A stretch of 52,900 bases of DNA from a virus. The translations under genes and the position numbers were made by a program. Each line of letters starts with the position of its first letter. Position 1 is the stretch's first letter. The DNA lies in IMG/VR virus record IMGVR_UViG_3300025118_000020, positions 1 to 52,900 of that record; one strand, written 5' to 3'. A model generated the notes under the pieces. It saw nothing but the letters and a program-made list of their open reading frames with translations, was not told where the DNA came from and did not search any database. Positions 1-52,900 of the stretch are shown here, piece by piece.

Positions 1-67
1 CCCAATTTTCTTAATTTCTGTTGGTATAAAGAACTGTTATTTGATATTATTCGTCTTTCGTCGTATC

Positions 68-1162
68 TCAAGTTACATCTCCGGCGCGGCTGTGCGCCTC
101 GTGCCACGAGCCGGCCTCGCGCGTAGAGGCTGCATCCTGGAATTCTCGGATCTCCCGAGAAGCTTCTTTCATGACACGTTCGCGATCCGCATTCCAAGCT
201 CGCTCGCTGGCGAGGGCGCGGCCGTGCGCATCCTGCCCAGCGTCGTCGAGCTCAGCGGGGTGGGTACTGACCCAGGCGCTGCTGCCATCGGTGCCGGTGT
301 CGCGCAGGGCGGCGGATGGAGGGGGGCCATCCGCCGGGCTCGCCTGTGGGTCGTCGGCACCTTTGAGTTCCTTCTTGGGCTTCTTCTCCCCGCCGGTCAC
401 TCCAGTTTTCTGGGCGTTTGAGTTGATACCATACGGGAATTCATTAACCAGAAACTTACCATCAGGATCAGACCCCAACACTTCACCGTGAAGCACCGTG
501 AAATCAAACCCAATTGATATTTCCTTTGGTATCATGTTGCCGTCGTCGTCCCACAAGAAACCAACCTCCACTTCGTGGGTGATGTTTAAACTTCCTATGA
601 ACCCAGATAACCAATTTGATCCCTTGCTAGCTCCCGAGATTAGATTCGCGAATTTAATCTCGACAACGGGGGCTGCTTGGGGAACGGGGGGTGCGCCGCC
701 AGGAGGCTGCATCCACACTGGGTATAGGAAGTTCACCAACCTTCCAATCTGCGCTATGTTGAATCGTCCCTCTGATTTGCTGGCCGAAACAACCTTAAAC
801 GATAGCGCTATTTTCCTCGAAGTTCTCTGAAATGTGGGAATGGGATCCATCCTTGCAAAAACGGCCTCTTCGTTCCAGCTTGAACCAAAGGAATCAGAAA
901 AACCAGTTATCATTGCCCGGAACCTTGCTACTTTCTTTTGGTTACCAAAAACCTGACGGATCAAAATATGGGCTTGTTCATTCTTCTCAAGCCCCGCCGG
1001 CTCCAAAGAAGGTCGCGAGTGAGACTTCCGCCACTTGGCCAGCTGGCGTGGGCCATCTTTGTTGAAGTCGTCGAGATCTGGGGCCCAATCGGGTCTCGGT
1101 TTTGATGGCGATGCTCTTTTTTTCTGTTGAATTATTTCATCTGGTAGAAAATGGTGCGGCAT
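68..1162 (-). CDS. Baseplate / tail-tube junction protein (gp48/gp54-like position)
   Basis: A 364-residue protein encoded directly after the tape measure gene, where T4 carries genes 48 and 54 (the proteins that cap the hub and start the tail tube). Residues about 65-245 form a mixed alpha/beta body. It includes a beta-rich stretch with GFLWDDDGNMIPKEISIGF followed by FTVLHGE, a pattern I associate with baseplate proteins that sit on the tube. The last 110 or so residues are low-complexity, rich in Pro, Ala, Asp and Arg, and look disordered; the DNA there (68-400) is much richer in GC than the rest. The ATG at 1162 has only a weak upstream ribosome site. The structural role is supported mainly by context; the exact T4 equivalent is uncertain. 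Confidence 0.55.
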   Translation of the reverse strand: MPHHFLPDEIIQQKKRASPSKPRPDWAPDLDDFNKDGPRQLAKWRKSHSRPSLEPAGLEKNEQAHILIRQVFGNQKKVARFRAMITGFSDSFGSSWNEEAVFARMDPIPTFQRTSRKIALSFKVVSASKSEGRFNIAQIGRLVNFLYPVWMQPPGGAPPVPQAAPVVEIKFANLISGASKGSNWLSGFIGSLNITHEVEVGFLWDDDGNMIPKEISIGFDFTVLHGEVLGSDPDGKFLVNEFPYGINSNAQKTGVTGGEKKPKKELKGADDPQASPADGPPPSAALRDTGTDGSSAWVSTHPAELDDAGQDAHGRALASERAWNADRERVMKEASREIREFQDAASTREAGSWHEAHSRAGDVT

Positions 1163-1189
1163 TTTATTGTTTACAACCCAAGATTAGCG

Positions 1190-3832
1190 CTAGTATATAC
1201 GCGCTGCTGATCCCGGTGAAGCCCTCCTGTTATCTAAACTTGTTCTCTTTGCTGATCGTGCTGTAACTACACCATTTTGTACGAGGTTTATTTCCCCAAT
1301 AGAAGTTGCAATAGCCAGCGCGGTATCATGCCCAGTCTGCCCAAGCTTATTCAAAATCCCCCTTAACAAACCATTTGTTACTGATGAACCCCCGGCAGTG
1401 GAAGTTGCAGCTTCCGAGTTATAAGCCGCTGCCGTAGCAGCAACGGATTGTGCCAAATTAACGTTATTCGCATCAAGATTATTTACTGCATGGATTGTAT
1501 TACCAAATGCGTTGGCGGCTGGACTGGCATCTGGGCCCCCTGCAGCATTGGCCTCGTTTATCATCTTGGCTATTTCGGCCATCGCTTCAAGCTTTTCGAG
1601 GGGCAACAACAATAATCCAACCGCAAGGGCAGCAAATCCAGCGCCCAGCGAAAGCATCGCGTGCCCAGCAGCAGCTGAAACGGATGCCAGCGTGGCGACC
1701 AACGGAACGAGCAGCGTTGTTGATGCCAGCACTTTCTCAATCCCAGAAGCATTCCTTCCAAGTGAATCGGCCAAAGAAGCCATCCCTTCGGAAGCCATCC
1801 AAACGCCTGCGCCAATCCCCAAGAATGCTGCTCCCATTGCCAGAAGGGGTGGAACCGCAGCCCAGCCCACAGATGCCACCGCGACTAAACCAACAGTCAA
1901 AACCCCAAAAGCCAAAGTCATTGACATGAGAAGGGGTACAACGGCCTGCATTTCTGGTCCCGATAGTCTTCCGAGGGCATCAACCAGATTAACAATACCG
2001 GTAGTGGCCAACCAAATACCCGCGCCGACTCCCAACACGGCAGCGCCAAAGGCAAGAAGACCAACGGCGCCTCCCTGTGCTGCCTTTCCTGCTGTGCCCG
2101 CGCTCACGCCGACTGCTTGAATAGCAGGCCCGGTGGCGGCAAGACTACTTGATAATACAGAAGATAAGGCGGCTCCCAAGCCAAGAACCTTTCCAGTAAA
2201 GAAGACAATGATCCCAGTTCCAAGGGCAAATACTCCAAACCAATCGCCCATGGTTTTCTGAAGGGACAGAATTTGATCCGCGAGCCAGCCAAGAGGTTTC
2301 AAAAGGAATGACATATTCATAGCAAAGCTCTTTGCAATCGCTGAGAACTTCTGGACAACAGACATTGCATCTTGTGTAACCTTTTTAAATTTTTCTTCTG
2401 ACATCGTCGCAGATTCTACACGAGACTGCATCACTCTATATTCAGAGGAACTCATTCCAAGAAGTTTATTCGCTTGGGCCATATCTTTGATGCCGGCGGC
2501 GTTTGCAATCGCAATCTGTTGAAATTTCCCCATCGTCGAAAATTGTCTACCTGATGCTTCTATGGCCGCAATCGTTAATCCAATTCTTTCGTGTTCTTCT
2601 GCATTTATCATCTGAACTGTGTTCAGGTATGGACCACCCAATAGGGCGTTCAACTTACCAACGGCAGTTGCACCAGTGGCAAACACATCAAACTGGCCAG
2701 CATAGCTAAGCAGCGCGGCCATCTCGGCGCCGCTTGCTTTTGCGGCGGCAGCGAGGCCCTGGAAAACGTTAATCATATTTCCGCCGTGTGCGGCCAGTTG
2801 AGAAGAAGCTTGCGTAAACTGTGTAAAAATAACTTCGGGTGGCACCTTGAGTGCCTGCCCCAGTCCAACAAGGTTCCGCGTTGTAGAGACCGCTTGCGAC
2901 GATGACATTTTGAGGCCCTTGGTCATAAAGTCCAAGGCTTGAGCGGCTTGTCTCGATCCCACCCCAAATCGATCAAGAAGGGCGGTCGTCTGAACGAGAT
3001 TCATCTGGGCTGATTTATTCATCTCCGAGAATCCAGCCATGTTTGAGAACAAATCACCAGTCGCTCTCGCAGCCTGTGCCGTTGAAACGCCATATGTTCT
3101 TAAATTAATGTGTGAATCAATGATGATATCATTATAAGCGCCGCCTGCGCCGGTTGCTTGCTTGAAGCTTGCGATGGCTGCATCTTGTTCCTTAAGGAGA
3201 GCCACGGTTGCTTCTGTAACCTTGGTAATGAGTCCGCCACCCATGTTGGATACGGAAAACTGCTCTCTCATTGCCGCCGTTAAGGAGCCCATGCTCCCTC
3301 GCATCGTGGCCAACTGAAGAATTTGGCCCTCTGTCGTGTTTACCCACGCGTCAGTAACGCCGAGGAGGCCTCCCATCGTGCCAGAGAGATTGCCAGCAAG
3401 TTGAGTTCTCTTTTTAAGCTGCGCCATTCCCGCTGTTTCAAGGTCCAAGGCCTTCTTCATTGCTGGGACTTGGCCGCTCTCTATTGCGGTTTTTACTTCC
3501 CTTAATAATCTTAATCTTTGTGCTTGTTCTCCTGTTAAGCCGGCGGCGGTGTCCTTAATGCGGGTAAGGTAGCCGACTTGCGTGTCAAGTTCAACATTAC
3601 TCAGACTAAGATATTCTCGCATTCTTTCAGCAGCTTGAATACGAATCTCTGCTTGGGTTTGGATTAATTCTGATTGTTTTATTTGCTCGCCAGATAGTTG
3701 ACGAATGCGTAGCTCTACATTCTCTTTTCTACGCCTGAGTTCAAGATCTTGTTCATAGAGAGCATTAAGCTCCCCTTGAAGCTCTATCTCTGATTGTATT
3801 TTTTTTATAGGTCCTTCTTCGTCAGCAGCCAT
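1190..3832 (-). CDS. Tail tape measure protein
   Basis: An 880-residue protein that should set tail length and be passed into the host envelope at infection. Residues 1-130 are charged and alpha-helical with coiled-coil character (many Glu, Gln and Arg). The middle is Ala/Gly/Ser/Met-rich helix. Residues about 530-760 carry several long hydrophobic segments, such as WFGVFALGTGIIVFFTG and GLLAFGAAVLGVGAGIWLA, typical of tape measures that cross a membrane. The gene lies after tube, hub and chaperone-like genes and before the tube-junction gene, the position of T4 gene 29. T4 gp29 is shorter (about 590 residues), so a longer tail is implied. The ATG at 3832 follows AGGA. The call comes from architecture and order, since tape measures diverge quickly. 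Confidence 0.8.
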   Translation of the reverse strand: MAADEEGPIKKIQSEIELQGELNALYEQDLELRRRKENVELRIRQLSGEQIKQSELIQTQAEIRIQAAERMREYLSLSNVELDTQVGYLTRIKDTAAGLTGEQAQRLRLLREVKTAIESGQVPAMKKALDLETAGMAQLKKRTQLAGNLSGTMGGLLGVTDAWVNTTEGQILQLATMRGSMGSLTAAMREQFSVSNMGGGLITKVTEATVALLKEQDAAIASFKQATGAGGAYNDIIIDSHINLRTYGVSTAQAARATGDLFSNMAGFSEMNKSAQMNLVQTTALLDRFGVGSRQAAQALDFMTKGLKMSSSQAVSTTRNLVGLGQALKVPPEVIFTQFTQASSQLAAHGGNMINVFQGLAAAAKASGAEMAALLSYAGQFDVFATGATAVGKLNALLGGPYLNTVQMINAEEHERIGLTIAAIEASGRQFSTMGKFQQIAIANAAGIKDMAQANKLLGMSSSEYRVMQSRVESATMSEEKFKKVTQDAMSVVQKFSAIAKSFAMNMSFLLKPLGWLADQILSLQKTMGDWFGVFALGTGIIVFFTGKVLGLGAALSSVLSSSLAATGPAIQAVGVSAGTAGKAAQGGAVGLLAFGAAVLGVGAGIWLATTGIVNLVDALGRLSGPEMQAVVPLLMSMTLAFGVLTVGLVAVASVGWAAVPPLLAMGAAFLGIGAGVWMASEGMASLADSLGRNASGIEKVLASTTLLVPLVATLASVSAAAGHAMLSLGAGFAALAVGLLLLPLEKLEAMAEIAKMINEANAAGGPDASPAANAFGNTIHAVNNLDANNVNLAQSVAATAAAYNSEAATSTAGGSSVTNGLLRGILNKLGQTGHDTALAIATSIGEINLVQNGVVTARSAKRTSLDNRRASPGSAARIY

Positions 3833-3843
3833 TAATTAAAATC

Positions 3844-4167
3844 CTATTTGAGGGGCCATTTAATTCCGGTAGAGGTCTCAAATTTTGAGACAGCCCTGTC
3901 AAGATCCGCCTTACTTCTAAATGTTGATGGGTCACTAAGCCCGTGTCTTTGTAGGGCCTTCATATAAGAAGACTCTTGTGCAACCGTTGCTGCAAAATCC
4001 CGAATACTGGATTTTGATCCTCGAACTTGAAACCCCAAGTTATTCAGCCCAAACATTCTTTTAAGAAGTAGCTCAATCGCGGTTCCCATTTGCCGTAAAA
4101 AACTTTCATTTAATTGTTCTTTATCAACAGTTAGGTCAATAACGATTTCTTGTTTAAGGTCGTCCAC
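3844..4167 (-). CDS. Small protein between chaperone-like gene and tape measure
   Basis: A 107-residue protein of unknown function, predicted mainly helical, ending in SKFETSTGIKWPLK. I place the start at the GTG at 4167 because GGAGG lies 8 bases upstream; a longer reading from a TTG at 4182 would use that ribosome site as coding sequence. It is the first gene after a terminator (4213-4232) and a CTATTTA promoter candidate (4190-4198), so it probably opens a new transcript with the tape measure and the tube-junction gene. Its position near T4 genes 27/28 suggests a baseplate-hub or tape-measure partner, but no sequence motif confirms this. Confidence 0.6.
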   Translation of the reverse strand: MDDLKQEIVIDLTVDKEQLNESFLRQMGTAIELLLKRMFGLNNLGFQVRGSKSSIRDFAATVAQESSYMKALQRHGLSDPSTFRSKADLDRAVSKFETSTGIKWPLK

Positions 4168-4189
4168 AATAAATCCCTCCAATGCTTTG

Positions 4190-4198
4190 TAAATAGTT
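4190..4198 (-). promoter_or_regulatory. Late-promoter candidate, AACTATTTA
   Basis: On the minus strand the sequence reads AACTATTTACAAAG. It ends 22 bases before the GTG start at 4167 and lies just past the terminator at 4213-4232. The same nonamer occurs before the sheath (9318), the gp13-position gene (11995) and a 51-residue gene (27731). Placement fits the -10 element of a T4-type late promoter, whose T4 version is TATAAATA. The promoter role is inferred from recurrence and position. Confidence 0.55.
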
Positions 4199-4212
4199 AT
4201 AAGATAAAAATA

Positions 4213-4232
4213 AAGCCGGCGTGGGCCGGCTT
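4213..4232 (-). terminator. Rho-independent terminator after the gp51-position gene
   Basis: A perfect 8-bp stem (AAGCCGGC / GCCGGCTT) with a 4-base loop. On the minus strand it is followed by TATTTTTATC. It starts 8 bases after the stop of the gene at 4241-4498. A T-rich run also follows on the plus strand, so it may work in both directions. It separates the sheath-tube-gp26 transcript from the tape-measure transcript. Confidence 0.8.
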
Positions 4233-4240
4233 GTTATTTT

Positions 4241-4498
4241 TTAAGGAGACTTTGATTTTCGACGGGCCTCTTCCATCTGTTTTCTTTCTTCTTCGAACTG
4301 TTTTCCTAAACGTGTAAGAAACCACCTCCTGAGTCCAACAGGAAGATTGTACGCTTCAAAAAAACTCCACCCGCCATGGTATTTTAAAAGAAAAAACTCT
4401 TCATAAACGCTTTTTAAGTATTCATCACTGAGGCCAAAAAAAGTCTGTGGTAAACGGGACATCAACCATCGTTGAAGCGCCACATTCGCCACAGACAT
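4241..4498 (-). CDS. Small tail/hub assembly chaperone-like protein (gp51 position), overlapping gp26
   Basis: An 85-residue protein with many aromatic residues (FFLLKYHGGWSFFEAYNLP, then RRWFLTRLGKQFEEERKQ) and a highly charged C-terminal helix. This resembles small assembly factors encoded between tube and tape-measure genes, and the position matches T4 gene 51 (baseplate hub assembly). Its first 74 bases overlap the 3' end of gp26 in another frame. The ATG at 4498 is preceded by AAGGAGG (4502-4508) lying inside gp26, with a short 3-base gap. A run of seven T residues in the overlap could also let gp26 ribosomes shift +1 into this frame. Reality as a gene is very likely; the chaperone role is inferred from position. 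Confidence 0.7.
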   Translation of the reverse strand: MSVANVALQRWLMSRLPQTFFGLSDEYLKSVYEEFFLLKYHGGWSFFEAYNLPVGLRRWFLTRLGKQFEEERKQMEEARRKSKSP

Positions 4499-5285
4499 AT
4501 TCCTCCTTCAGTTCAACTGCCGGGGCACACTCTTGATATGTCGTTCTGATATATCTTGAATCGCCTGCAGGGCATGCTCCAATAAATGACTCAATCACTT
4601 GCTTATCGGTTTGTCCGTTAATGGAAACAATGATGGTTCTCAGCTGATTTGTAAGCGCACTTTCAGGAAGTTTTAGTTTCTTTTGTCTTTCGGAAAGCTT
4701 TAGCAAGCTTTTTTCGTCGGCACCCGACAAGAGACGACATTCGACAGCGACACCAAGTTTGGGGGTTCTCATGATGAAAGTCCCTACCTCGGTTTGTTGG
4801 ACATTTAATTCCTCTAGATCTCCGGAAGTTCTTCTATCGGCCGCTTCCAGGTTGAACTCGTGTCTTCCGTGGGAAAAACAAATTGGGCAAATAATCTTTG
4901 TATCGTATTCACTCCCATATCCGTTAATTCGACAAGAAATAAGAATTGCATTCTTATCTCCAAGCAAAAGGGTGTTGGGATCAATAGACCTGTCTACAAG
5001 AACGCTCCTGATCAAGCGGTCGATGGCCAGCCCCTTTTTTAATAAAGATTTGTCCGCAAGGATATCTTCTTCCTTGGCGGTCATATACTTAATTTCTACG
5101 CACTCTTCATTGTGTAGGGGGTGAGCGGGAGGATAGAATTGGCCCCCGGACGGAAGATCAACGAACTCCGTGGGGGCGACGAACGATAAACTGTTTTGGT
5201 TTTCTGAAATTAAATCTTGAATTGCTGGACTAACTTCTGCGTGGACCGGGTTTGATGTTACCCGGTCTTGATTATTTCTTGACAT
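4425..5285 (-). CDS. gp26: Baseplate hub protein gp26-like (T4 baseplate protein family)
   Basis: A 286-residue protein resembling the T4 gp26 baseplate family. Recognisable parts are an N-terminal VDLPSGGQFYPP segment (about 43-53), KYMTAKEEDILA (66-77), a central DR...V.VDRSIDPN segment and a C-terminal aromatic tail ending FFWPQ. Two cysteine pairs, CPIC (133-136) and CGEC (265-268), could together hold a zinc ion, which is unusual enough to note. The ATG at 5285 follows AGAGGAGAA. It comes after the tube gene, as expected for tail assembly genes, and its 3' end overlaps the next small gene. The T4 relative helps form the hub of the baseplate. Confidence 0.75.
   Translation of the reverse strand: MSRNNQDRVTSNPVHAEVSPAIQDLISENQNSLSFVAPTEFVDLPSGGQFYPPAHPLHNEECVEIKYMTAKEEDILADKSLLKKGLAIDRLIRSVLVDRSIDPNTLLLGDKNAILISCRINGYGSEYDTKIICPICFSHGRHEFNLEAADRRTSGDLEELNVQQTEVGTFIMRTPKLGVAVECRLLSGADEKSLLKLSERQKKLKLPESALTNQLRTIIVSINGQTDKQVIESFIGACPAGDSRYIRTTYQECAPAVELKEEYVCGECGASTMVDVPFTTDFFWPQ
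4436..4442 (-). other. U7 slippery run in the gp26/chaperone overlap
   Basis: The minus strand has seven consecutive T residues ending 8 bases before the gp26 stop codon. In the gp26 frame it is read GAC TTT TTT TGG. A one-base forward slip of the second TTT still pairs with TTT and continues as GGC CTC AGT GAT in the frame of the 4241-4498 gene. Frameshifting at this site is an inference only. Confidence 0.35.
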
Positions 5286-5335
5286 TTTCTCCTCTTAGGT
5301 TTGAATATAATATAAATTTAGCGGGGGTTATCCAA

Positions 5336-5923
5336 TCATTTGCCGCCTGCCCAGGCGGCGGCGAGGTCTGTGAGATCACCGCCCGTAATGACTCTAATGT
5401 CTGGATCTTTCCTGGCATAGTCATACTGAATTGTTAGGCCAATTTCGACCAAGTCATCAGCACCATAATCCAAATCGCCATAGTCCACCATCTTGATCCA
5501 GGGATTAACAAGAATCCAGGCTTCAATATCATTTCCCTTGTGATCAAGTTGTACAATCTGGAATTCATTCCCGAACGCGCTGACCGATGCCCCCTTCGTG
5601 ATTGCTCTCTTACTCGATTGTGGGTCTTCAGGAATTGTATAGCCTGATTTTGTCATCATCTCATCGATAATTGTGACAATATCTCTTTCACCACCAATGT
5701 CAACCAAAGAGAGGCTAACTTCTTTCCATTCCAAACGAGCAGGAAAATGAAAGGTATGGTTGAGCCACTTGTGTGCAACGGAACCAATTTCAAAACTTGG
5801 CTTCCTTACGTTTTTTGCAGCCAACTGTAAGGCTCCATGATCGGTATTGGTGAATCTAACTATCCACCGAAATTTTCGCTTAGGGTCTGAGAATTGTGAG
5901 CCCCAAAAAGGTGCTGTCGGCAT
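5336..5923 (-). CDS. gp19: Tail tube protein gp19
   Basis: A 195-residue protein that polymerises as the inner tail tube. It has the gp19 pattern: an N-terminal KFRWIVRFTN strand, KNVRKPSFEI (residues about 38-47), HKWLNHTFHFPARLEWKEVSL and a C-terminal WIKMVDYGDLDYGADDLVEI segment before the last strand. Length is close to T4 gp19 (163 residues) with a short Ala/Gly-rich tail. The ATG at 5923 follows GAAGGAGG at good spacing. It is directly downstream of the sheath gene, the conserved gp18-gp19 order. A promoter candidate lies at 5955-5963. Confidence 0.93.
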   Translation of the reverse strand: MPTAPFWGSQFSDPKRKFRWIVRFTNTDHGALQLAAKNVRKPSFEIGSVAHKWLNHTFHFPARLEWKEVSLSLVDIGGERDIVTIIDEMMTKSGYTIPEDPQSSKRAITKGASVSAFGNEFQIVQLDHKGNDIEAWILVNPWIKMVDYGDLDYGADDLVEIGLTIQYDYARKDPDIRVITGGDLTDLAAAWAGGK

Positions 5924-5954
5924 TATCTTATTCCTCCTTCAAGAATAACCACAC

Positions 5955-5963
5955 TAAATAGCC
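5955..5963 (-). promoter_or_regulatory. Late-promoter candidate before the tube gene, GGCTATTTA
   Basis: Minus-strand GGCTATTTAGTG ends 31 bases before the gp19 ATG, in the short gap after the sheath stop. It keeps the CTATTTA core but lacks the AA found in the best copies. It would let the tube be made in excess of the sheath. Inferred from recurrence. Confidence 0.4.
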
Positions 5964-5974
5964 TTTGAACAAAT

Positions 5975-8900
5975 TTATTCTTCAAAAGAAGCTCCTGTTG
6001 ACGTAATGATAAAGTCAAGAGCAATAAATTCGATTGCTCGCGCTGGTTTCAAGAAAATCTTAGCATACATGATGTTTCTATCAACTAGCTCAGGGGTGGT
6101 TGTGGTTCTATCAAGAACCAACTTATAATCGGTTAAACCAAACCTTGCTTGAACTGTTGCAAGAAGCGGCGTGACCTGTCCCCTAAAGCGAGCCCACGTA
6201 GCTTCAACATTTTGATCGAACAGGATTCGCGATGCTGCAAATGAAATTTCCTTTTTAAGGAAAATCAACAACCTACGAACATTAATCCTATCCAATGCGG
6301 ATCGTGTGACCTGCAACGTCTTCTGTCCGAAGATCACAATCCCCTCTGCTGGGAAAGTGGCGATCGGGTTAACGTTGTGTTCATAAAGGTCGTCTCGATC
6401 TTTCGATGAGAGTCTTTCTCGGACAGCAACAACCGCGAGCCCAGAATCTCCCTCGCTCAAACCTCCCCGGTTAAATCCGGCAGGTGCGAACCAAAGCTCA
6501 CTTTGTGTTGCACTGTTGCCCATTACACCGAGGGCGACAACCGAGGGCGGCACCCAAAGGGTTTGACCAGTGGTCGCAGTATCCCTAACCAGCACCCAGG
6601 GATAATAAGCACAGCCGTAGCTAGAATTAATATTTCTATCCTTTAGCGCATTAACTGTGTTTGTTACATCTCCGAGATTATCGCCTTCTGAGAAGGGGGT
6701 CGTACGCTCAGAACGAGGCGTATACCCATTTTCCAGATCGATAATCGCGAGAACATCCCCTCGTTCCTCACAGTTATCAATGAGGCGGTCGGTTAAGAGG
6801 TCTTTTGTTAGCCCAGGGACAGCGGCCAGATTAATATCAAGGCCTTCTGCGTCCTGTACCATATCAATGGCCCTACGATAAGTATTATACACGAAGTTGT
6901 TCGCTTCAGTTACGGCGCCAGTCATTAGCCTATTGGCTAGTGGTTCCCGCTCACGAACATCGAATCCATCAAAGCCACCAAACAGTGGTAATGTGAACTT
7001 ATCGTATCCAAGCTTAGTCAATCCATCCAAATCAGCCGTATAGTTGATACCGTTCAACGTGGTTGCATTAACCGTTAAGGATGTACCATTCACTCGTGAG
7101 CCAGAATTATACACCGCGACAACCATCTTGTCATTTGCGGTGATAGGTCCACTTGCGCTAAGATCATCCAAGGTAAAGTATACAGAGGTATCAGACAAAT
7201 CACTAACGCTTATTGGCTGTGTTCGAACGAGGTCTAGGTAGGATTCTTGGAATAATCGGCCACCCTCCAGTGTTCGTGTTTCAAGACCAAAGTACGCATT
7301 TCTCGCGTCACTGAGCGTTCTGTCATCAGCCGTGACTCTTAAATTAATTTTTGGATACTGAACGGTACCAGAGAACGCACCCGAAGAGGTGGTCCTAATG
7401 AATTCACCGGCGAGACCACCCTTGATTTCGTCATACCCCGTCACAAAGACCGAAGCCGTGTTCACCACCGTGTAGGCACTGTTCCCAAATGTGTTAGCGC
7501 TGCCGCTTTGAATGAAGAAGGTATTATATCGAGGCGGTCCATAGAATCCAGTTGGAAGTGCCCTCTCATTAATCGCCCCATCTCTTACGGCATCTGTAAC
7601 TTCAACATAGAGATACTTTGATCTATTCTCATAAAAACCATATGTGCGATTTCTTCGACTAACTTCGTCCCACTCCACACGCTGGTCACCGATTACACGA
7701 GCAATAAAATCTGCTGAGTTGGGATTAAGAGAAATATCTTCAAATCTCTCCAAAACAACCTTATTCGCATCAGTGTCTCGTACCGAGCGAACTTCAATTG
7801 AGAAGGTTCCCCACTTGTCATATTCATTATTTGAATATTTAAGATCTCTAATAGAAACTTTAATATTCTTTGCTGTCCAACCATCCTTGGCACGAGCGAC
7901 CAAACGGAACAACCTTAAGTCAGCTACAGAGGGGTCGAAAGCAGACGCCAATCCAAAATCTTGGTGGAAAACCCACCCTGACGATGCGCGTTCACTATCT
8001 TTCTTAAAGTTTCCGCCGCCGGCAGTGTTGGTATAGTCTGCAAGGGGCAAAATCACACCATAATATTTACCAGCTCCCAGAACTCCCTGTTCGTCATCAC
8101 CGCTCCTGAGATTTCCTTCGAAAGTTTCACCAAGCCAATAAATTTGAGCGTCCGTAGCAGTGTTGGTGTCATCGTTCGCCAAAGTAGGATTAGTATTAAA
8201 AACCTTACGGATAAATCTGTTTGAAGCTGGGTTGAAATCAAACGCCGTAGTGCTTACTACGCTAGTTGAGCCATTGTTATTGGTAATCTTCGCCTTAAAG
8301 GCGATTTCGTTGGAATCGCCAACGCTTCCTATTAGAATTCCTGCCCCAGACGTTTCGCCTGACCCAGCATACTGGGTGCCGACCAAGTCAACAGCTCCGC
8401 TGACAGCATCAAAATACCACACCGCGGCTAGAGTACCATTAACAAGTGTTTCCGTGGCACTTCCGCCATCGAATCCAAGTGTAGACCCAGACTCAAAATT
8501 GTCCACAATAACATCAGTGTTCGCGCCCACTGCATTTCTTCGAATTGAAACTGTTTGGTCTTCATCCGGACCGAGGCCGTTGACAGCATAAGTTACCGTT
8601 ACGCCAAGGGTTTGGCTATTAATCGAGGCAGTGACCCGCTCGGCGATGCCCTGAACGTTTGTTGTTCCAAGCAGTCCAACTGTCGTGGTTACTAAAGCGC
8701 TCGCCTCATCAAAAGTGAAAAGAGCATTTCCTAGAGTACCGGTAATTTGGAAAGTGCCGCCATCTAAACTGCCAGTCATTTGACCAAAGTCTGAGCCGTG
8801 ATCAGCTGAGGCAGAAAGAATAATACTACCTGAAGCGAATTCGCCCAAAGATCCCGAATCGAATACGAAGAGGCCCTGTGCGCCGCCGCCGCCATTAGGC

Positions 8901-9280
8901 GAACCATCATAAAGTCCCAGATTATACCCAGGAACTCCCGATGAACCATTGTTAGAAACATGCTCAGATCCAACAAGCCTTACAAAGGTGACAGGAGCAT
9001 TATTTCTCAAATAAGCTTGGGCTGCATACGATGCATACGTAGGGGACGTATAATTTCCATCCCTCCAAACGTCGCCGCCCCGTCCTCCAGGAATAGGTGT
9101 TCCAAAAGTTTCAGCAAATTCGGAAAACGATTGTACTTTAGTTGGGGTCATCGTTGGGCCTCTATCAGATCGGCCAACAACGAGAGGTCCGCGAACTGTT
9201 GTTTCATCCGCTAGGAAAGATCTGTCAATTTCTTCAACAAATACCCCAGGAGAAACAAATTGGAATTTTTTTTCGGACAT
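5975..9280 (-). CDS. gp18: Tail sheath protein gp18, enlarged
   Basis: An 1,101-residue contractile tail sheath subunit. The N-terminus (FVSPGVFVEEIDRS, then GPLVVGRSDRGP) and C-terminus (LTDYKLVLDRTTTTPELVD, then AKIFLKPARAIEFI) match the conserved sheath ends that interlock subunits and contact the tube. T4 gp18 has 659 residues; here about 440 extra residues lie mainly between residues 95 and 780, rich in Gly, Ser, Thr and Asn, and are probably surface domains on the outside of the tail. The ATG at 9280 follows AAAGGAG. It is followed by the tube gene and preceded by the gp15-like gene. A promoter candidate lies at 9318-9326. Confidence 0.95.
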   Translation of the reverse strand: MSEKKFQFVSPGVFVEEIDRSFLADETTVRGPLVVGRSDRGPTMTPTKVQSFSEFAETFGTPIPGGRGGDVWRDGNYTSPTYASYAAQAYLRNNAPVTFVRLVGSEHVSNNGSSGVPGYNLGLYDGSPNGGGGAQGLFVFDSGSLGEFASGSIILSASADHGSDFGQMTGSLDGGTFQITGTLGNALFTFDEASALVTTTVGLLGTTNVQGIAERVTASINSQTLGVTVTYAVNGLGPDEDQTVSIRRNAVGANTDVIVDNFESGSTLGFDGGSATETLVNGTLAAVWYFDAVSGAVDLVGTQYAGSGETSGAGILIGSVGDSNEIAFKAKITNNNGSTSVVSTTAFDFNPASNRFIRKVFNTNPTLANDDTNTATDAQIYWLGETFEGNLRSGDDEQGVLGAGKYYGVILPLADYTNTAGGGNFKKDSERASSGWVFHQDFGLASAFDPSVADLRLFRLVARAKDGWTAKNIKVSIRDLKYSNNEYDKWGTFSIEVRSVRDTDANKVVLERFEDISLNPNSADFIARVIGDQRVEWDEVSRRNRTYGFYENRSKYLYVEVTDAVRDGAINERALPTGFYGPPRYNTFFIQSGSANTFGNSAYTVVNTASVFVTGYDEIKGGLAGEFIRTTSSGAFSGTVQYPKINLRVTADDRTLSDARNAYFGLETRTLEGGRLFQESYLDLVRTQPISVSDLSDTSVYFTLDDLSASGPITANDKMVVAVYNSGSRVNGTSLTVNATTLNGINYTADLDGLTKLGYDKFTLPLFGGFDGFDVREREPLANRLMTGAVTEANNFVYNTYRRAIDMVQDAEGLDINLAAVPGLTKDLLTDRLIDNCEERGDVLAIIDLENGYTPRSERTTPFSEGDNLGDVTNTVNALKDRNINSSYGCAYYPWVLVRDTATTGQTLWVPPSVVALGVMGNSATQSELWFAPAGFNRGGLSEGDSGLAVVAVRERLSSKDRDDLYEHNVNPIATFPAEGIVIFGQKTLQVTRSALDRINVRRLLIFLKKEISFAASRILFDQNVEATWARFRGQVTPLLATVQARFGLTDYKLVLDRTTTTPELVDRNIMYAKIFLKPARAIEFIALDFIITSTGASFEE

Positions 9281-9317
9281 TATGAGGGTCTCCTTTCAAA
9301 AAACATTTTTGTCTTTG

Positions 9318-9326
9318 TAAATAGTT
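9318..9326 (-). promoter_or_regulatory. Late-promoter candidate before the sheath gene, AACTATTTA
   Basis: Minus-strand AACTATTTACAAAGAC, ending 37 bases before the sheath ATG. It is identical over 14 bases to the copy at 4190-4198 (AACTATTTACAAAG), beyond what shared core alone would give. Promoter function inferred. Confidence 0.55.
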
Positions 9327-9349
9327 GGAAGATTTCCAAAAAGAATTAA

Positions 9350-10207
9350 TTACTCTCGGTAAAAACCCTTCTTAATAAATTCGTTTATGTCGCCAACAAT
9401 GACGTGCTCGCGAGGAATCTTCACCTCAACAGCATTTTGTCTCCTTACAATCTTTGGCTGGTCTTGGTTTTTGTCATCGCCAATGATATATCCCAATACT
9501 CTTATTTGTACATTTGTCTGGAACTTTCTTTCATCTGCTGCCAAAGTTGAGAGATTATTACTACTTGCAAAGCTGGCCTCGATGAAAGCTTCATACTTAT
9601 GACCATCTTTATAAATGTTCACCAAGTTTATCCCCCCTGGGCGAGTTATAAATGGAGTTATCATTTCATTAATCTGTTGTTGATATTCGGCATACAGAAC
9701 GATATTGTAATTAACTTCAATATAGATGGGCAATGGAATAGTAATTGTTTCATACACAACTTTCCCCGGCTTTCTGGTTCTGTAGTTTTCATTCTTATAA
9801 ATTCTTTTCGAATCGGCATTCGAAAAGTTTGCTGTTTTTTCTTGATTTATTTCTCTCGCTATAGTGATTGAGCCGCCTTTACTATCCGACACTGGCGGGA
9901 TATTTGCATAGACCATCGCCTTGCGTGTTAGATCCTTTGTCATGGCAGTTCTTTCAATCGTAATTATGGGCTTAATCAACACACCATTCTCATCACGAAG
10001 GTTTTTATTATCCTTAATCTGAAAAGATCTTTCGGCAGAAGTCCAAATAACAGGAGCTTGTTTCCACCCCTCGTTGGTCGTGCAGAATATATTTAATTCT
10101 TTTATATATTCTGTAAGGGCCGTATCAATGGTCTCAACCGTGGAGGGTAAAAAGGTTTCTTCTCTAAGGGGTGCTAACCCCGGATTTTCATTTTTCTTAA
10201 GTGGCAT
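9350..10207 (-). CDS. Tail sheath stabiliser / tail completion protein, gp15-like
   Basis: A 285-residue protein. In T4, gp15 closes the end of the tail and joins it to the head. The second half carries a pattern seen in that family: a long strand (IPLPIYIEVNYNIVLYAEY), a helix (QQQINEMITPFITRPGG) and later strands (FQTNVQIRVLGYIIGDD). The gene sits between the gp14-position gene and the sheath gene, the T4 order 13-14-15-18. It overlaps the preceding gene by 11 bases; the ATG at 10207 follows AGGAAGGGA. The family assignment rests on order plus fold pattern, not on strong identity. Confidence 0.65.
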   Translation of the reverse strand: MPLKKNENPGLAPLREETFLPSTVETIDTALTEYIKELNIFCTTNEGWKQAPVIWTSAERSFQIKDNKNLRDENGVLIKPIITIERTAMTKDLTRKAMVYANIPPVSDSKGGSITIAREINQEKTANFSNADSKRIYKNENYRTRKPGKVVYETITIPLPIYIEVNYNIVLYAEYQQQINEMITPFITRPGGINLVNIYKDGHKYEAFIEASFASSNNLSTLAADERKFQTNVQIRVLGYIIGDDKNQDQPKIVRRQNAVEVKIPREHVIVGDINEFIKKGFYRE

Positions 10208-10685
10208 CGAACAGTCCCTTCCTCGCCTTCACACATTTAGCTGAAATCTCAATGCGATGATCGATTTGCCCAAATAGTTGTTTGGGCTCACTGAGTATCA
10301 CAATCTCATAATAAAGGCTACCATAAAGAACAAAGTCGCCCTCTCTAACAAATAGGTCCTGATCCTCTGTTAATCTACGTTTATGAAAATGAACAGTTAT
10401 TTCTGAATTTTTATCAGCACCATAGCTCGTATCGGTCGTTGTTTCTATCCCTCCCCACTCGACAAGAGCGTAAACTCTGATGGGTGGTAAGAATGTTTTT
10501 TTTATGGCCTCTCCATAAACATCATGATAATCAGTATGTTTTACACTTATCGGATAATAAAGAACCTGTTGACCAATAACTCGTTCGATTAACTCATCAT
10601 TAACCTGTTTAACAAGATTTCTTTCTTTCTCCCCCAGAAACATTGGAGGTGGGGGCTGAGGGGGCTGTGACCATTCGTTAGACAT
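10197..10685 (-). CDS. Neck / head-closure protein, gp14 position
   Basis: A 162-residue protein with a proline-rich start (PPQPPPP) followed by a helix (EKERNLVKQVNDELIERVIG) and a beta-rich body (QVLYYPISVKHT, IRVYALVEWGG, DFVLYGSLYYEIV). This layout fits small neck connector proteins that close the filled head and receive the tail. It lies between the gp13-position and gp15-like genes. The start at 10685 is 4 bases past the preceding stop, with a poor ribosome site, suggesting translational coupling. The function is inferred mostly from synteny. Confidence 0.55.
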   Translation of the reverse strand: MSNEWSQPPQPPPPMFLGEKERNLVKQVNDELIERVIGQQVLYYPISVKHTDYHDVYGEAIKKTFLPPIRVYALVEWGGIETTTDTSYGADKNSEITVHFHKRRLTEDQDLFVREGDFVLYGSLYYEIVILSEPKQLFGQIDHRIEISAKCVKARKGLFDAT

Positions 10686-10691
10686 CTCTCA

Positions 10692-11969
10692 TTACCCCAC
10701 AAAAATAGTTAATGGCACATTCTGTTGCGTCTTGTTTGCCGCTTCAAGCTTCGCGGCATCAATCTCTGCCAATCTAGCATAAGTTAGTTCATCAAGAACG
10801 GCTTTTAGTTCCTCTCTCAGCTTTTCCTGCTCATTTTGCGCTTGTGCCAAGAGATCGGCATGATTAAGAGTTACTGATTCGCCTGGAATGGGGACAGTCG
10901 TAAACTTCCCTCGAATTTGACCAAGCATCTCCTTACACAGGGCCAAGCAAAACCTTCGAATCCACTGTTTTCCTATGGAATTGATGTTGGCATAGGGAAT
11001 ATTCGCAAACGGAACAGTGTTCATGTTGTTCACACCCAAGGTTCCGTTATCTTTATCCGCATCTTGATCCCAGGGGTCTTCTGAGACCATAAATTCAAAC
11101 CAGATCTTTGTGGGACCAGCGTTTGTGACTTCTGGAAAAACTCTGAGTTTATTATTTCTCAGCTCATAAGAATATTGAGAAATCCTGGTGTATATCGAGT
11201 CGTCAAACGCCATTGCCTGCAGTTTATTTTGCCATGTGGGGACCAATTCGAATGTCGAATCGTCGCTCCACTGGCCATAATTATGGAGGTTTCCAACAAC
11301 ACTTAGGCCACCATAATATCCGAAAAATCTCCACATAACATACGGTGATTTATAATAAACTTTTTTAATAGAAACCTTTTTATTTCCCACGAGTCCGTAA
11401 TAAGAGCTTGACGTGTTGGTTGCTGCCGATGCACTAATAATCGACTGTAAATCATAATCCTGCACGCCACTTGTTGTGTCAAAGCTTGCAGAATAAACAG
11501 TTCGGTTTCCACCGATACCGGCTTCGGCTGCTGCTCCATCAGACACTCTTTTAGAATAAGCAAAAGTAAAGCGTGGAAGCTTGGTCGCAACCCCAACCGG
11601 ACCTGTTATTATTTCGCCGTCGTGGTCAAAGGTCCCAGTGGTTGCTCCAATAACATCAGAAAGAACATTTTTTGATTGATGAATATTAACAATGTACGAA
11701 TATTCTAAAACTGCCTCTTCATAAGCAGCATAAACTTGATATTCAGTTATTTCAATATCTAAAACATCGCCGCCTAGCTTTTTATAAACATACGCAACTT
11801 GATCGACGGCGCCAGATACAAAGTCAGTTGAAGCCTGTGAGCCTGCAGGCCCCGTATAAACCCCAAAAGGCAGCGGACTGGTTACAGAATTTACGCTAGC
11901 ATAGGTTCCGGTTACCGGTAGTACGATTGCGCTTGTCTGGCTTACGGGTGTTAGTGTGGGAACGGCCAT
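10692..11969 (-). CDS. Neck protein, gp13 position
   Basis: A 425-residue structural protein, the first gene after the major capsid gene and the first of the neck-tail transcript. An Ala/Glu-rich helix near residues 75-95 (ITEYQVYAAYEEAVLEYSY) and a long charged C-terminal helix (about 365-410) bracket a beta-rich middle. The T4 neighbour here is gp13, a neck protein of 309 residues, so this one is larger. Start: ATG at 11969 with AAAGGAGG at good spacing. An overlapping ATG four bases upstream is out of frame and was not used. The neck role is inferred from gene order. Confidence 0.55.
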   Translation of the reverse strand: MAVPTLTPVSQTSAIVLPVTGTYASVNSVTSPLPFGVYTGPAGSQASTDFVSGAVDQVAYVYKKLGGDVLDIEITEYQVYAAYEEAVLEYSYIVNIHQSKNVLSDVIGATTGTFDHDGEIITGPVGVATKLPRFTFAYSKRVSDGAAAEAGIGGNRTVYSASFDTTSGVQDYDLQSIISASAATNTSSSYYGLVGNKKVSIKKVYYKSPYVMWRFFGYYGGLSVVGNLHNYGQWSDDSTFELVPTWQNKLQAMAFDDSIYTRISQYSYELRNNKLRVFPEVTNAGPTKIWFEFMVSEDPWDQDADKDNGTLGVNNMNTVPFANIPYANINSIGKQWIRRFCLALCKEMLGQIRGKFTTVPIPGESVTLNHADLLAQAQNEQEKLREELKAVLDELTYARLAEIDAAKLEAANKTQQNVPLTIFVG

Positions 11970-11994
11970 TCATGAGACCTCCTTTAATACATCC

Positions 11995-12003
11995 TAAATA
12001 GTT
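11995..12003 (-). promoter_or_regulatory. Late-promoter candidate after the gp23 terminator, AACTATTTA
   Basis: Minus-strand TTAACTATTTAGGATG, ending 25 bases before the ATG at 11969. It follows the terminator at 12019-12041 by 15 bases, so a new transcript for neck, sheath and tube genes would begin where the capsid transcript ends. Inferred from recurrence and placement. Confidence 0.6.
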
Positions 12004-12018
12004 AAGCACAAACAAAAA

Positions 12019-12041
12019 CCCCCACACCAAAGGTGTGGGGG
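12019..12041 (-). terminator. Strong Rho-independent terminator after the major capsid gene
   Basis: A perfect 10-bp GC-rich stem (CCCCCACACC / GGTGTGGGGG) with a 3-base loop. On the minus strand it runs straight into TTTTTGTTTG. It starts 24 bases after the gp23 stop codon. A strong stop here isolates the abundant capsid message from the downstream neck genes. Confidence 0.9.
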
Positions 12042-12065
12042 CTCTTTTTAAACTACCAGACTATT

Positions 12066-13775
12066 CTAGCCAAGGAAGTCCTTGATAATAACCAAACCAT
12101 AAGCATCCGGTCGAACCATCTGCTTGGCATACCTGGTCATCACGCCCTTACGGGGCACGAAGTCCTCGACACCAAAGATAGTCGGGGTTACTTGGAGAGG
12201 TACATACGGAGCATAAACATAGCCACTCTCAAGGAATGAACTACCCTTACGACCCACAAGAATAACATTACGTAGGAAGTATGGATCAACATACACATCC
12301 CACTTCTTGCTAATGGCGCCAATCTTCATGGCACCAGCCTGACCCACTTCCGCGTCTGCAGTTACAGAAGCTCGGAAGCCAGCGGTGAATTCAAGAATGT
12401 TAGCAGCCTCTGGGCTACAAACAATGAAATTCGCTCCGCCGCGCAGTGTCTTCACATGGATACGGGCCGACACATCATTAATTGTTTCAATGAGAGTCTC
12501 GTACCACTCAGAGACAGTACCGGTAAAGTCTGCACCGAGAAGATTCTCGTTGGCAAGAATACTAATATCATTGCCTGTGCCTCGATCTACGAAACGACCA
12601 GGGCGTCGAGACCAGAACAGAGTAGCATCACCAAGAGGATCTGCTCCCTCTACAAGGTCATTGAGGATCTCGCGGTCGATTTCAAGAGCAATCTGCTCTG
12701 AAAGGATACTTGTAAGCTCAACCTCAGCATCCATATTATGATATGCATTGAGATCTTGCGCAAGTTCCGGAGTCCACTTAGCCTTGAGCTTCTTGGTAAC
12801 CGCGGTGACAGCCACACTATCGACCTTGATGTCGATTTCTGGCATAACGTCAGTGCTGGTGTTATTGAATGAACCCGGAGTAACATCATTCGAGCCTTCA
12901 AGCCCCCAGGGATCCGCACCAACAACAGAACCAAGACCAGATTGCTGGAAGTTGTCTGCTCGGTTATACGATGCAGTAAAGTTTGCACCAGCAACTGTTC
13001 CAATGGCACCTTGATCATGCGTGAGGGTTACAGTTACGGTGGTGCCATCCGTCGAAGTTAGACGACGAACAACAGAATCACCCGCAGCCAAGGTTGTCAC
13101 TGTTAAGCTTACAAGCTCGTCCGCATTAAAGTTAGGAAGAAGTGCTTGCGCAAAAGTAAACTGTGCAACCGTATCTGAGTCATCACCCGCAAGAAGATCC
13201 GGGTCAAAACGGATAAGTCGTCGTTGAGCATCAGTAAGTGCATCAATACGAGTGGAGGCGAGTGAAGCAGTAAGCCCCGTCACCGCACTGCCGGTTGGAG
13301 ACGCATAACCGGACTGGAGGTTGTAGAACCCACCGCCATTCTCAGTTACATCTGTCACACCACCAGCGATCTGACTACCGATTGCCCCTCCACCGTAAAG
13401 TGATTGAGCATCGTTACCGGTAATTCCAGCACGCGTATGAGTATAAGTAAAGTCCAGGAAGAAGATAAGTCCACTTGGTAGACTCATCGGCTGCACTGAG
13501 ACCAGTTGGTTGGCAATTAGCCCACCAAAGACACGACGAACGATGGGGAACGCAACAGCTGCGAAACCCTCAACATCGCCACCAGCCATCGAGGAAGCTT
13601 CGCGGAGAAGCTCCTTGGCTTGGTTTTCGAGAAGAACGGCCATGCCGCTCTTCGCTTGATCGCTATCGAGACCCTCAAGAAGGCCTGTCTTCTCCCACTT
13701 GGAGAGGAGAGCATCACCCTCGTTTTGAAGATTACGATTAACGATGCCTTCTGTTAATTTTTGTAACACTGACAT
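12066..13775 (-). CDS. gp23: Major capsid protein gp23
   Basis: A 569-residue T4-type major capsid precursor (T4 gp23 is 521). Diagnostic stretches are LLENQAKELLREAS (about 48-61), IVRRVFGGLIANQLVSVQ and PMSLPSGLIFFLDFTYTHTR. Next come TPELAQDLNAYHNMDAEVEL, SEQIALEIDREIL and a C-terminal YAKQMVRPDAYGLV. By analogy with T4, the prohead protease encoded upstream should remove an N-terminal piece ending near the GGDVEGF region, but the cut site cannot be fixed from sequence. The ATG at 13775 follows TAGGAGG. The gene comes directly after the scaffold and ends at a strong terminator. Confidence 0.96.
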   Translation of the reverse strand: MSVLQKLTEGIVNRNLQNEGDALLSKWEKTGLLEGLDSDQAKSGMAVLLENQAKELLREASSMAGGDVEGFAAVAFPIVRRVFGGLIANQLVSVQPMSLPSGLIFFLDFTYTHTRAGITGNDAQSLYGGGAIGSQIAGGVTDVTENGGGFYNLQSGYASPTGSAVTGLTASLASTRIDALTDAQRRLIRFDPDLLAGDDSDTVAQFTFAQALLPNFNADELVSLTVTTLAAGDSVVRRLTSTDGTTVTVTLTHDQGAIGTVAGANFTASYNRADNFQQSGLGSVVGADPWGLEGSNDVTPGSFNNTSTDVMPEIDIKVDSVAVTAVTKKLKAKWTPELAQDLNAYHNMDAEVELTSILSEQIALEIDREILNDLVEGADPLGDATLFWSRRPGRFVDRGTGNDISILANENLLGADFTGTVSEWYETLIETINDVSARIHVKTLRGGANFIVCSPEAANILEFTAGFRASVTADAEVGQAGAMKIGAISKKWDVYVDPYFLRNVILVGRKGSSFLESGYVYAPYVPLQVTPTIFGVEDFVPRKGVMTRYAKQMVRPDAYGLVIIKDFLG

Positions 13776-13790
13776 TTTTTTTAAATCCTC

Positions 13791-14771
13791 CTATGATTTT
13801 TTGATTCCAGCTAAACGCTGCATCCGTGTTAAGACGTGATCAGACTGTTGTCTTTCTTCACGTCGACCAGAAAAGACCATAGTTGATTTTTTGGAGACAA
13901 CTTCGTTCAGCGATTCTGGCTTCTCTCTCTGGGAGATCGCGCCTTCCACTGCACTTTGAAGGGCTTCATAGATCATCTGTGCCTTCTCAATCGTTTGTGC
14001 TTTAGAAATCGTTTCGACAATTTTAGATTTTTGTCGCTCATTCAAGGAGGGGTTCTCTAAGACACGGTTAGTATATAAAAGCCTCGCGTTGGAGACCGAT
14101 ACTTCATCAAGTTTATCCTTAAGTTGAAGGATAATTTTTCTAAATTTTTGATTTTGTTTATTTAGTTTATGTAAATTTTCTTTAAGATTCTTTTTTTCTT
14201 TATTGGCTTCCGCAATATCCCTTTGAACCTGCTGCACGAGCTGCTCTTGCTCAAGGTTAGGACCGGGAATTCCACTAGAATAGCCCGAAGATAAAGCATT
14301 ATATTCAAAGGTTAATTCTTCGGCTAGTTCTTTTAGCTCGCCCTCATCAAGATCGACATCTTCGTCTTCTTCTTCGTCGTCGTCTTTATCTTTTGTTTTT
14401 TCCTCTCGAAGCTCGACTTCATCATCAATTTCTCCCGCAAGCTCATCGCGGTCAGATAGTTCGCCCACCTCGGGCTCTTCTTCGCCAGCCTGTTTCATAA
14501 GATTGACAAGATCTACTGTGATGACTTCATCATCTTCGGGGCACCCGCACAGTTCTTCACCACCAGCTGCCGCCAGAGGGATACTATCAAGTACGGCCTC
14601 CTCCTCTTCGGGCTCTTCTAATCCCAAGAGATCATCCTGTTCTAAGAGGGTGTTAACCGCTTCCTTGATATCTTGTGAATACTTTTCCAAGATTTCTTGT
14701 TCGGCGTTTTTTATTGCCGCCTCTTTAAGGGCCGTGGCGTCGACAATAGCTTGATCAAGCATGGAACTCAT
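13791..14771 (-). CDS. gp22: Prohead core scaffold protein, gp22-like
   Basis: A 326-residue, highly charged, helical protein between protease/bS21 and major capsid genes, exactly where T4 places its main scaffold gp22. N-terminal helices (LKEAAIKNAEQEILEKYSQD) are followed by a very acidic middle (EEKTKDKDDDEEEDEDVDLD, about 125-144). A long coiled coil (about 180-235) and a basic C-terminus complete it. Scaffold proteins of this type fill the prohead and are degraded by gp21. The ATG at 14771 follows AGGAG; an alternative ATG three codons later has no better site. A promoter candidate and an inverted repeat lie just upstream. Confidence 0.85.
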   Translation of the reverse strand: MSSMLDQAIVDATALKEAAIKNAEQEILEKYSQDIKEAVNTLLEQDDLLGLEEPEEEEAVLDSIPLAAAGGEELCGCPEDDEVITVDLVNLMKQAGEEEPEVGELSDRDELAGEIDDEVELREEKTKDKDDDEEEDEDVDLDEGELKELAEELTFEYNALSSGYSSGIPGPNLEQEQLVQQVQRDIAEANKEKKNLKENLHKLNKQNQKFRKIILQLKDKLDEVSVSNARLLYTNRVLENPSLNERQKSKIVETISKAQTIEKAQMIYEALQSAVEGAISQREKPESLNEVVSKKSTMVFSGRREERQQSDHVLTRMQRLAGIKKS

Positions 14772-14796
14772 TTAAAATACTCCTGTTGCATACAAT

Positions 14797-14812
14797 ATTT
14801 ATCAAGATAAAT
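14797..14812 (-). repeat. Inverted repeat overlapping the scaffold promoter candidate
   Basis: The arms ATTTATC and GATAAAT are perfect inverted copies with a 2-base spacer. The dyad overlaps the end of the CTATTTA element at 14808-14816, so a bound protein or an RNA hairpin could affect initiation of the scaffold-capsid message. No such dyad is seen at the other promoter candidates. Confidence 0.4.
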
Positions 14813-14816
14813 AGTA
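14808..14816 (-). promoter_or_regulatory. Late-promoter candidate before scaffold and capsid genes, TACTATTTA
   Basis: Minus-strand TTACTATTTATCTTG, ending 36 bases before the scaffold ATG in the 71-base gap after the gene at 14843-15265. It keeps the CTATTTA core and would drive gp22-gp23 up to the terminator at 12019-12041. Inferred. Confidence 0.5.
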
Positions 14817-14842
14817 ATAGTTGCTCACAACGGAAAAATATT

Positions 14843-15265
14843 TTATCCAACGCCCAAGGAACCAGACCAGTTGTCAAACCCAAGGGATGCAGTAGAGATT
14901 GCCGTCAGGCCCGCAATGATAGAAGCGGACGATTGATTGCCGGTATCACACAACAAAAACACACTTTGAATTCTCCACTCGCCAGTATACGATTCGCCGT
15001 TCGCTAAGGTAAAGAAGTTTTGACTTCCCGGCACCGAACCCGATGTACCCTGCGACGAAAACCCTACCCTGAACGTACGGTCATCTGAGCCAGTTGGAAC
15101 AATATTTCTAACCGTTACAAATTTTGATATTCTCGGAAAAGAAATTTCTTGTGGTGCCGAGCCCAGAGCCGGAACTGTTAAAGATGCAGTCGCATACGGG
15201 ATTGCACTCATTTGGTACTGACCAACACTAGCCATCCCTGCTTTGTAAACTAAATAATTTGGCAT
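14843..15265 (-). CDS. Small beta-rich virion protein, possible capsid decoration
   Basis: A 140-residue protein rich in Ser, Thr, Gly and Ala with alternating strands (ASLTVPALG, KFVTVRNIVP, RTFRVGFSS, GEWRIQSVFLLC), suggesting a compact beta-sandwich. No motif identifies it. It is encoded among the head genes between bS21 and the scaffold. The ATG at 15265 follows AAAGGAGAT. A head-surface decoration or fibre protein is the most likely role given fold pattern and place, but this is inference. Confidence 0.5.
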   Translation of the reverse strand: MPNYLVYKAGMASVGQYQMSAIPYATASLTVPALGSAPQEISFPRISKFVTVRNIVPTGSDDRTFRVGFSSQGTSGSVPGSQNFFTLANGESYTGEWRIQSVFLLCDTGNQSSASIIAGLTAISTASLGFDNWSGSLGVG

Positions 15266-15268
15266 TGT

Positions 15269-15535
15269 CTATCTCCTTTTCCTTCTCCTTTTGGGTTTTG
15301 GTTTATATAAATTACTTTCTTCTTCTTTTCTCGCCTGATTTTCTCGCTCGATGACCCTCTTTCTCATTCTGTTTCTTCTGTTTCTGACCACCGAGGGCTT
15401 TTCATAATATTTTCCTTTAATCAAGTTTTCAAGAACACCAGATTTTTTTACTTTTTTGCTGAAACGACGAATCGCCCTATCGATTGAATCTCCCCTTCTG
15501 ACATAAATTTCAACATTAATTGGTTTTCCTGCCAT
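15269..15535 (-). CDS. rpsU: Ribosomal protein bS21 (phage-encoded)
   Basis: An 88-residue homologue of small-subunit protein bS21, which sits near the 3' end of 16S rRNA and aids initiation. The core matches the E. coli protein segment by segment: RRGDSIDRAIRRFSKKVKKS against the bacterial FDVALRRFKRSCEKAG pattern, then GVLENL, and YYEKPSVVRNRR against FYEKPTTERKR. The C-terminus is an extra basic tail ending KPKPKRRRKRR; E. coli bS21 has 71 residues. I start at the ATG at 15535 (MAGKPINVEIYV) because TAGGAAG precedes it; the reading from 15562 runs into the previous gene. It lies between prohead genes, so it is probably made late. Confidence 0.9.
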   Translation of the reverse strand: MAGKPINVEIYVRRGDSIDRAIRRFSKKVKKSGVLENLIKGKYYEKPSVVRNRRNRMRKRVIERENQARKEEESNLYKPKPKRRRKRR

Positions 15536-15543
15536 CGTACTTC

Positions 15544-15954
15544 CTAAATTAGATTCTTCCACTTTGAAGAAAACAGTGAACTAATATCAACGCCTGGATC
15601 TTCTGGCGCATACATCTCCAAGGGAGAAGTGGCCCCGGGAGCACCTTGAGAGCCCCCCTTTCTTAGGGGTTCTGTTCCCTCAAAAAGATTAACGCCATTA
15701 TAGTTTTCATTTCCAATGGCATTTAACATTTTCTTTTTTGTTTCTCTGATTTTTTCTTTATAGTTGTCCTTTCTTTCTTGCTGCTCAACAATTAAATTTT
15801 CGTCTACGGGTCGCGTGCGTTGAATTTCAACAGTACCCGTTCCTTTGAGCACTTCTGAAATTAAATTCGAAAGAATCCCTTCTTCAAAGACGACTTCTTT
15901 AATACACTCTTTGATGAGGGGCTTTAACATCTTTTTTAATTCACTTGTTTTCAT
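15544..15954 (-). CDS. Small helical head-region protein
   Basis: A 136-residue protein of unknown function. The N-terminal 40 residues form an amphipathic helix (MKTSELKKMLKPLIKECIKE), then comes a basic/acidic helix (YKEKIRETKKKMLNAIGNEN) and a short C-terminus with LFSSKWKNLI. Its ATG overlaps the protease stop as ATGA, so it is translationally coupled to the prohead protease. The N-terminal helix resembles those of the proteins at 21915-22325 and 27551-27706. A prohead core or internal head protein is possible; no family is recognised. Confidence 0.6.
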   Translation of the reverse strand: MKTSELKKMLKPLIKECIKEVVFEEGILSNLISEVLKGTGTVEIQRTRPVDENLIVEQQERKDNYKEKIRETKKKMLNAIGNENYNGVNLFEGTEPLRKGGSQGAPGATSPLEMYAPEDPGVDISSLFSSKWKNLI

Positions 15955-16553
15955 TTTTTAATAATATCATCCAAAAGATTATTAATTTTGTCTTGCTTCG
16001 AGAAAACTTCCTTGTGTTCCTTCAACATGAAAGCGTCGGGAGTGGAAGGCTCTGACACCATATCAAAACAAATAAGCTGTAAATCGGGCTCAACGATGGT
16101 ACGCCCCTGTTGGTTTTTCACAGACCCGAGCGCCCTCGAAGAAATACCCATCTTAACGCCAGCCCCAACAAGAGACTTAAGAATATCACCAGCCGGTGTT
16201 GGCAAGATCTCAATTTTACCCATCACGTTGTTCCCATCCCACCAGATTTCAGTTACGAGGTGGGAAACATTTTGGAGATTAACAACAGAACTATCCGGGT
16301 GATCTAATTCGCCCATTGCCCTGCGATCATTCACGGTACCTTGATACTTCTCGATCTCTCGTCTGAGGATGTCTACTGGATATTCCCTACCATTTCCGTT
16401 CTGGCGGTCTGCTTCTTGAAGCTTCCCGGTAAGAATAACTATATTGCCATCGCGAACTCTTTTCTTCTCGTCCTCGGTTAAAAAGTCTTGACACTCCCCT
16501 CCCTCGCAAAGTTCAAAGTATTCTCGAATAAGATATTTATTTGTATCTGCCAT
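15951..16553 (-). CDS. gp21: Prohead core protease gp21
   Basis: A 200-residue serine protease of the T4 gp21 type that cleaves the scaffold and capsid proteins during head maturation. The pattern is complete: a first strand VILTGKLQEADRQNGNGREY (38-57), the catalytic histidine in GELDHP (His85) and the catalytic serine in MGISSRALG (Ser138 or Ser139). C-terminal DMVSEPSTPDAFM follows. Length is near T4 gp21 (212). The ATG at 16553 follows TTGGAG and is preceded by a structured 78-base spacer. It is coupled by ATGA to the next gene. Confidence 0.93.
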   Translation of the reverse strand: MADTNKYLIREYFELCEGGECQDFLTEDEKKRVRDGNIVILTGKLQEADRQNGNGREYPVDILRREIEKYQGTVNDRRAMGELDHPDSSVVNLQNVSHLVTEIWWDGNNVMGKIEILPTPAGDILKSLVGAGVKMGISSRALGSVKNQQGRTIVEPDLQLICFDMVSEPSTPDAFMLKEHKEVFSKQDKINNLLDDIIKK

Positions 16554-16631
16554 CTCTTAACTCCAAGCCACGCTCACCGTGGCACGGACATACATCCGTT
16601 TCGGCATCGTCTAACAGGCTGTAGCTGCCAT
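16554..16631 (-). other. Structured leader of the protease gene
   Basis: The 78-base gap between the 102-residue membrane protein and the protease. On the minus strand two hairpins stand side by side: ACGGA/TCCGT with a 6-base loop (16584-16599) and GCCACG/CGTGGC with a 5-base loop (16567-16583). The ribosome site TTGGAG follows 2 bases later. No T-run follows, so it is not a normal terminator. Two tiny reading frames are present: 21 codons from an ATG overlapping the preceding stop, and 16 codons from 16607. Neither is convincing. Possibly a translational control element. Confidence 0.4.
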
Positions 16632-16940
16632 CTAATCATTACTTTTTCTTACCTCCAACCTAAAACCAAAATCGCTCAAAAACTGTGTCAACAGATATGT
16701 GGTCCCTGATGACAGGCAGCTTAAAATAAAGAAATTGGCCAAACTATAATCAAAGTTAAATAGTTCTGTGTAATCATTTATTCCAAACAAAAGCGAGCCA
16801 ACCCAAAAGCCAATGCACATTGGACAATGAAAAAAACCTTTCCACTTTTTTTTGGATGGTCGGAAGCGATCAAAGAGTTTGCTATAAACAAGAATTTGGG
16901 TTAAGCCAAACGCAGTTAAGACAAAGTAAATTAAATCCAT
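16632..16940 (-). CDS. Small membrane protein with CxxCxGFW motif
   Basis: A 102-residue predicted inner-membrane protein. Hydrophobic stretches lie at about 4-19, 43-55 and 67-86, separated by a basic loop (RFRPSKKKWKG). The motif CPMCIGFWVG (39-48) resembles the cysteine motif of small DUF1360-type membrane proteins that are seen in bacteria and phages and have no known reaction. It is encoded between head genes, in a place where T4 has small prohead genes, but a membrane protein is unexpected for a head part. It may anchor prohead assembly at the membrane, or be unrelated to it; both are guesses. Confidence 0.6.
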   Translation of the reverse strand: MDLIYFVLTAFGLTQILVYSKLFDRFRPSKKKWKGFFHCPMCIGFWVGSLLFGINDYTELFNFDYSLANFFILSCLSSGTTYLLTQFLSDFGFRLEVRKSND

Positions 16941-16947
16941 TACTCAC

Positions 16948-17514
16948 CTATTCGTATCTATAAATTGAGGAAATGCCATAGGGGCTATAAATATATCCAG
17001 GACGCACAGATCCCTTTTGTGTTGACTGGGGAACTTCGCCAAGCTCGGTAGTCTCGTCTTCATCCGGCTCAAGAAGGCCCTCTTCCCACTCTTCTTCAAC
17101 CTGATCGTCGAAATCTACAAATCTCTTTTCTTCTTCAATAAACTTACTGATTGTAAGAATGAGCAGTTGTAATACATCGACTTCTCCACTGCCAGGATAT
17201 GCTGCTTCCATCGAACCATATACATTGCCCCCCTGCACAGAATCCTGCCTAACAAGACCTTTTTCAAAAAGTGCCTTAAAAAACCTATCTTGAATATCAT
17301 AGATCTTATCAGTTATTCTAGTTTTGGGAAAGACAACAATTTTGCTATTTTTTGATGAAATCGAAATGTCTACATCCGGGTGATCAAAAATAAGAATGTC
17401 GCCATCAACTGTTTTTCTTATATTGAGCCGAACCGGGATAGGGTCGTGGGTCGTCGCTGCCTGTTGCTGCTCGACCTCCTCCTCGGTGTCACCTATTTTG
17501 ATAGTCAACGCCAT
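16948..17514 (-). CDS. Unknown protein of the portal-protease interval
   Basis: A 188-residue acidic protein with no recognised family. A beta-rich part (residues about 25-70, with RKTVDGDILIFDHPDVDISI) is followed by a helical part containing FFKALFEKGLVRQD. Next come a strongly acidic segment (EEEWEEGLLEPDEDETTE) and a Tyr-rich end (GYIYSPYGISSIYRYE). It lies between a helical protein and the small membrane protein, in the head assembly block, and 4 bases after the previous stop. A role in head assembly is suggested by place only. Confidence 0.5.
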   Translation of the reverse strand: MALTIKIGDTEEEVEQQQAATTHDPIPVRLNIRKTVDGDILIFDHPDVDISISSKNSKIVVFPKTRITDKIYDIQDRFFKALFEKGLVRQDSVQGGNVYGSMEAAYPGSGEVDVLQLLILTISKFIEEEKRFVDFDDQVEEEWEEGLLEPDEDETTELGEVPQSTQKGSVRPGYIYSPYGISSIYRYE

Positions 17515-17518
17515 TGCT

Positions 17519-18334
17519 TTAAATCTCGTTTACCAAGCTTTGAATTTTCAGGACTTTTTCAACCATTTCTTGGTTAACTTCTTGATTTTTAAAGTCTTCA
17601 ATAACAATAAGCACCTCTTTAACCTTTTTGGAAGTTTCTTCTTGTAACAGGACTTCATCTTTCTTTAGAAGACTCTCCACCAAGACTCTTAGGCGCCGAA
17701 TCTCCTCATTGAGAAAAACTTTAAGCTCAAGGCCATTATCAGAAAAAGAACCAATATATTTATTTAAAAGGTTCTTCTGTTCTTCCAAGAGATCACCACT
17801 ATATTGCTTATTAAACTTTTTAACAAAGGTTTGATAAACAATGTTATCAACTGTTGGCATATTATTCTTTATACTGTTTCGCCTGCCCGCAAGACCACGA
17901 ATGATTTTCGTCTCTAACAACACCTTTGTTTTAACTGGGACCTGATCATTAAAGATTTGCTGAAGCGAAGCTAAACTTTTATAGTTTGGGACGAAAATAG
18001 AATATGCGTCCTTTGAAAGAACCTGATTAATTGACTTAATCAAGTTACTCTGTTCAACAAACAGCTGACCCTTGTCTACTTTCAAAAAGGCTCTTTTTGC
18101 TTCGAACAGAATTCTTTCAGCTGTGGGGTAATCATACTTTTCTTCACCAATAACAGCATTATAGATTTCTAATTCTTCTCGTAGGGCCGAGCCCCCACAA
18201 AAGTGTTCCTTAATAACATCAATGATTTTTTTCTTCTTCTCGGCGTCTTTGTTAAGAACACTCTTTGTAAGATGTCTTACTAAAACTTCATACAAAAAAG
18301 CAGTGTTCCGCTTTTTATTGTGTCTGAGCTTCAT
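17519..18334 (-). CDS. Unknown helical protein encoded after the portal
   Basis: A 271-residue, almost entirely alpha-helical, Lys/Glu-rich protein. It begins with a basic patch (MKLRHNKKRNTAFLYEVLVR) and ends with a long coiled coil (about 195-270). It overlaps the portal 3' end by 20 bases; its ATG at 18334 follows GGAG within the portal gene. A promoter candidate lies at 18406-18414, also inside the portal gene. T4 has small core proteins (gp67, gp68) at this location, so a prohead core role is plausible, but there is no visible sequence match. Confidence 0.55.
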   Translation of the reverse strand: MKLRHNKKRNTAFLYEVLVRHLTKSVLNKDAEKKKKIIDVIKEHFCGGSALREELEIYNAVIGEEKYDYPTAERILFEAKRAFLKVDKGQLFVEQSNLIKSINQVLSKDAYSIFVPNYKSLASLQQIFNDQVPVKTKVLLETKIIRGLAGRRNSIKNNMPTVDNIVYQTFVKKFNKQYSGDLLEEQKNLLNKYIGSFSDNGLELKVFLNEEIRRLRVLVESLLKKDEVLLQEETSKKVKEVLIVIEDFKNQEVNQEMVEKVLKIQSLVNEI

Positions 18335-20327
18335 CTCTTTTCTCCATTTTAGAAATCAAATCTCTAATCTCTTTGTTTACTTCAAAAAGTATTTTTTCTT
18401 CATTATAAATAGTCTCTTGTTCTTCTGTTATACCCTTTGTCATCTGCTTGAGAGGTGAATAACCCGGGTAGAGTGTTCTGGGGGTTGATTTTGTTTTTTC
18501 GTTGCCCCATTTCGCTTTAATATTCTTCTTTCTCGGGCCCGTACTCTCGCGGCCATCACTTGTTACTGGTTTGTACCACTTGCCCTTTGATTTAGAGGTT
18601 GTAGTTTGCTCAGACCTCCCAAATGCGCCCTTCTTTTTAATTTTATGCCTTCCTTCTTCATCTCGCTTTGGTGGTTCGGCCAAGAGAAGATCATCGCCGG
18701 GAATTTCCTCCTCTTCACCCTCAAGGCCCTCAAGACCCTCAAGACCCTCTTCACCTTCGAGTTCTTCGCCACCAAGCTCTCCCTCAAGACCCTCTTCACC
18801 ACCAAGCTCTCCCTCAAGACCACCCTCTCCTGTCGCCCCGGCCAACGCTTCCGATGCCTCGTCAGCAGCAGCTTCAAGGGCGGCTTCGAGCTTGCGATCA
18901 TAGAACATTTCGCGCTGATTACGTAAGATTTCTTCATCTGAGAGATTAAAGATGTTTTTTGCAACCCACTGTCTACTAAAATAACCCTCTGTTGCGCCGG
19001 CGGCAATATCAAATTTAAGTTTCCAGTGTTCAAGCTCTTGCATTGCTGCAATTTTTGAAGGATTGTTAAGGGACAGGCTAAAAGAAATTAAATCTTTCGC
19101 CCTATAGCCAAGAATATATAAATGAATAATACCAACCTTCTCTAGCTCAGTTATAATCGATCTCTGCAATCTTTGAATCGTCCTTGCAAAGCGAATATCT
19201 TTTTGTGCCAAGGTTGTTTTGTCCTCTTCGCTCTCGGCGGAGTTCGAAAGATAAGATGCGGGAATCTTTAACGCTGAAAAGAGTTTATCTCTCAGGTATT
19301 TTACATCATCAACGTCCCCTGTCCAAGAACCCCCCGCAAGTGTTTCAATCCTTGAAGTATTGCCACCTCTCGTTGGAATATAATAATCTTCTTCAATACT
19401 CAGAGGATTATATCGTAAGTCAACACGGCCCGTGTCTTGGTTAACAACCTGATTTCGCTTCATCTGCGTAACAACTTTCTGCATGTATTGTTCAATTTCA
19501 TTTGGCGGAATGGCACCAACATCAATATAAAACACACGTCGTTCTGGGGATCTCACAATGCGATATGCCATCATCGCATCTTCAAGGAGGGTTAACTGTC
19601 GCCAGATTCTCCTTGCGGGGTCCAGGACCGAAGTTCCATACGGGGCGAATTTATCATTTCCTAAAATACGAAAATGAGCGACTTGCCAATTTTCAAAAGT
19701 CATCCCACCAGAGTTCCACTGGTACTGGACGTAGTTTGGGTTCGTTGGATCTTCGCCTTCGAGCCTCTCAATTTCGTGGGCTGGGAGGCCAATGGCATTT
19801 TTAACGCCGTGCTCCTCATCAATATCAAGATAAAGAAAGAAGTCCCCGAACTTGCACAAAGACCGACACCAGCCAAAAAGATTAAATTCAAGATTCAATA
19901 TATTTTCGTAAAGAGCATATAAAATTGATTTAAGCTCTTGGTTCGGGCACTCAATTTTAAGAAGGGGCTGCAACTCGCTCGATGTTGTCATCTCGTCGGC
20001 ATAAATATCCATTGCGCTCGCAATCTCAGGAGTGTACTCCATCTGATTAAAGTCCGCATATCTTTCAGAGCGGTTCTGAGTGGCAAGAATGTTTGCGTGA
20101 AGATGATCAAGTGGATTGTAGGTTGTTTTCTTAAACTGCTGTCCGCTCATAGAACGAAAGCGGTATTTATCCATCTTCCGTCTTGTCAAATCCCTCTCTG
20201 TCTGTGTACGATAATTTACTATCGGACCAGAAAATAACTTTGTTAATTTTTTAAAAAGTTCAGATTTTGAATTTCTTGGATTGTTGTCCCGATTTATTCT
20301 TCGCCTGTTGTTGTAATAGCCAGCCAT
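18315..20327 (-). CDS. gp20: Portal vertex protein gp20
   Basis: A 670-residue T4-type portal (T4 gp20 is 524). It forms the ring through which DNA enters. Recognisable parts are LDHLHANILATQNRSERYAD near 70-90 and EYTPEIASAMDIYADEMTTS. They are followed by GNDKFAPYGTSVLDPARRIW, ERRVFYIDVG, and DIRFARTIQRLQRSI with FDIAAGATEGYFSRQWV. The C-terminal 170 residues are extra: a Gly-Leu-Glu repeat (about 500-550) encoded by direct DNA repeats, then a basic region. The ATG at 20327 follows AAGGGAT, 3 bases after the terminase stop. Confidence 0.93.
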   Translation of the reverse strand: MAGYYNNRRRINRDNNPRNSKSELFKKLTKLFSGPIVNYRTQTERDLTRRKMDKYRFRSMSGQQFKKTTYNPLDHLHANILATQNRSERYADFNQMEYTPEIASAMDIYADEMTTSSELQPLLKIECPNQELKSILYALYENILNLEFNLFGWCRSLCKFGDFFLYLDIDEEHGVKNAIGLPAHEIERLEGEDPTNPNYVQYQWNSGGMTFENWQVAHFRILGNDKFAPYGTSVLDPARRIWRQLTLLEDAMMAYRIVRSPERRVFYIDVGAIPPNEIEQYMQKVVTQMKRNQVVNQDTGRVDLRYNPLSIEEDYYIPTRGGNTSRIETLAGGSWTGDVDDVKYLRDKLFSALKIPASYLSNSAESEEDKTTLAQKDIRFARTIQRLQRSIITELEKVGIIHLYILGYRAKDLISFSLSLNNPSKIAAMQELEHWKLKFDIAAGATEGYFSRQWVAKNIFNLSDEEILRNQREMFYDRKLEAALEAAADEASEALAGATGEGGLEGELGGEEGLEGELGGEELEGEEGLEGLEGLEGEEEEIPGDDLLLAEPPKRDEEGRHKIKKKGAFGRSEQTTTSKSKGKWYKPVTSDGRESTGPRKKNIKAKWGNEKTKSTPRTLYPGYSPLKQMTKGITEEQETIYNEEKILFEVNKEIRDLISKMEKRDEAQTQ
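18406..18414 (-). promoter_or_regulatory. Late-promoter candidate inside the portal gene, GACTATTTA
   Basis: Minus-strand GAGACTATTTATAATG, 71 bases before the start of the gene at 17519-18334. The CTATTTA core is intact, but the copy lies within coding sequence and farther from the start than the others, so chance is a real alternative. Confidence 0.3.
18716..18830 (-). repeat. Direct repeats coding the Gly-Leu-Glu tail of the portal
   Basis: Tandem and near-tandem copies of CCCTCAAGACCCTCTTCACC (plus strand) with CACCAAGCTCT appear in this stretch. The clearest 30-base unit is 18781-18810, partly repeated on both sides. In the portal frame they code the motif GLEGELGGEE and variants. Slippage between the copies would change length by whole codons, so the repeat can expand or shrink without breaking the frame. 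Confidence 0.7.
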
Positions 20328-20330
20328 TTT

Positions 20331-21908
20331 TTATCCCTTGTAAAGCCAAAAAAACTCTTTTACTTGTTTTTGGTGTTCACTCATACTATCAGATATTTGA
20401 GTAGATTTATAGCCTTTCTGGCCCGGAATCGTCGCATTAAATGTTGAATTTGACTTGAATACTGATCGAAGAGTCGCTTTTGAATACTCGATCTCTTGTT
20501 TATTAGCAACCAATGCAGTATCCCTCACCCAACAACCAATTGCGCAAGACATAATTAAGTCGTCATGATAACTTCTTTGTGCCTGCGGTTTTCCATTGTT
20601 CCAAATGAACGTTGTCATCTCGCTCAACATTCGTTTAGAATATATGGTAATTAGTTGGTTTCTAACGAATTCTTCAAGTTTAGCGATGATAAGAGGTCTT
20701 GTTTTGTTTGTGGTTGAGAAGCCAGCCACTGCACTGTTATTGTTTTGTGCAGAGATTGGGTCTATGAATTCATGAGTGGATTTAACAGAATAATAAATAT
20801 TTGGATATTCCTTGTCTCGCAGCTTTTCCAAGACGGCAAATCCAACAGAATTGTTTTCTACGACCATCAGGCAGTTCCCATACTCTTTGCCCGTGTTATA
20901 AAGTATTTCACTAAAAAAGTCTAATGTGATCTTCCCATGATATTCGGCTACGATCTCCATCGTTTCTAATTTAAAAACAAGAAAAGCAGAATAGTCATTA
21001 GCGTCACCTCTCGCAACATCTGCGGAAATCATATAAGAATTAGTTGATTGGTGTTCTTCCCAGATCCAAAGATTTCTATCCACCCCCGTTCTATATTTTG
21101 GATCTTGGACCCTATCGCGGACGCGGTCAATATCATCCGCATGGAAGACTGTCTCACCGGAAGTATTGAAATTACACTCTAATTCCTGTGCAATTTGCCT
21201 GCGAGACATATTTCTAGTTTCTTTATCATACCACGCTTTGTCGCGGTCAGGGTGAGCATCCCACTTGAGCATCGTGGGATAAAAATCATTCTCCCCGGCT
21301 TCCGATTCGGCATATGCTTTATGAAACCAATTGCCAACACCATTCGGAGTTGAAAGAGCTATACATCGACCGCCAGTAGAAAGAGTTGGATATAGACCAG
21401 TCCACAACTCACTCATATTTTCAACGTGCGCGGCCTCATCGACAATTAAAAGAGACAACGCTTCTGAGCGACCGGCATCGCCGCTGGTGGAGATTGCTTT
21501 TATCTGGGAGCCGTTCGAAAGCTCAAAACTTGCCCGGTTATCCACGGAGATATCTGCGACGCGAATCCAATTAGGTAAATTTTTCATTATGGCTTTCACT
21601 TTCTTGACCAAGTTGGATGCGGTGCCAAACTTGGTTGCCATAACAATAATATTTTTATCACGGTAGAACAACATCAACCACGCAGCATAAGCAGCGGTGA
21701 TTGTTGAAATGCCGAGCTGTCGCGCTTTCAAGATAACATTAAAGCGGTAATCGTTAAAATCGCCTAACAGTTGTGCTTGAAAATCGTAAGTTTTAAATGG
21801 AATCAGTCCCTCAATGGGGTGAGAGATCTTTACATAATTATTTACAAAATAATCAGGGTTCTTTCCGGACTTAAGTATTTCTGCGACAATTTCTTTTTTT
21901 GTGAGCAT
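20331..21908 (-). CDS. gp17: Terminase large subunit gp17
   Basis: A 525-residue DNA-packaging motor (T4 gp17 is 610). The ATPase part shows the Walker A-type loop LKARQLGIST (60-69), Walker B LLIVDEAA (153-160) and the coupling motif ALSTPNG (184-190). The nuclease part shows the acidic set: ISADVARGD with Asp297, VVENNSVG with Glu351, and YHDDLIM with Asp449/450. All key residues are present, so it should be active. It is directly before the portal gene. No small terminase (gp16) is recognisable; the two unknown genes just upstream are candidates by position. The ATG at 21908 has a weak ribosome site. Confidence 0.96.
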   Translation of the reverse strand: MLTKKEIVAEILKSGKNPDYFVNNYVKISHPIEGLIPFKTYDFQAQLLGDFNDYRFNVILKARQLGISTITAAYAAWLMLFYRDKNIIVMATKFGTASNLVKKVKAIMKNLPNWIRVADISVDNRASFELSNGSQIKAISTSGDAGRSEALSLLIVDEAAHVENMSELWTGLYPTLSTGGRCIALSTPNGVGNWFHKAYAESEAGENDFYPTMLKWDAHPDRDKAWYDKETRNMSRRQIAQELECNFNTSGETVFHADDIDRVRDRVQDPKYRTGVDRNLWIWEEHQSTNSYMISADVARGDANDYSAFLVFKLETMEIVAEYHGKITLDFFSEILYNTGKEYGNCLMVVENNSVGFAVLEKLRDKEYPNIYYSVKSTHEFIDPISAQNNNSAVAGFSTTNKTRPLIIAKLEEFVRNQLITIYSKRMLSEMTTFIWNNGKPQAQRSYHDDLIMSCAIGCWVRDTALVANKQEIEYSKATLRSVFKSNSTFNATIPGQKGYKSTQISDSMSEHQKQVKEFFWLYKG

Positions 21909-21914
21909 GCCATT

Positions 21915-22325
21915 TTAATCCAAGTCCATATAATTGGGGTGTTCACGATCTTGAGGCATATAAGAAGCGAGGTTTATGCCAATCTTCTCTTTAACCTCGT
22001 CGAAAACCAGAAGAAGAATTTCTTCAACTTGCTCGTCAGTAAGTCTGCCACCAATACCGCCGGGTCCCTGTGTCGCCTTATTCCCAAAAAATCTTATAAT
22101 TTTACGAATCTTCTTTTCATCATAGATGGACAGCATTTCCATCAGTGTGGCTTTCATAATTTGTTCGTAGATGTTTTCTATTGGAAGGGCATCGGGCCGG
22201 TTCGCCAGTTCGTTATCAAAGGGGTGGATGGTCATCCCCGGTTGGCCTGGGGAAAAGTTTTCATTGATCGCCCGCTTTATTTCTTTTCTGACGAGGTTCT
22301 CTAAGCTACTTTTATTTATTTTCAT
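21915..22325 (-). CDS. Small helical protein upstream of terminase
   Basis: A 136-residue helical protein of unknown function. I start at the ATG at 22325, which overlaps the previous stop as ATGA; a reading from 22340 would only add five residues of the overlap. The N-terminal helix MKINKSSLENLVRKEIKRAI resembles those of 15544-15954 and 27551-27706. A central helix (YEQIMKATLMEMLSIYDEKK) and an acidic C-terminal helix follow. It could be the missing small terminase by position, but no helix-turn-helix is evident. Confidence 0.55.
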   Translation of the reverse strand: MKINKSSLENLVRKEIKRAINENFSPGQPGMTIHPFDNELANRPDALPIENIYEQIMKATLMEMLSIYDEKKIRKIIRFFGNKATQGPGGIGGRLTDEQVEEILLLVFDEVKEKIGINLASYMPQDREHPNYMDLD

Positions 22326-22888
22326 CGTTTCAGATTCCAAGGCATAAAGGTGGGCGGCTCTTTATCCTTCGAGGTATCATTCTTCGGCCTCTTGGTGGTG
22401 TCCTGCTCCAACCAATCTTTAAAATTCTTTTCGAGCCTGTCCTCGGATGGTTCTTTTACACCCCCGACATCCTTAATTCCACCAATCTTAAAATATTGAT
22501 GAGCCATGACCCAGCAACGAATACGATTCATATATTCCATTCTTGCTTCCAACTCACTATCCTTTGTCAGGGTGAGGGTATTTCCTGTAATACGTTTATA
22601 TTCTTTTTTAAGAAACTTGGCAATGTCAGCAATCATCTGCTCAATCTCACCTTCGAGCTTGTCGCCCTTTACGTCCCTGATATTGATTTCAGAATGATAA
22701 TGGATACAAAGAAGCGGCCCATAAAACCTCACGCTGAATCCGTCCATCACTCGCTTATCGAGAATAGGGTTTCCTTCCTCTCTCTTCAAACCAACCTTAA
22801 TCGGTTCGCCTTTGTCGTCGAGGGCTCCATCATAAACATTTGCGGCTGCTTGCGCGATGCCATTAATAATTTCAAGTGTTGTTGACAT
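22322..22888 (-). CDS. Unknown structural-type protein near terminase
   Basis: A 188-residue protein. The ATG at 22888 (MSTTLEIINGIAQAA) follows AAGGAG at good spacing and lies 2 bases after the zinc-ribbon gene's stop; the longer reading from 22993 overlaps that gene and is rejected. Residues about 55-75 contain a strand-rich piece (SVRFYGPLLCIHYHSEINI), followed by helices with basic patches (AKFLKKEYKRITG) and a Lys/Pro-rich end (PPTFMPWNLKR). No family is recognised. It belongs to a coupled run (zinc ribbon, this gene, 22325, terminase), so a packaging or head role is a fair guess. Confidence 0.55.
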   Translation of the reverse strand: MSTTLEIINGIAQAAANVYDGALDDKGEPIKVGLKREEGNPILDKRVMDGFSVRFYGPLLCIHYHSEINIRDVKGDKLEGEIEQMIADIAKFLKKEYKRITGNTLTLTKDSELEARMEYMNRIRCWVMAHQYFKIGGIKDVGGVKEPSEDRLEKNFKDWLEQDTTKRPKNDTSKDKEPPTFMPWNLKR

Positions 22889-22890
22889 TT

Positions 22891-23295
22891 TTACCAAATT
22901 CTCCTTGAAGCATCTTGCTTCTCCGGGCGCCAGCCCGATTCCCAACGTTCTTCTCTGCCCTCGACCCATTGAATGTAGCAAGTATAGCAACATTCAAATT
23001 TATTCATATAGAGATCGTCTTTCATCTCAAAAGAATAAGTCTCGCAGACAGGACAAGCCCGTTTCGAATCCTTATTAAGTAGTTTTTTAGATATAAAAAA
23101 GCCATTAACTTCTATCTTGTCTTTGGCCTCACTTATTTTGCGTTGCTTTTGCTGGATTTTCTTTATTTGTTCAAGGTATTCTTTTTCTTTTTCCTCGGAC
23201 CAATTGGCCTTTGGGTTTTGGATTGCCTCTTCGCCATACTTGTCTCCGATGGCTTGTTCGACTTTGGCGATAAAATTGTAATCTTTTTCAGTCAT
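22891..23295 (-). CDS. Zinc-ribbon protein
   Basis: A 134-residue protein with a helical N-terminal half (Lys/Glu/Gln-rich, about 30-60) and a zinc ribbon made of CPVC (81-84) and CYTC (103-106), with an additional Cys102. The end is rich in Trp and Arg (YIQWVEGREERWESGWRPE). Such ribbons bind nucleic acid or protein; the target is unknown. It starts the coupled run leading to terminase. The start at 23295 has a weak ribosome site. Confidence 0.6.
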   Translation of the reverse strand: MTEKDYNFIAKVEQAIGDKYGEEAIQNPKANWSEEKEKEYLEQIKKIQQKQRKISEAKDKIEVNGFFISKKLLNKDSKRACPVCETYSFEMKDDLYMNKFECCYTCYIQWVEGREERWESGWRPEKQDASRRIW

Positions 23296-23298
23296 TAT

Positions 23299-24153
23299 TT
23301 ATGATCCGTCGCTCAACTCCAAAAAGTGACATTCATAAATTTCAAGCTCGTGTTCTTCGCCTGATGTGTAATCGGCCTGAAACTCTGGGCGCCAGCCGGA
23401 GGCGTAGGGCGAAGTGCCAGAGTTCCTGTCGTCGAAGATGCGTCCCGAGACCTCGTCAGGGTAGGGGATCTCCTGTACTATGTTAAGTGAAGTTGCGCTC
23501 GTCTCATTGTAAACCCACCAGATCCATTTTTTGGTGCTTAAATCTATGGTGCCATTACCACCGACCGCAAATATAGTTTTACCAAGCGTTGCGCTGGAAC
23601 AGAAATCAATCGTCCCGTGTCGTGCCTCGCCGCCCGTATAACCCCTGATCCCGTCTGCTTGCGTGCCCGCCGTCACTTTAACTTCGGCAACAGCTAGTTG
23701 GATGTTGGGTCCCGTATAACCCGAGGTCCAAAAATCAATCTCTGCTCGACCAGGGTGAGCTGCGCCGCTGTTTAAGATCAGTGGGCTGCCTGCCCCGGTC
23801 TTGGTTACGGTTCCGGCCCCGGACGTATTAGATGTAATCCAACCTCGATCCGTGACGGCAGTGACGTTGGCATCGGCAAGAAGAATGGCGGATTTTTTTC
23901 CGGCGGTATGAGAAAGATACCCTACAATTTGGCCATACAGGTGAGCCGGCACCCATACGGGCCGACCCACAGTAGCATCTAAATAAGCACGCCACGCTTC
24001 GCCGGCGTCGGCTGTTTCTGCCCAATCCCCGGTTGTTACGCCTGTGCGGGGTAATGAACTATAATTTGCATAAGATTGAGCACCTGCCGAGACAACATTG
24101 ATAAACGACTTCAAATTCGAAGCACCGGTTGTCATTATTTTTTTTATACCCAT
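23299..24153 (-). CDS. Fibre- or adhesin-like structural protein
   Basis: A 284-residue protein rich in Gly, Ser, Thr, Ala and Trp with a beta-strand pattern throughout. Regions around residues 120-220 (GRAEIDFWTSGYTGPNIQLA, KWIWWVYNETS) suggest a jelly-roll, sugar-binding type fold. It sits in a block where fibre-like and membrane proteins alternate. The ATG at 24153 follows GTGAGGAG. No catalytic motif is visible. Tail fibre tip, head fibre or decoration are all possible; host recognition is the inferred role. Confidence 0.45.
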   Translation of the reverse strand: MGIKKIMTTGASNLKSFINVVSAGAQSYANYSSLPRTGVTTGDWAETADAGEAWRAYLDATVGRPVWVPAHLYGQIVGYLSHTAGKKSAILLADANVTAVTDRGWITSNTSGAGTVTKTGAGSPLILNSGAAHPGRAEIDFWTSGYTGPNIQLAVAEVKVTAGTQADGIRGYTGGEARHGTIDFCSSATLGKTIFAVGGNGTIDLSTKKWIWWVYNETSATSLNIVQEIPYPDEVSGRIFDDRNSGTSPYASGWRPEFQADYTSGEEHELEIYECHFLELSDGS

Positions 24154-24165
24154 TTTTTATTCTCC

Positions 24166-24627
24166 TCACTTACCAAGTGCATCCGATGCCGCATATAGGA
24201 CTCCAAGACAGAGCACGACACCAGATAAAAAACCCCCAGCATACCACCAGATTGAATAGTCTTTCTTATCAATCGCAATTTCTCTTAAAACCTGAATCTC
24301 ATTATCCTTAATTTCAAGTATGTTATCATATTTAAATTGCAAGCTATCAAAGCTTGCCTGTAAGCTGTCATATTTAAGTCCCCACTCTGCGTCTTTCTTC
24401 TTACCTAAATAGTCTAGTTCAAGCTTGAAGCGCTCGGAATCTATTTCCATTTTTGCCATCATCTGTGCGAAAGCATACGGATCTAAGAGGAGGCCGTCAA
24501 ACGGGGCAATATCTCCTCTTTTAAGATTGGTGATTTCGGGTTTAGATTGTGGGTCTTGTTGGGCTAAGATTGCCGTGGGTGCGAGTATGATTGTGATGGA
24601 AAGAAGTATCGAGATTAATTGTTTCAT
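24166..24627 (-). CDS. Exported coiled-coil protein with C-terminal membrane anchor (lysis-type)
   Basis: A 153-residue protein. Residues 1-22 are a clear signal peptide (ISILLSITIILAPTAILAQ). A segment RGDIAPFDGLLLDPYAFA (about 38-55) follows, of a type I associate with phage envelope/lysis proteins. Residues 60-120 form a coiled coil, and 126-147 a membrane segment (WWYAGGFLSGVVLCLGVLYA). This suggests a periplasmic rod tethered to the inner membrane, as in spanin-like lysis proteins. The ATG at 24627 follows ATGAGGA. The lysis role is inferred. Confidence 0.55.
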   Translation of the reverse strand: MKQLISILLSITIILAPTAILAQQDPQSKPEITNLKRGDIAPFDGLLLDPYAFAQMMAKMEIDSERFKLELDYLGKKKDAEWGLKYDSLQASFDSLQFKYDNILEIKDNEIQVLREIAIDKKDYSIWWYAGGFLSGVVLCLGVLYAASDALGK

Positions 24628-24640
24628 TTTTCCTCATTGG

Positions 24641-25576
24641 TTAATTGCCGAGTGCGATGTCGGCCAGTGTATCGAAGTTGGCTGCGGTGAGATTTGAATT
24701 CACGACGGCGCCATACTTAAGTTTTGTCCCGATGGGACCGGCTGTGACGTAGCCCCAAAAATATGTCCAGACTATTCCTGTATCCGGCTTATTCGAGCAG
24801 GAGGCAGTATAAAATGTATGCCCCGAGCCATCTAAGGTTTGTTTCCACCTGATGGTTGCTTCGTTTGCAGCCTCATCGTAAGAAATAAATAAAACAGTTC
24901 GGCGGGGGGTTAGCGCATCAATATATGTTGTTACACAATCAGTGGCGAGGCCGGCTCCTGAGTGTGTCCCGGTGGCCGCAGATAAATTAACAGCTGCAGC
25001 AGTAGAGTGGTACAAATATCGGGAAGAAAAGACGCCGGCTAAACCACCTGGGGACTTCGCTCCCGCAAAAAACCACCCCCAAGCATTTTGAGTTCCTGCG
25101 GTATTGCCAAAATTAACATATCTACTTCCCACATCGGCGACATCTACATCAAACACAAAAATGTAAGTTCGATCTACATCCATTATAATGTCAGAATCAG
25201 TATAACCGGCGAGCAGGTGATCATTTCCAGCGGCAACTTCAAAATAACCATCAAATCCGCCTACTGAGTCAGCAGATATGGTTGCAGTCTGATTAGTTGG
25301 GATCAAGTCCCTGCCAGCGTTCACGGACGTGCCAGTGCTTGTGCCGTCCCCCTCGGAAAAAGTATATTCCAGGATGGGGTCAATTATATCTCTTAGTGCA
25401 GTTTTAAATGGGTCTGCAGGTTCAGGGGGGGCTCCTCCTCCGCCGCCACCAGTTATCACCGAGCGGGCTTCTTGAGTCATGGTTGCTATTGATAAAGCTG
25501 CACCACCAAAGCCGCCGCCGCCTCCAGTTCTTCTGCTGATGCTCTGGCCGGTTATAAAACCACTACTAAAACTCAC
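24641..25576 (-). CDS. Lectin-like (LamG-type fold) fibre or decoration protein
   Basis: A 311-residue protein. Residues 15-55 are a Gly-rich linker (GGGGGFGG and GGGGGGAPPEPADPF) and 70-310 form a beta-rich domain. Its pattern resembles concanavalin/LamG folds: TYIFVFDVDVADVGSRYVNF, then TVLFISYDEAANEATIRWKQ. It starts at a GTG (25576) that overlaps the previous stop as GTGA, with GGAG 8 bases upstream. A surface-binding adhesin is the likely role; LamG membership is a pattern match by eye. Confidence 0.5.
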   Translation of the reverse strand: MSFSSGFITGQSISRRTGGGGGFGGAALSIATMTQEARSVITGGGGGGAPPEPADPFKTALRDIIDPILEYTFSEGDGTSTGTSVNAGRDLIPTNQTATISADSVGGFDGYFEVAAGNDHLLAGYTDSDIIMDVDRTYIFVFDVDVADVGSRYVNFGNTAGTQNAWGWFFAGAKSPGGLAGVFSSRYLYHSTAAAVNLSAATGTHSGAGLATDCVTTYIDALTPRRTVLFISYDEAANEATIRWKQTLDGSGHTFYTASCSNKPDTGIVWTYFWGYVTAGPIGTKLKYGAVVNSNLTAANFDTLADIALGN

Positions 25577-25986
25577 TGTTCGTTCTCCACATATTCAAAT
25601 CCAAATTTATCAGCGATCTCTCTGGCATACGCTTCTGGATCTGAATGGTACTTTTCAGCTAATTCCTTAATCAGCCGCTTTTCCTTAGTAAGTAGTTCTT
25701 CGTTTTTTCGCTTCCGTTCTTCTTCGAGCTTTTCGATGGTTTCTTGATACCTTTTTAAAATTTTATCTCTTTTTTTGATCTCGATCTCATGGGCTTCATT
25801 GAGAACATCGATTTGGCCTCGATAACTTTCTTCTGCTGCGAAGAGAATATCGGCAATGCTCGTTCCCGAGTTTCTGAATACCAGCCAAGCGATAATAGCC
25901 CAGGATATAAGGAGGGGGATGTACCAGTAAGTCTTGAAAAAATACCAGACTTTTTTAAAAATTGTTTTTATGGATAGCCATGTCAT
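25573..25986 (-). CDS. Membrane-anchored coiled-coil protein, spanin-like
   Basis: A 137-residue protein with a basic N-terminus, one membrane segment at 19-37 (TYWYIPLLISWAIIAWLVF) and a long, highly charged coiled coil at about 55-115 (HEIEIKKRDKILKRYQETIE). This N-in, coil-out layout is that of inner-membrane spanins (Rz type), which help break the outer membrane at lysis. No overlapping Rz1-type lipoprotein gene is visible inside it. It follows the holin-like gene by 2 bases, which supports a lysis role. Confidence 0.55.
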   Translation of the reverse strand: MTWLSIKTIFKKVWYFFKTYWYIPLLISWAIIAWLVFRNSGTSIADILFAAEESYRGQIDVLNEAHEIEIKKRDKILKRYQETIEKLEEERKRKNEELLTKEKRLIKELAEKYHSDPEAYAREIADKFGFEYVENEQ

Positions 25987-25988
25987 TT

Positions 25989-26198
25989 CTAGTCCTGGGG
26001 CGTGTTCTTCCCCGCTGCCTTCCAGCGAACTGCGATGTCAGCGAAACCTTCAACGCCTACGTACGCGAGGGCGACGGCAACCCATTGTTCGCTGGTGATT
26101 AAGTCTGCAACCAAAAAACCAGTCGAGACGAGCCAAACGAAAAGCTTGCGGCTGATCAGCTTGGCGAGCCACTTATCGACTACTTGCCTAGCCATCAT
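25989..26198 (-). CDS. Holin-like small membrane protein
   Basis: A 69-residue protein with two membrane segments (about 19-35 and 39-56; LFVWLVSTGFLVADLI and WVAVALAYVGVEGFADIAV). A basic N-terminus and a charged C-terminus flank them, typical in size and layout for phage holins. The first of two adjacent ATGs (26198) overlaps the preceding stop as ATGA. The spanin-like gene follows directly. No endolysin is found nearby, so the call as holin is by architecture and neighbour only. Confidence 0.5.
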   Translation of the reverse strand: MMARQVVDKWLAKLISRKLFVWLVSTGFLVADLITSEQWVAVALAYVGVEGFADIAVRWKAAGKNTPQD

Positions 26199-27073
26199 GA
26201 GTTCTCTACCCAGGTTGAATCTGGATTGAAATAAATTACGTTTGGTGTGTCAGTACAATGACCAACAATTCTTACATAAGAATCTGATGCTTCCGGGGGT
26301 GTGCAAGTCATCATCCCCGAGTAGGATCCCGAATAAATATAAACTGCCGAGCCTGTGGCCCACGAACCGGTCCACGCAGGCGAAACCATACCGGGGATCG
26401 GGGATCCAGAGTACACTTCCTGATATCCACGAACAAGCATCCCGCTGCCCGTCGCGGCGAGGCCCTGCGCAATCCCCAAGAGAGAAGCGTTGCCTGCGCC
26501 AGTTGTCCCCAAAGACCCCGTGGCATTGGCATTCACCATCTCCCAACCACCATCTGTATTGAGATAATATAAAGACCCGTATGTTGTGGAGCCAGTTCCA
26601 AAAAAGACGACTTCGCCGCCGCCCCCGCCGAACGGAACCGACCCGGCTGTGCCCATATGAACGGGGCTTCCTGATCCCGTATAGTGCACTTCAAAAGTAA
26701 TCAATGGCTCCACGGGCATAGCTGGGTTCTGGGGGGCGCCGTACACGAGCCCACAGCCGTTAGATAGAGAAAAAGATGAGTTGCCGTCAGTCAGCGAAAT
26801 TGTACCGGGGTCTGCGGGTTGGCCGAGGGAGTCGAGCCCAATACGAAGTGATCCTGTGCCATCTGATAGAGTGCCTGTTTCAACCCAGGCTTCAAACTGC
26901 CCTGCAATGATATTAACTTCGTTGGCAGCTGATCCCGAAATAAGCACAGAACCCGTGAACTGATGATCATTCGCTACGGAATTACCCATAACGGTCGATC
27001 TCTGAAAGCCGTCAGCGGGCTTCAAATATAACGTTGTTCCGCTTTGTGATAATTCAGTTTGATAATCAGCCAT
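26195..27073 (-). CDS. Fibre-like structural protein
   Basis: A 292-residue protein, almost free of Lys and rich in Gly, Ser and Thr, with many short strands. Features are GSVLISGSAANEVNIIAGQF (about 40-60), a Gly-rich loop (VPFGGGGGEVVFFGTGSTTY) and an ending in a beta-sandwich-like region (AVYIYSGSYSGMMT, VIYFNPDSTW). These are typical of phage fibres and virion surface proteins. The ATG at 27073 follows TAGGAA. It precedes the holin-like gene with a 4-base overlap. No receptor-binding motif can be named. Confidence 0.5.
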   Translation of the reverse strand: MADYQTELSQSGTTLYLKPADGFQRSTVMGNSVANDHQFTGSVLISGSAANEVNIIAGQFEAWVETGTLSDGTGSLRIGLDSLGQPADPGTISLTDGNSSFSLSNGCGLVYGAPQNPAMPVEPLITFEVHYTGSGSPVHMGTAGSVPFGGGGGEVVFFGTGSTTYGSLYYLNTDGGWEMVNANATGSLGTTGAGNASLLGIAQGLAATGSGMLVRGYQEVYSGSPIPGMVSPAWTGSWATGSAVYIYSGSYSGMMTCTPPEASDSYVRIVGHCTDTPNVIYFNPDSTWVENS

Positions 27074-27084
27074 TTATTAAATTC

Positions 27085-27561
27085 CTATACGATAGCGATG
27101 GAGTGCCATTCATTACTCGCAGCACAACCAGCAATAAGTATTACTGCACCATAATTTGCAGACAAGCTAAAAGAAGTATTTGATCCATCAATAGTATCCG
27201 CAACATTTGCAGCGATAGTAATTGGATTGGTTGCAGATAGGCCACCTGCGTCCTTGATCACAAAGACCCTACCTTCATTTGCTGCCACGGTTGGCAAGTC
27301 TATGGTTAATATACCGCCAGTCGAATTAGCCAAAAATACAACGTCGTCAGCAACGGGGGAGTGTGGAGTACCCACGTGTGTTACACAATTTACTGTCCAA
27401 TTTACTGCTGCCAAGATTGCCTCCAAAAAGATCCGCCTTATGACAGGGGGATTATCTTTTAAACCCAAAAAAAAGGGCACTTGATCAAGGAGAGTGCCTC
27501 TTTGGGCCGTTAAATTTAAATAGTGTGTTAGGGTAAAATCATCATTTCTGTCAGTTGTCAT
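27085..27561 (-). CDS. Fibre-like small structural protein
   Basis: A 158-residue protein. The N-terminal 50 residues are mixed. The C-terminal 100 residues show a repeating strand pattern (VFLANSTGGILTIDLP, GRVFVIKDAGG, ITIAANVADTID, SLSANYGAVILIAG), the arrangement often seen at the ends of phage tail-fibre and capsule-binding proteins. It overlaps the upstream 51-residue gene by 11 bases. The exact role is unknown. Confidence 0.5.
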   Translation of the reverse strand: MTTDRNDDFTLTHYLNLTAQRGTLLDQVPFFLGLKDNPPVIRRIFLEAILAAVNWTVNCVTHVGTPHSPVADDVVFLANSTGGILTIDLPTVAANEGRVFVIKDAGGLSATNPITIAANVADTIDGSNTSFSLSANYGAVILIAGCAASNEWHSIAIV

Positions 27562-27706
27562 CTTTCTGATCTAATTGCTCAAGGAGATTTTTCAAATCGT
27601 CAGGAGTTACTTGTCCTTCTTGCAAAATATCCTTTTGCATCGTTTCGACAAATCTTTGAACTTCTTCCGAGATGATTTGTTTTAATTTACCTTTGGTAAT
27701 TTTCAT
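27551..27706 (-). CDS. 51-residue helical protein (small gene)
   Basis: A short gene of 51 codons plus TGA. The ATG at 27706 is preceded by GGAGGGG at suitable spacing and by a promoter candidate at 27731-27739. The product begins MKITKGKLKQIISEEVQRFV and is a charged amphipathic helix ending DQKDDN. The N-terminal helix resembles those of the proteins at 21915-22325 and 15544-15954. Coding is supported by the strong ribosome site and the coupled overlap with the next gene. The role is unknown; an internal or core head protein is one idea. Confidence 0.65.
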   Translation of the reverse strand: MKITKGKLKQIISEEVQRFVETMQKDILQEGQVTPDDLKNLLEQLDQKDDN

Positions 27707-27719
27707 TAATGCCCCTCCA

Positions 27720-28004
27720 CTATCTTCTTATAAATAGTTCACTCTTTACCATTTCAAACAGTTCTTCGAACTTTTCTCTTACGACCTCAACCTCTTCCTC
27801 AATCTTCTTTATTTGTTCATCGGACATTGCACCCTCCCTGGTTCCATGGTCTATTTGAGTGAGAAATGCATGCATCTTAATAATATTTTCGATCTGTTCT
27901 TTAGGGAAACCCCCCATTCTGATTATACTTCTTATTACTTTTTCTCGCCTTCTTTCCTGAAAGTCGACAATGTTATCTTCAATTTCGATGGTTGACGTGG
28001 GCAT
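27720..28004 (-). CDS. Small helical protein after SbcDC
   Basis: A 94-residue charged helical protein (MPTSTIEIEDNIVDFQERRR, then a Glu/Lys-rich coil) of unknown function. The start at the ATG at 28004 is preferred because AGGGGAAT precedes it; the longer reading from 28022 lies inside the upstream gene. It overlaps the 3' end of the SbcDC gene by 26 bases, so translation is coupled. The promoter for the next gene lies in its last codons. Confidence 0.5.
   Translation of the reverse strand: MPTSTIEIEDNIVDFQERRREKVIRSIIRMGGFPKEQIENIIKMHAFLTQIDHGTREGAMSDEQIKKIEEEVEVVREKFEELFEMVKSELFIRR
27731..27739 (-). promoter_or_regulatory. Late-promoter candidate before the 51-residue gene, AACTATTTA
   Basis: Minus-strand GAACTATTTATAAG, 24 bases before the ATG at 27706 and inside the last codons of the preceding gene. 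It would give the fibre/lysis block a transcript separate from the DNA-metabolism genes upstream. Inferred from recurrence. Confidence 0.5.
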
Positions 28005-31000
28005 ATTCCCCTTCCCTCTCAATGGTTATTTGTTGATCCACGCTATCCTTAAGAGAATCCAAATGAGAAATGAGAAGCACAGTTCCGAAATAAGACTTTA
28101 CCAGATCGAGTATTTGAACAAACCCTTCCATATTTCCTTCGTCTAGTGAAGTCCCCGGCTCATCGAGAATAAATAGATTCGGCTTTGGAAGATTCGAAAC
28201 CGAAAGCAACGAAAGTCTTATTGCGGTTGCCGCAACTGTCTTTTCTGCTCCCGAGCCCATTTCAAGCGGTCGAGCATCATGAGACGGGTGCTTGATAAGA
28301 ATATTTAATCTCTTATCGTCTTCCTCAAAAAAGATCTCAAAGTCAACAATGTTCGCAAGCACTTTCGCAATCTCGTTATTGATCACTGGTAATCTCTTCT
28401 TGATGATGTCGTATGAGATACCGTTTGAGTGCATACACTTCATAAAGAGATCATATGCCGTGAATCGACTTCTGAGATCTTCAAGCTCTTCTCTGGTCGA
28501 TTTTAGATTCTCCAACTTTTGTTCCAGTGAGCCGTGAAGTTTGTAGAGATTCAAGACGTTTTCTTTGCACTGTTCTAGCTCGTGTTGACAGCAGGAAATA
28601 TTATTTTCAGTTCTCTTTTTTCGAAGCAAGAGATCTTCAAAGTTCTCAATGGCATCTTTATTTTCTTCATAGGTTTTTATTTTATTTTCGCAAAAGCTTA
28701 TCTCGTGCAAGAGAGAAGCGATGAGTGCTTCATTCTTTTCGATGTTAAGTTCACGGTTTCTAATTTCACTGATGAGGTTCTTTTGTTTTTGAAGAATCAA
28801 ATTATATTTGTTCAGTTGTTCCTGAACTGTTTCTGGGTTTATGTTCTCCAACTCTTCTTTTAGTTTCTCGTCCTCGACCTTTAAAACCGCAAGCTGATCC
28901 TTATCGGCCCCAATGGAAACCTTTGCCAAGTGGGCATCGGAAATGAATTTACAATTCGGAAATGAATCTCCACATGGGACTTCATCGAGTCGAGAGATCT
29001 TTTTTTCTTTTCTCTCGATTTCTTCTTTCTTGCTGTCGAGGTCGAATAATAGGGCATCTGCCTCTTTTTTTATCCGGTCTGCTGACTCTTTCTCCTCCTC
29101 CAAAGAAACAATATCAAATGTATCCACAAACTCATTCACTTTAATGAGGCTTGCTTCATCCCTTAGCAACGCAACTGTTAAAAATTCGTTACTGCTTTTG
29201 AGAGATCGCATTTCAGCTTGCTTATCCAACAATTTCTTTTTTACCACAACGACATCGATAATCTCTGTGGGGATTGATTCTATTATCTTTTCAGTTTCTT
29301 GAAGATGATTCTCGAATAAACCAAGAGCAGTGTTCATTTGATCACAGGCATACTTTTGTTCTTCTGTGGCTTCTTCGTTTTCTTGCAGTTTCAACTTTGC
29401 ATCTTCTATTTCTTCGCCAAACTCTTTGCCCTCCAGCCTCCTCAAGGCGCCGCGCAAATCAGCTGCATCCTCTTTGGCCATTTTATATTTTCTTTCAAAA
29501 ATCTCAAGATCCAAAAACTTAGCAAGAATTTCCTTTCTCTTCGTGGAGCCCTCTTTGATAAAGTGCAAGGCTCCAAGCTGAGATGTCATGGAGGTTGCGA
29601 GAAAATCTTCAAGAGTTCCAAAGATTTTACGAATACGTTTATCCGTATCGTTCCTCGACACTCCATTTAAATCTGTCTCAACATCCAAAACGGGATCATA
29701 AACTTTAAAATCCAAATCGGTCTTTGCTTCGACAGTTTCGGATCCCTTTAGCTTTTTAATATACTTCTCTGATTGACGTGTAATCGTATAGATTTTATTG
29801 TCGATCTCTATCTTCGCTTGGCCTTGACCATATTCTTTGTTCTGGTTGATAACATTTAAATTTTTCCTCTCGTTCTTGGAGGTTGAGTTAAAAATTGTAT
29901 AAAGGATGCTATCAATGATACTGGATTTTCCAGAATAATTCTTTCCGAAGATCCCGACTGTTCCGACCAATTTTTCGAAATCAATATAATTCCCTTCACC
30001 ATAGTTGAATAGATTATCCCATTCCAGTGATTTCAGCTTCCAATTAATATTTCTGGAGATTTCTTCGCTCTCTTCCACAATCGTGTTGTACTTGCTGTTG
30101 AGTTCATAAATCTTCTTTAATAGGTCCTCGGGTGCTTCGTAATCTTGCAAATATTCTTTAATGAGATTTTCCTGCACCACGATATCTCGAAGATCTTCTT
30201 CTCCAATGTTAATCGTCAAATCATCTAAGTCTGCACGATCTCCGAGGGCGCGGTTAAGAAAAGTAATGCTGCTCGGCTTAAATTTTGCTTTTGCAACATC
30301 AACTGCTCGCTTCATCCTGTTGAGGGGCAGATTGTTGTTAGATACAAGGCGTAGGCGCGAACCTTCGGGAATTTCGAGCCCCCTTGGCATTCTGCCTTTC
30401 TTTGTTAGTTCGATTGTAATGAACGGTTTCGGGTTTTCAAGTTCAATGTGCCGAACATTAAAATTATCTTTGTCTTCGATCTCCCAAATCAAAAATCCCT
30501 TATCATTGGTCTCGCCGTGGTTTTGTTGAACAAGCGACCCACAATATCTAATCCGCCCTTCTTTGTCGAGAATTTGATTTGTCTTATGGATGTCTCCAAG
30601 CATCGCAAAATCAAATTCTTCGAAGATCGAAATATCGTTCTCACCGTGCTCCATCACCCAACCGGCATCTGTTTGGCACCCACTTACAGATCCATGGTAA
30701 AGGGCAATGTTTATTTTTTCTGGGTCTGCTGGTTCAGCCCAGCTATCTGTATCAAAAATTGAAAGATTATTAAAAATAACCCCCTCACCAACTTCCCACT
30801 CACCTGAGTTTTTGAGCAGTTTGATGTTTGGATCATCTATCGCCTCTACTATCGGCGAGACTGCATCCTGTCGATGAATCGTTCGTAAGTTGCCATCGTG
30901 GTTGCCCAGAGTTACAAATGTCGGGGCGATGTCCCCGAGGCTTATCAGAAATAGCGCACACATATCAAAATATTCTGGGCTTAGCTGTGTCTTTGTGTGT

Positions 31001-31137
31001 GCCACATCTCCGACAACAACTATAGCGTCAACTTTTTCTTCAAATAGCTTTTTATAAAGTTGATTGAAAACCTCCTTGTATTCCGTGTGATATTTAAGAT
31101 TACGAATGTGAATGTCTGCTAGGTGTGCTATCTTCAT
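27979..31137 (-). CDS. SbcD-SbcC (gp47-gp46) fusion: recombination nuclease and ATPase in one chain
   Basis: A 1,052-residue protein joining two subunits that are separate in T4 (gp47 and gp46) and bacteria (SbcD and SbcC). Residues 1-350 are a metallophosphatase nuclease: LADIH (Asp8, His10), VVGDVAH (Asp44, His47), LGNHD (79-81) and LGDIHK (about 180-184). From 366 an SbcC/Rad50 ATPase begins, with Walker A GKNYSGKS (398-405), long coiled coils and a hook CGDSFPNC near 720. Then come a signature-like MGSGAEK (about 958) and Walker B/D-loop LFILDEPGTSLDEG (about 987-1000). I start at the ATG at 31137, which overlaps the primase stop as TAATG. It should process DNA ends for recombination-dependent replication. 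Confidence 0.92.
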   Translation of the reverse strand: MKIAHLADIHIRNLKYHTEYKEVFNQLYKKLFEEKVDAIVVVGDVAHTKTQLSPEYFDMCALFLISLGDIAPTFVTLGNHDGNLRTIHRQDAVSPIVEAIDDPNIKLLKNSGEWEVGEGVIFNNLSIFDTDSWAEPADPEKINIALYHGSVSGCQTDAGWVMEHGENDISIFEEFDFAMLGDIHKTNQILDKEGRIRYCGSLVQQNHGETNDKGFLIWEIEDKDNFNVRHIELENPKPFITIELTKKGRMPRGLEIPEGSRLRLVSNNNLPLNRMKRAVDVAKAKFKPSSITFLNRALGDRADLDDLTINIGEEDLRDIVVQENLIKEYLQDYEAPEDLLKKIYELNSKYNTIVEESEEISRNINWKLKSLEWDNLFNYGEGNYIDFEKLVGTVGIFGKNYSGKSSIIDSILYTIFNSTSKNERKNLNVINQNKEYGQGQAKIEIDNKIYTITRQSEKYIKKLKGSETVEAKTDLDFKVYDPVLDVETDLNGVSRNDTDKRIRKIFGTLEDFLATSMTSQLGALHFIKEGSTKRKEILAKFLDLEIFERKYKMAKEDAADLRGALRRLEGKEFGEEIEDAKLKLQENEEATEEQKYACDQMNTALGLFENHLQETEKIIESIPTEIIDVVVVKKKLLDKQAEMRSLKSSNEFLTVALLRDEASLIKVNEFVDTFDIVSLEEEKESADRIKKEADALLFDLDSKKEEIERKEKKISRLDEVPCGDSFPNCKFISDAHLAKVSIGADKDQLAVLKVEDEKLKEELENINPETVQEQLNKYNLILQKQKNLISEIRNRELNIEKNEALIASLLHEISFCENKIKTYEENKDAIENFEDLLLRKKRTENNISCCQHELEQCKENVLNLYKLHGSLEQKLENLKSTREELEDLRSRFTAYDLFMKCMHSNGISYDIIKKRLPVINNEIAKVLANIVDFEIFFEEDDKRLNILIKHPSHDARPLEMGSGAEKTVAATAIRLSLLSVSNLPKPNLFILDEPGTSLDEGNMEGFVQILDLVKSYFGTVLLISHLDSLKDSVDQQITIEREGEYAHVNHRN

Positions 31138-32075
31138 TATACACTCATCGCCTGATGAAACAGGCAAACCTCCTCGGTCATTAGGGTTGCATTCCGTTTT
31201 CTTTTCAAGAACTCTTCGCGATACATCTCTCCAACATCATCAACCCCCGAAGTATCAATTTTATAAACTTCAACACCGTATTCAAGAAGCTTGTTTATAA
31301 TCTTCATCGATTTCCTTTCAGCATCAAAATCCAAAGCAAGATAAACAGTTGTATCATTCTTTATGATTTCGTGCATCAGCTTTGATTTTTCAGATAAAGT
31401 TGATCCAAGAAGAGGCACAGTGTTATGCCCCGCAACAATTGCGTCGAATACCCCTTCCACAACAATTAAATCTTCTTGAAAGTTTAAAAAAAGTTCATCA
31501 AAAATAATGGTATTGCGTGAAACTTTGGGATTCTTATATTTTTTCCAATCTCCATTATAACTCCTGGCGACGAAAAAGTTAATGTTTCCTTCCAAATTGA
31601 ATGATGGAATAACAACGTAGCCTTCGTACTCGCCCTTGCCACAAAACCCTATTTTCCACCGACAGATATCTAACTTTGTTATTCCGCGATCTCTTAAATA
31701 TTGTCGAGCAGCAAGAGAAGAGAGGGGTAGATTTTTGTTGACGAGTGAAACAAACTCTGCTGGTAGCTCTAGCCTCTCCTCCCTCTCAATCTCATTGAAT
31801 GGATCGAAAAGCAGATCGAATTCTGAAATATCAACTTGCTCTTCGAACTCACCCCACGCTTTGTAATCGAGATAAGACCCGTGCTTTCGAACGAGGCTTC
31901 GGATTTTTCTCCCCGAATAGTCGCAGACCCAACACTTAAAACATCCGTTACTTAAATTAACTGAAAGTTTTGGCTTGTGATGATCACACTTGGGACAATA
32001 AAATAGAAATTCCTTTCTTTCCCTTCTGTATTCTCCAAGAACATCTCTTAAGATTTTAAGTTTTTTCGCCTGCAA
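31137..32075 (-). CDS. DNA primase (zinc finger + TOPRIM)
   Basis: A 312-residue DnaG-type primase that makes RNA primers on the lagging strand. The zinc finger is CPKC (27-30) with nearby histidines and CWVC (48-51). A linker/RNAP-basic region follows. The TOPRIM catalytic fold has VVEGVFDA (Glu207) and ALDFDAE (Asp249, Asp251). There is no helicase domain, so a separate helicase is expected elsewhere in the genome. The start is a TTG at 32075, the best choice as AGGA lies 9 bases before it; there is no in-frame ATG near. It overlaps the resolvase gene by 28 bases and is followed by SbcDC through TAATG. Confidence 0.88.
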   Translation of the reverse strand: MQAKKLKILRDVLGEYRRERKEFLFYCPKCDHHKPKLSVNLSNGCFKCWVCDYSGRKIRSLVRKHGSYLDYKAWGEFEEQVDISEFDLLFDPFNEIEREERLELPAEFVSLVNKNLPLSSLAARQYLRDRGITKLDICRWKIGFCGKGEYEGYVVIPSFNLEGNINFFVARSYNGDWKKYKNPKVSRNTIIFDELFLNFQEDLIVVEGVFDAIVAGHNTVPLLGSTLSEKSKLMHEIIKNDTTVYLALDFDAERKSMKIINKLLEYGVEVYKIDTSGVDDVGEMYREEFLKRKRNATLMTEEVCLFHQAMSV

Positions 32076-32587
32076 AGCTCTAATCCTGCTCTCGCAATTA
32101 TTAGTGAATCAGCCCGATCATAAGAATCGGGTGATGGATTATTCTGCTTTGTGTATCTTATACCAAACTGGGGGTCGTTGTCAAGTAAATGTTGAAGAAC
32201 CACCTTCTTAGCCTTTGTTCCCCTGGGGACCTTGATCCCACAGAGCTTTCTGGCCGACGTTGAGGCAATGAACTCAGGCTCCATCTCAAAGATCTCCCAA
32301 ACGAGATAACTTACTATACCATTAATCTTGGATAATGTCGAGAGTGTTTTTGCAGAAGAGAAGCCTGATCTAAACGACTGTAAGCTTTCTTCAATATAGA
32401 CCTTATCTATGGAGTGGGTATCCTCTATTTCCCACAGTTTGTTTTTAATGAACGTTGCTTTGGAAAGCAAAGATGGGAATTTATTTTTATTCCTCGTATC
32501 AACGGCCTCACAAAGAATAATACTTCCCTCTTCGTCTATCACCGTTATTCCAGTAATAGAGGTTGAGATATCAAGTCCTAGAATCAT
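32048..32587 (-). CDS. RuvC-like Holliday junction resolvase
   Basis: A 179-residue RNase H-fold endonuclease that cuts branched DNA before packaging. Acidic residues match the RuvC set: Asp6 in MILGLDIST, Glu66/Glu67 in VYIEES, and Asp157 with Asp160 in DSYDRADSLIIA. T4 does this job with the unrelated endonuclease VII (gp49), so this phage uses a different resolvase. Its ATG at 32587 overlaps the stop of the upstream baseplate-type gene as TAATG, so it is translated in the same transcript. Confidence 0.85.
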   Translation of the reverse strand: MILGLDISTSITGITVIDEEGSIILCEAVDTRNKNKFPSLLSKATFIKNKLWEIEDTHSIDKVYIEESLQSFRSGFSSAKTLSTLSKINGIVSYLVWEIFEMEPEFIASTSARKLCGIKVPRGTKAKKVVLQHLLDNDPQFGIRYTKQNNPSPDSYDRADSLIIARAGLELCRRKNLKS

Positions 32588-33759
32588 TAGATATCAAGCT
32601 TAAGTTTGAAGGTGTAAGAGTCGGTTTCTCTTTTTCTAACGGGGGTGGCGACTTTGGCAATCGCAATAAGGTTTTTGTCTTTATCATAAAGTCCAATTCT
32701 TGAAATATAAGTTTGCTTCTGAAAACTCGCTGAGTAATCATTATACGGGCTTTCAACAATATTTTTAATATTATAAGTTGTTTCTTTAACTATAGTTGTA
32801 TTTTTATAATTTTCAACGGTTGGCAGCATTGAATCAACGGATGACTTATCAAGAAAGGTTGGATTGTTTGAGTGATTGAACGCAACGGCTGGTGCGTGAG
32901 CCATCATTGTTGTTGTCGTTGTATAACTTGTGCCCTGGAAATCAATTGAAAAACTTGAGGATGCTGCCGAATTTGACCCCGAGCCGAATGTTCCAAAGTG
33001 AACCCAGGCCGGATTTGTCGCGCCGACAGTCGGTGGGTAAATTTCTGTATGGGCACTGAGGGGGTTCGACCCAGTTAAAATTAAAAATCCCTCATTATAC
33101 AAAACCAACCCAACGGTAGTACCGGCGCCGACGGGGCCCGTTTGTATCAGTTCACCATTTTGTAATTCATCCTTGGCTTGGCCCACCAAGGTTCCAGAAA
33201 CATAAAACTTTAAATCAACAGATCCTTTTTTTATCGAAGATCCATAAAAAATGGAGGGTATACTTATTAAATTAACATCGCCATCATCAAGATCTCTAAG
33301 AGAATTTGAATATTGAAATTCGTTACTTAGGATTCTATAAAAATCAATTGTATTTCTAAGCGCCTTGAGACGACGTGAACTTGTTATCTCCTGTACGGTT
33401 GCTGGCGACGGAACAATATATTCTCTGAGAAAAGACGATGAGAGGGGATACGTGCCCCTTATTTCGTCGCCCGCATCGAGTGCATCGTAAGTTTCCGCAG
33501 TAACTGTTTTAAAGGAGATTCGATCAGAGCCTTTTACAATCCACGGATAAATTAAACTTTCGGATGATCGATCAACATTAAGCTCATACAGACTTATATG
33601 TCCATCGGGGACGTTTAAAACCGGATTAGAAAAAGCACCAGATTCATAATTTTTATTATTATAGTATGCCGAGCCGCTATAAATTATAAAATTTACTTTT
33701 GGGTATGCCTTAATCGTATTGTAAAATACATCATCTTTTCCAAATTTATAATAAGACAT
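32587..33759 (-). CDS. Baseplate/fibre-type structural protein, paralogue of 33795-34826
   Basis: A 390-residue protein with a beta-rich body. The C-terminus (ISRIGLYDKDKNLIAIAKVA, then a final LKLDI strand) closely matches the C-terminus of the next gene upstream (VTSVGLYGADNELLATAKLS, ending VRLDY). Both also share a mid-region VGL.Y....LT pattern and a NPT(F/Y)L segment. The pair arose by duplication. The ATG at 33759 follows GGAGAAGGG. The neighbours suggest a baseplate wedge or proximal fibre component. No function beyond structure is visible. Confidence 0.55.
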   Translation of the reverse strand: MSYYKFGKDDVFYNTIKAYPKVNFIIYSGSAYYNNKNYESGAFSNPVLNVPDGHISLYELNVDRSSESLIYPWIVKGSDRISFKTVTAETYDALDAGDEIRGTYPLSSSFLREYIVPSPATVQEITSSRRLKALRNTIDFYRILSNEFQYSNSLRDLDDGDVNLISIPSIFYGSSIKKGSVDLKFYVSGTLVGQAKDELQNGELIQTGPVGAGTTVGLVLYNEGFLILTGSNPLSAHTEIYPPTVGATNPAWVHFGTFGSGSNSAASSSFSIDFQGTSYTTTTTMMAHAPAVAFNHSNNPTFLDKSSVDSMLPTVENYKNTTIVKETTYNIKNIVESPYNDYSASFQKQTYISRIGLYDKDKNLIAIAKVATPVRKRETDSYTFKLKLDI

Positions 33760-33794
33760 TTCCCTTCTCCACTAACTATTAACTAGTTTGTGGA

Positions 33795-34826
33795 TCAATA
33801 GTCCAGCCGAACTCTAATGGTTAACTCTGTTTGTGGGGTTTTCTTCAAGGGCTCCGAAAGCTTTGCCGTTGCCAATAGTTCATTATCGGCGCCGTAAAGC
33901 CCGACAGAAGTAACATAAGTAATCGGAGCGTCAAGCATTGTTTCTTTGACAAAAATCTTGCTAGCACTCAAATAAGTTGGGTTTGCGCTATAATTAAACT
34001 CACTGTGATTAGCTCTGCAGAAATAAATTGTCGAGTTCAATTCTGTCGTATTATTAAAATCTAAGTCCTGCCATTTGTTTCGTATTCCATCGCAGCTTGC
34101 AGAAATAGCGGAACCCGTTAAGACGGCGGCGATTGAACTCGTGTCGAATGTTGCGGCAGGAGGACCAAAAGCACCGGCCACTATAGAAGCAGTTAAAACA
34201 GCAATACCCGCTTGATAATAAAGTAGCCCAACGCCAGTTCCTTCAACAGCAGCAGAGCCAGTATACAGAATACCATAATCACCCGCTGGGGAGCTAGTTC
34301 TATACTCGTTGGCGGCGCCATAGTCGCTAATGGTTAAAGGGGTCGTCGGGGCAACGGGAGTTCCATCTGAGAAAAACTGAAAAACAAACGATTGTTTTTT
34401 AATTTCGTCCTTGGTCAAAAGTCGAGCAAGATTTATGAATATACACTCGGTATGCTTTGTACCGCCGGCAACAATATCTCCATCTCTATCAAAATCTTGT
34501 ATTTGTCCCGAAGCATCATACCCCACGAGCACCTGAGACATTTGATTGTAGATATTGATTTTTTTAGAATTTTGAACGCTGGCTGCACCTGCCAAGCTGG
34601 AATTCGAAGAATACCCCACCGTGAGATCAAAAATGTGATTGGCAGAAGAACTTAAAAAGGGATAATCATAAACGGCCTGGAACATTCCGTGAGAATAGTT
34701 TTTAATATTTCCGTCGCTCGCATATGTCCCGGATACAATAGTTCCCGTAAGAGGGATTGCTTCATGTAATAACGTCTTTGTCGTTGCTATATCATTGTTG
34801 GTGAGGGGTTTAAGAATTGTCGCCAT
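33795..34826 (-). CDS. Baseplate/fibre-type structural protein, paralogue of 32587-33759
   Basis: A 343-residue protein with N-terminal helix and beta-rich body. Shared features with the 390-residue neighbour are listed there: the mid VGLLYYQAGIAVLT strand pair, NPTYL, and the VGLYGADNELLATAKLSEPL end. The ATG at 34826 follows AAAGGTAT. It lies in a series of large structural genes. Function inferred only as a virion component. Confidence 0.55.
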   Translation of the reverse strand: MATILKPLTNNDIATTKTLLHEAIPLTGTIVSGTYASDGNIKNYSHGMFQAVYDYPFLSSSANHIFDLTVGYSSNSSLAGAASVQNSKKINIYNQMSQVLVGYDASGQIQDFDRDGDIVAGGTKHTECIFINLARLLTKDEIKKQSFVFQFFSDGTPVAPTTPLTISDYGAANEYRTSSPAGDYGILYTGSAAVEGTGVGLLYYQAGIAVLTASIVAGAFGPPAATFDTSSIAAVLTGSAISASCDGIRNKWQDLDFNNTTELNSTIYFCRANHSEFNYSANPTYLSASKIFVKETMLDAPITYVTSVGLYGADNELLATAKLSEPLKKTPQTELTIRVRLDY

Positions 34827-34840
34827 TTTTTATACCTTTG

Positions 34841-35869
34841 TTAGTTTGATTTGAATTTAACATATCGAACGGGAATATCAATACGGTACCCGGTAGTTGC
34901 GCCGGTAATACGGATTATACTATCAACATAATAAAAGGTCCTACCTTGATACACGTATGTGCCTCCCGTCTTCTCCATCAAGTCTACACTGGTTGCAAGA
35001 GCAAGTGAAGATTTTACCTTAAAAGAAAGTCTCACCGCTCGTGGGCCTGCCAGCATTGAAGAATCGTTGGGCAAAAGTCTGGTGATGAAGCCTGCTCCTG
35101 CCCTGGCTGCGCTTGTAGTGCCGGTGGTGCCGCCTCCATAATATACATAATACGTTGCAGTAGAGGCACTATCCACAAAAGATGGCGTCTGCTCAGAGAG
35201 GGTGCGAGGGTGAGCCAGTTTTCCAAATCGATCATCCATCTCAATAATAAAAGTATTTTCTGTGAGACCGAGATCGAGTTGCTGACTTGTGGGGATATCA
35301 GAAGTGTCTAGACCCTGGTGTACCACGATATTGTTTGGATTTGCGTCGATACCCCATCCACTAATCACTCCACTATTTGGCGTTTTAGAGCGGCCATAAT
35401 CCTCCGCAGTATTCTTAAAGGCCTGAATATTTCCAACCTTCAGCAAGGCATCGCTAACGCCGGTTGTGGCTTCATCAACCGTTATGATGTATACTCCCGA
35501 TACGCCCACGCCATCACTAAAATCATTAGAATCATCGGAACTATCTTGGTTGTTCTTTTTTATTACTGGTAGATAAAGTTTATTTGTATTCGCGATGGAA
35601 ATAAGCTTAGATTTCATGAGAGAACTCCCATTAGTAAAAGCTTCGAGGATAGGAGTTTGCAGAATCTCTAAATCATAGTAGGCTGAGCCGCTCGGATTTG
35701 CGCCGTCGGGATGATTATTATTTTGATAAAGCTGATAATTTATCTCATCATCGCCAAGAGCAAAATACTTGCAATCGAAAGAACCATCACCCCTAGCCAG
35801 TCTTTCTCGGCCGGCATCGGTTAAAACCGCATCTAATATAATATCTCCACCATTATCAAGAAAAGCCAT
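34841..35869 (-). CDS. Structural protein, paralogue of 42939-43952 by N-terminus
   Basis: A 342-residue protein beginning MAFLDNGGDIILDAVLTDAG, followed by LARGDGSFDCKYFALGDDEI. The 337-residue protein at 42939-43952 starts with the same plan (an LT.YG...L..G motif and a YYAFFDDD segment), so the two share an N-terminal module. The rest is beta-rich with a strand-turn pattern to the C-terminus (YRIDIPVRYVKF). The ATG at 35869 follows AAGGAGA, with a degenerate promoter candidate 15 bases upstream. Probably a baseplate or fibre-attachment part. Confidence 0.5.
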   Translation of the reverse strand: MAFLDNGGDIILDAVLTDAGRERLARGDGSFDCKYFALGDDEINYQLYQNNNHPDGANPSGSAYYDLEILQTPILEAFTNGSSLMKSKLISIANTNKLYLPVIKKNNQDSSDDSNDFSDGVGVSGVYIITVDEATTGVSDALLKVGNIQAFKNTAEDYGRSKTPNSGVISGWGIDANPNNIVVHQGLDTSDIPTSQQLDLGLTENTFIIEMDDRFGKLAHPRTLSEQTPSFVDSASTATYYVYYGGGTTGTTSAARAGAGFITRLLPNDSSMLAGPRAVRLSFKVKSSLALATSVDLMEKTGGTYVYQGRTFYYVDSIIRITGATTGYRIDIPVRYVKFKSN

Positions 35870-35883
35870 ATTCTGTCTCCTTA

Positions 35884-35892
35884 TCTAGATAG
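35884..35892 (-). promoter_or_regulatory. Weak late-promoter candidate before 34841-35869, TACTATCTA
   Basis: Minus-strand TTACTATCTAGATAAGG in the 42-base gap after the 1,166-residue gene. It differs from the CTATTTA core by one base and is only 15 bases from the ATG, so the evidence is weak. Confidence 0.25.
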
Positions 35893-35911
35893 TAATTAGT
35901 TAGTTTTTCCT

Positions 35912-38900
35912 TTATGAGCATTTTAATTCTTTATCATGAAGGTGCCGAAATCTAACATTTATATCTATCTTCTTCCCAGTTTGTTTCGAAGTTATCCTTA
36001 TTTTAAACTTCAGCTTATTTTCATCATCGGGCGCCTCATTGTTCGGAACTGGCGGTGGGAAAATTGTTTTCTCTGCATCACCAAGGCGAATTTGCGCATC
36101 GGCGGCAGATGGCGGCTGACTTCCCCGGTTTGTCAAAATTACCTCATCTTGTCCAAGGGCCGGTGCAATTAATAAATATCTTTTAAAAGTGGTAGAAGAC
36201 TCCCCTTCCTTAATTTCTGGGAAATAATATGGTTTTATTCTCGGAAAAATCAAGCCATTGTCGTCAACAAGTTCCACCTCGAACACCTCGGTTGGATTCG
36301 AGGGCTTCTCGTGAACGTCGATTTCCCTGAAGGTATAATAATATTTTCTGTTGGGTCGTAGGTCGTCTTCAAAAACAGCAGTTGACAATACTCTACCACA
36401 CCCCACAGATTCCGCTGCTGAAATTCGACGATGTGGGCTTCCAAAGAAATCTCGATAAGAACTGGGAGGGGTCGTAATTCTAAAAACTTCATAAGCGGAT
36501 GCCGGGTCATCACCCTCCCAATTCAACATTTCGCCGGGATCAAGGCTCTGGCCTTCACGAATAATATTAAACCTCTCTACATCATCCGCCACCATGATAA
36601 TAGGATGGGCTTGCATACGGCCCGTCATTGACTGGAACAAGAATAACATCCGATTATTAACCCCCTTGAAGGGGATAATCTCCACACTGGGTGGCAGCGG
36701 TGGCTTGTCCACAACCAAAGTATTAAACTCAAAAAATGGAATTTCTAATATTTTTAGATGTGGAAGAACCTCCACTTCAAAGGTCGCAGCTTCTCCATCT
36801 ACGATCACGGGCGAGTCCTGTGCGAGCATATGCTCCCGCACGCCGGTGCCGAGTTCTCCGCCCATGGAGGGGGCATCCTGAGTGGGCACCGGATTAATTT
36901 CTCCCGGAGCACCCCCCGCGACGACGACGTCGCCCTGGTCTTCAATTTCCGCGCGTGCCCCCTCGGCGGTGTCGTCGAGGTACTGAGAGTGGGGAGTGCC
37001 ATCGATGCCGTGAATTTGAAGATCAACCTCGGTGGTGGCGACTTCGTGGGGCTTCATATATCTATAGGATGACCCCCACACCAATTCGTATGCATAGACA
37101 ATATATTTATATCTCTTCTCGTTTACCACCTGGGTATCAATGTACTTTAACACATCAATGTGCGAGGCGTTTGGAAGAAAGATCTCTTGATCGGGGGCTG
37201 TGGAAATACTACCATTTACACGAATTTGGTGTTTGGCTATTTTATAGAATAGCGTTTCAGACTTAGCTAACTCTCCTCTCATTATTTGTGAAAAAGATCT
37301 GAATTTTTCAAACCTGTTGGCATGATCTGCTAGCTGATTGGAAAATCTTGTGATTTCATCATATCGAAGCCCAACGTTTATGAGAGGTTGCTCCGGGTAT
37401 CCATCATAAATATCCACAAAATTATCGGTGGAGTCGCCGCGTGCTGGGGGTGTTACCTCGTTTACAACGACTTGTCCAAAGTCTTGTGAATCGATCTCCC
37501 CCACATTATCTCCAACATTTTCAGGGTAGGCGCCTTCAAGATACTTATTAATCCACGCACTAAATTCAAAAACCTTTGTTGGCTGGTTGAGCCGGATCTC
37601 TGTGAAGGTAGTATCATCTGTAATACGATCTATGGCATATACAAAGTTTTCAGTTCCGACAATTTCGGCTCCGTTCAGATGCCATGGGCGGCCAGATATA
37701 GGAGGCAAATCTGTTCTAAAGGTATCTTTCATCAACGAATTCATTAATTGATATCTTCCCGCAAGCATATCCGCCACTCCACCAGTTCGACGATCTGTCG
37801 AGAATTCTAAATTAACATACATCGGGAAAAAAGTTTTATATGCATTGTGCCTCTGCAAAGGAAACGCGTCTGCATCAGCGGCGGTCATCCACAGTGGCTC
37901 GGCTGGGGTGAGCAGGTAGACATTTTCTATCTTTGCGCTAGAAAATAAAGTTCTTATATATTTATAATAAAAATCACGAAGGGTTCCATCATCGTCTTCA
38001 TAGAGAAATGGTTCAAATCCCTTAGCCCAATCATTGAAATAGGCGCCCCTGCTTCTTTCCCCGACCAGATCTCCATTCCTAAAAACACCCTCAACCACAG
38101 TATTGGGTATTGTACCCCCCAGGGTTAAAAAGTTTATAAAATCAGGATCGATTCGAGTTTCGTTTAGCCGTTCGGCTATAAAAATATACATGTTTGGTAG
38201 AAAAAATTCTAGATTATGGCCGCGTCCGACCGGCGCCAATCTAAAAAATTCTTTCAAAACAGATTCATATTTTTCAATATAGAAATTATATTTTGGTTCC
38301 CATCTCGCGATGCTAATATTATTAAGTCCGACATTAGGTATTTCATCCGGGAGCAGTGGGAGCGTGAGCCTGAATGAAAAATCGGAATACCACGTCTTGC
38401 CACGAATAAGGGGTTCGAGGGTTGCGTACGGATATACGCCTAGGGAGTGGCTTTCTTGCCGATCACGAAGGCGGCGAGGAGGAATTACCTTGTGGGTACC
38501 TTTTACAAATTCTTCCCAGTGGAGGGCGCTAAAACCCATATCGGTAAAATATAATTCTTTCGCCGTTAGGGTTATTTTGTCTCTGAAGTATTGTTGATAA
38601 AGAAAATCTTGGCTGGCCTGTGCATAACCATTGTGGGCAATATTTTTGCGCTCGTAGCCAGAAATAATAAATGGCGATTGACTATTTTGATTGGCTATGT
38701 CGCGGCGCCACTCTTCGGGCTCCAAGGCCTGCCAAGCGCCGGGGGCACCCAGAGGACCTGCGTGGCCAGGGCGCGCAATAATGCCACTATATCCGAGGTG
38801 TTCTTCTATAGCGAGGGCTCTCCTAGACGCATGTTGTAAAAAATGCCTTCGCAACTCAAGCTCGCCTCGACCCGATACAGACACAATATCACTTTCAACC

Positions 38901-39412
38901 CTCCCTGTCCAAAAGGATCTACAATAGAAACGGAATCTATCAGATACTTCTGAAAAATCCTCCCAAGGCCTCCCTATAAAGTCCTGGCCAAGACCGGTGT
39001 CTCCCAGGTGTTGAAACGGAGTTACTCCCTGTTCGTAATATTCTGGGGGCAGTGTTTGATAGTCGTTTTGCTCCACCACAACTATTTCTTTTCCAATTAA
39101 ATCTCCCGTAGGCCCTACGTCAACAACTTGGGGAGGTGGGGGAGCTGCGGGGTCAGTCTCATCGCCTCTGCCACCGGGTGGTGGGCAATCAGTTGCTTCG
39201 GCTCGATGTCCCTGGTCCGACCCTGCGGACGAACCCATCCCCAATCTTATGGCGGCGACGTAATCCACACCAACGATGCGGGCGCGTTGGCGGAAGTCGA
39301 AGTCGTTGCCGATGGTGACAGAGCCGCCTCCACCAGAATCTTCTGTTCCTTCTGTTTCTCGTCTTTCTCGCTCTTCACGAGCGTCAGCGGCGATCTGGTC
39401 CCAATTAGGCAT
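35912..39412 (-). CDS. Large baseplate/fibre protein with fibronectin-III-like C-terminal region
   Basis: An 1,166-residue virion protein of unrecognised family. Residues 1-130 are low-complexity. A mixed body holds many Tyr/Phe/Arg-rich segments (KYNFYIEKYESVLKEFFRLA). A GC-rich disordered linker lies near residues 790-870 (encoded at about 36800-37040). The C-terminal 250 residues contain a fibronectin-III-like module (PPLPPSVEIIPF, YEVFRIT, RPNRKYYYTFREIDVHEKPS), common in phage tail proteins exposed outside. Its ATG overlaps the previous stop as TGATG. Probably a baseplate wedge or long fibre part. Confidence 0.55.
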   Translation of the reverse strand: MPNWDQIAADAREERERRETEGTEDSGGGGSVTIGNDFDFRQRARIVGVDYVAAIRLGMGSSAGSDQGHRAEATDCPPPGGRGDETDPAAPPPPQVVDVGPTGDLIGKEIVVVEQNDYQTLPPEYYEQGVTPFQHLGDTGLGQDFIGRPWEDFSEVSDRFRFYCRSFWTGRVESDIVSVSGRGELELRRHFLQHASRRALAIEEHLGYSGIIARPGHAGPLGAPGAWQALEPEEWRRDIANQNSQSPFIISGYERKNIAHNGYAQASQDFLYQQYFRDKITLTAKELYFTDMGFSALHWEEFVKGTHKVIPPRRLRDRQESHSLGVYPYATLEPLIRGKTWYSDFSFRLTLPLLPDEIPNVGLNNISIARWEPKYNFYIEKYESVLKEFFRLAPVGRGHNLEFFLPNMYIFIAERLNETRIDPDFINFLTLGGTIPNTVVEGVFRNGDLVGERSRGAYFNDWAKGFEPFLYEDDDGTLRDFYYKYIRTLFSSAKIENVYLLTPAEPLWMTAADADAFPLQRHNAYKTFFPMYVNLEFSTDRRTGGVADMLAGRYQLMNSLMKDTFRTDLPPISGRPWHLNGAEIVGTENFVYAIDRITDDTTFTEIRLNQPTKVFEFSAWINKYLEGAYPENVGDNVGEIDSQDFGQVVVNEVTPPARGDSTDNFVDIYDGYPEQPLINVGLRYDEITRFSNQLADHANRFEKFRSFSQIMRGELAKSETLFYKIAKHQIRVNGSISTAPDQEIFLPNASHIDVLKYIDTQVVNEKRYKYIVYAYELVWGSSYRYMKPHEVATTEVDLQIHGIDGTPHSQYLDDTAEGARAEIEDQGDVVVAGGAPGEINPVPTQDAPSMGGELGTGVREHMLAQDSPVIVDGEAATFEVEVLPHLKILEIPFFEFNTLVVDKPPLPPSVEIIPFKGVNNRMLFLFQSMTGRMQAHPIIMVADDVERFNIIREGQSLDPGEMLNWEGDDPASAYEVFRITTPPSSYRDFFGSPHRRISAAESVGCGRVLSTAVFEDDLRPNRKYYYTFREIDVHEKPSNPTEVFEVELVDDNGLIFPRIKPYYFPEIKEGESSTTFKRYLLIAPALGQDEVILTNRGSQPPSAADAQIRLGDAEKTIFPPPVPNNEAPDDENKLKFKIRITSKQTGKKIDINVRFRHLHDKELKCS

Positions 39413-42400
39413 CAGTAACCGCCTCCAGTTCCAGCGCCCCTCGTCATACTTGTTGTCGCAGTCGCGGCGCGCGTTGTAGAAGCCTGTCCTGACGCGGTGG
39501 GCGCTTCATCAATCATCGCGCTTGAAACTAAAAATTCAGGTTTTATTTGACTCAGTACTCTATCCAAGTTAACCACGGGACCATCATTGGCGCCACTCGA
39601 TACGGGAGTAGAAGCACCAGGGCGCTGATATGTTGGCGGTTTAACCAAAAAGTATTTATCAAAGATGGGCAACCTTAATCCTGGAGGAGATTTTACTCCC
39701 AGCGTTGAATTTTCATAATATGATGCTCTACACAATAACTCATGACCATTAATCACAGAATTATCGAATTCTTTTTTTGTTAAGAGTTTCCATTTAGGCA
39801 TCCTAACACTTAGACTTCTATTAAATTCAATGCTTTGCTTCTGCATTAGAGATTTGGACGGAACCCCTGACATGTTTTTTGAGAAGGTTGGCATCGTTGT
39901 CATTTCAAAACCATCGAATACTTCAATTCTCACTAAGTGAAAAAAGTTAAAGAAATAAGTATAGGCCTTCAGGGGATCCTTGAGAACATCTCCCTTGTCC
40001 TGAAACACCGAAAAGTTTACAAAATTAATAAAATCACTCGCGAAAGACAGAAAAAGTGCCTTTATTTGATTTGGTAATTTACTCAACCCTACGGGAGAAA
40101 GGCTACTTTCGGTCGTGGTCTGCGAGGATGTCGGAATACAATTTAAAAAATTGTCTTCATTGTCCAAATCAAATCGCTCAAAAGAAGTCGTACTGCGGGG
40201 ATTTATGTTAGTTCCGCCTCCGCAATGTTCCTGATCCACGAGAATAAAATTATACAACAAAGCTAAAAATACCTTATCACATTCAAATTCTTCTTTTTCT
40301 GTGGTTGAATCTACTCCAAATATTTTCCTGAAGCCCTGCTCTTCAAAGGGGTTCAGCCCTCCAATCTGATTGCGAAGCGTGGACGTATCAGAGAAGAATG
40401 TTTTAAAACTTAAATTTTTAGAAAATTCTTTTGTGACCTCTTTGCCTTCGGGTCTGCTTTTTTCAGCTCTAACATATTTTTCCACCGTACAGTTTTTATT
40501 GTCCAGAATATTAACAAGGTTTTTGCTAATGGCCTGCCTTATTGCTTGATTCTGATTTGTGGGCAAGTCACTTTTTGGATTGCTCGACCCTTTTTCTATC
40601 GACCCCGCAGCAGTGGTCGCAGGAGCCTGTGTTAACGGATACCCTGGAATAAGCCTTGCTATTTTTATTTCTGAAGCTGCGTGCGCCAACTTTTTAAAAG
40701 GGTATTTCTCCCCCACAGGCAACCCGAGGCAGAGGAAAGAAAGATCTAACTTGTCCCTCACTCTCACTCGGGATGGTGAAAGAAAAGAAAACTCATAAAG
40801 TGAAAGATTGAGAAAACTTCGAATTTGTTGACTCAGCCCCGTCACGGAGGGAGTCGTTTTCCCGGTAAAGTACTTTTCTTGCTCTTGTCTAACCCGATCT
40901 CGAAATTCTGCAGCGTCGAGGGTTCTTAGTGTAGACGTTTGTCCGATATCATCAAACCCCTGATCCTTCCTCAAGAGAAAGTCATAGCCCACGTGATTCA
41001 CCACCGAAGCATCAAAACAGTCATTGGAAAAGATATGAGATATCTTAACCATATCTTTTATTGGTTCGGCAGAAGCAAGCCCGCTAGAGTGCCCACTTAA
41101 TTTATTTTTGGGAGCCGTGCCCTTTGACTGATCCGTAAGAGGCTCTGGGGCTGGGTCAACGAGTCTTGACAATTCTGTTTTTAATTTTTGCATCAGCAAG
41201 ATAACACTTTTGATGCTCTCGACAGTCGCAGTTCTTGGATCACACATTTGAACTAAAAAGGTTTTAGTTAAAGCCTTGGCATTTCCAACTGATAACATTT
41301 TGACTGCATCCACAATAACTTCAGCAGCGTGCCACCAGGGAGTATCATATACTTTATTATATTTGCGATCCATTTCTTTCACAAATTCTTTTGAAAACTT
41401 TCTTGATACAGGATCATAATTTTTAGTACCCGAGCTTGAATTCAACTTTTTATTATTTTGAATTTGTTGTTGACTGGCTATTGCATAATAATCTTCCATC
41501 GCCTTCAAGGGACCGTTCATCCGGTCCGCCTTCTTTTGAATAAAGGAATCTAAATTGTCTTCAATCTCCAACTCAACTTCGTATCTATACAGGCCTGCCG
41601 TTTCTTGGGAAACCGAATGATCCTTAACTGCCAGCATTATTATCCCAGATTTTTCTGAGCCCCTTAAGCTTAATTTTCTCATAGAATTCTGTGCTGCGTT
41701 GGTAATATTCTTATTTAGATTTCTCGAAATAATGATTAATTCTTTTTCAGTGACAGATCCATCCAGCTTGGCTCCAATCGAATTTCCATAAGGACCCCTG
41801 TCAAACGCAGAAGATTCAAATCCAAAAAATACTGTTTCATTTATATTCTGAAATCCGATAGGTTTTGGGTTTTCAATTCGCTGACGCCAAATTTTCAAAG
41901 AAAGCACATTGAAATGAGTATTAATTAGCTGAGGATATATCTCCAATAACTTTGAAAATTTTGTATTTTCAAGAACGATCTTCTTAAAATCTATTGAAAA
42001 AGTAAAATTACAATCTCCAAACTGACTTCTCGAAATCCAAATATCTGAAAACCAAGCTGTCTTATTCTTATCATCTAGGTTCTTCTTGACTTCTCGAACA
42101 AATGTTTTATTTAATTCTGGTACGAATACATTCTTTGGGATTGTTAAGTTCGTAATCAAGTCTCCATAATGAGATAAATTTCTATAATCCTTTATGGACA
42201 AATCTGGGACCTTTTCTTTTGTTAAGGACACGGATGTGTCGGTGTGCTTGGCCCCCGACATAATAACGCCATTGCCCATGGAGTGAAAACCACCCAAATA
42301 AATTTCATTGTTATCGGACCTTCTCAGCAAATAAGATTCTTGCACAACTTTTGAATTTTGAATTATTGGCTTTATTCTAACATTTCCGACCGAGGCTGCG

Positions 42401-42942
42401 GCAGTGATTATGTTTGTATTTTGATGCTCTGTCGCGCTAGAGGAGGTACCTTTAAATTCCACGTAAGAATATACAAAAAGCGATAAGTGCCCCGTGTCGA
42501 GAGAAGCCATGGGATCAAATTTAATTTGAAATGGAATATTTACCATCTCCTCCTGCCCCGATGAACCAAGAGGATAAGTTTGATAATCACCTCTTTTAAG
42601 AGTTTTTAATTTATCTCCAGGACAAACATGTAGCACCTGACACTTATCATTGAGAATTTTGTGAATCCCGATATCATTAAAGATGAATTTTGATATTCTT
42701 CCCGTGGCCGCTCGGACCAACCTGTTGTATACACCCCTATCAGAAACCAATATCGCCCTTATCCCGATTGGACGAGATTCCCACGGAGGTGGCCTTTTTC
42801 CAACCGAAACATGCTTAAGGGACAAGGTTGCATGAACATTTATCTGCCCTTCGTCAGCTTTGTCAAGAACAACATCGTCCACAAAAACATTTGGAATCAC
42901 CGCGCTATTTACGGAAGCCCTATCTATATTCAAAAAATTCAT
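39412..42942 (-). CDS. Large structural protein of the baseplate/fibre block
   Basis: An 1,176-residue protein without recognised family. The first 400 residues are beta-rich (INVHATLSLKHVSVG, PIGIRAILVSDRGVYN, FSIDFKKIVLE). Residues about 470-620 are helical and charged. The C-terminal 60 residues are low-complexity Ser/Thr/Ala/Gly. The ATG at 42942 overlaps the previous stop as ATGA. Its size equals that of the next protein and both belong to one coupled string, so the two are likely parts of the same assembly. Function is inferred from the block only. Confidence 0.5.
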   Translation of the reverse strand: MNFLNIDRASVNSAVIPNVFVDDVVLDKADEGQINVHATLSLKHVSVGKRPPPWESRPIGIRAILVSDRGVYNRLVRAATGRISKFIFNDIGIHKILNDKCQVLHVCPGDKLKTLKRGDYQTYPLGSSGQEEMVNIPFQIKFDPMASLDTGHLSLFVYSYVEFKGTSSSATEHQNTNIITAAASVGNVRIKPIIQNSKVVQESYLLRRSDNNEIYLGGFHSMGNGVIMSGAKHTDTSVSLTKEKVPDLSIKDYRNLSHYGDLITNLTIPKNVFVPELNKTFVREVKKNLDDKNKTAWFSDIWISRSQFGDCNFTFSIDFKKIVLENTKFSKLLEIYPQLINTHFNVLSLKIWRQRIENPKPIGFQNINETVFFGFESSAFDRGPYGNSIGAKLDGSVTEKELIIISRNLNKNITNAAQNSMRKLSLRGSEKSGIIMLAVKDHSVSQETAGLYRYEVELEIEDNLDSFIQKKADRMNGPLKAMEDYYAIASQQQIQNNKKLNSSSGTKNYDPVSRKFSKEFVKEMDRKYNKVYDTPWWHAAEVIVDAVKMLSVGNAKALTKTFLVQMCDPRTATVESIKSVILLMQKLKTELSRLVDPAPEPLTDQSKGTAPKNKLSGHSSGLASAEPIKDMVKISHIFSNDCFDASVVNHVGYDFLLRKDQGFDDIGQTSTLRTLDAAEFRDRVRQEQEKYFTGKTTPSVTGLSQQIRSFLNLSLYEFSFLSPSRVRVRDKLDLSFLCLGLPVGEKYPFKKLAHAASEIKIARLIPGYPLTQAPATTAAGSIEKGSSNPKSDLPTNQNQAIRQAISKNLVNILDNKNCTVEKYVRAEKSRPEGKEVTKEFSKNLSFKTFFSDTSTLRNQIGGLNPFEEQGFRKIFGVDSTTEKEEFECDKVFLALLYNFILVDQEHCGGGTNINPRSTTSFERFDLDNEDNFLNCIPTSSQTTTESSLSPVGLSKLPNQIKALFLSFASDFINFVNFSVFQDKGDVLKDPLKAYTYFFNFFHLVRIEVFDGFEMTTMPTFSKNMSGVPSKSLMQKQSIEFNRSLSVRMPKWKLLTKKEFDNSVINGHELLCRASYYENSTLGVKSPPGLRLPIFDKYFLVKPPTYQRPGASTPVSSGANDGPVVNLDRVLSQIKPEFLVSSAMIDEAPTASGQASTTRAATATTSMTRGAGTGGGY

Positions 42943-43952
42943 TCTTCGCAGGGATCCTCATACTCTTCTTCGGGTCCATAGATATCGATTCGTTCTCGAT
43001 CTCCAGTGTCTTCGCAATCGGCAAACTTCGTAGAGAAGATACTTCTCTTCTTGCTCGATGGATCTAGAGAACAAATAATCTCATCAGCTATTCCAGAATC
43101 AGTATTTATATCCAAAAAATAATCAACACGCTCATCCGTGATCTCAGAACTATATCGAATTGATTGTGTCGTTTTTCTCTTCAACACATCGTCTTCTGTT
43201 ATTTCATAAAAAGAGGACTGCTGCTCTCCAGCAAAATCCAAAGGAAGCAGCAATTCTTCGTCGGTCCGGAGCCATTTTTCAACCTTGAACACTTCCACTT
43301 CAAAATCTTTATTTTTTGTCAAACCATTAATCTCTTCAACATCCAAGAGAATAAAATCTTTCTTTGTTCGTATGGATGTTCCATCTGGAAAAGTAAGCCC
43401 TCCGATGTTGGCTGTTCCCTCTTCTTCCCCCCCAACATTTACTATGGCCTCCTGGTCCCTATATCCACCAGGAGAATTTTCTGGGCCCTCGACCGATGTT
43501 TCATACTTAATCTCAACATTTATCTGAGGAATACTCGCCATTGGACGGTAAGAACTCATCTCAGAGAGAGCAGAACTGGATACAAAACCTTTTAAAAAAG
43601 TAATATTCCATGCGGGTGCCTGTTGATTGCCAACTTGGGCAGTTCCAAGAGGAGCATGATTCAAAAAATACTTTTCAGGGCGTGACCACAGCGAATTAGC
43701 CAGCTGGATGAAGGGTTTTGTAACACTATGAAAAACGTGCTGAGTGCGAAGCCTTACGGCCTCTTTAATCCGCCCTTCCGATTCATTTTGAAGTTCGCCC
43801 ACACTTCCCGAAGCCCAAGAAACATCATATATTACGTCATCATCAAAAAAAGCATAATATTCCGGCTTCCACTTCCCCTTGGACAATAGAGACTTGCCGT
43901 ATTGTGTTAGCTCAACATCTAAAACTTCTTCTTTTCGATTAAAAAAGGTCAT
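42939..43952 (-). CDS. Structural protein with N-terminal module shared with 34841-35869
   Basis: A 337-residue protein beginning MTFFNRKEEVLDVELTQYGK, then LSKGKWKPEYYAFFDDDVIY. The same plan opens the 342-residue protein at 34841-35869. The rest is beta-rich with acidic patches and ends in an acidic tail (IYGPEEEYEDPCEE). The ATG at 43952 follows GGAAAAAGAG, and the next gene is coupled by ATGA. Probably a baseplate connector; the pairing suggests two copies or two positions of a common module. Confidence 0.5.
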   Translation of the reverse strand: MTFFNRKEEVLDVELTQYGKSLLSKGKWKPEYYAFFDDDVIYDVSWASGSVGELQNESEGRIKEAVRLRTQHVFHSVTKPFIQLANSLWSRPEKYFLNHAPLGTAQVGNQQAPAWNITFLKGFVSSSALSEMSSYRPMASIPQINVEIKYETSVEGPENSPGGYRDQEAIVNVGGEEEGTANIGGLTFPDGTSIRTKKDFILLDVEEINGLTKNKDFEVEVFKVEKWLRTDEELLLPLDFAGEQQSSFYEITEDDVLKRKTTQSIRYSSEITDERVDYFLDINTDSGIADEIICSLDPSSKKRSIFSTKFADCEDTGDRERIDIYGPEEEYEDPCEE

Positions 43953-43967
43953 CTCTTTTTCCTATCA

Positions 43968-46900
43968 CTATTCCAGCAAAGTCAACTTTTTTGTTGAGGT
44001 GGTGCTTGCCTGCGCCAGTTTATTATTATCTGATGTTTTAATATTCAAGGCTTTTGTCTTCCCGCGCCCCTTTTCGTGGGGGGCTTCGATATTGATATCA
44101 GCGTCAATCTTAATTAGCTCAATCAGAGAAAAATAGTCGTAAGGCCAGTTGTAGCTATAGGGTACTCTCTTTTCAAGATCTGCTTTGTTTTGCGCAGAAA
44201 ACGCCTTAACAATTTTGGGGTCGTCGAAAGCAGAAAGAGTTTTATTCAAATAGAACTTTTCAGCTTTCTGCTTAACCTTAAACACAAGCCATCGAAGTTG
44301 CTTATCTGTGAAATCCCCACCTAGTTCTCCCGGATCTATCATGTGCGAAACGGTTGAGGTCATTATTTTAAAATCCTTCCCGGATGGAGGGGAAACATTT
44401 TGCCACATGTTAGTGAGATCGAGTCTGTTGAACTCATGTTCAAAATCGAAGATATACATAGCAAGTGGCTCTCTTTCCGCGAAGAACCTTAAAAAATCAA
44501 ACTTTGGAGGCAGAATATATTTATTCATCTTCCTAACCATGTCAATGATTGCTGGCGTAGCGGCCTGTGGTGTGTAGTCCTCCAGACCTGTGGGCACATC
44601 GGAACCCTCAAGAGCAATCATTACCATAGCTTCATAAACAGCTGATCGAGAAGGGCTGAGGCCCGATATGCGTGGCCCCTCAGAAACCAACGGCAAGAAA
44701 TGTAATTCATCGAAGTTATTTACGGTCTCAGTCTTCGAATAAAAAGGTATAGCCACAACTGCCTCGGAAACGATTGTAGAGGTTGAAGTGTTGCCTAATC
44801 GTTTTGAGAGGCCGCCGCTTGTTTGATCAAAGCCGAGGGCCGTTAATAAGCTTGCCGTTGTTGCTGTATCTACAACATCCACCGATGGGTATTCTAAATT
44901 AAGAAATAAACCACCCCTAGCAGTAGCGTTCGTAACAGAACCTTGAGGAAGTGTTCCATACTGATGCCAAATGCCCTTTGATATAGAGGCTGCGCCCGAG
45001 ACCGGCGTTGTTATTGAAACATCTGAGAAATCTAAAATCGGCGTCTCAAATCTCGGCTCAATAACCCACTGCTCACCACGATTTCCAGGTTGGTCAGTTA
45101 CAGAAATAACATTACCCTTTTGGTCTCTTGTAACAGATCTCGTATTCAAAACAGTGTCAAATTTGATAGAAGCTGATATCTGCATTGCACTGCCGTAGGC
45201 AAAGCTGCCAGTTAAAACGCCGGTGCGGTGATACGTATACGTTGCGTCCTTCAATATCTCACTCAATAGAGTGGAAGCGGACGTGGGCTTAAATGATACT
45301 CTAACTCTTCCCCTTCCATCAAAATATGATGGTGTGTAAGGGGCAGTTGAACAACAAACAACGCGGCCATGCTTTGCCGCGGTGGGGCCGCCGCCGGGAA
45401 TGAGGAAGGCCCCACTCAATTCTAACACCGGTGGTCCAAACGCCGCCTCCCTTTCATAAATTTCAATGCTCTTATCAAAAAGCGAGCTAGTGATGGAGGT
45501 GAGTGCACTTGAACTTAGCGCCACCGGTGTAAGCGAAGTTGATTGTAAAGTTGCCGTGTCCCGTGTAAGAACAATATCCATTATATATTCTTTTGAAGTT
45601 TCCAGGGCGACGCCGGCACTATCGAACTCCTTTGATCGATAAGAAGTCATCTCGCCGTCGCGCAAATAAAAATTAATTGTCTCAGCCAAGAAATTATCAA
45701 TTGCTCGCTTATATGATTCTCCAGAATAGCCCTCTATCGAAAAACTGCTTGATAAAGATGCAGATCTGTGTGGTTCAGCATCAATAAACGGAATTTTATT
45801 TGGCGATAATCCGATTGGATCCAATATCGCCTCAAACGGCAACCTGTGGGAAAAGCTTGAACTTATAAAATAGTACGGCTCTCCACTTCCTGATAGCGAT
45901 TGCCAGGATGGATATGTTCTTGCTGACGGCTGATACATCTCAGGAAAATACCCGATATCATCACCGAGGGCCATGTTCGCACTAGCTGTAACAAAACTAT
46001 TCCACGCAGCAGATGAGCTTTGAATCAGGGGGTAATCAACAGCAATGCCAGACTTAATGGTATTGTACATTATGCCAGGAGCATAAAACGGTGCCAACGC
46101 AGTTCTCCAAGAAGCATCCGATCCGCCTAGAGATACTGCCGAAGCGCACGATTGAGAAAACAAAGTTGCCAACTGTAAAGTTCTTTGGACCGGATAAAAG
46201 CCGTCCCTCGGCCTAAACTTTATAATTGACTTACACTCCAGGGTCAACCGATGATCTAGCTCTCCTTTGTACTTTTCATGATCATCGTCGATTTGTTTAA
46301 AATATCTAAGAAAATCAGAATGAGTATACAGGCTATAAAATTTATTATTTCCACCGGCAATAGACTCGGGCAAGGTTGCAGTGGGATCGGCACTTGAACT
46401 TACTTCAGCGCCGTCGATACGGAGCCAATCGTCTGGAAGGTCGGCCCCAAAGAAGTCACCATTATTTTGCTCCACATAATAATCAATATGATCACTTATT
46501 CTAAACTCTGGGACGATTGAATAGTCTTGCCCCTTTAACCTGATGAACTCGGAATAATCATCATATGTGTCGTCAAAGGGCTCATATCCAGATTGTGTGG
46601 CAGTTTCCCAAAGTGTATCGCCGGCTCCGAGAACGGCTGCGGCAGTATACTCCGGTTCTCTCCTCGCGTATAGAGCGCCGGGATTAATAAGGCTTGGGCT
46701 GCCCATGTGAAATTGAGTATACGCATTTAAAAGTTCGCCTGTGCCGTCATTCTGGTTTGTTATGCCACCCATTCCCGGGGGTCCAATAACCAATGTGTCG
46801 CCGGCAGCAAAAAGAGTTCTTGCATCCAAAGACCAGCAGCTTTCGTTAGATGGTGGGTTCGTACTCCCTTGCGAATTTGTTGCAGATGCCACATCCCTGT

Positions 46901-49900
46901 CCACCCTCGCCGATCTCCACTTCACCTCCGTTTTCACATCATACTCTGTTCTACTTCTTGTCCTATCGAGGAAACGATTTATTGCCCGAGGGTAAATTGA
47001 CTCAGCATAATTTAAATAAATTAAAGATTCAACTGGACTGTTTTCCAAAGATCCTCCGACATAAAATTCAAGAAGATCGTCATAGATTTGATTGGGAGTT
47101 GGCGACGAGGCGATGATAGCGCCATAGCCATTTTGAAAATTATCATCCAATATTAAATTGGAAAAATGAGAAATATTATTTCCATAAGAGTGCTTAAGGG
47201 TGAACAGTTCATCGCCGTCATCACATTTTATGGCCAAGCCATGAACGATTGGCTTAAACACGGAAGTTGCGACTGGTTCAACATAGGTTCTTCTTCGAGT
47301 AAACCTTGCTGGTTTAACATAAGATGAACCATTTGCACTTTTAATTTCAACCGCGGGCGCTCTTGCAATATATTGGAGTTTATTTTCTGCCCTCAATAAC
47401 CTTGAAATTGGGTGTTCGCCGGTTCTTGTTTGCTTCCACGTCGGGTATTGATATGGACCATTGCGGTGAAGCATAAGAGCATTAAATGTTTCTGGCGCGG
47501 GCACCTCGGTAAGACAACAGATATTTGGAACAAAGGTTCTGTTAAGATATTGTTCTACCAGAATATTCGACCCCGAAGGACAATAAACCGACCCAGTAAT
47601 CAAAGGAGTTGTGGGACTATACCCCAACAGATTATCGCTCGGACCAACCGGCTCATAAATATGATAGTTCATCCCAGCAAAATCCGTTGGCAACCAACCC
47701 GAAGAAGCTGAATATTCTGCTCCCCAGCATCGCACGAGAGAGCCAGTACAACAAGATTGATAAGAGCAAGGTGCGTCAGGAACGTCGGCTGCAATTTCAT
47801 CGCCATCAAAGTTGTTTGGGTCACCGTTGTTATTGTTTTCAACATCCTTAATACTGTTTATACCAACAACACTATCAATTTCCCCCATGCGATACCAAGT
47901 TTCAAGTTTGCCCCCGGCATATTGTGAGTGCTGATGCAGATCAGCGGGACAACCATTATTATAAATCTCGGACACATCATAGACAGTAAAGCTGGTGGTC
48001 CAAAAACTTATTTCGTCCAATCTCCCACTAAAGAAGCGCTCCAAACCAAAAGCACTATCGTTGATGGCGCCAAGATAAAGGCGGCGGCCAGGGTCAGCAT
48101 CATCTGCTCCAGCTCCCTTAGTACCCTCTAGGGCCCCGTCAACATAGAGATAAAAATTTCCCGCGCTGCCGTCGTTCGACACCAAAACATGATGCCAATT
48201 TCCATCATTCAAACCAGAAGTAACTGATGTTAATTCAAAGGCCCCTGTGCCGTCGTCGCCGACCCAAGCTTTCAATCTGCCACCCACATCACAATCTAAT
48301 TCTATCGCAAGCTGCACCTCGGCGACACCAGGGAGGCCGTTGCTGACCGACACAAGAACAAATTCACCACTACCCACTTCATTTTTGAACCAAGCCGAAA
48401 CCGTAAAAGCTTCCCCCACTTCAAGTTCTGGCCAGGACGACTGTGCGCCGCAGTCAATGTATTCATCCACCCCATCAAACTCAATCGATAAAGTATCAAA
48501 CGCATTAACATACGGACCCGACGAGGACACCGACAACTGGCTTCCAAACTGGCTCGCACTTAGAAAAGTGATAACCTCATCTGCAGCCGGAAATCTTCGC
48601 GCATCAATAGAATATCCAAACGGAGAACTGATCGCCGACGCGGTGATCCACGCGTATTGTAAATCACTTTGTGGAATTGGATGTTGAACAAAATAATTAT
48701 CATACATGGAAGCAGTGATTGTGCTGCTGCCACTCTCCTCCATTTTCTTAATTGGGTTACGGTTTGTTTTGTGGAAAGACGCACGCAGAGAGTTATTCGG
48801 ATCAATACCAAATTGTGCAGAGTGAATCTTTGACCACTCATCTATTCCGAAACGCCTCACAAAATTGTTGCGATAATTCACAGTGCTGTATATGGAATAT
48901 TCAGCTGATAGCGCATCGAGGCCCGGACCACCATCGACATCTCCAGAACTATTCGGGCCACCCGGCGCTCCAAAGCGCTCAACAAAAACGTGAGGGCTTT
49001 TTCCACGAACGGGCTTTATATATTCCAACACCCCAGAAACATGTGGCGAAGCAAACCCGCTTCCAAGCAAAAACGAGTTAGAATCATCTAAGATAACCTC
49101 TGGGGTGATTTCTTCCGAATTATTATATTTTACCCACCATCGGTTATTCGCTCTTCTGTTAGAGGTTTGAATAACCTGATATAACTCATCATAATTCCCC
49201 AGCTTTGTTGATCCGGTGGTGTGATGAATATTTCTTATGTTGAGCGGTCGCTTGGCTACCTCATCACGAAAATAGACTGCTCGGGGCAAATTAAAGTTAG
49301 TATTTCCGCCCAAATCCTTGTAAGCGGAATACAGAGAAACTTTCTCTTGCGCTGGTGTGATATTTACCCTAAATCCTTCGGGTCGATCTGCTTGGGTTGG
49401 AAGCAAATAAGCTGTTGTTGCGGCGGTTGGTGCCCCAATCTTAAAATCAATCGGATTAATATTACTTCCCGGCGGGAAATCGTCAACAACATTCCCGCTA
49501 TCATATAAAAGTTGATAATAACGATACGAAGCTGCTGCACCGATCAAATCTAGACTAAAGGGCGTCGAATAAAAAGTACCACCATAAACAGAGTTGTCTG
49601 CGCCACCGGCCAAGACTTGAACGGTACTTACGTCAGTCCAAGCTACGGCATCATTGGACCCTTGAACTTTCCAATTACCCTGCGCGTGTGTGTCGGTCTG
49701 CGTCCACCGAAGCTCTGTGATGTGCTGCTCATTCCCAGCCCCAAAATCAAATCTGATGTAAGACCCAGCAAGAGGCGTTATTCCCGGGGGCGGTGCCGAA
49801 CCAAGAAAATAAGTTACACCCACGCCCTGTGCATTAACAAGCGGCGATGGGGGATCTCCCAACAACTGATTGGGATCTCCCGAGGGCGGCGAATAAGTAA

Positions 49901-52900
49901 CTGTAATGGTCGCAGTTCTATCCCCAACGCTCATTGGTTGACTATAATCAGCGGTTGCAAACCCTGCGGGAACACCGGTAAGGACTGGCGTGGCTAAGTC
50001 AACATGCCTATGCTGTCGTCCGCCGACATACTTTTCTGTAAATGGCCCCTGTAGTGTTGTATACAAGGTTCCCCCATCATCTTGGTGGTCAACAAAAAGA
50101 TCATGATTGCCAACAATCGCTGAATACGGATTGGCGTAAGAAGAACTATAAGCATCAAGGGGCAGGCGCCCGGACTGAATTTCGGTTCCAACAATATTAA
50201 GTGGTAATTTTACTTTTTGAGTAAGGCCCTTTTTTATATTTGTTAAAGCCGGTGGGTTTATTTTAAGAGGGGCGATAGTAATTTCATTTGCATATCCAGG
50301 CTCTCTAATTGATATTGTATTTTCTTCTGGCGTGAGCCTGTCCTGGGTGTTGGTTTGCTTTTCATCTCCAGGGGTCGCATCCAGATTGATAAGTCGACGT
50401 GGACATGTTGTTTGTTGAAGACGATATACTTCTCTCTGAGCATCAATTATAGAATTACCAGTCGCGATTCCTGATTCTCGGCGATCTACTGCGCAGTGCC
50501 ACCAATCGGGATCGATGTCTTCGGTTCCAACCGGGTCCATGCGCCACGGCGTCGAGGCGTCCCCCGAATTAACAGTCCCGTCGATCTCCCCCGGTAGGGC
50601 ACTTTTAAAAAATGGATATTTTGTTTGATATTTGTTTCTTTCAAGAATGTGGCTTTCAACAACATTTCTTAATTTTTCTGAAATTTTTGCTGAGGCCGGG
50701 ATTAGCTGAACGATCATTTGATTCAGCGCATTATCAAACCATTTATAAAAATCTGTAAATTTTTCAAAATCAGGATTATTCCTGACCCTTTCAAAGAAAA
50801 GTTGTCGTAATTTTCCAAGATCCTTGTAATCTTTTCTATATCGGTTTACTGGTTCTCCAATAAGATTATTAAAATCTTTAACTGTCGAGAACATATCCAA
50901 CATCTCCCTTGAGATGTCTTGATACAAACTTTTTTCTACCGCATAATAAAAATCAACTGGTCTCGTGTCTCTCGTAAAAACTTCGTCGTCTCTTTCTAGG
51001 ATTTGAACCGTATCATTGTTTGTTAAGACTTCAGGAAGTTGAGGTTTATATGTATACACATACCGATTGTCTACTGAATTCGTATCGCTGGCCACAAACC
51101 CAAATCCTCGACCTGAGTGTTGTAAATTAACAATATTACTTATCCATCCGTGCCTATTTGAATTTGCAACGGACCCAGAAGAAAAGTCTATAACATTGAA
51201 TTGACCACTCGCACTTGACCCGGTGACAGTCTGGAAATCCCAGTTAAGGGCCAACGTCTCAATTTTTTTAATGTCGGTTGTTGTAAGGTGGTCTTCAAAA
51301 AGATAGGCCTTCTTATACGCACCATCAGCGCCGTAATTCAAAGGATCTACCGCGTGTGCTTTGAGAGTATCGTTTGAAAGATAATCATACCAAACTCGAA
51401 CTGCACCCACCTTCACATCCGACCTGCCAAGAACACTACCGGTAAAATTCTGTCGATGAGCACCCGCGAATATTCTCTTCGGATTCTTTAAAATATCAAG
51501 GCCCTGACTCAGGGTGACGCTTCCGGTAAGTTCAAATTCGTTTATTGTTTCTTTAAACTTTGTATTTATACCATAAAAATTAACTGTGTAAGTGTCGTCT
51601 TCGGTGCCATCAACGGCGCCGACAAATGGATATTTGCTTCTCTTCAATCTTAAGGCGACGAGCCATCTCTCGTTATTGTATACATCTTGGATAAGGCTAC
51701 TTGTGAGTTCGGGGAGAAATCCGCCTGCTGAGCCAGTAAGCCTAAATTTTGCATGACGAGAAAATATATCGCTTCTTTCTGTTGATACTTGAAAGTTTGC
51801 AACATCCGCGGCGGCCCACGTTAAATCATTATCAGATAACGTTGAGTCAGCCGTGTGCATTCCAAACAAGCTAGCTTGGGTGAATGGGGTTTCCATGTAC
51901 TGAGACTCAGAAATGTCTCGTTTTCTGGGGAAGAATATCTCCGTCTCCACGGTGAGGCCGACCCCTGCTTCAAGGTCTGCTGGTGACCCTTCGCTGCCGC
52001 TAATGAAAGACACCGTATTCGAATTTAACGTATTTCTAAACTGATGTACCGTGGCGGAGTATCGGTCAGTATCCGCAAAATCAACAAAAGTTTTTCTTGT
52101 GGTTTTTTCTTTATAGTTATCTTCTAGCGTGTACGTGTAGTTGCTTGCATAGAGGTTTACTTTTATTAATTCATCATCAATACCAAAACACCTAATCAAA
52201 TTACGGAAAGCCTGTTCGGTGCCTTTCTTTTTGTAAATGCCAACAAGATTATTATTTATATTCTGATATATGAAATTTTTAACATCGGATAAGGTTAGGT
52301 CATATTCTCTTTTCTCGTCGCGGTTCAAGAAAAATTCCAGAATATTGGCCTGCGTAAATATCTCCGGTGCAATAAATCCGCGTGAAGTTAGTAGGCGTTG
52401 TGCCAATGGCGTTGGCCGGTGAGCATCATTGATACTTCCAGAAATGTATTCTACATCCTTCAGGGTTGCAAGTGATTCAACCTGAAGGTGGAGAGTGTCT
52501 AAATAACTCGCCATTATCTGTGTTAACTTGCGGAGTTCGCCCCCCTCTCTCCGCTCACTATCTTCTTCTATAATCCAACCGGGATATGAACTATAAATCG
52601 AAGAATTGTTGGTATCATCATAGTTTTTTCCTTCTTTCCTCTTTTTTGACAACAACGAAACTACATCTGGGTGGGTGGAGTAAATGATTGGGTCCTTGAA
52701 TTCGGTTTCCGCTGAGCCAGCCAACACCATAGCAGACTCAGTTGATCTAGAAGCAGATTCATACCCTACCCATGTACCATTGCTGATTCGACCAGAATAA
52801 TCCAAAACCACCGAATCAATACCAGTCTTTCCGGTTATCCCTTCATTAAACTTATAATAAACACCCAAATTAGTATTGGCGGTATCTGTATTCGTGCCTC
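43968..52900 (-). CDS. Giant baseplate/adhesin protein, 5' end outside the window
   Basis: At least 2,976 residues; the frame is open to the window edge, and the apparent start at 52868 is only a TTG in mid-domain. Residues are counted from 52868. Residues 1-60 look like the end of a sugar-binding sandwich. Residues about 110-270 resemble tail protein I / wedge domains (LTQIMASYLDTLHLQVESLA, VGIYKKKGTEQAFRNLIRCF). About 1035-1123 looks like an F5/8C (discoidin) domain (YIRFDFGAGNEQHITELRW). About 1460-1660 is a LamG domain (EFDGVDEYIDCG, DGNWHHVLVSNDG, FYLYVDGALEG, GRLDEISFW), followed by a cysteine cluster (CSYQSCC). It probably joins the baseplate to host binding. Confidence 0.75.
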   Translation of the reverse strand, partial: GTNTDTANTNLGVYYKFNEGITGKTGIDSVVLDYSGRISNGTWVGYESASRSTESAMVLAGSAETEFKDPIIYSTHPDVVSLLSKKRKEGKNYDDTNNSSIYSSYPGWIIEEDSERREGGELRKLTQIMASYLDTLHLQVESLATLKDVEYISGSINDAHRPTPLAQRLLTSRGFIAPEIFTQANILEFFLNRDEKREYDLTLSDVKNFIYQNINNNLVGIYKKKGTEQAFRNLIRCFGIDDELIKVNLYASNYTYTLEDNYKEKTTRKTFVDFADTDRYSATVHQFRNTLNSNTVSFISGSEGSPADLEAGVGLTVETEIFFPRKRDISESQYMETPFTQASLFGMHTADSTLSDNDLTWAAADVANFQVSTERSDIFSRHAKFRLTGSAGGFLPELTSSLIQDVYNNERWLVALRLKRSKYPFVGAVDGTEDDTYTVNFYGINTKFKETINEFELTGSVTLSQGLDILKNPKRIFAGAHRQNFTGSVLGRSDVKVGAVRVWYDYLSNDTLKAHAVDPLNYGADGAYKKAYLFEDHLTTTDIKKIETLALNWDFQTVTGSSASGQFNVIDFSSGSVANSNRHGWISNIVNLQHSGRGFGFVASDTNSVDNRYVYTYKPQLPEVLTNNDTVQILERDDEVFTRDTRPVDFYYAVEKSLYQDISREMLDMFSTVKDFNNLIGEPVNRYRKDYKDLGKLRQLFFERVRNNPDFEKFTDFYKWFDNALNQMIVQLIPASAKISEKLRNVVESHILERNKYQTKYPFFKSALPGEIDGTVNSGDASTPWRMDPVGTEDIDPDWWHCAVDRRESGIATGNSIIDAQREVYRLQQTTCPRRLINLDATPGDEKQTNTQDRLTPEENTISIREPGYANEITIAPLKINPPALTNIKKGLTQKVKLPLNIVGTEIQSGRLPLDAYSSSYANPYSAIVGNHDLFVDHQDDGGTLYTTLQGPFTEKYVGGRQHRHVDLATPVLTGVPAGFATADYSQPMSVGDRTATITVTYSPPSGDPNQLLGDPPSPLVNAQGVGVTYFLGSAPPPGITPLAGSYIRFDFGAGNEQHITELRWTQTDTHAQGNWKVQGSNDAVAWTDVSTVQVLAGGADNSVYGGTFYSTPFSLDLIGAAASYRYYQLLYDSGNVVDDFPPGSNINPIDFKIGAPTAATTAYLLPTQADRPEGFRVNITPAQEKVSLYSAYKDLGGNTNFNLPRAVYFRDEVAKRPLNIRNIHHTTGSTKLGNYDELYQVIQTSNRRANNRWWVKYNNSEEITPEVILDDSNSFLLGSGFASPHVSGVLEYIKPVRGKSPHVFVERFGAPGGPNSSGDVDGGPGLDALSAEYSIYSTVNYRNNFVRRFGIDEWSKIHSAQFGIDPNNSLRASFHKTNRNPIKKMEESGSSTITASMYDNYFVQHPIPQSDLQYAWITASAISSPFGYSIDARRFPAADEVITFLSASQFGSQLSVSSSGPYVNAFDTLSIEFDGVDEYIDCGAQSSWPELEVGEAFTVSAWFKNEVGSGEFVLVSVSNGLPGVAEVQLAIELDCDVGGRLKAWVGDDGTGAFELTSVTSGLNDGNWHHVLVSNDGSAGNFYLYVDGALEGTKGAGADDADPGRRLYLGAINDSAFGLERFFSGRLDEISFWTTSFTVYDVSEIYNNGCPADLHQHSQYAGGKLETWYRMGEIDSVVGINSIKDVENNNNGDPNNFDGDEIAADVPDAPCSYQSCCTGSLVRCWGAEYSASSGWLPTDFAGMNYHIYEPVGPSDNLLGYSPTTPLITGSVYCPSGSNILVEQYLNRTFVPNICCLTEVPAPETFNALMLHRNGPYQYPTWKQTRTGEHPISRLLRAENKLQYIARAPAVEIKSANGSSYVKPARFTRRRTYVEPVATSVFKPIVHGLAIKCDDGDELFTLKHSYGNNISHFSNLILDDNFQNGYGAIIASSPTPNQIYDDLLEFYVGGSLENSPVESLIYLNYAESIYPRAINRFLDRTRSRTEYDVKTEVKWRSARVDRDVASATNSQGSTNPPSNESCWSLDARTLFAAGDTLVIGPPGMGGITNQNDGTGELLNAYTQFHMGSPSLINPGALYARREPEYTAAAVLGAGDTLWETATQSGYEPFDDTYDDYSEFIRLKGQDYSIVPEFRISDHIDYYVEQNNGDFFGADLPDDWLRIDGAEVSSSADPTATLPESIAGGNNKFYSLYTHSDFLRYFKQIDDDHEKYKGELDHRLTLECKSIIKFRPRDGFYPVQRTLQLATLFSQSCASAVSLGGSDASWRTALAPFYAPGIMYNTIKSGIAVDYPLIQSSSAAWNSFVTASANMALGDDIGYFPEMYQPSARTYPSWQSLSGSGEPYYFISSSFSHRLPFEAILDPIGLSPNKIPFIDAEPHRSASLSSSFSIEGYSGESYKRAIDNFLAETINFYLRDGEMTSYRSKEFDSAGVALETSKEYIMDIVLTRDTATLQSTSLTPVALSSSALTSITSSLFDKSIEIYEREAAFGPPVLELSGAFLIPGGGPTAAKHGRVVCCSTAPYTPSYFDGRGRVRVSFKPTSASTLLSEILKDATYTYHRTGVLTGSFAYGSAMQISASIKFDTVLNTRSVTRDQKGNVISVTDQPGNRGEQWVIEPRFETPILDFSDVSITTPVSGAASISKGIWHQYGTLPQGSVTNATARGGLFLNLEYPSVDVVDTATTASLLTALGFDQTSGGLSKRLGNTSTSTIVSEAVVAIPFYSKTETVNNFDELHFLPLVSEGPRISGLSPSRSAVYEAMVMIALEGSDVPTGLEDYTPQAATPAIIDMVRKMNKYILPPKFDFLRFFAEREPLAMYIFDFEHEFNRLDLTNMWQNVSPPSGKDFKIMTSTVSHMIDPGELGGDFTDKQLRWLVFKVKQKAEKFYLNKTLSAFDDPKIVKAFSAQNKADLEKRVPYSYNWPYDYFSLIELIKIDADINIEAPHEKGRGKTKALNIKTSDNNKLAQASTTSTKKLTLLE

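Follow-up and report, generated by a model that had tools for sequence, protein, structure and literature searches.

Canonical Mre11-Rad50 heads are 2:2 complexes in which cutting is gated by ATP, and E. coli SbcCD and the archaeal and eukaryotic Mre11-Rad50 proteins all carry a CxxC hook. In each of these systems the nuclease and the ATPase are separate chains. Separate chains are also found in phages T4 (gp47/gp46), SPO1 (gp21.3/gp21.9) and S-SM2 (gp47/gp46), which encode both activities in the order sbcD, sbcC, the pair being separated by two small genes in T4, five in SPO1 and one in S-SM2. Single-chain forms are known as well. Yoshida, Claverie and Ogata (2011) described thirteen Mre11/Rad50 fusions, which are spread over bacteria, eukaryotes and plasmids and include R555 of Mimivirus and one from a Bacillus phage. 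According to the same authors, viral fractions of aquatic samples are rich in R555-like sequences, and the genes next to these include phage-like primases (PMC3175470). They argued that some of the marine R555-like sequences come from phages, and noted two deviations in the nuclease site of R555, namely GDxxH and a His-to-Asp change (PMC3175470). Since the C-terminus of Mre11 lies ~28 Å from the N-terminus of Rad50 in the T. maritima complex, a short linker could join the two chains and leave the complex unchanged (PMC3175470).

The gene described here lies in a 52,900-nucleotide stretch of viral DNA (the window) and is a new, intact and ordinary member of this already described kind of fusion. 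The sequence-only reading of the window had implied that the fusion was novel, which does not hold since fused Mre11/Rad50 proteins, phage and marine viral ones included, were published in 2011 (PMC3175470); the finding of a fusion as such is no surprise to a specialist.

A single frame encodes SbcD and SbcC

The window gene is one unbroken frame of 1052 residues on the minus strand, with its ATG at 31137 and its stop codon ending at 27979, exactly the position and length that had been claimed for it. It comprises the following features.

27979..31137 (-), fused SbcD-SbcC (Mre11-Rad50) gene, 1052 aa, from its domains and the single frame of its relatives
30448..31137 (-), Mre11/SbcD phosphoesterase domain, residues 1-230, from Pfam Metallophos, the motif table and the 7dog match
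30253..30435 (-), capping domain, residues 235-295, from the strand/helix pattern of the model and the 7dog match
30184..30252 (-), flexible linker, residues 296-318
30067..30183 (-), helix pair, residues 319-357
30043..30066 (-), junction of the two parts, residues 358-365
29503..30042 (-), Rad50/SbcC N-terminal ATPase lobe, residues 366-545
28432..29502 (-), coiled coil, residues 546-902
28951..28974 (-), hook apex, C722-x6-C729 in place of the usual CxxC
27982..28419 (-), Rad50/SbcC C-terminal ATPase lobe, residues 907-1052, from the alignment and Rad50 matches in the PDB

As in R555, an Mre11/SbcD-like nuclease (residues ~1-357) precedes a Rad50/SbcC-like ATPase (~365-1052) in the same chain. 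Pfam recognised Metallophos (calcineurin-like phosphoesterase) at residues 1-165 (E 1.5e-11) and AAA_23 at 371-589 (E 6e-9), while PHROG_77 (SbcC-like) matched residues 209-1045 (E 1e-53). Both the sbcd and the sbcc models of NCBIfam matched, each below its cut-off, and the sequence matches among solved structures (PDB) were Rad50 and Mre11 proteins. The AlphaFold2 model, built with 71 sequences (mean pLDDT 81, pTM 0.47), gave the order nuclease, capping domain, linker, helix pair, ATPase strand from residue 365, coiled coil and second ATPase lobe. With a pTM of only 0.47, the relative placement of these domains is not established by the model.

The fusion is genuine

A scan of viral contigs yielded 402 stretches coding for a relative, and in the best 80 of the 402, which were examined, the match lay in one uninterrupted frame in every case (80/80), a few of these loci (e.g. 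L003 and L073) being cut by the contig ends. These other assemblies were checked for a break of the frame near residue 355, and neither a stop nor a frameshift was present there in L003 or the 79 further loci. L003, a separate contig, shares 97% identity with the window in residues 1-630 and runs in frame across the junction. It differs from the window by 173 synonymous and 24 non-synonymous changes, giving a dN/dS of ~0.036 overall and 0.037 in the linker plus helix pair, and these ratios show that purifying selection continues through the junction. Residues 355-367 had an identical length in 69 of 71 aligned sequences, and no homopolymer was found in the junction DNA of the window.

The joined frame could in principle be a sequencing or assembly error that merged adjacent sbcD and sbcC genes, and such errors do occur. 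Listeria phage LMTA-57 (L135, 3495-6524) was deposited with a single 1009-aa "recombination exonuclease", while the other full-length Listeria records listed are all in two or three pieces and of slightly different length, with the two-piece ones spanning one base more. The LMTA-57 frame, unlike that of the window, is probably a one-base artefact or a private change, and as a probable false fusion it serves as a control which shows that the single-frame test is able to catch such a case. For the window gene, the conservation of the frame in 80/80 related loci from many metagenomes excludes both chance and sequencing error. The same fusion was also sought in other phage genomes and was found not only in these relatives but in two distant clades and two isolated phages (see below). 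Together with the strong selection across a junction that is free of homopolymers, these results make an error vanishingly improbable; this explanation was rejected, and the proposal that the frame is a true gene fusion is fully supported.

The nuclease half

Residues 1-230 contain the five phosphoesterase motifs as ADIH, GDVAH, GNHD, YHG and GDIH, the last of which (motif V) has its first His replaced by Asp. The metal ligands D8, H10, D44, N79, H148, D182 and H184 were invariant in the 71-sequence alignment, save H10 (70/71). VIA matched S. aureus SbcD (7dog), a structure of the nuclease plus capping domain, to residues 1-295 with a Z of 24.8. The fold and the active-site motifs are those of E. 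coli SbcCD and archaeal and eukaryotic Mre11-Rad50, with the difference that motif V is GHxH in E. coli, and that the window protein has Asp where P. furiosus Mre11 has the metal-binding His206. Both deviations of the Mimivirus R555 nuclease site are shared by the window protein, as GDVAH (motif II) and GDIH.

It could be argued that GDIH in place of GHxH alters the site enough to leave a tether that binds DNA ends with weak or no nuclease activity. The change was seen in 17/17 fused proteins tabulated, the unfused proteins tabulated having GHxH except for GDLH in a T5-like phage, and the same His-to-Asp change is reported for R555 (PMC3175470). However, the remaining metal ligands are near-invariant, a metal can also be bound by Asp, and a dN/dS of 0.047 against L003 shows that purifying selection on the nuclease part is strong. 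We therefore consider such a tether to be improbable and favour a working nuclease.

Linker, helix pair and junction

The segment that joins the two halves begins with a flexible linker, with a pLDDT of 37-49 around residues 291-310 and a length of 20-23 residues in the 71 aligned sequences. It is followed in the model by two helices (319-333 and 337-357) that appear to sit in the place of the Rad50-binding helix-loop-helix of Mre11, an assignment made by position only. On the same positional assignment of the helix pair, the window protein retains the capping plus helix-loop-helix segment between nuclease and ATPase, as expected of an R555-like protein.

The ATPase half

All of the metal-site and ATPase motifs that had been claimed to share one frame are present. 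The N-terminal lobe carries the Walker A motif GKNYSGKS, and the C-terminal lobe the signature SGAEK and Walker B FILDEP. For the residues tabulated over 71 sequences, Walker A (K404), Q-loop (Q520), signature (S962/G963), Walker B (D992/E993) and His switch (H1025) were invariant. VIA matched E. coli SbcC (7yzo_D) to residues 366-1052 with a Z of 30.6; the rows of the VIA-align table covered mostly residues 365-1052, the list being filled by the ATPase domain.

The coiled coil is modelled as two long helices (545-719 and 730-902) with a turn near 720-729, in agreement with the position of the apex. At the apex, the CxxC zinc hook is replaced by a C-x6-C arrangement in which C729 was present in 71/71 of the aligned sequences and C722 in 63/71 (absent from 8/71); judged from this alignment, the usual zinc hook is absent from the clade of the window protein. 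Despite the missing CxxC, the domain belongs with Rad50/SbcC by its fold, its motifs and its coiled coil.

Relatives, distribution and ancestry

The window protein (1052 aa) is shorter than R555 (1351 aa), and comes from a tailed phage whereas R555 comes from a giant virus. Its link to giant-virus proteins other than R555 consists of fold matches: the best full-length matches among viral proteins were DNA-repair proteins, from giant viruses such as Tupanvirus, Harvfovirus and Yasminevirus and from the Tenacibaculum phages pT24 and PTm1. Among isolated phages, pT24 (L085) is fused too, and the AAA-domain protein of Microcystis phage Mel-JY01 (WWT39521.1; L083) has the same fusion, belongs to the same length class and has a primase upstream. 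The Mel-JY01 protein is, however, only ~30% identical to that of the window, falls in a separate clade in the tree and has CKHCC at its apex. One distant fused clade surrounds this phage (L083, L102-L120) and a second surrounds a 735-kb uncultured phage (L084, L122-L131). When 30 viral loci of these two clades were added, the gene was in one frame in 29, with L121 being split.

In L121 (3304-6544), the homologue is divided into overlapping frames of 224 and 860 aa at query residue ~197. At the same site, directly behind the GDIHK motif, the fusion homologue of a 484-kb uncultured phage (L082, LR756508.1, 7944-12169) is broken by ~900 bases with a 305-aa ORF containing a TnsA-like endonuclease domain (PF08722, E 6e-6). 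The L082 insert is probably a homing-endonuclease insertion; no Rfam match to a self-splicing intron was found in L082 at E 0.1. Since the first L121 frame has a similar extra tail, the split is possibly a remnant or a relative of this insert.

A maximum-likelihood tree was constructed on the nuclease and both ATPase lobes of 17 fused and six unfused proteins (T4, S-SM2, SPO1, Moorella phage, Providencia phage PSTCR5 and E. coli), R555 not being included. The 17 fused proteins fell on one side of a branch with 100/99 support and the six unfused proteins on the other. A single fusion event is not proven by this tree, because the fused sequences came from searches that started with the window protein and its relatives. 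It is conceivable, although we would lean somewhat against it, that the phage fusions found here stem from one ancient fusion and form an Mre11-Rad50 lineage of their own, in which the metal site has been remodelled (GDIH) and, for the clade of the window protein, the hook is not CxxC. If true, this would differ from the view of recurrent fusion (PMC3175470).

Cellular matches numbered 11, all in metagenome-assembled genomes (MAGs). Fused phage genes were present in MAGs labelled as bacteria or an archaeon (L091, L092, L093, L094 and L096). L091 resembles the viral locus L018 in gene layout and L094 (labelled Candidatus Nitrosopelagicus) is very close to the viral locus L106, so that we rejected these as cellular fusion genes; they are apparently mis-binned phage contigs. 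A Bacteroidales MAG (L099, 6037-8825) encodes a stand-alone 277-aa SbcD-like protein with GHIH, downstream of a primase-like gene, and no adjoining SbcC-like frame was seen. A plasmid search with the window protein as query returned nuclease-domain matches only and did not recover the published plasmid fusions (PMC3175470).

Gene neighbourhood and proposed role

Two genes that precede the fusion bear on its role.

31137..32075 (-), DnaG-type primase, phrog_47, E 5.6e-38, immediately upstream of the fusion
32048..32587 (-), RuvC-like Holliday junction resolvase, phrog_159, E 4e-10, before the primase

The primase stop codon overlaps the start codon of the fusion (TAATG), and the primase itself is 23% identical to that of SPO1 (E 1e-17). 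Of the 109 loci that extend far enough upstream, 90 have a primase relative near the fusion and 68 have a RuvC-like one. The window also codes for terminase, portal and tail-sheath genes, and is therefore a fragment of a contractile-tailed phage. Phage-like primases likewise accompany the marine R555-like scaffolds (PMC3175470), and the long contigs examined here confirm what that study could see in short reads only, namely that tailed phages contribute some of the abundant marine relatives of the Mimivirus fusion, as genes in one frame that are linked to a primase.

The window protein is likely to process DNA ends as a nuclease with Mre11 and Rad50 (SbcD and SbcC) in a single chain, and most likely serves a tailed marine phage in end resection for recombination-dependent replication. 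Two chains would form the canonical head complex by pairing at both the ATPase heads and the nuclease domains, and the coiled coil with its cysteine hook may be able to bridge DNA ends. From the fold and the conserved residues, the Mn-dependent nuclease site would be expected to work as that of E. coli SbcCD does, with ATP binding and hydrolysis gating the access of DNA ends to it. By comparison with T4 gp46/47 and from the gene order, the resected 3' ends would feed recombination-dependent phage replication, and the neighbouring primase and RuvC-like resolvase would act in the same pathway. The sequence-only reading proposed that a fixed 1:1 ratio and the coupling of ATP use to cutting were gained by fusion; these would add little, and the coupling need not be invoked, since the canonical two-chain complexes are already 2:2 and ATP-gated. 

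Another role, which we regard as unlikely though well worth weighing, is that the protein acts chiefly in breaking down host DNA or against host defence, with end resection for replication being secondary. T4 gp46/47 is annotated as required for host-DNA degradation too, and the window gene is on a contig with head and tail genes. The fusion nevertheless directly follows the primase and the RuvC-like resolvase, many relatives share this gene order, and in SPO1 there is also an adjacent primase, which follows sbcC. We therefore prefer the replication role. No functional or biochemical study of any viral Mre11-Rad50 fusion was found in the literature searched. A single-chain Mre11-Rad50 of ~120 kDa would be convenient for studying, by structure and biochemistry, how ATP gates the processing of DNA ends.

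Further upstream, between 32587 and 52868, the window contains large minus-strand ORFs of 390, 343, 342, 1166, 1176, 337 and 2966 aa. A Pfam search of these ORFs, the 2966-aa one excepted, gave no match, nor did PHROGs for the first five (390, 343, 342, 1166 and 1176 aa). Relatives of the 390- and 343-aa ORFs are found upstream of the fusion in many loci.
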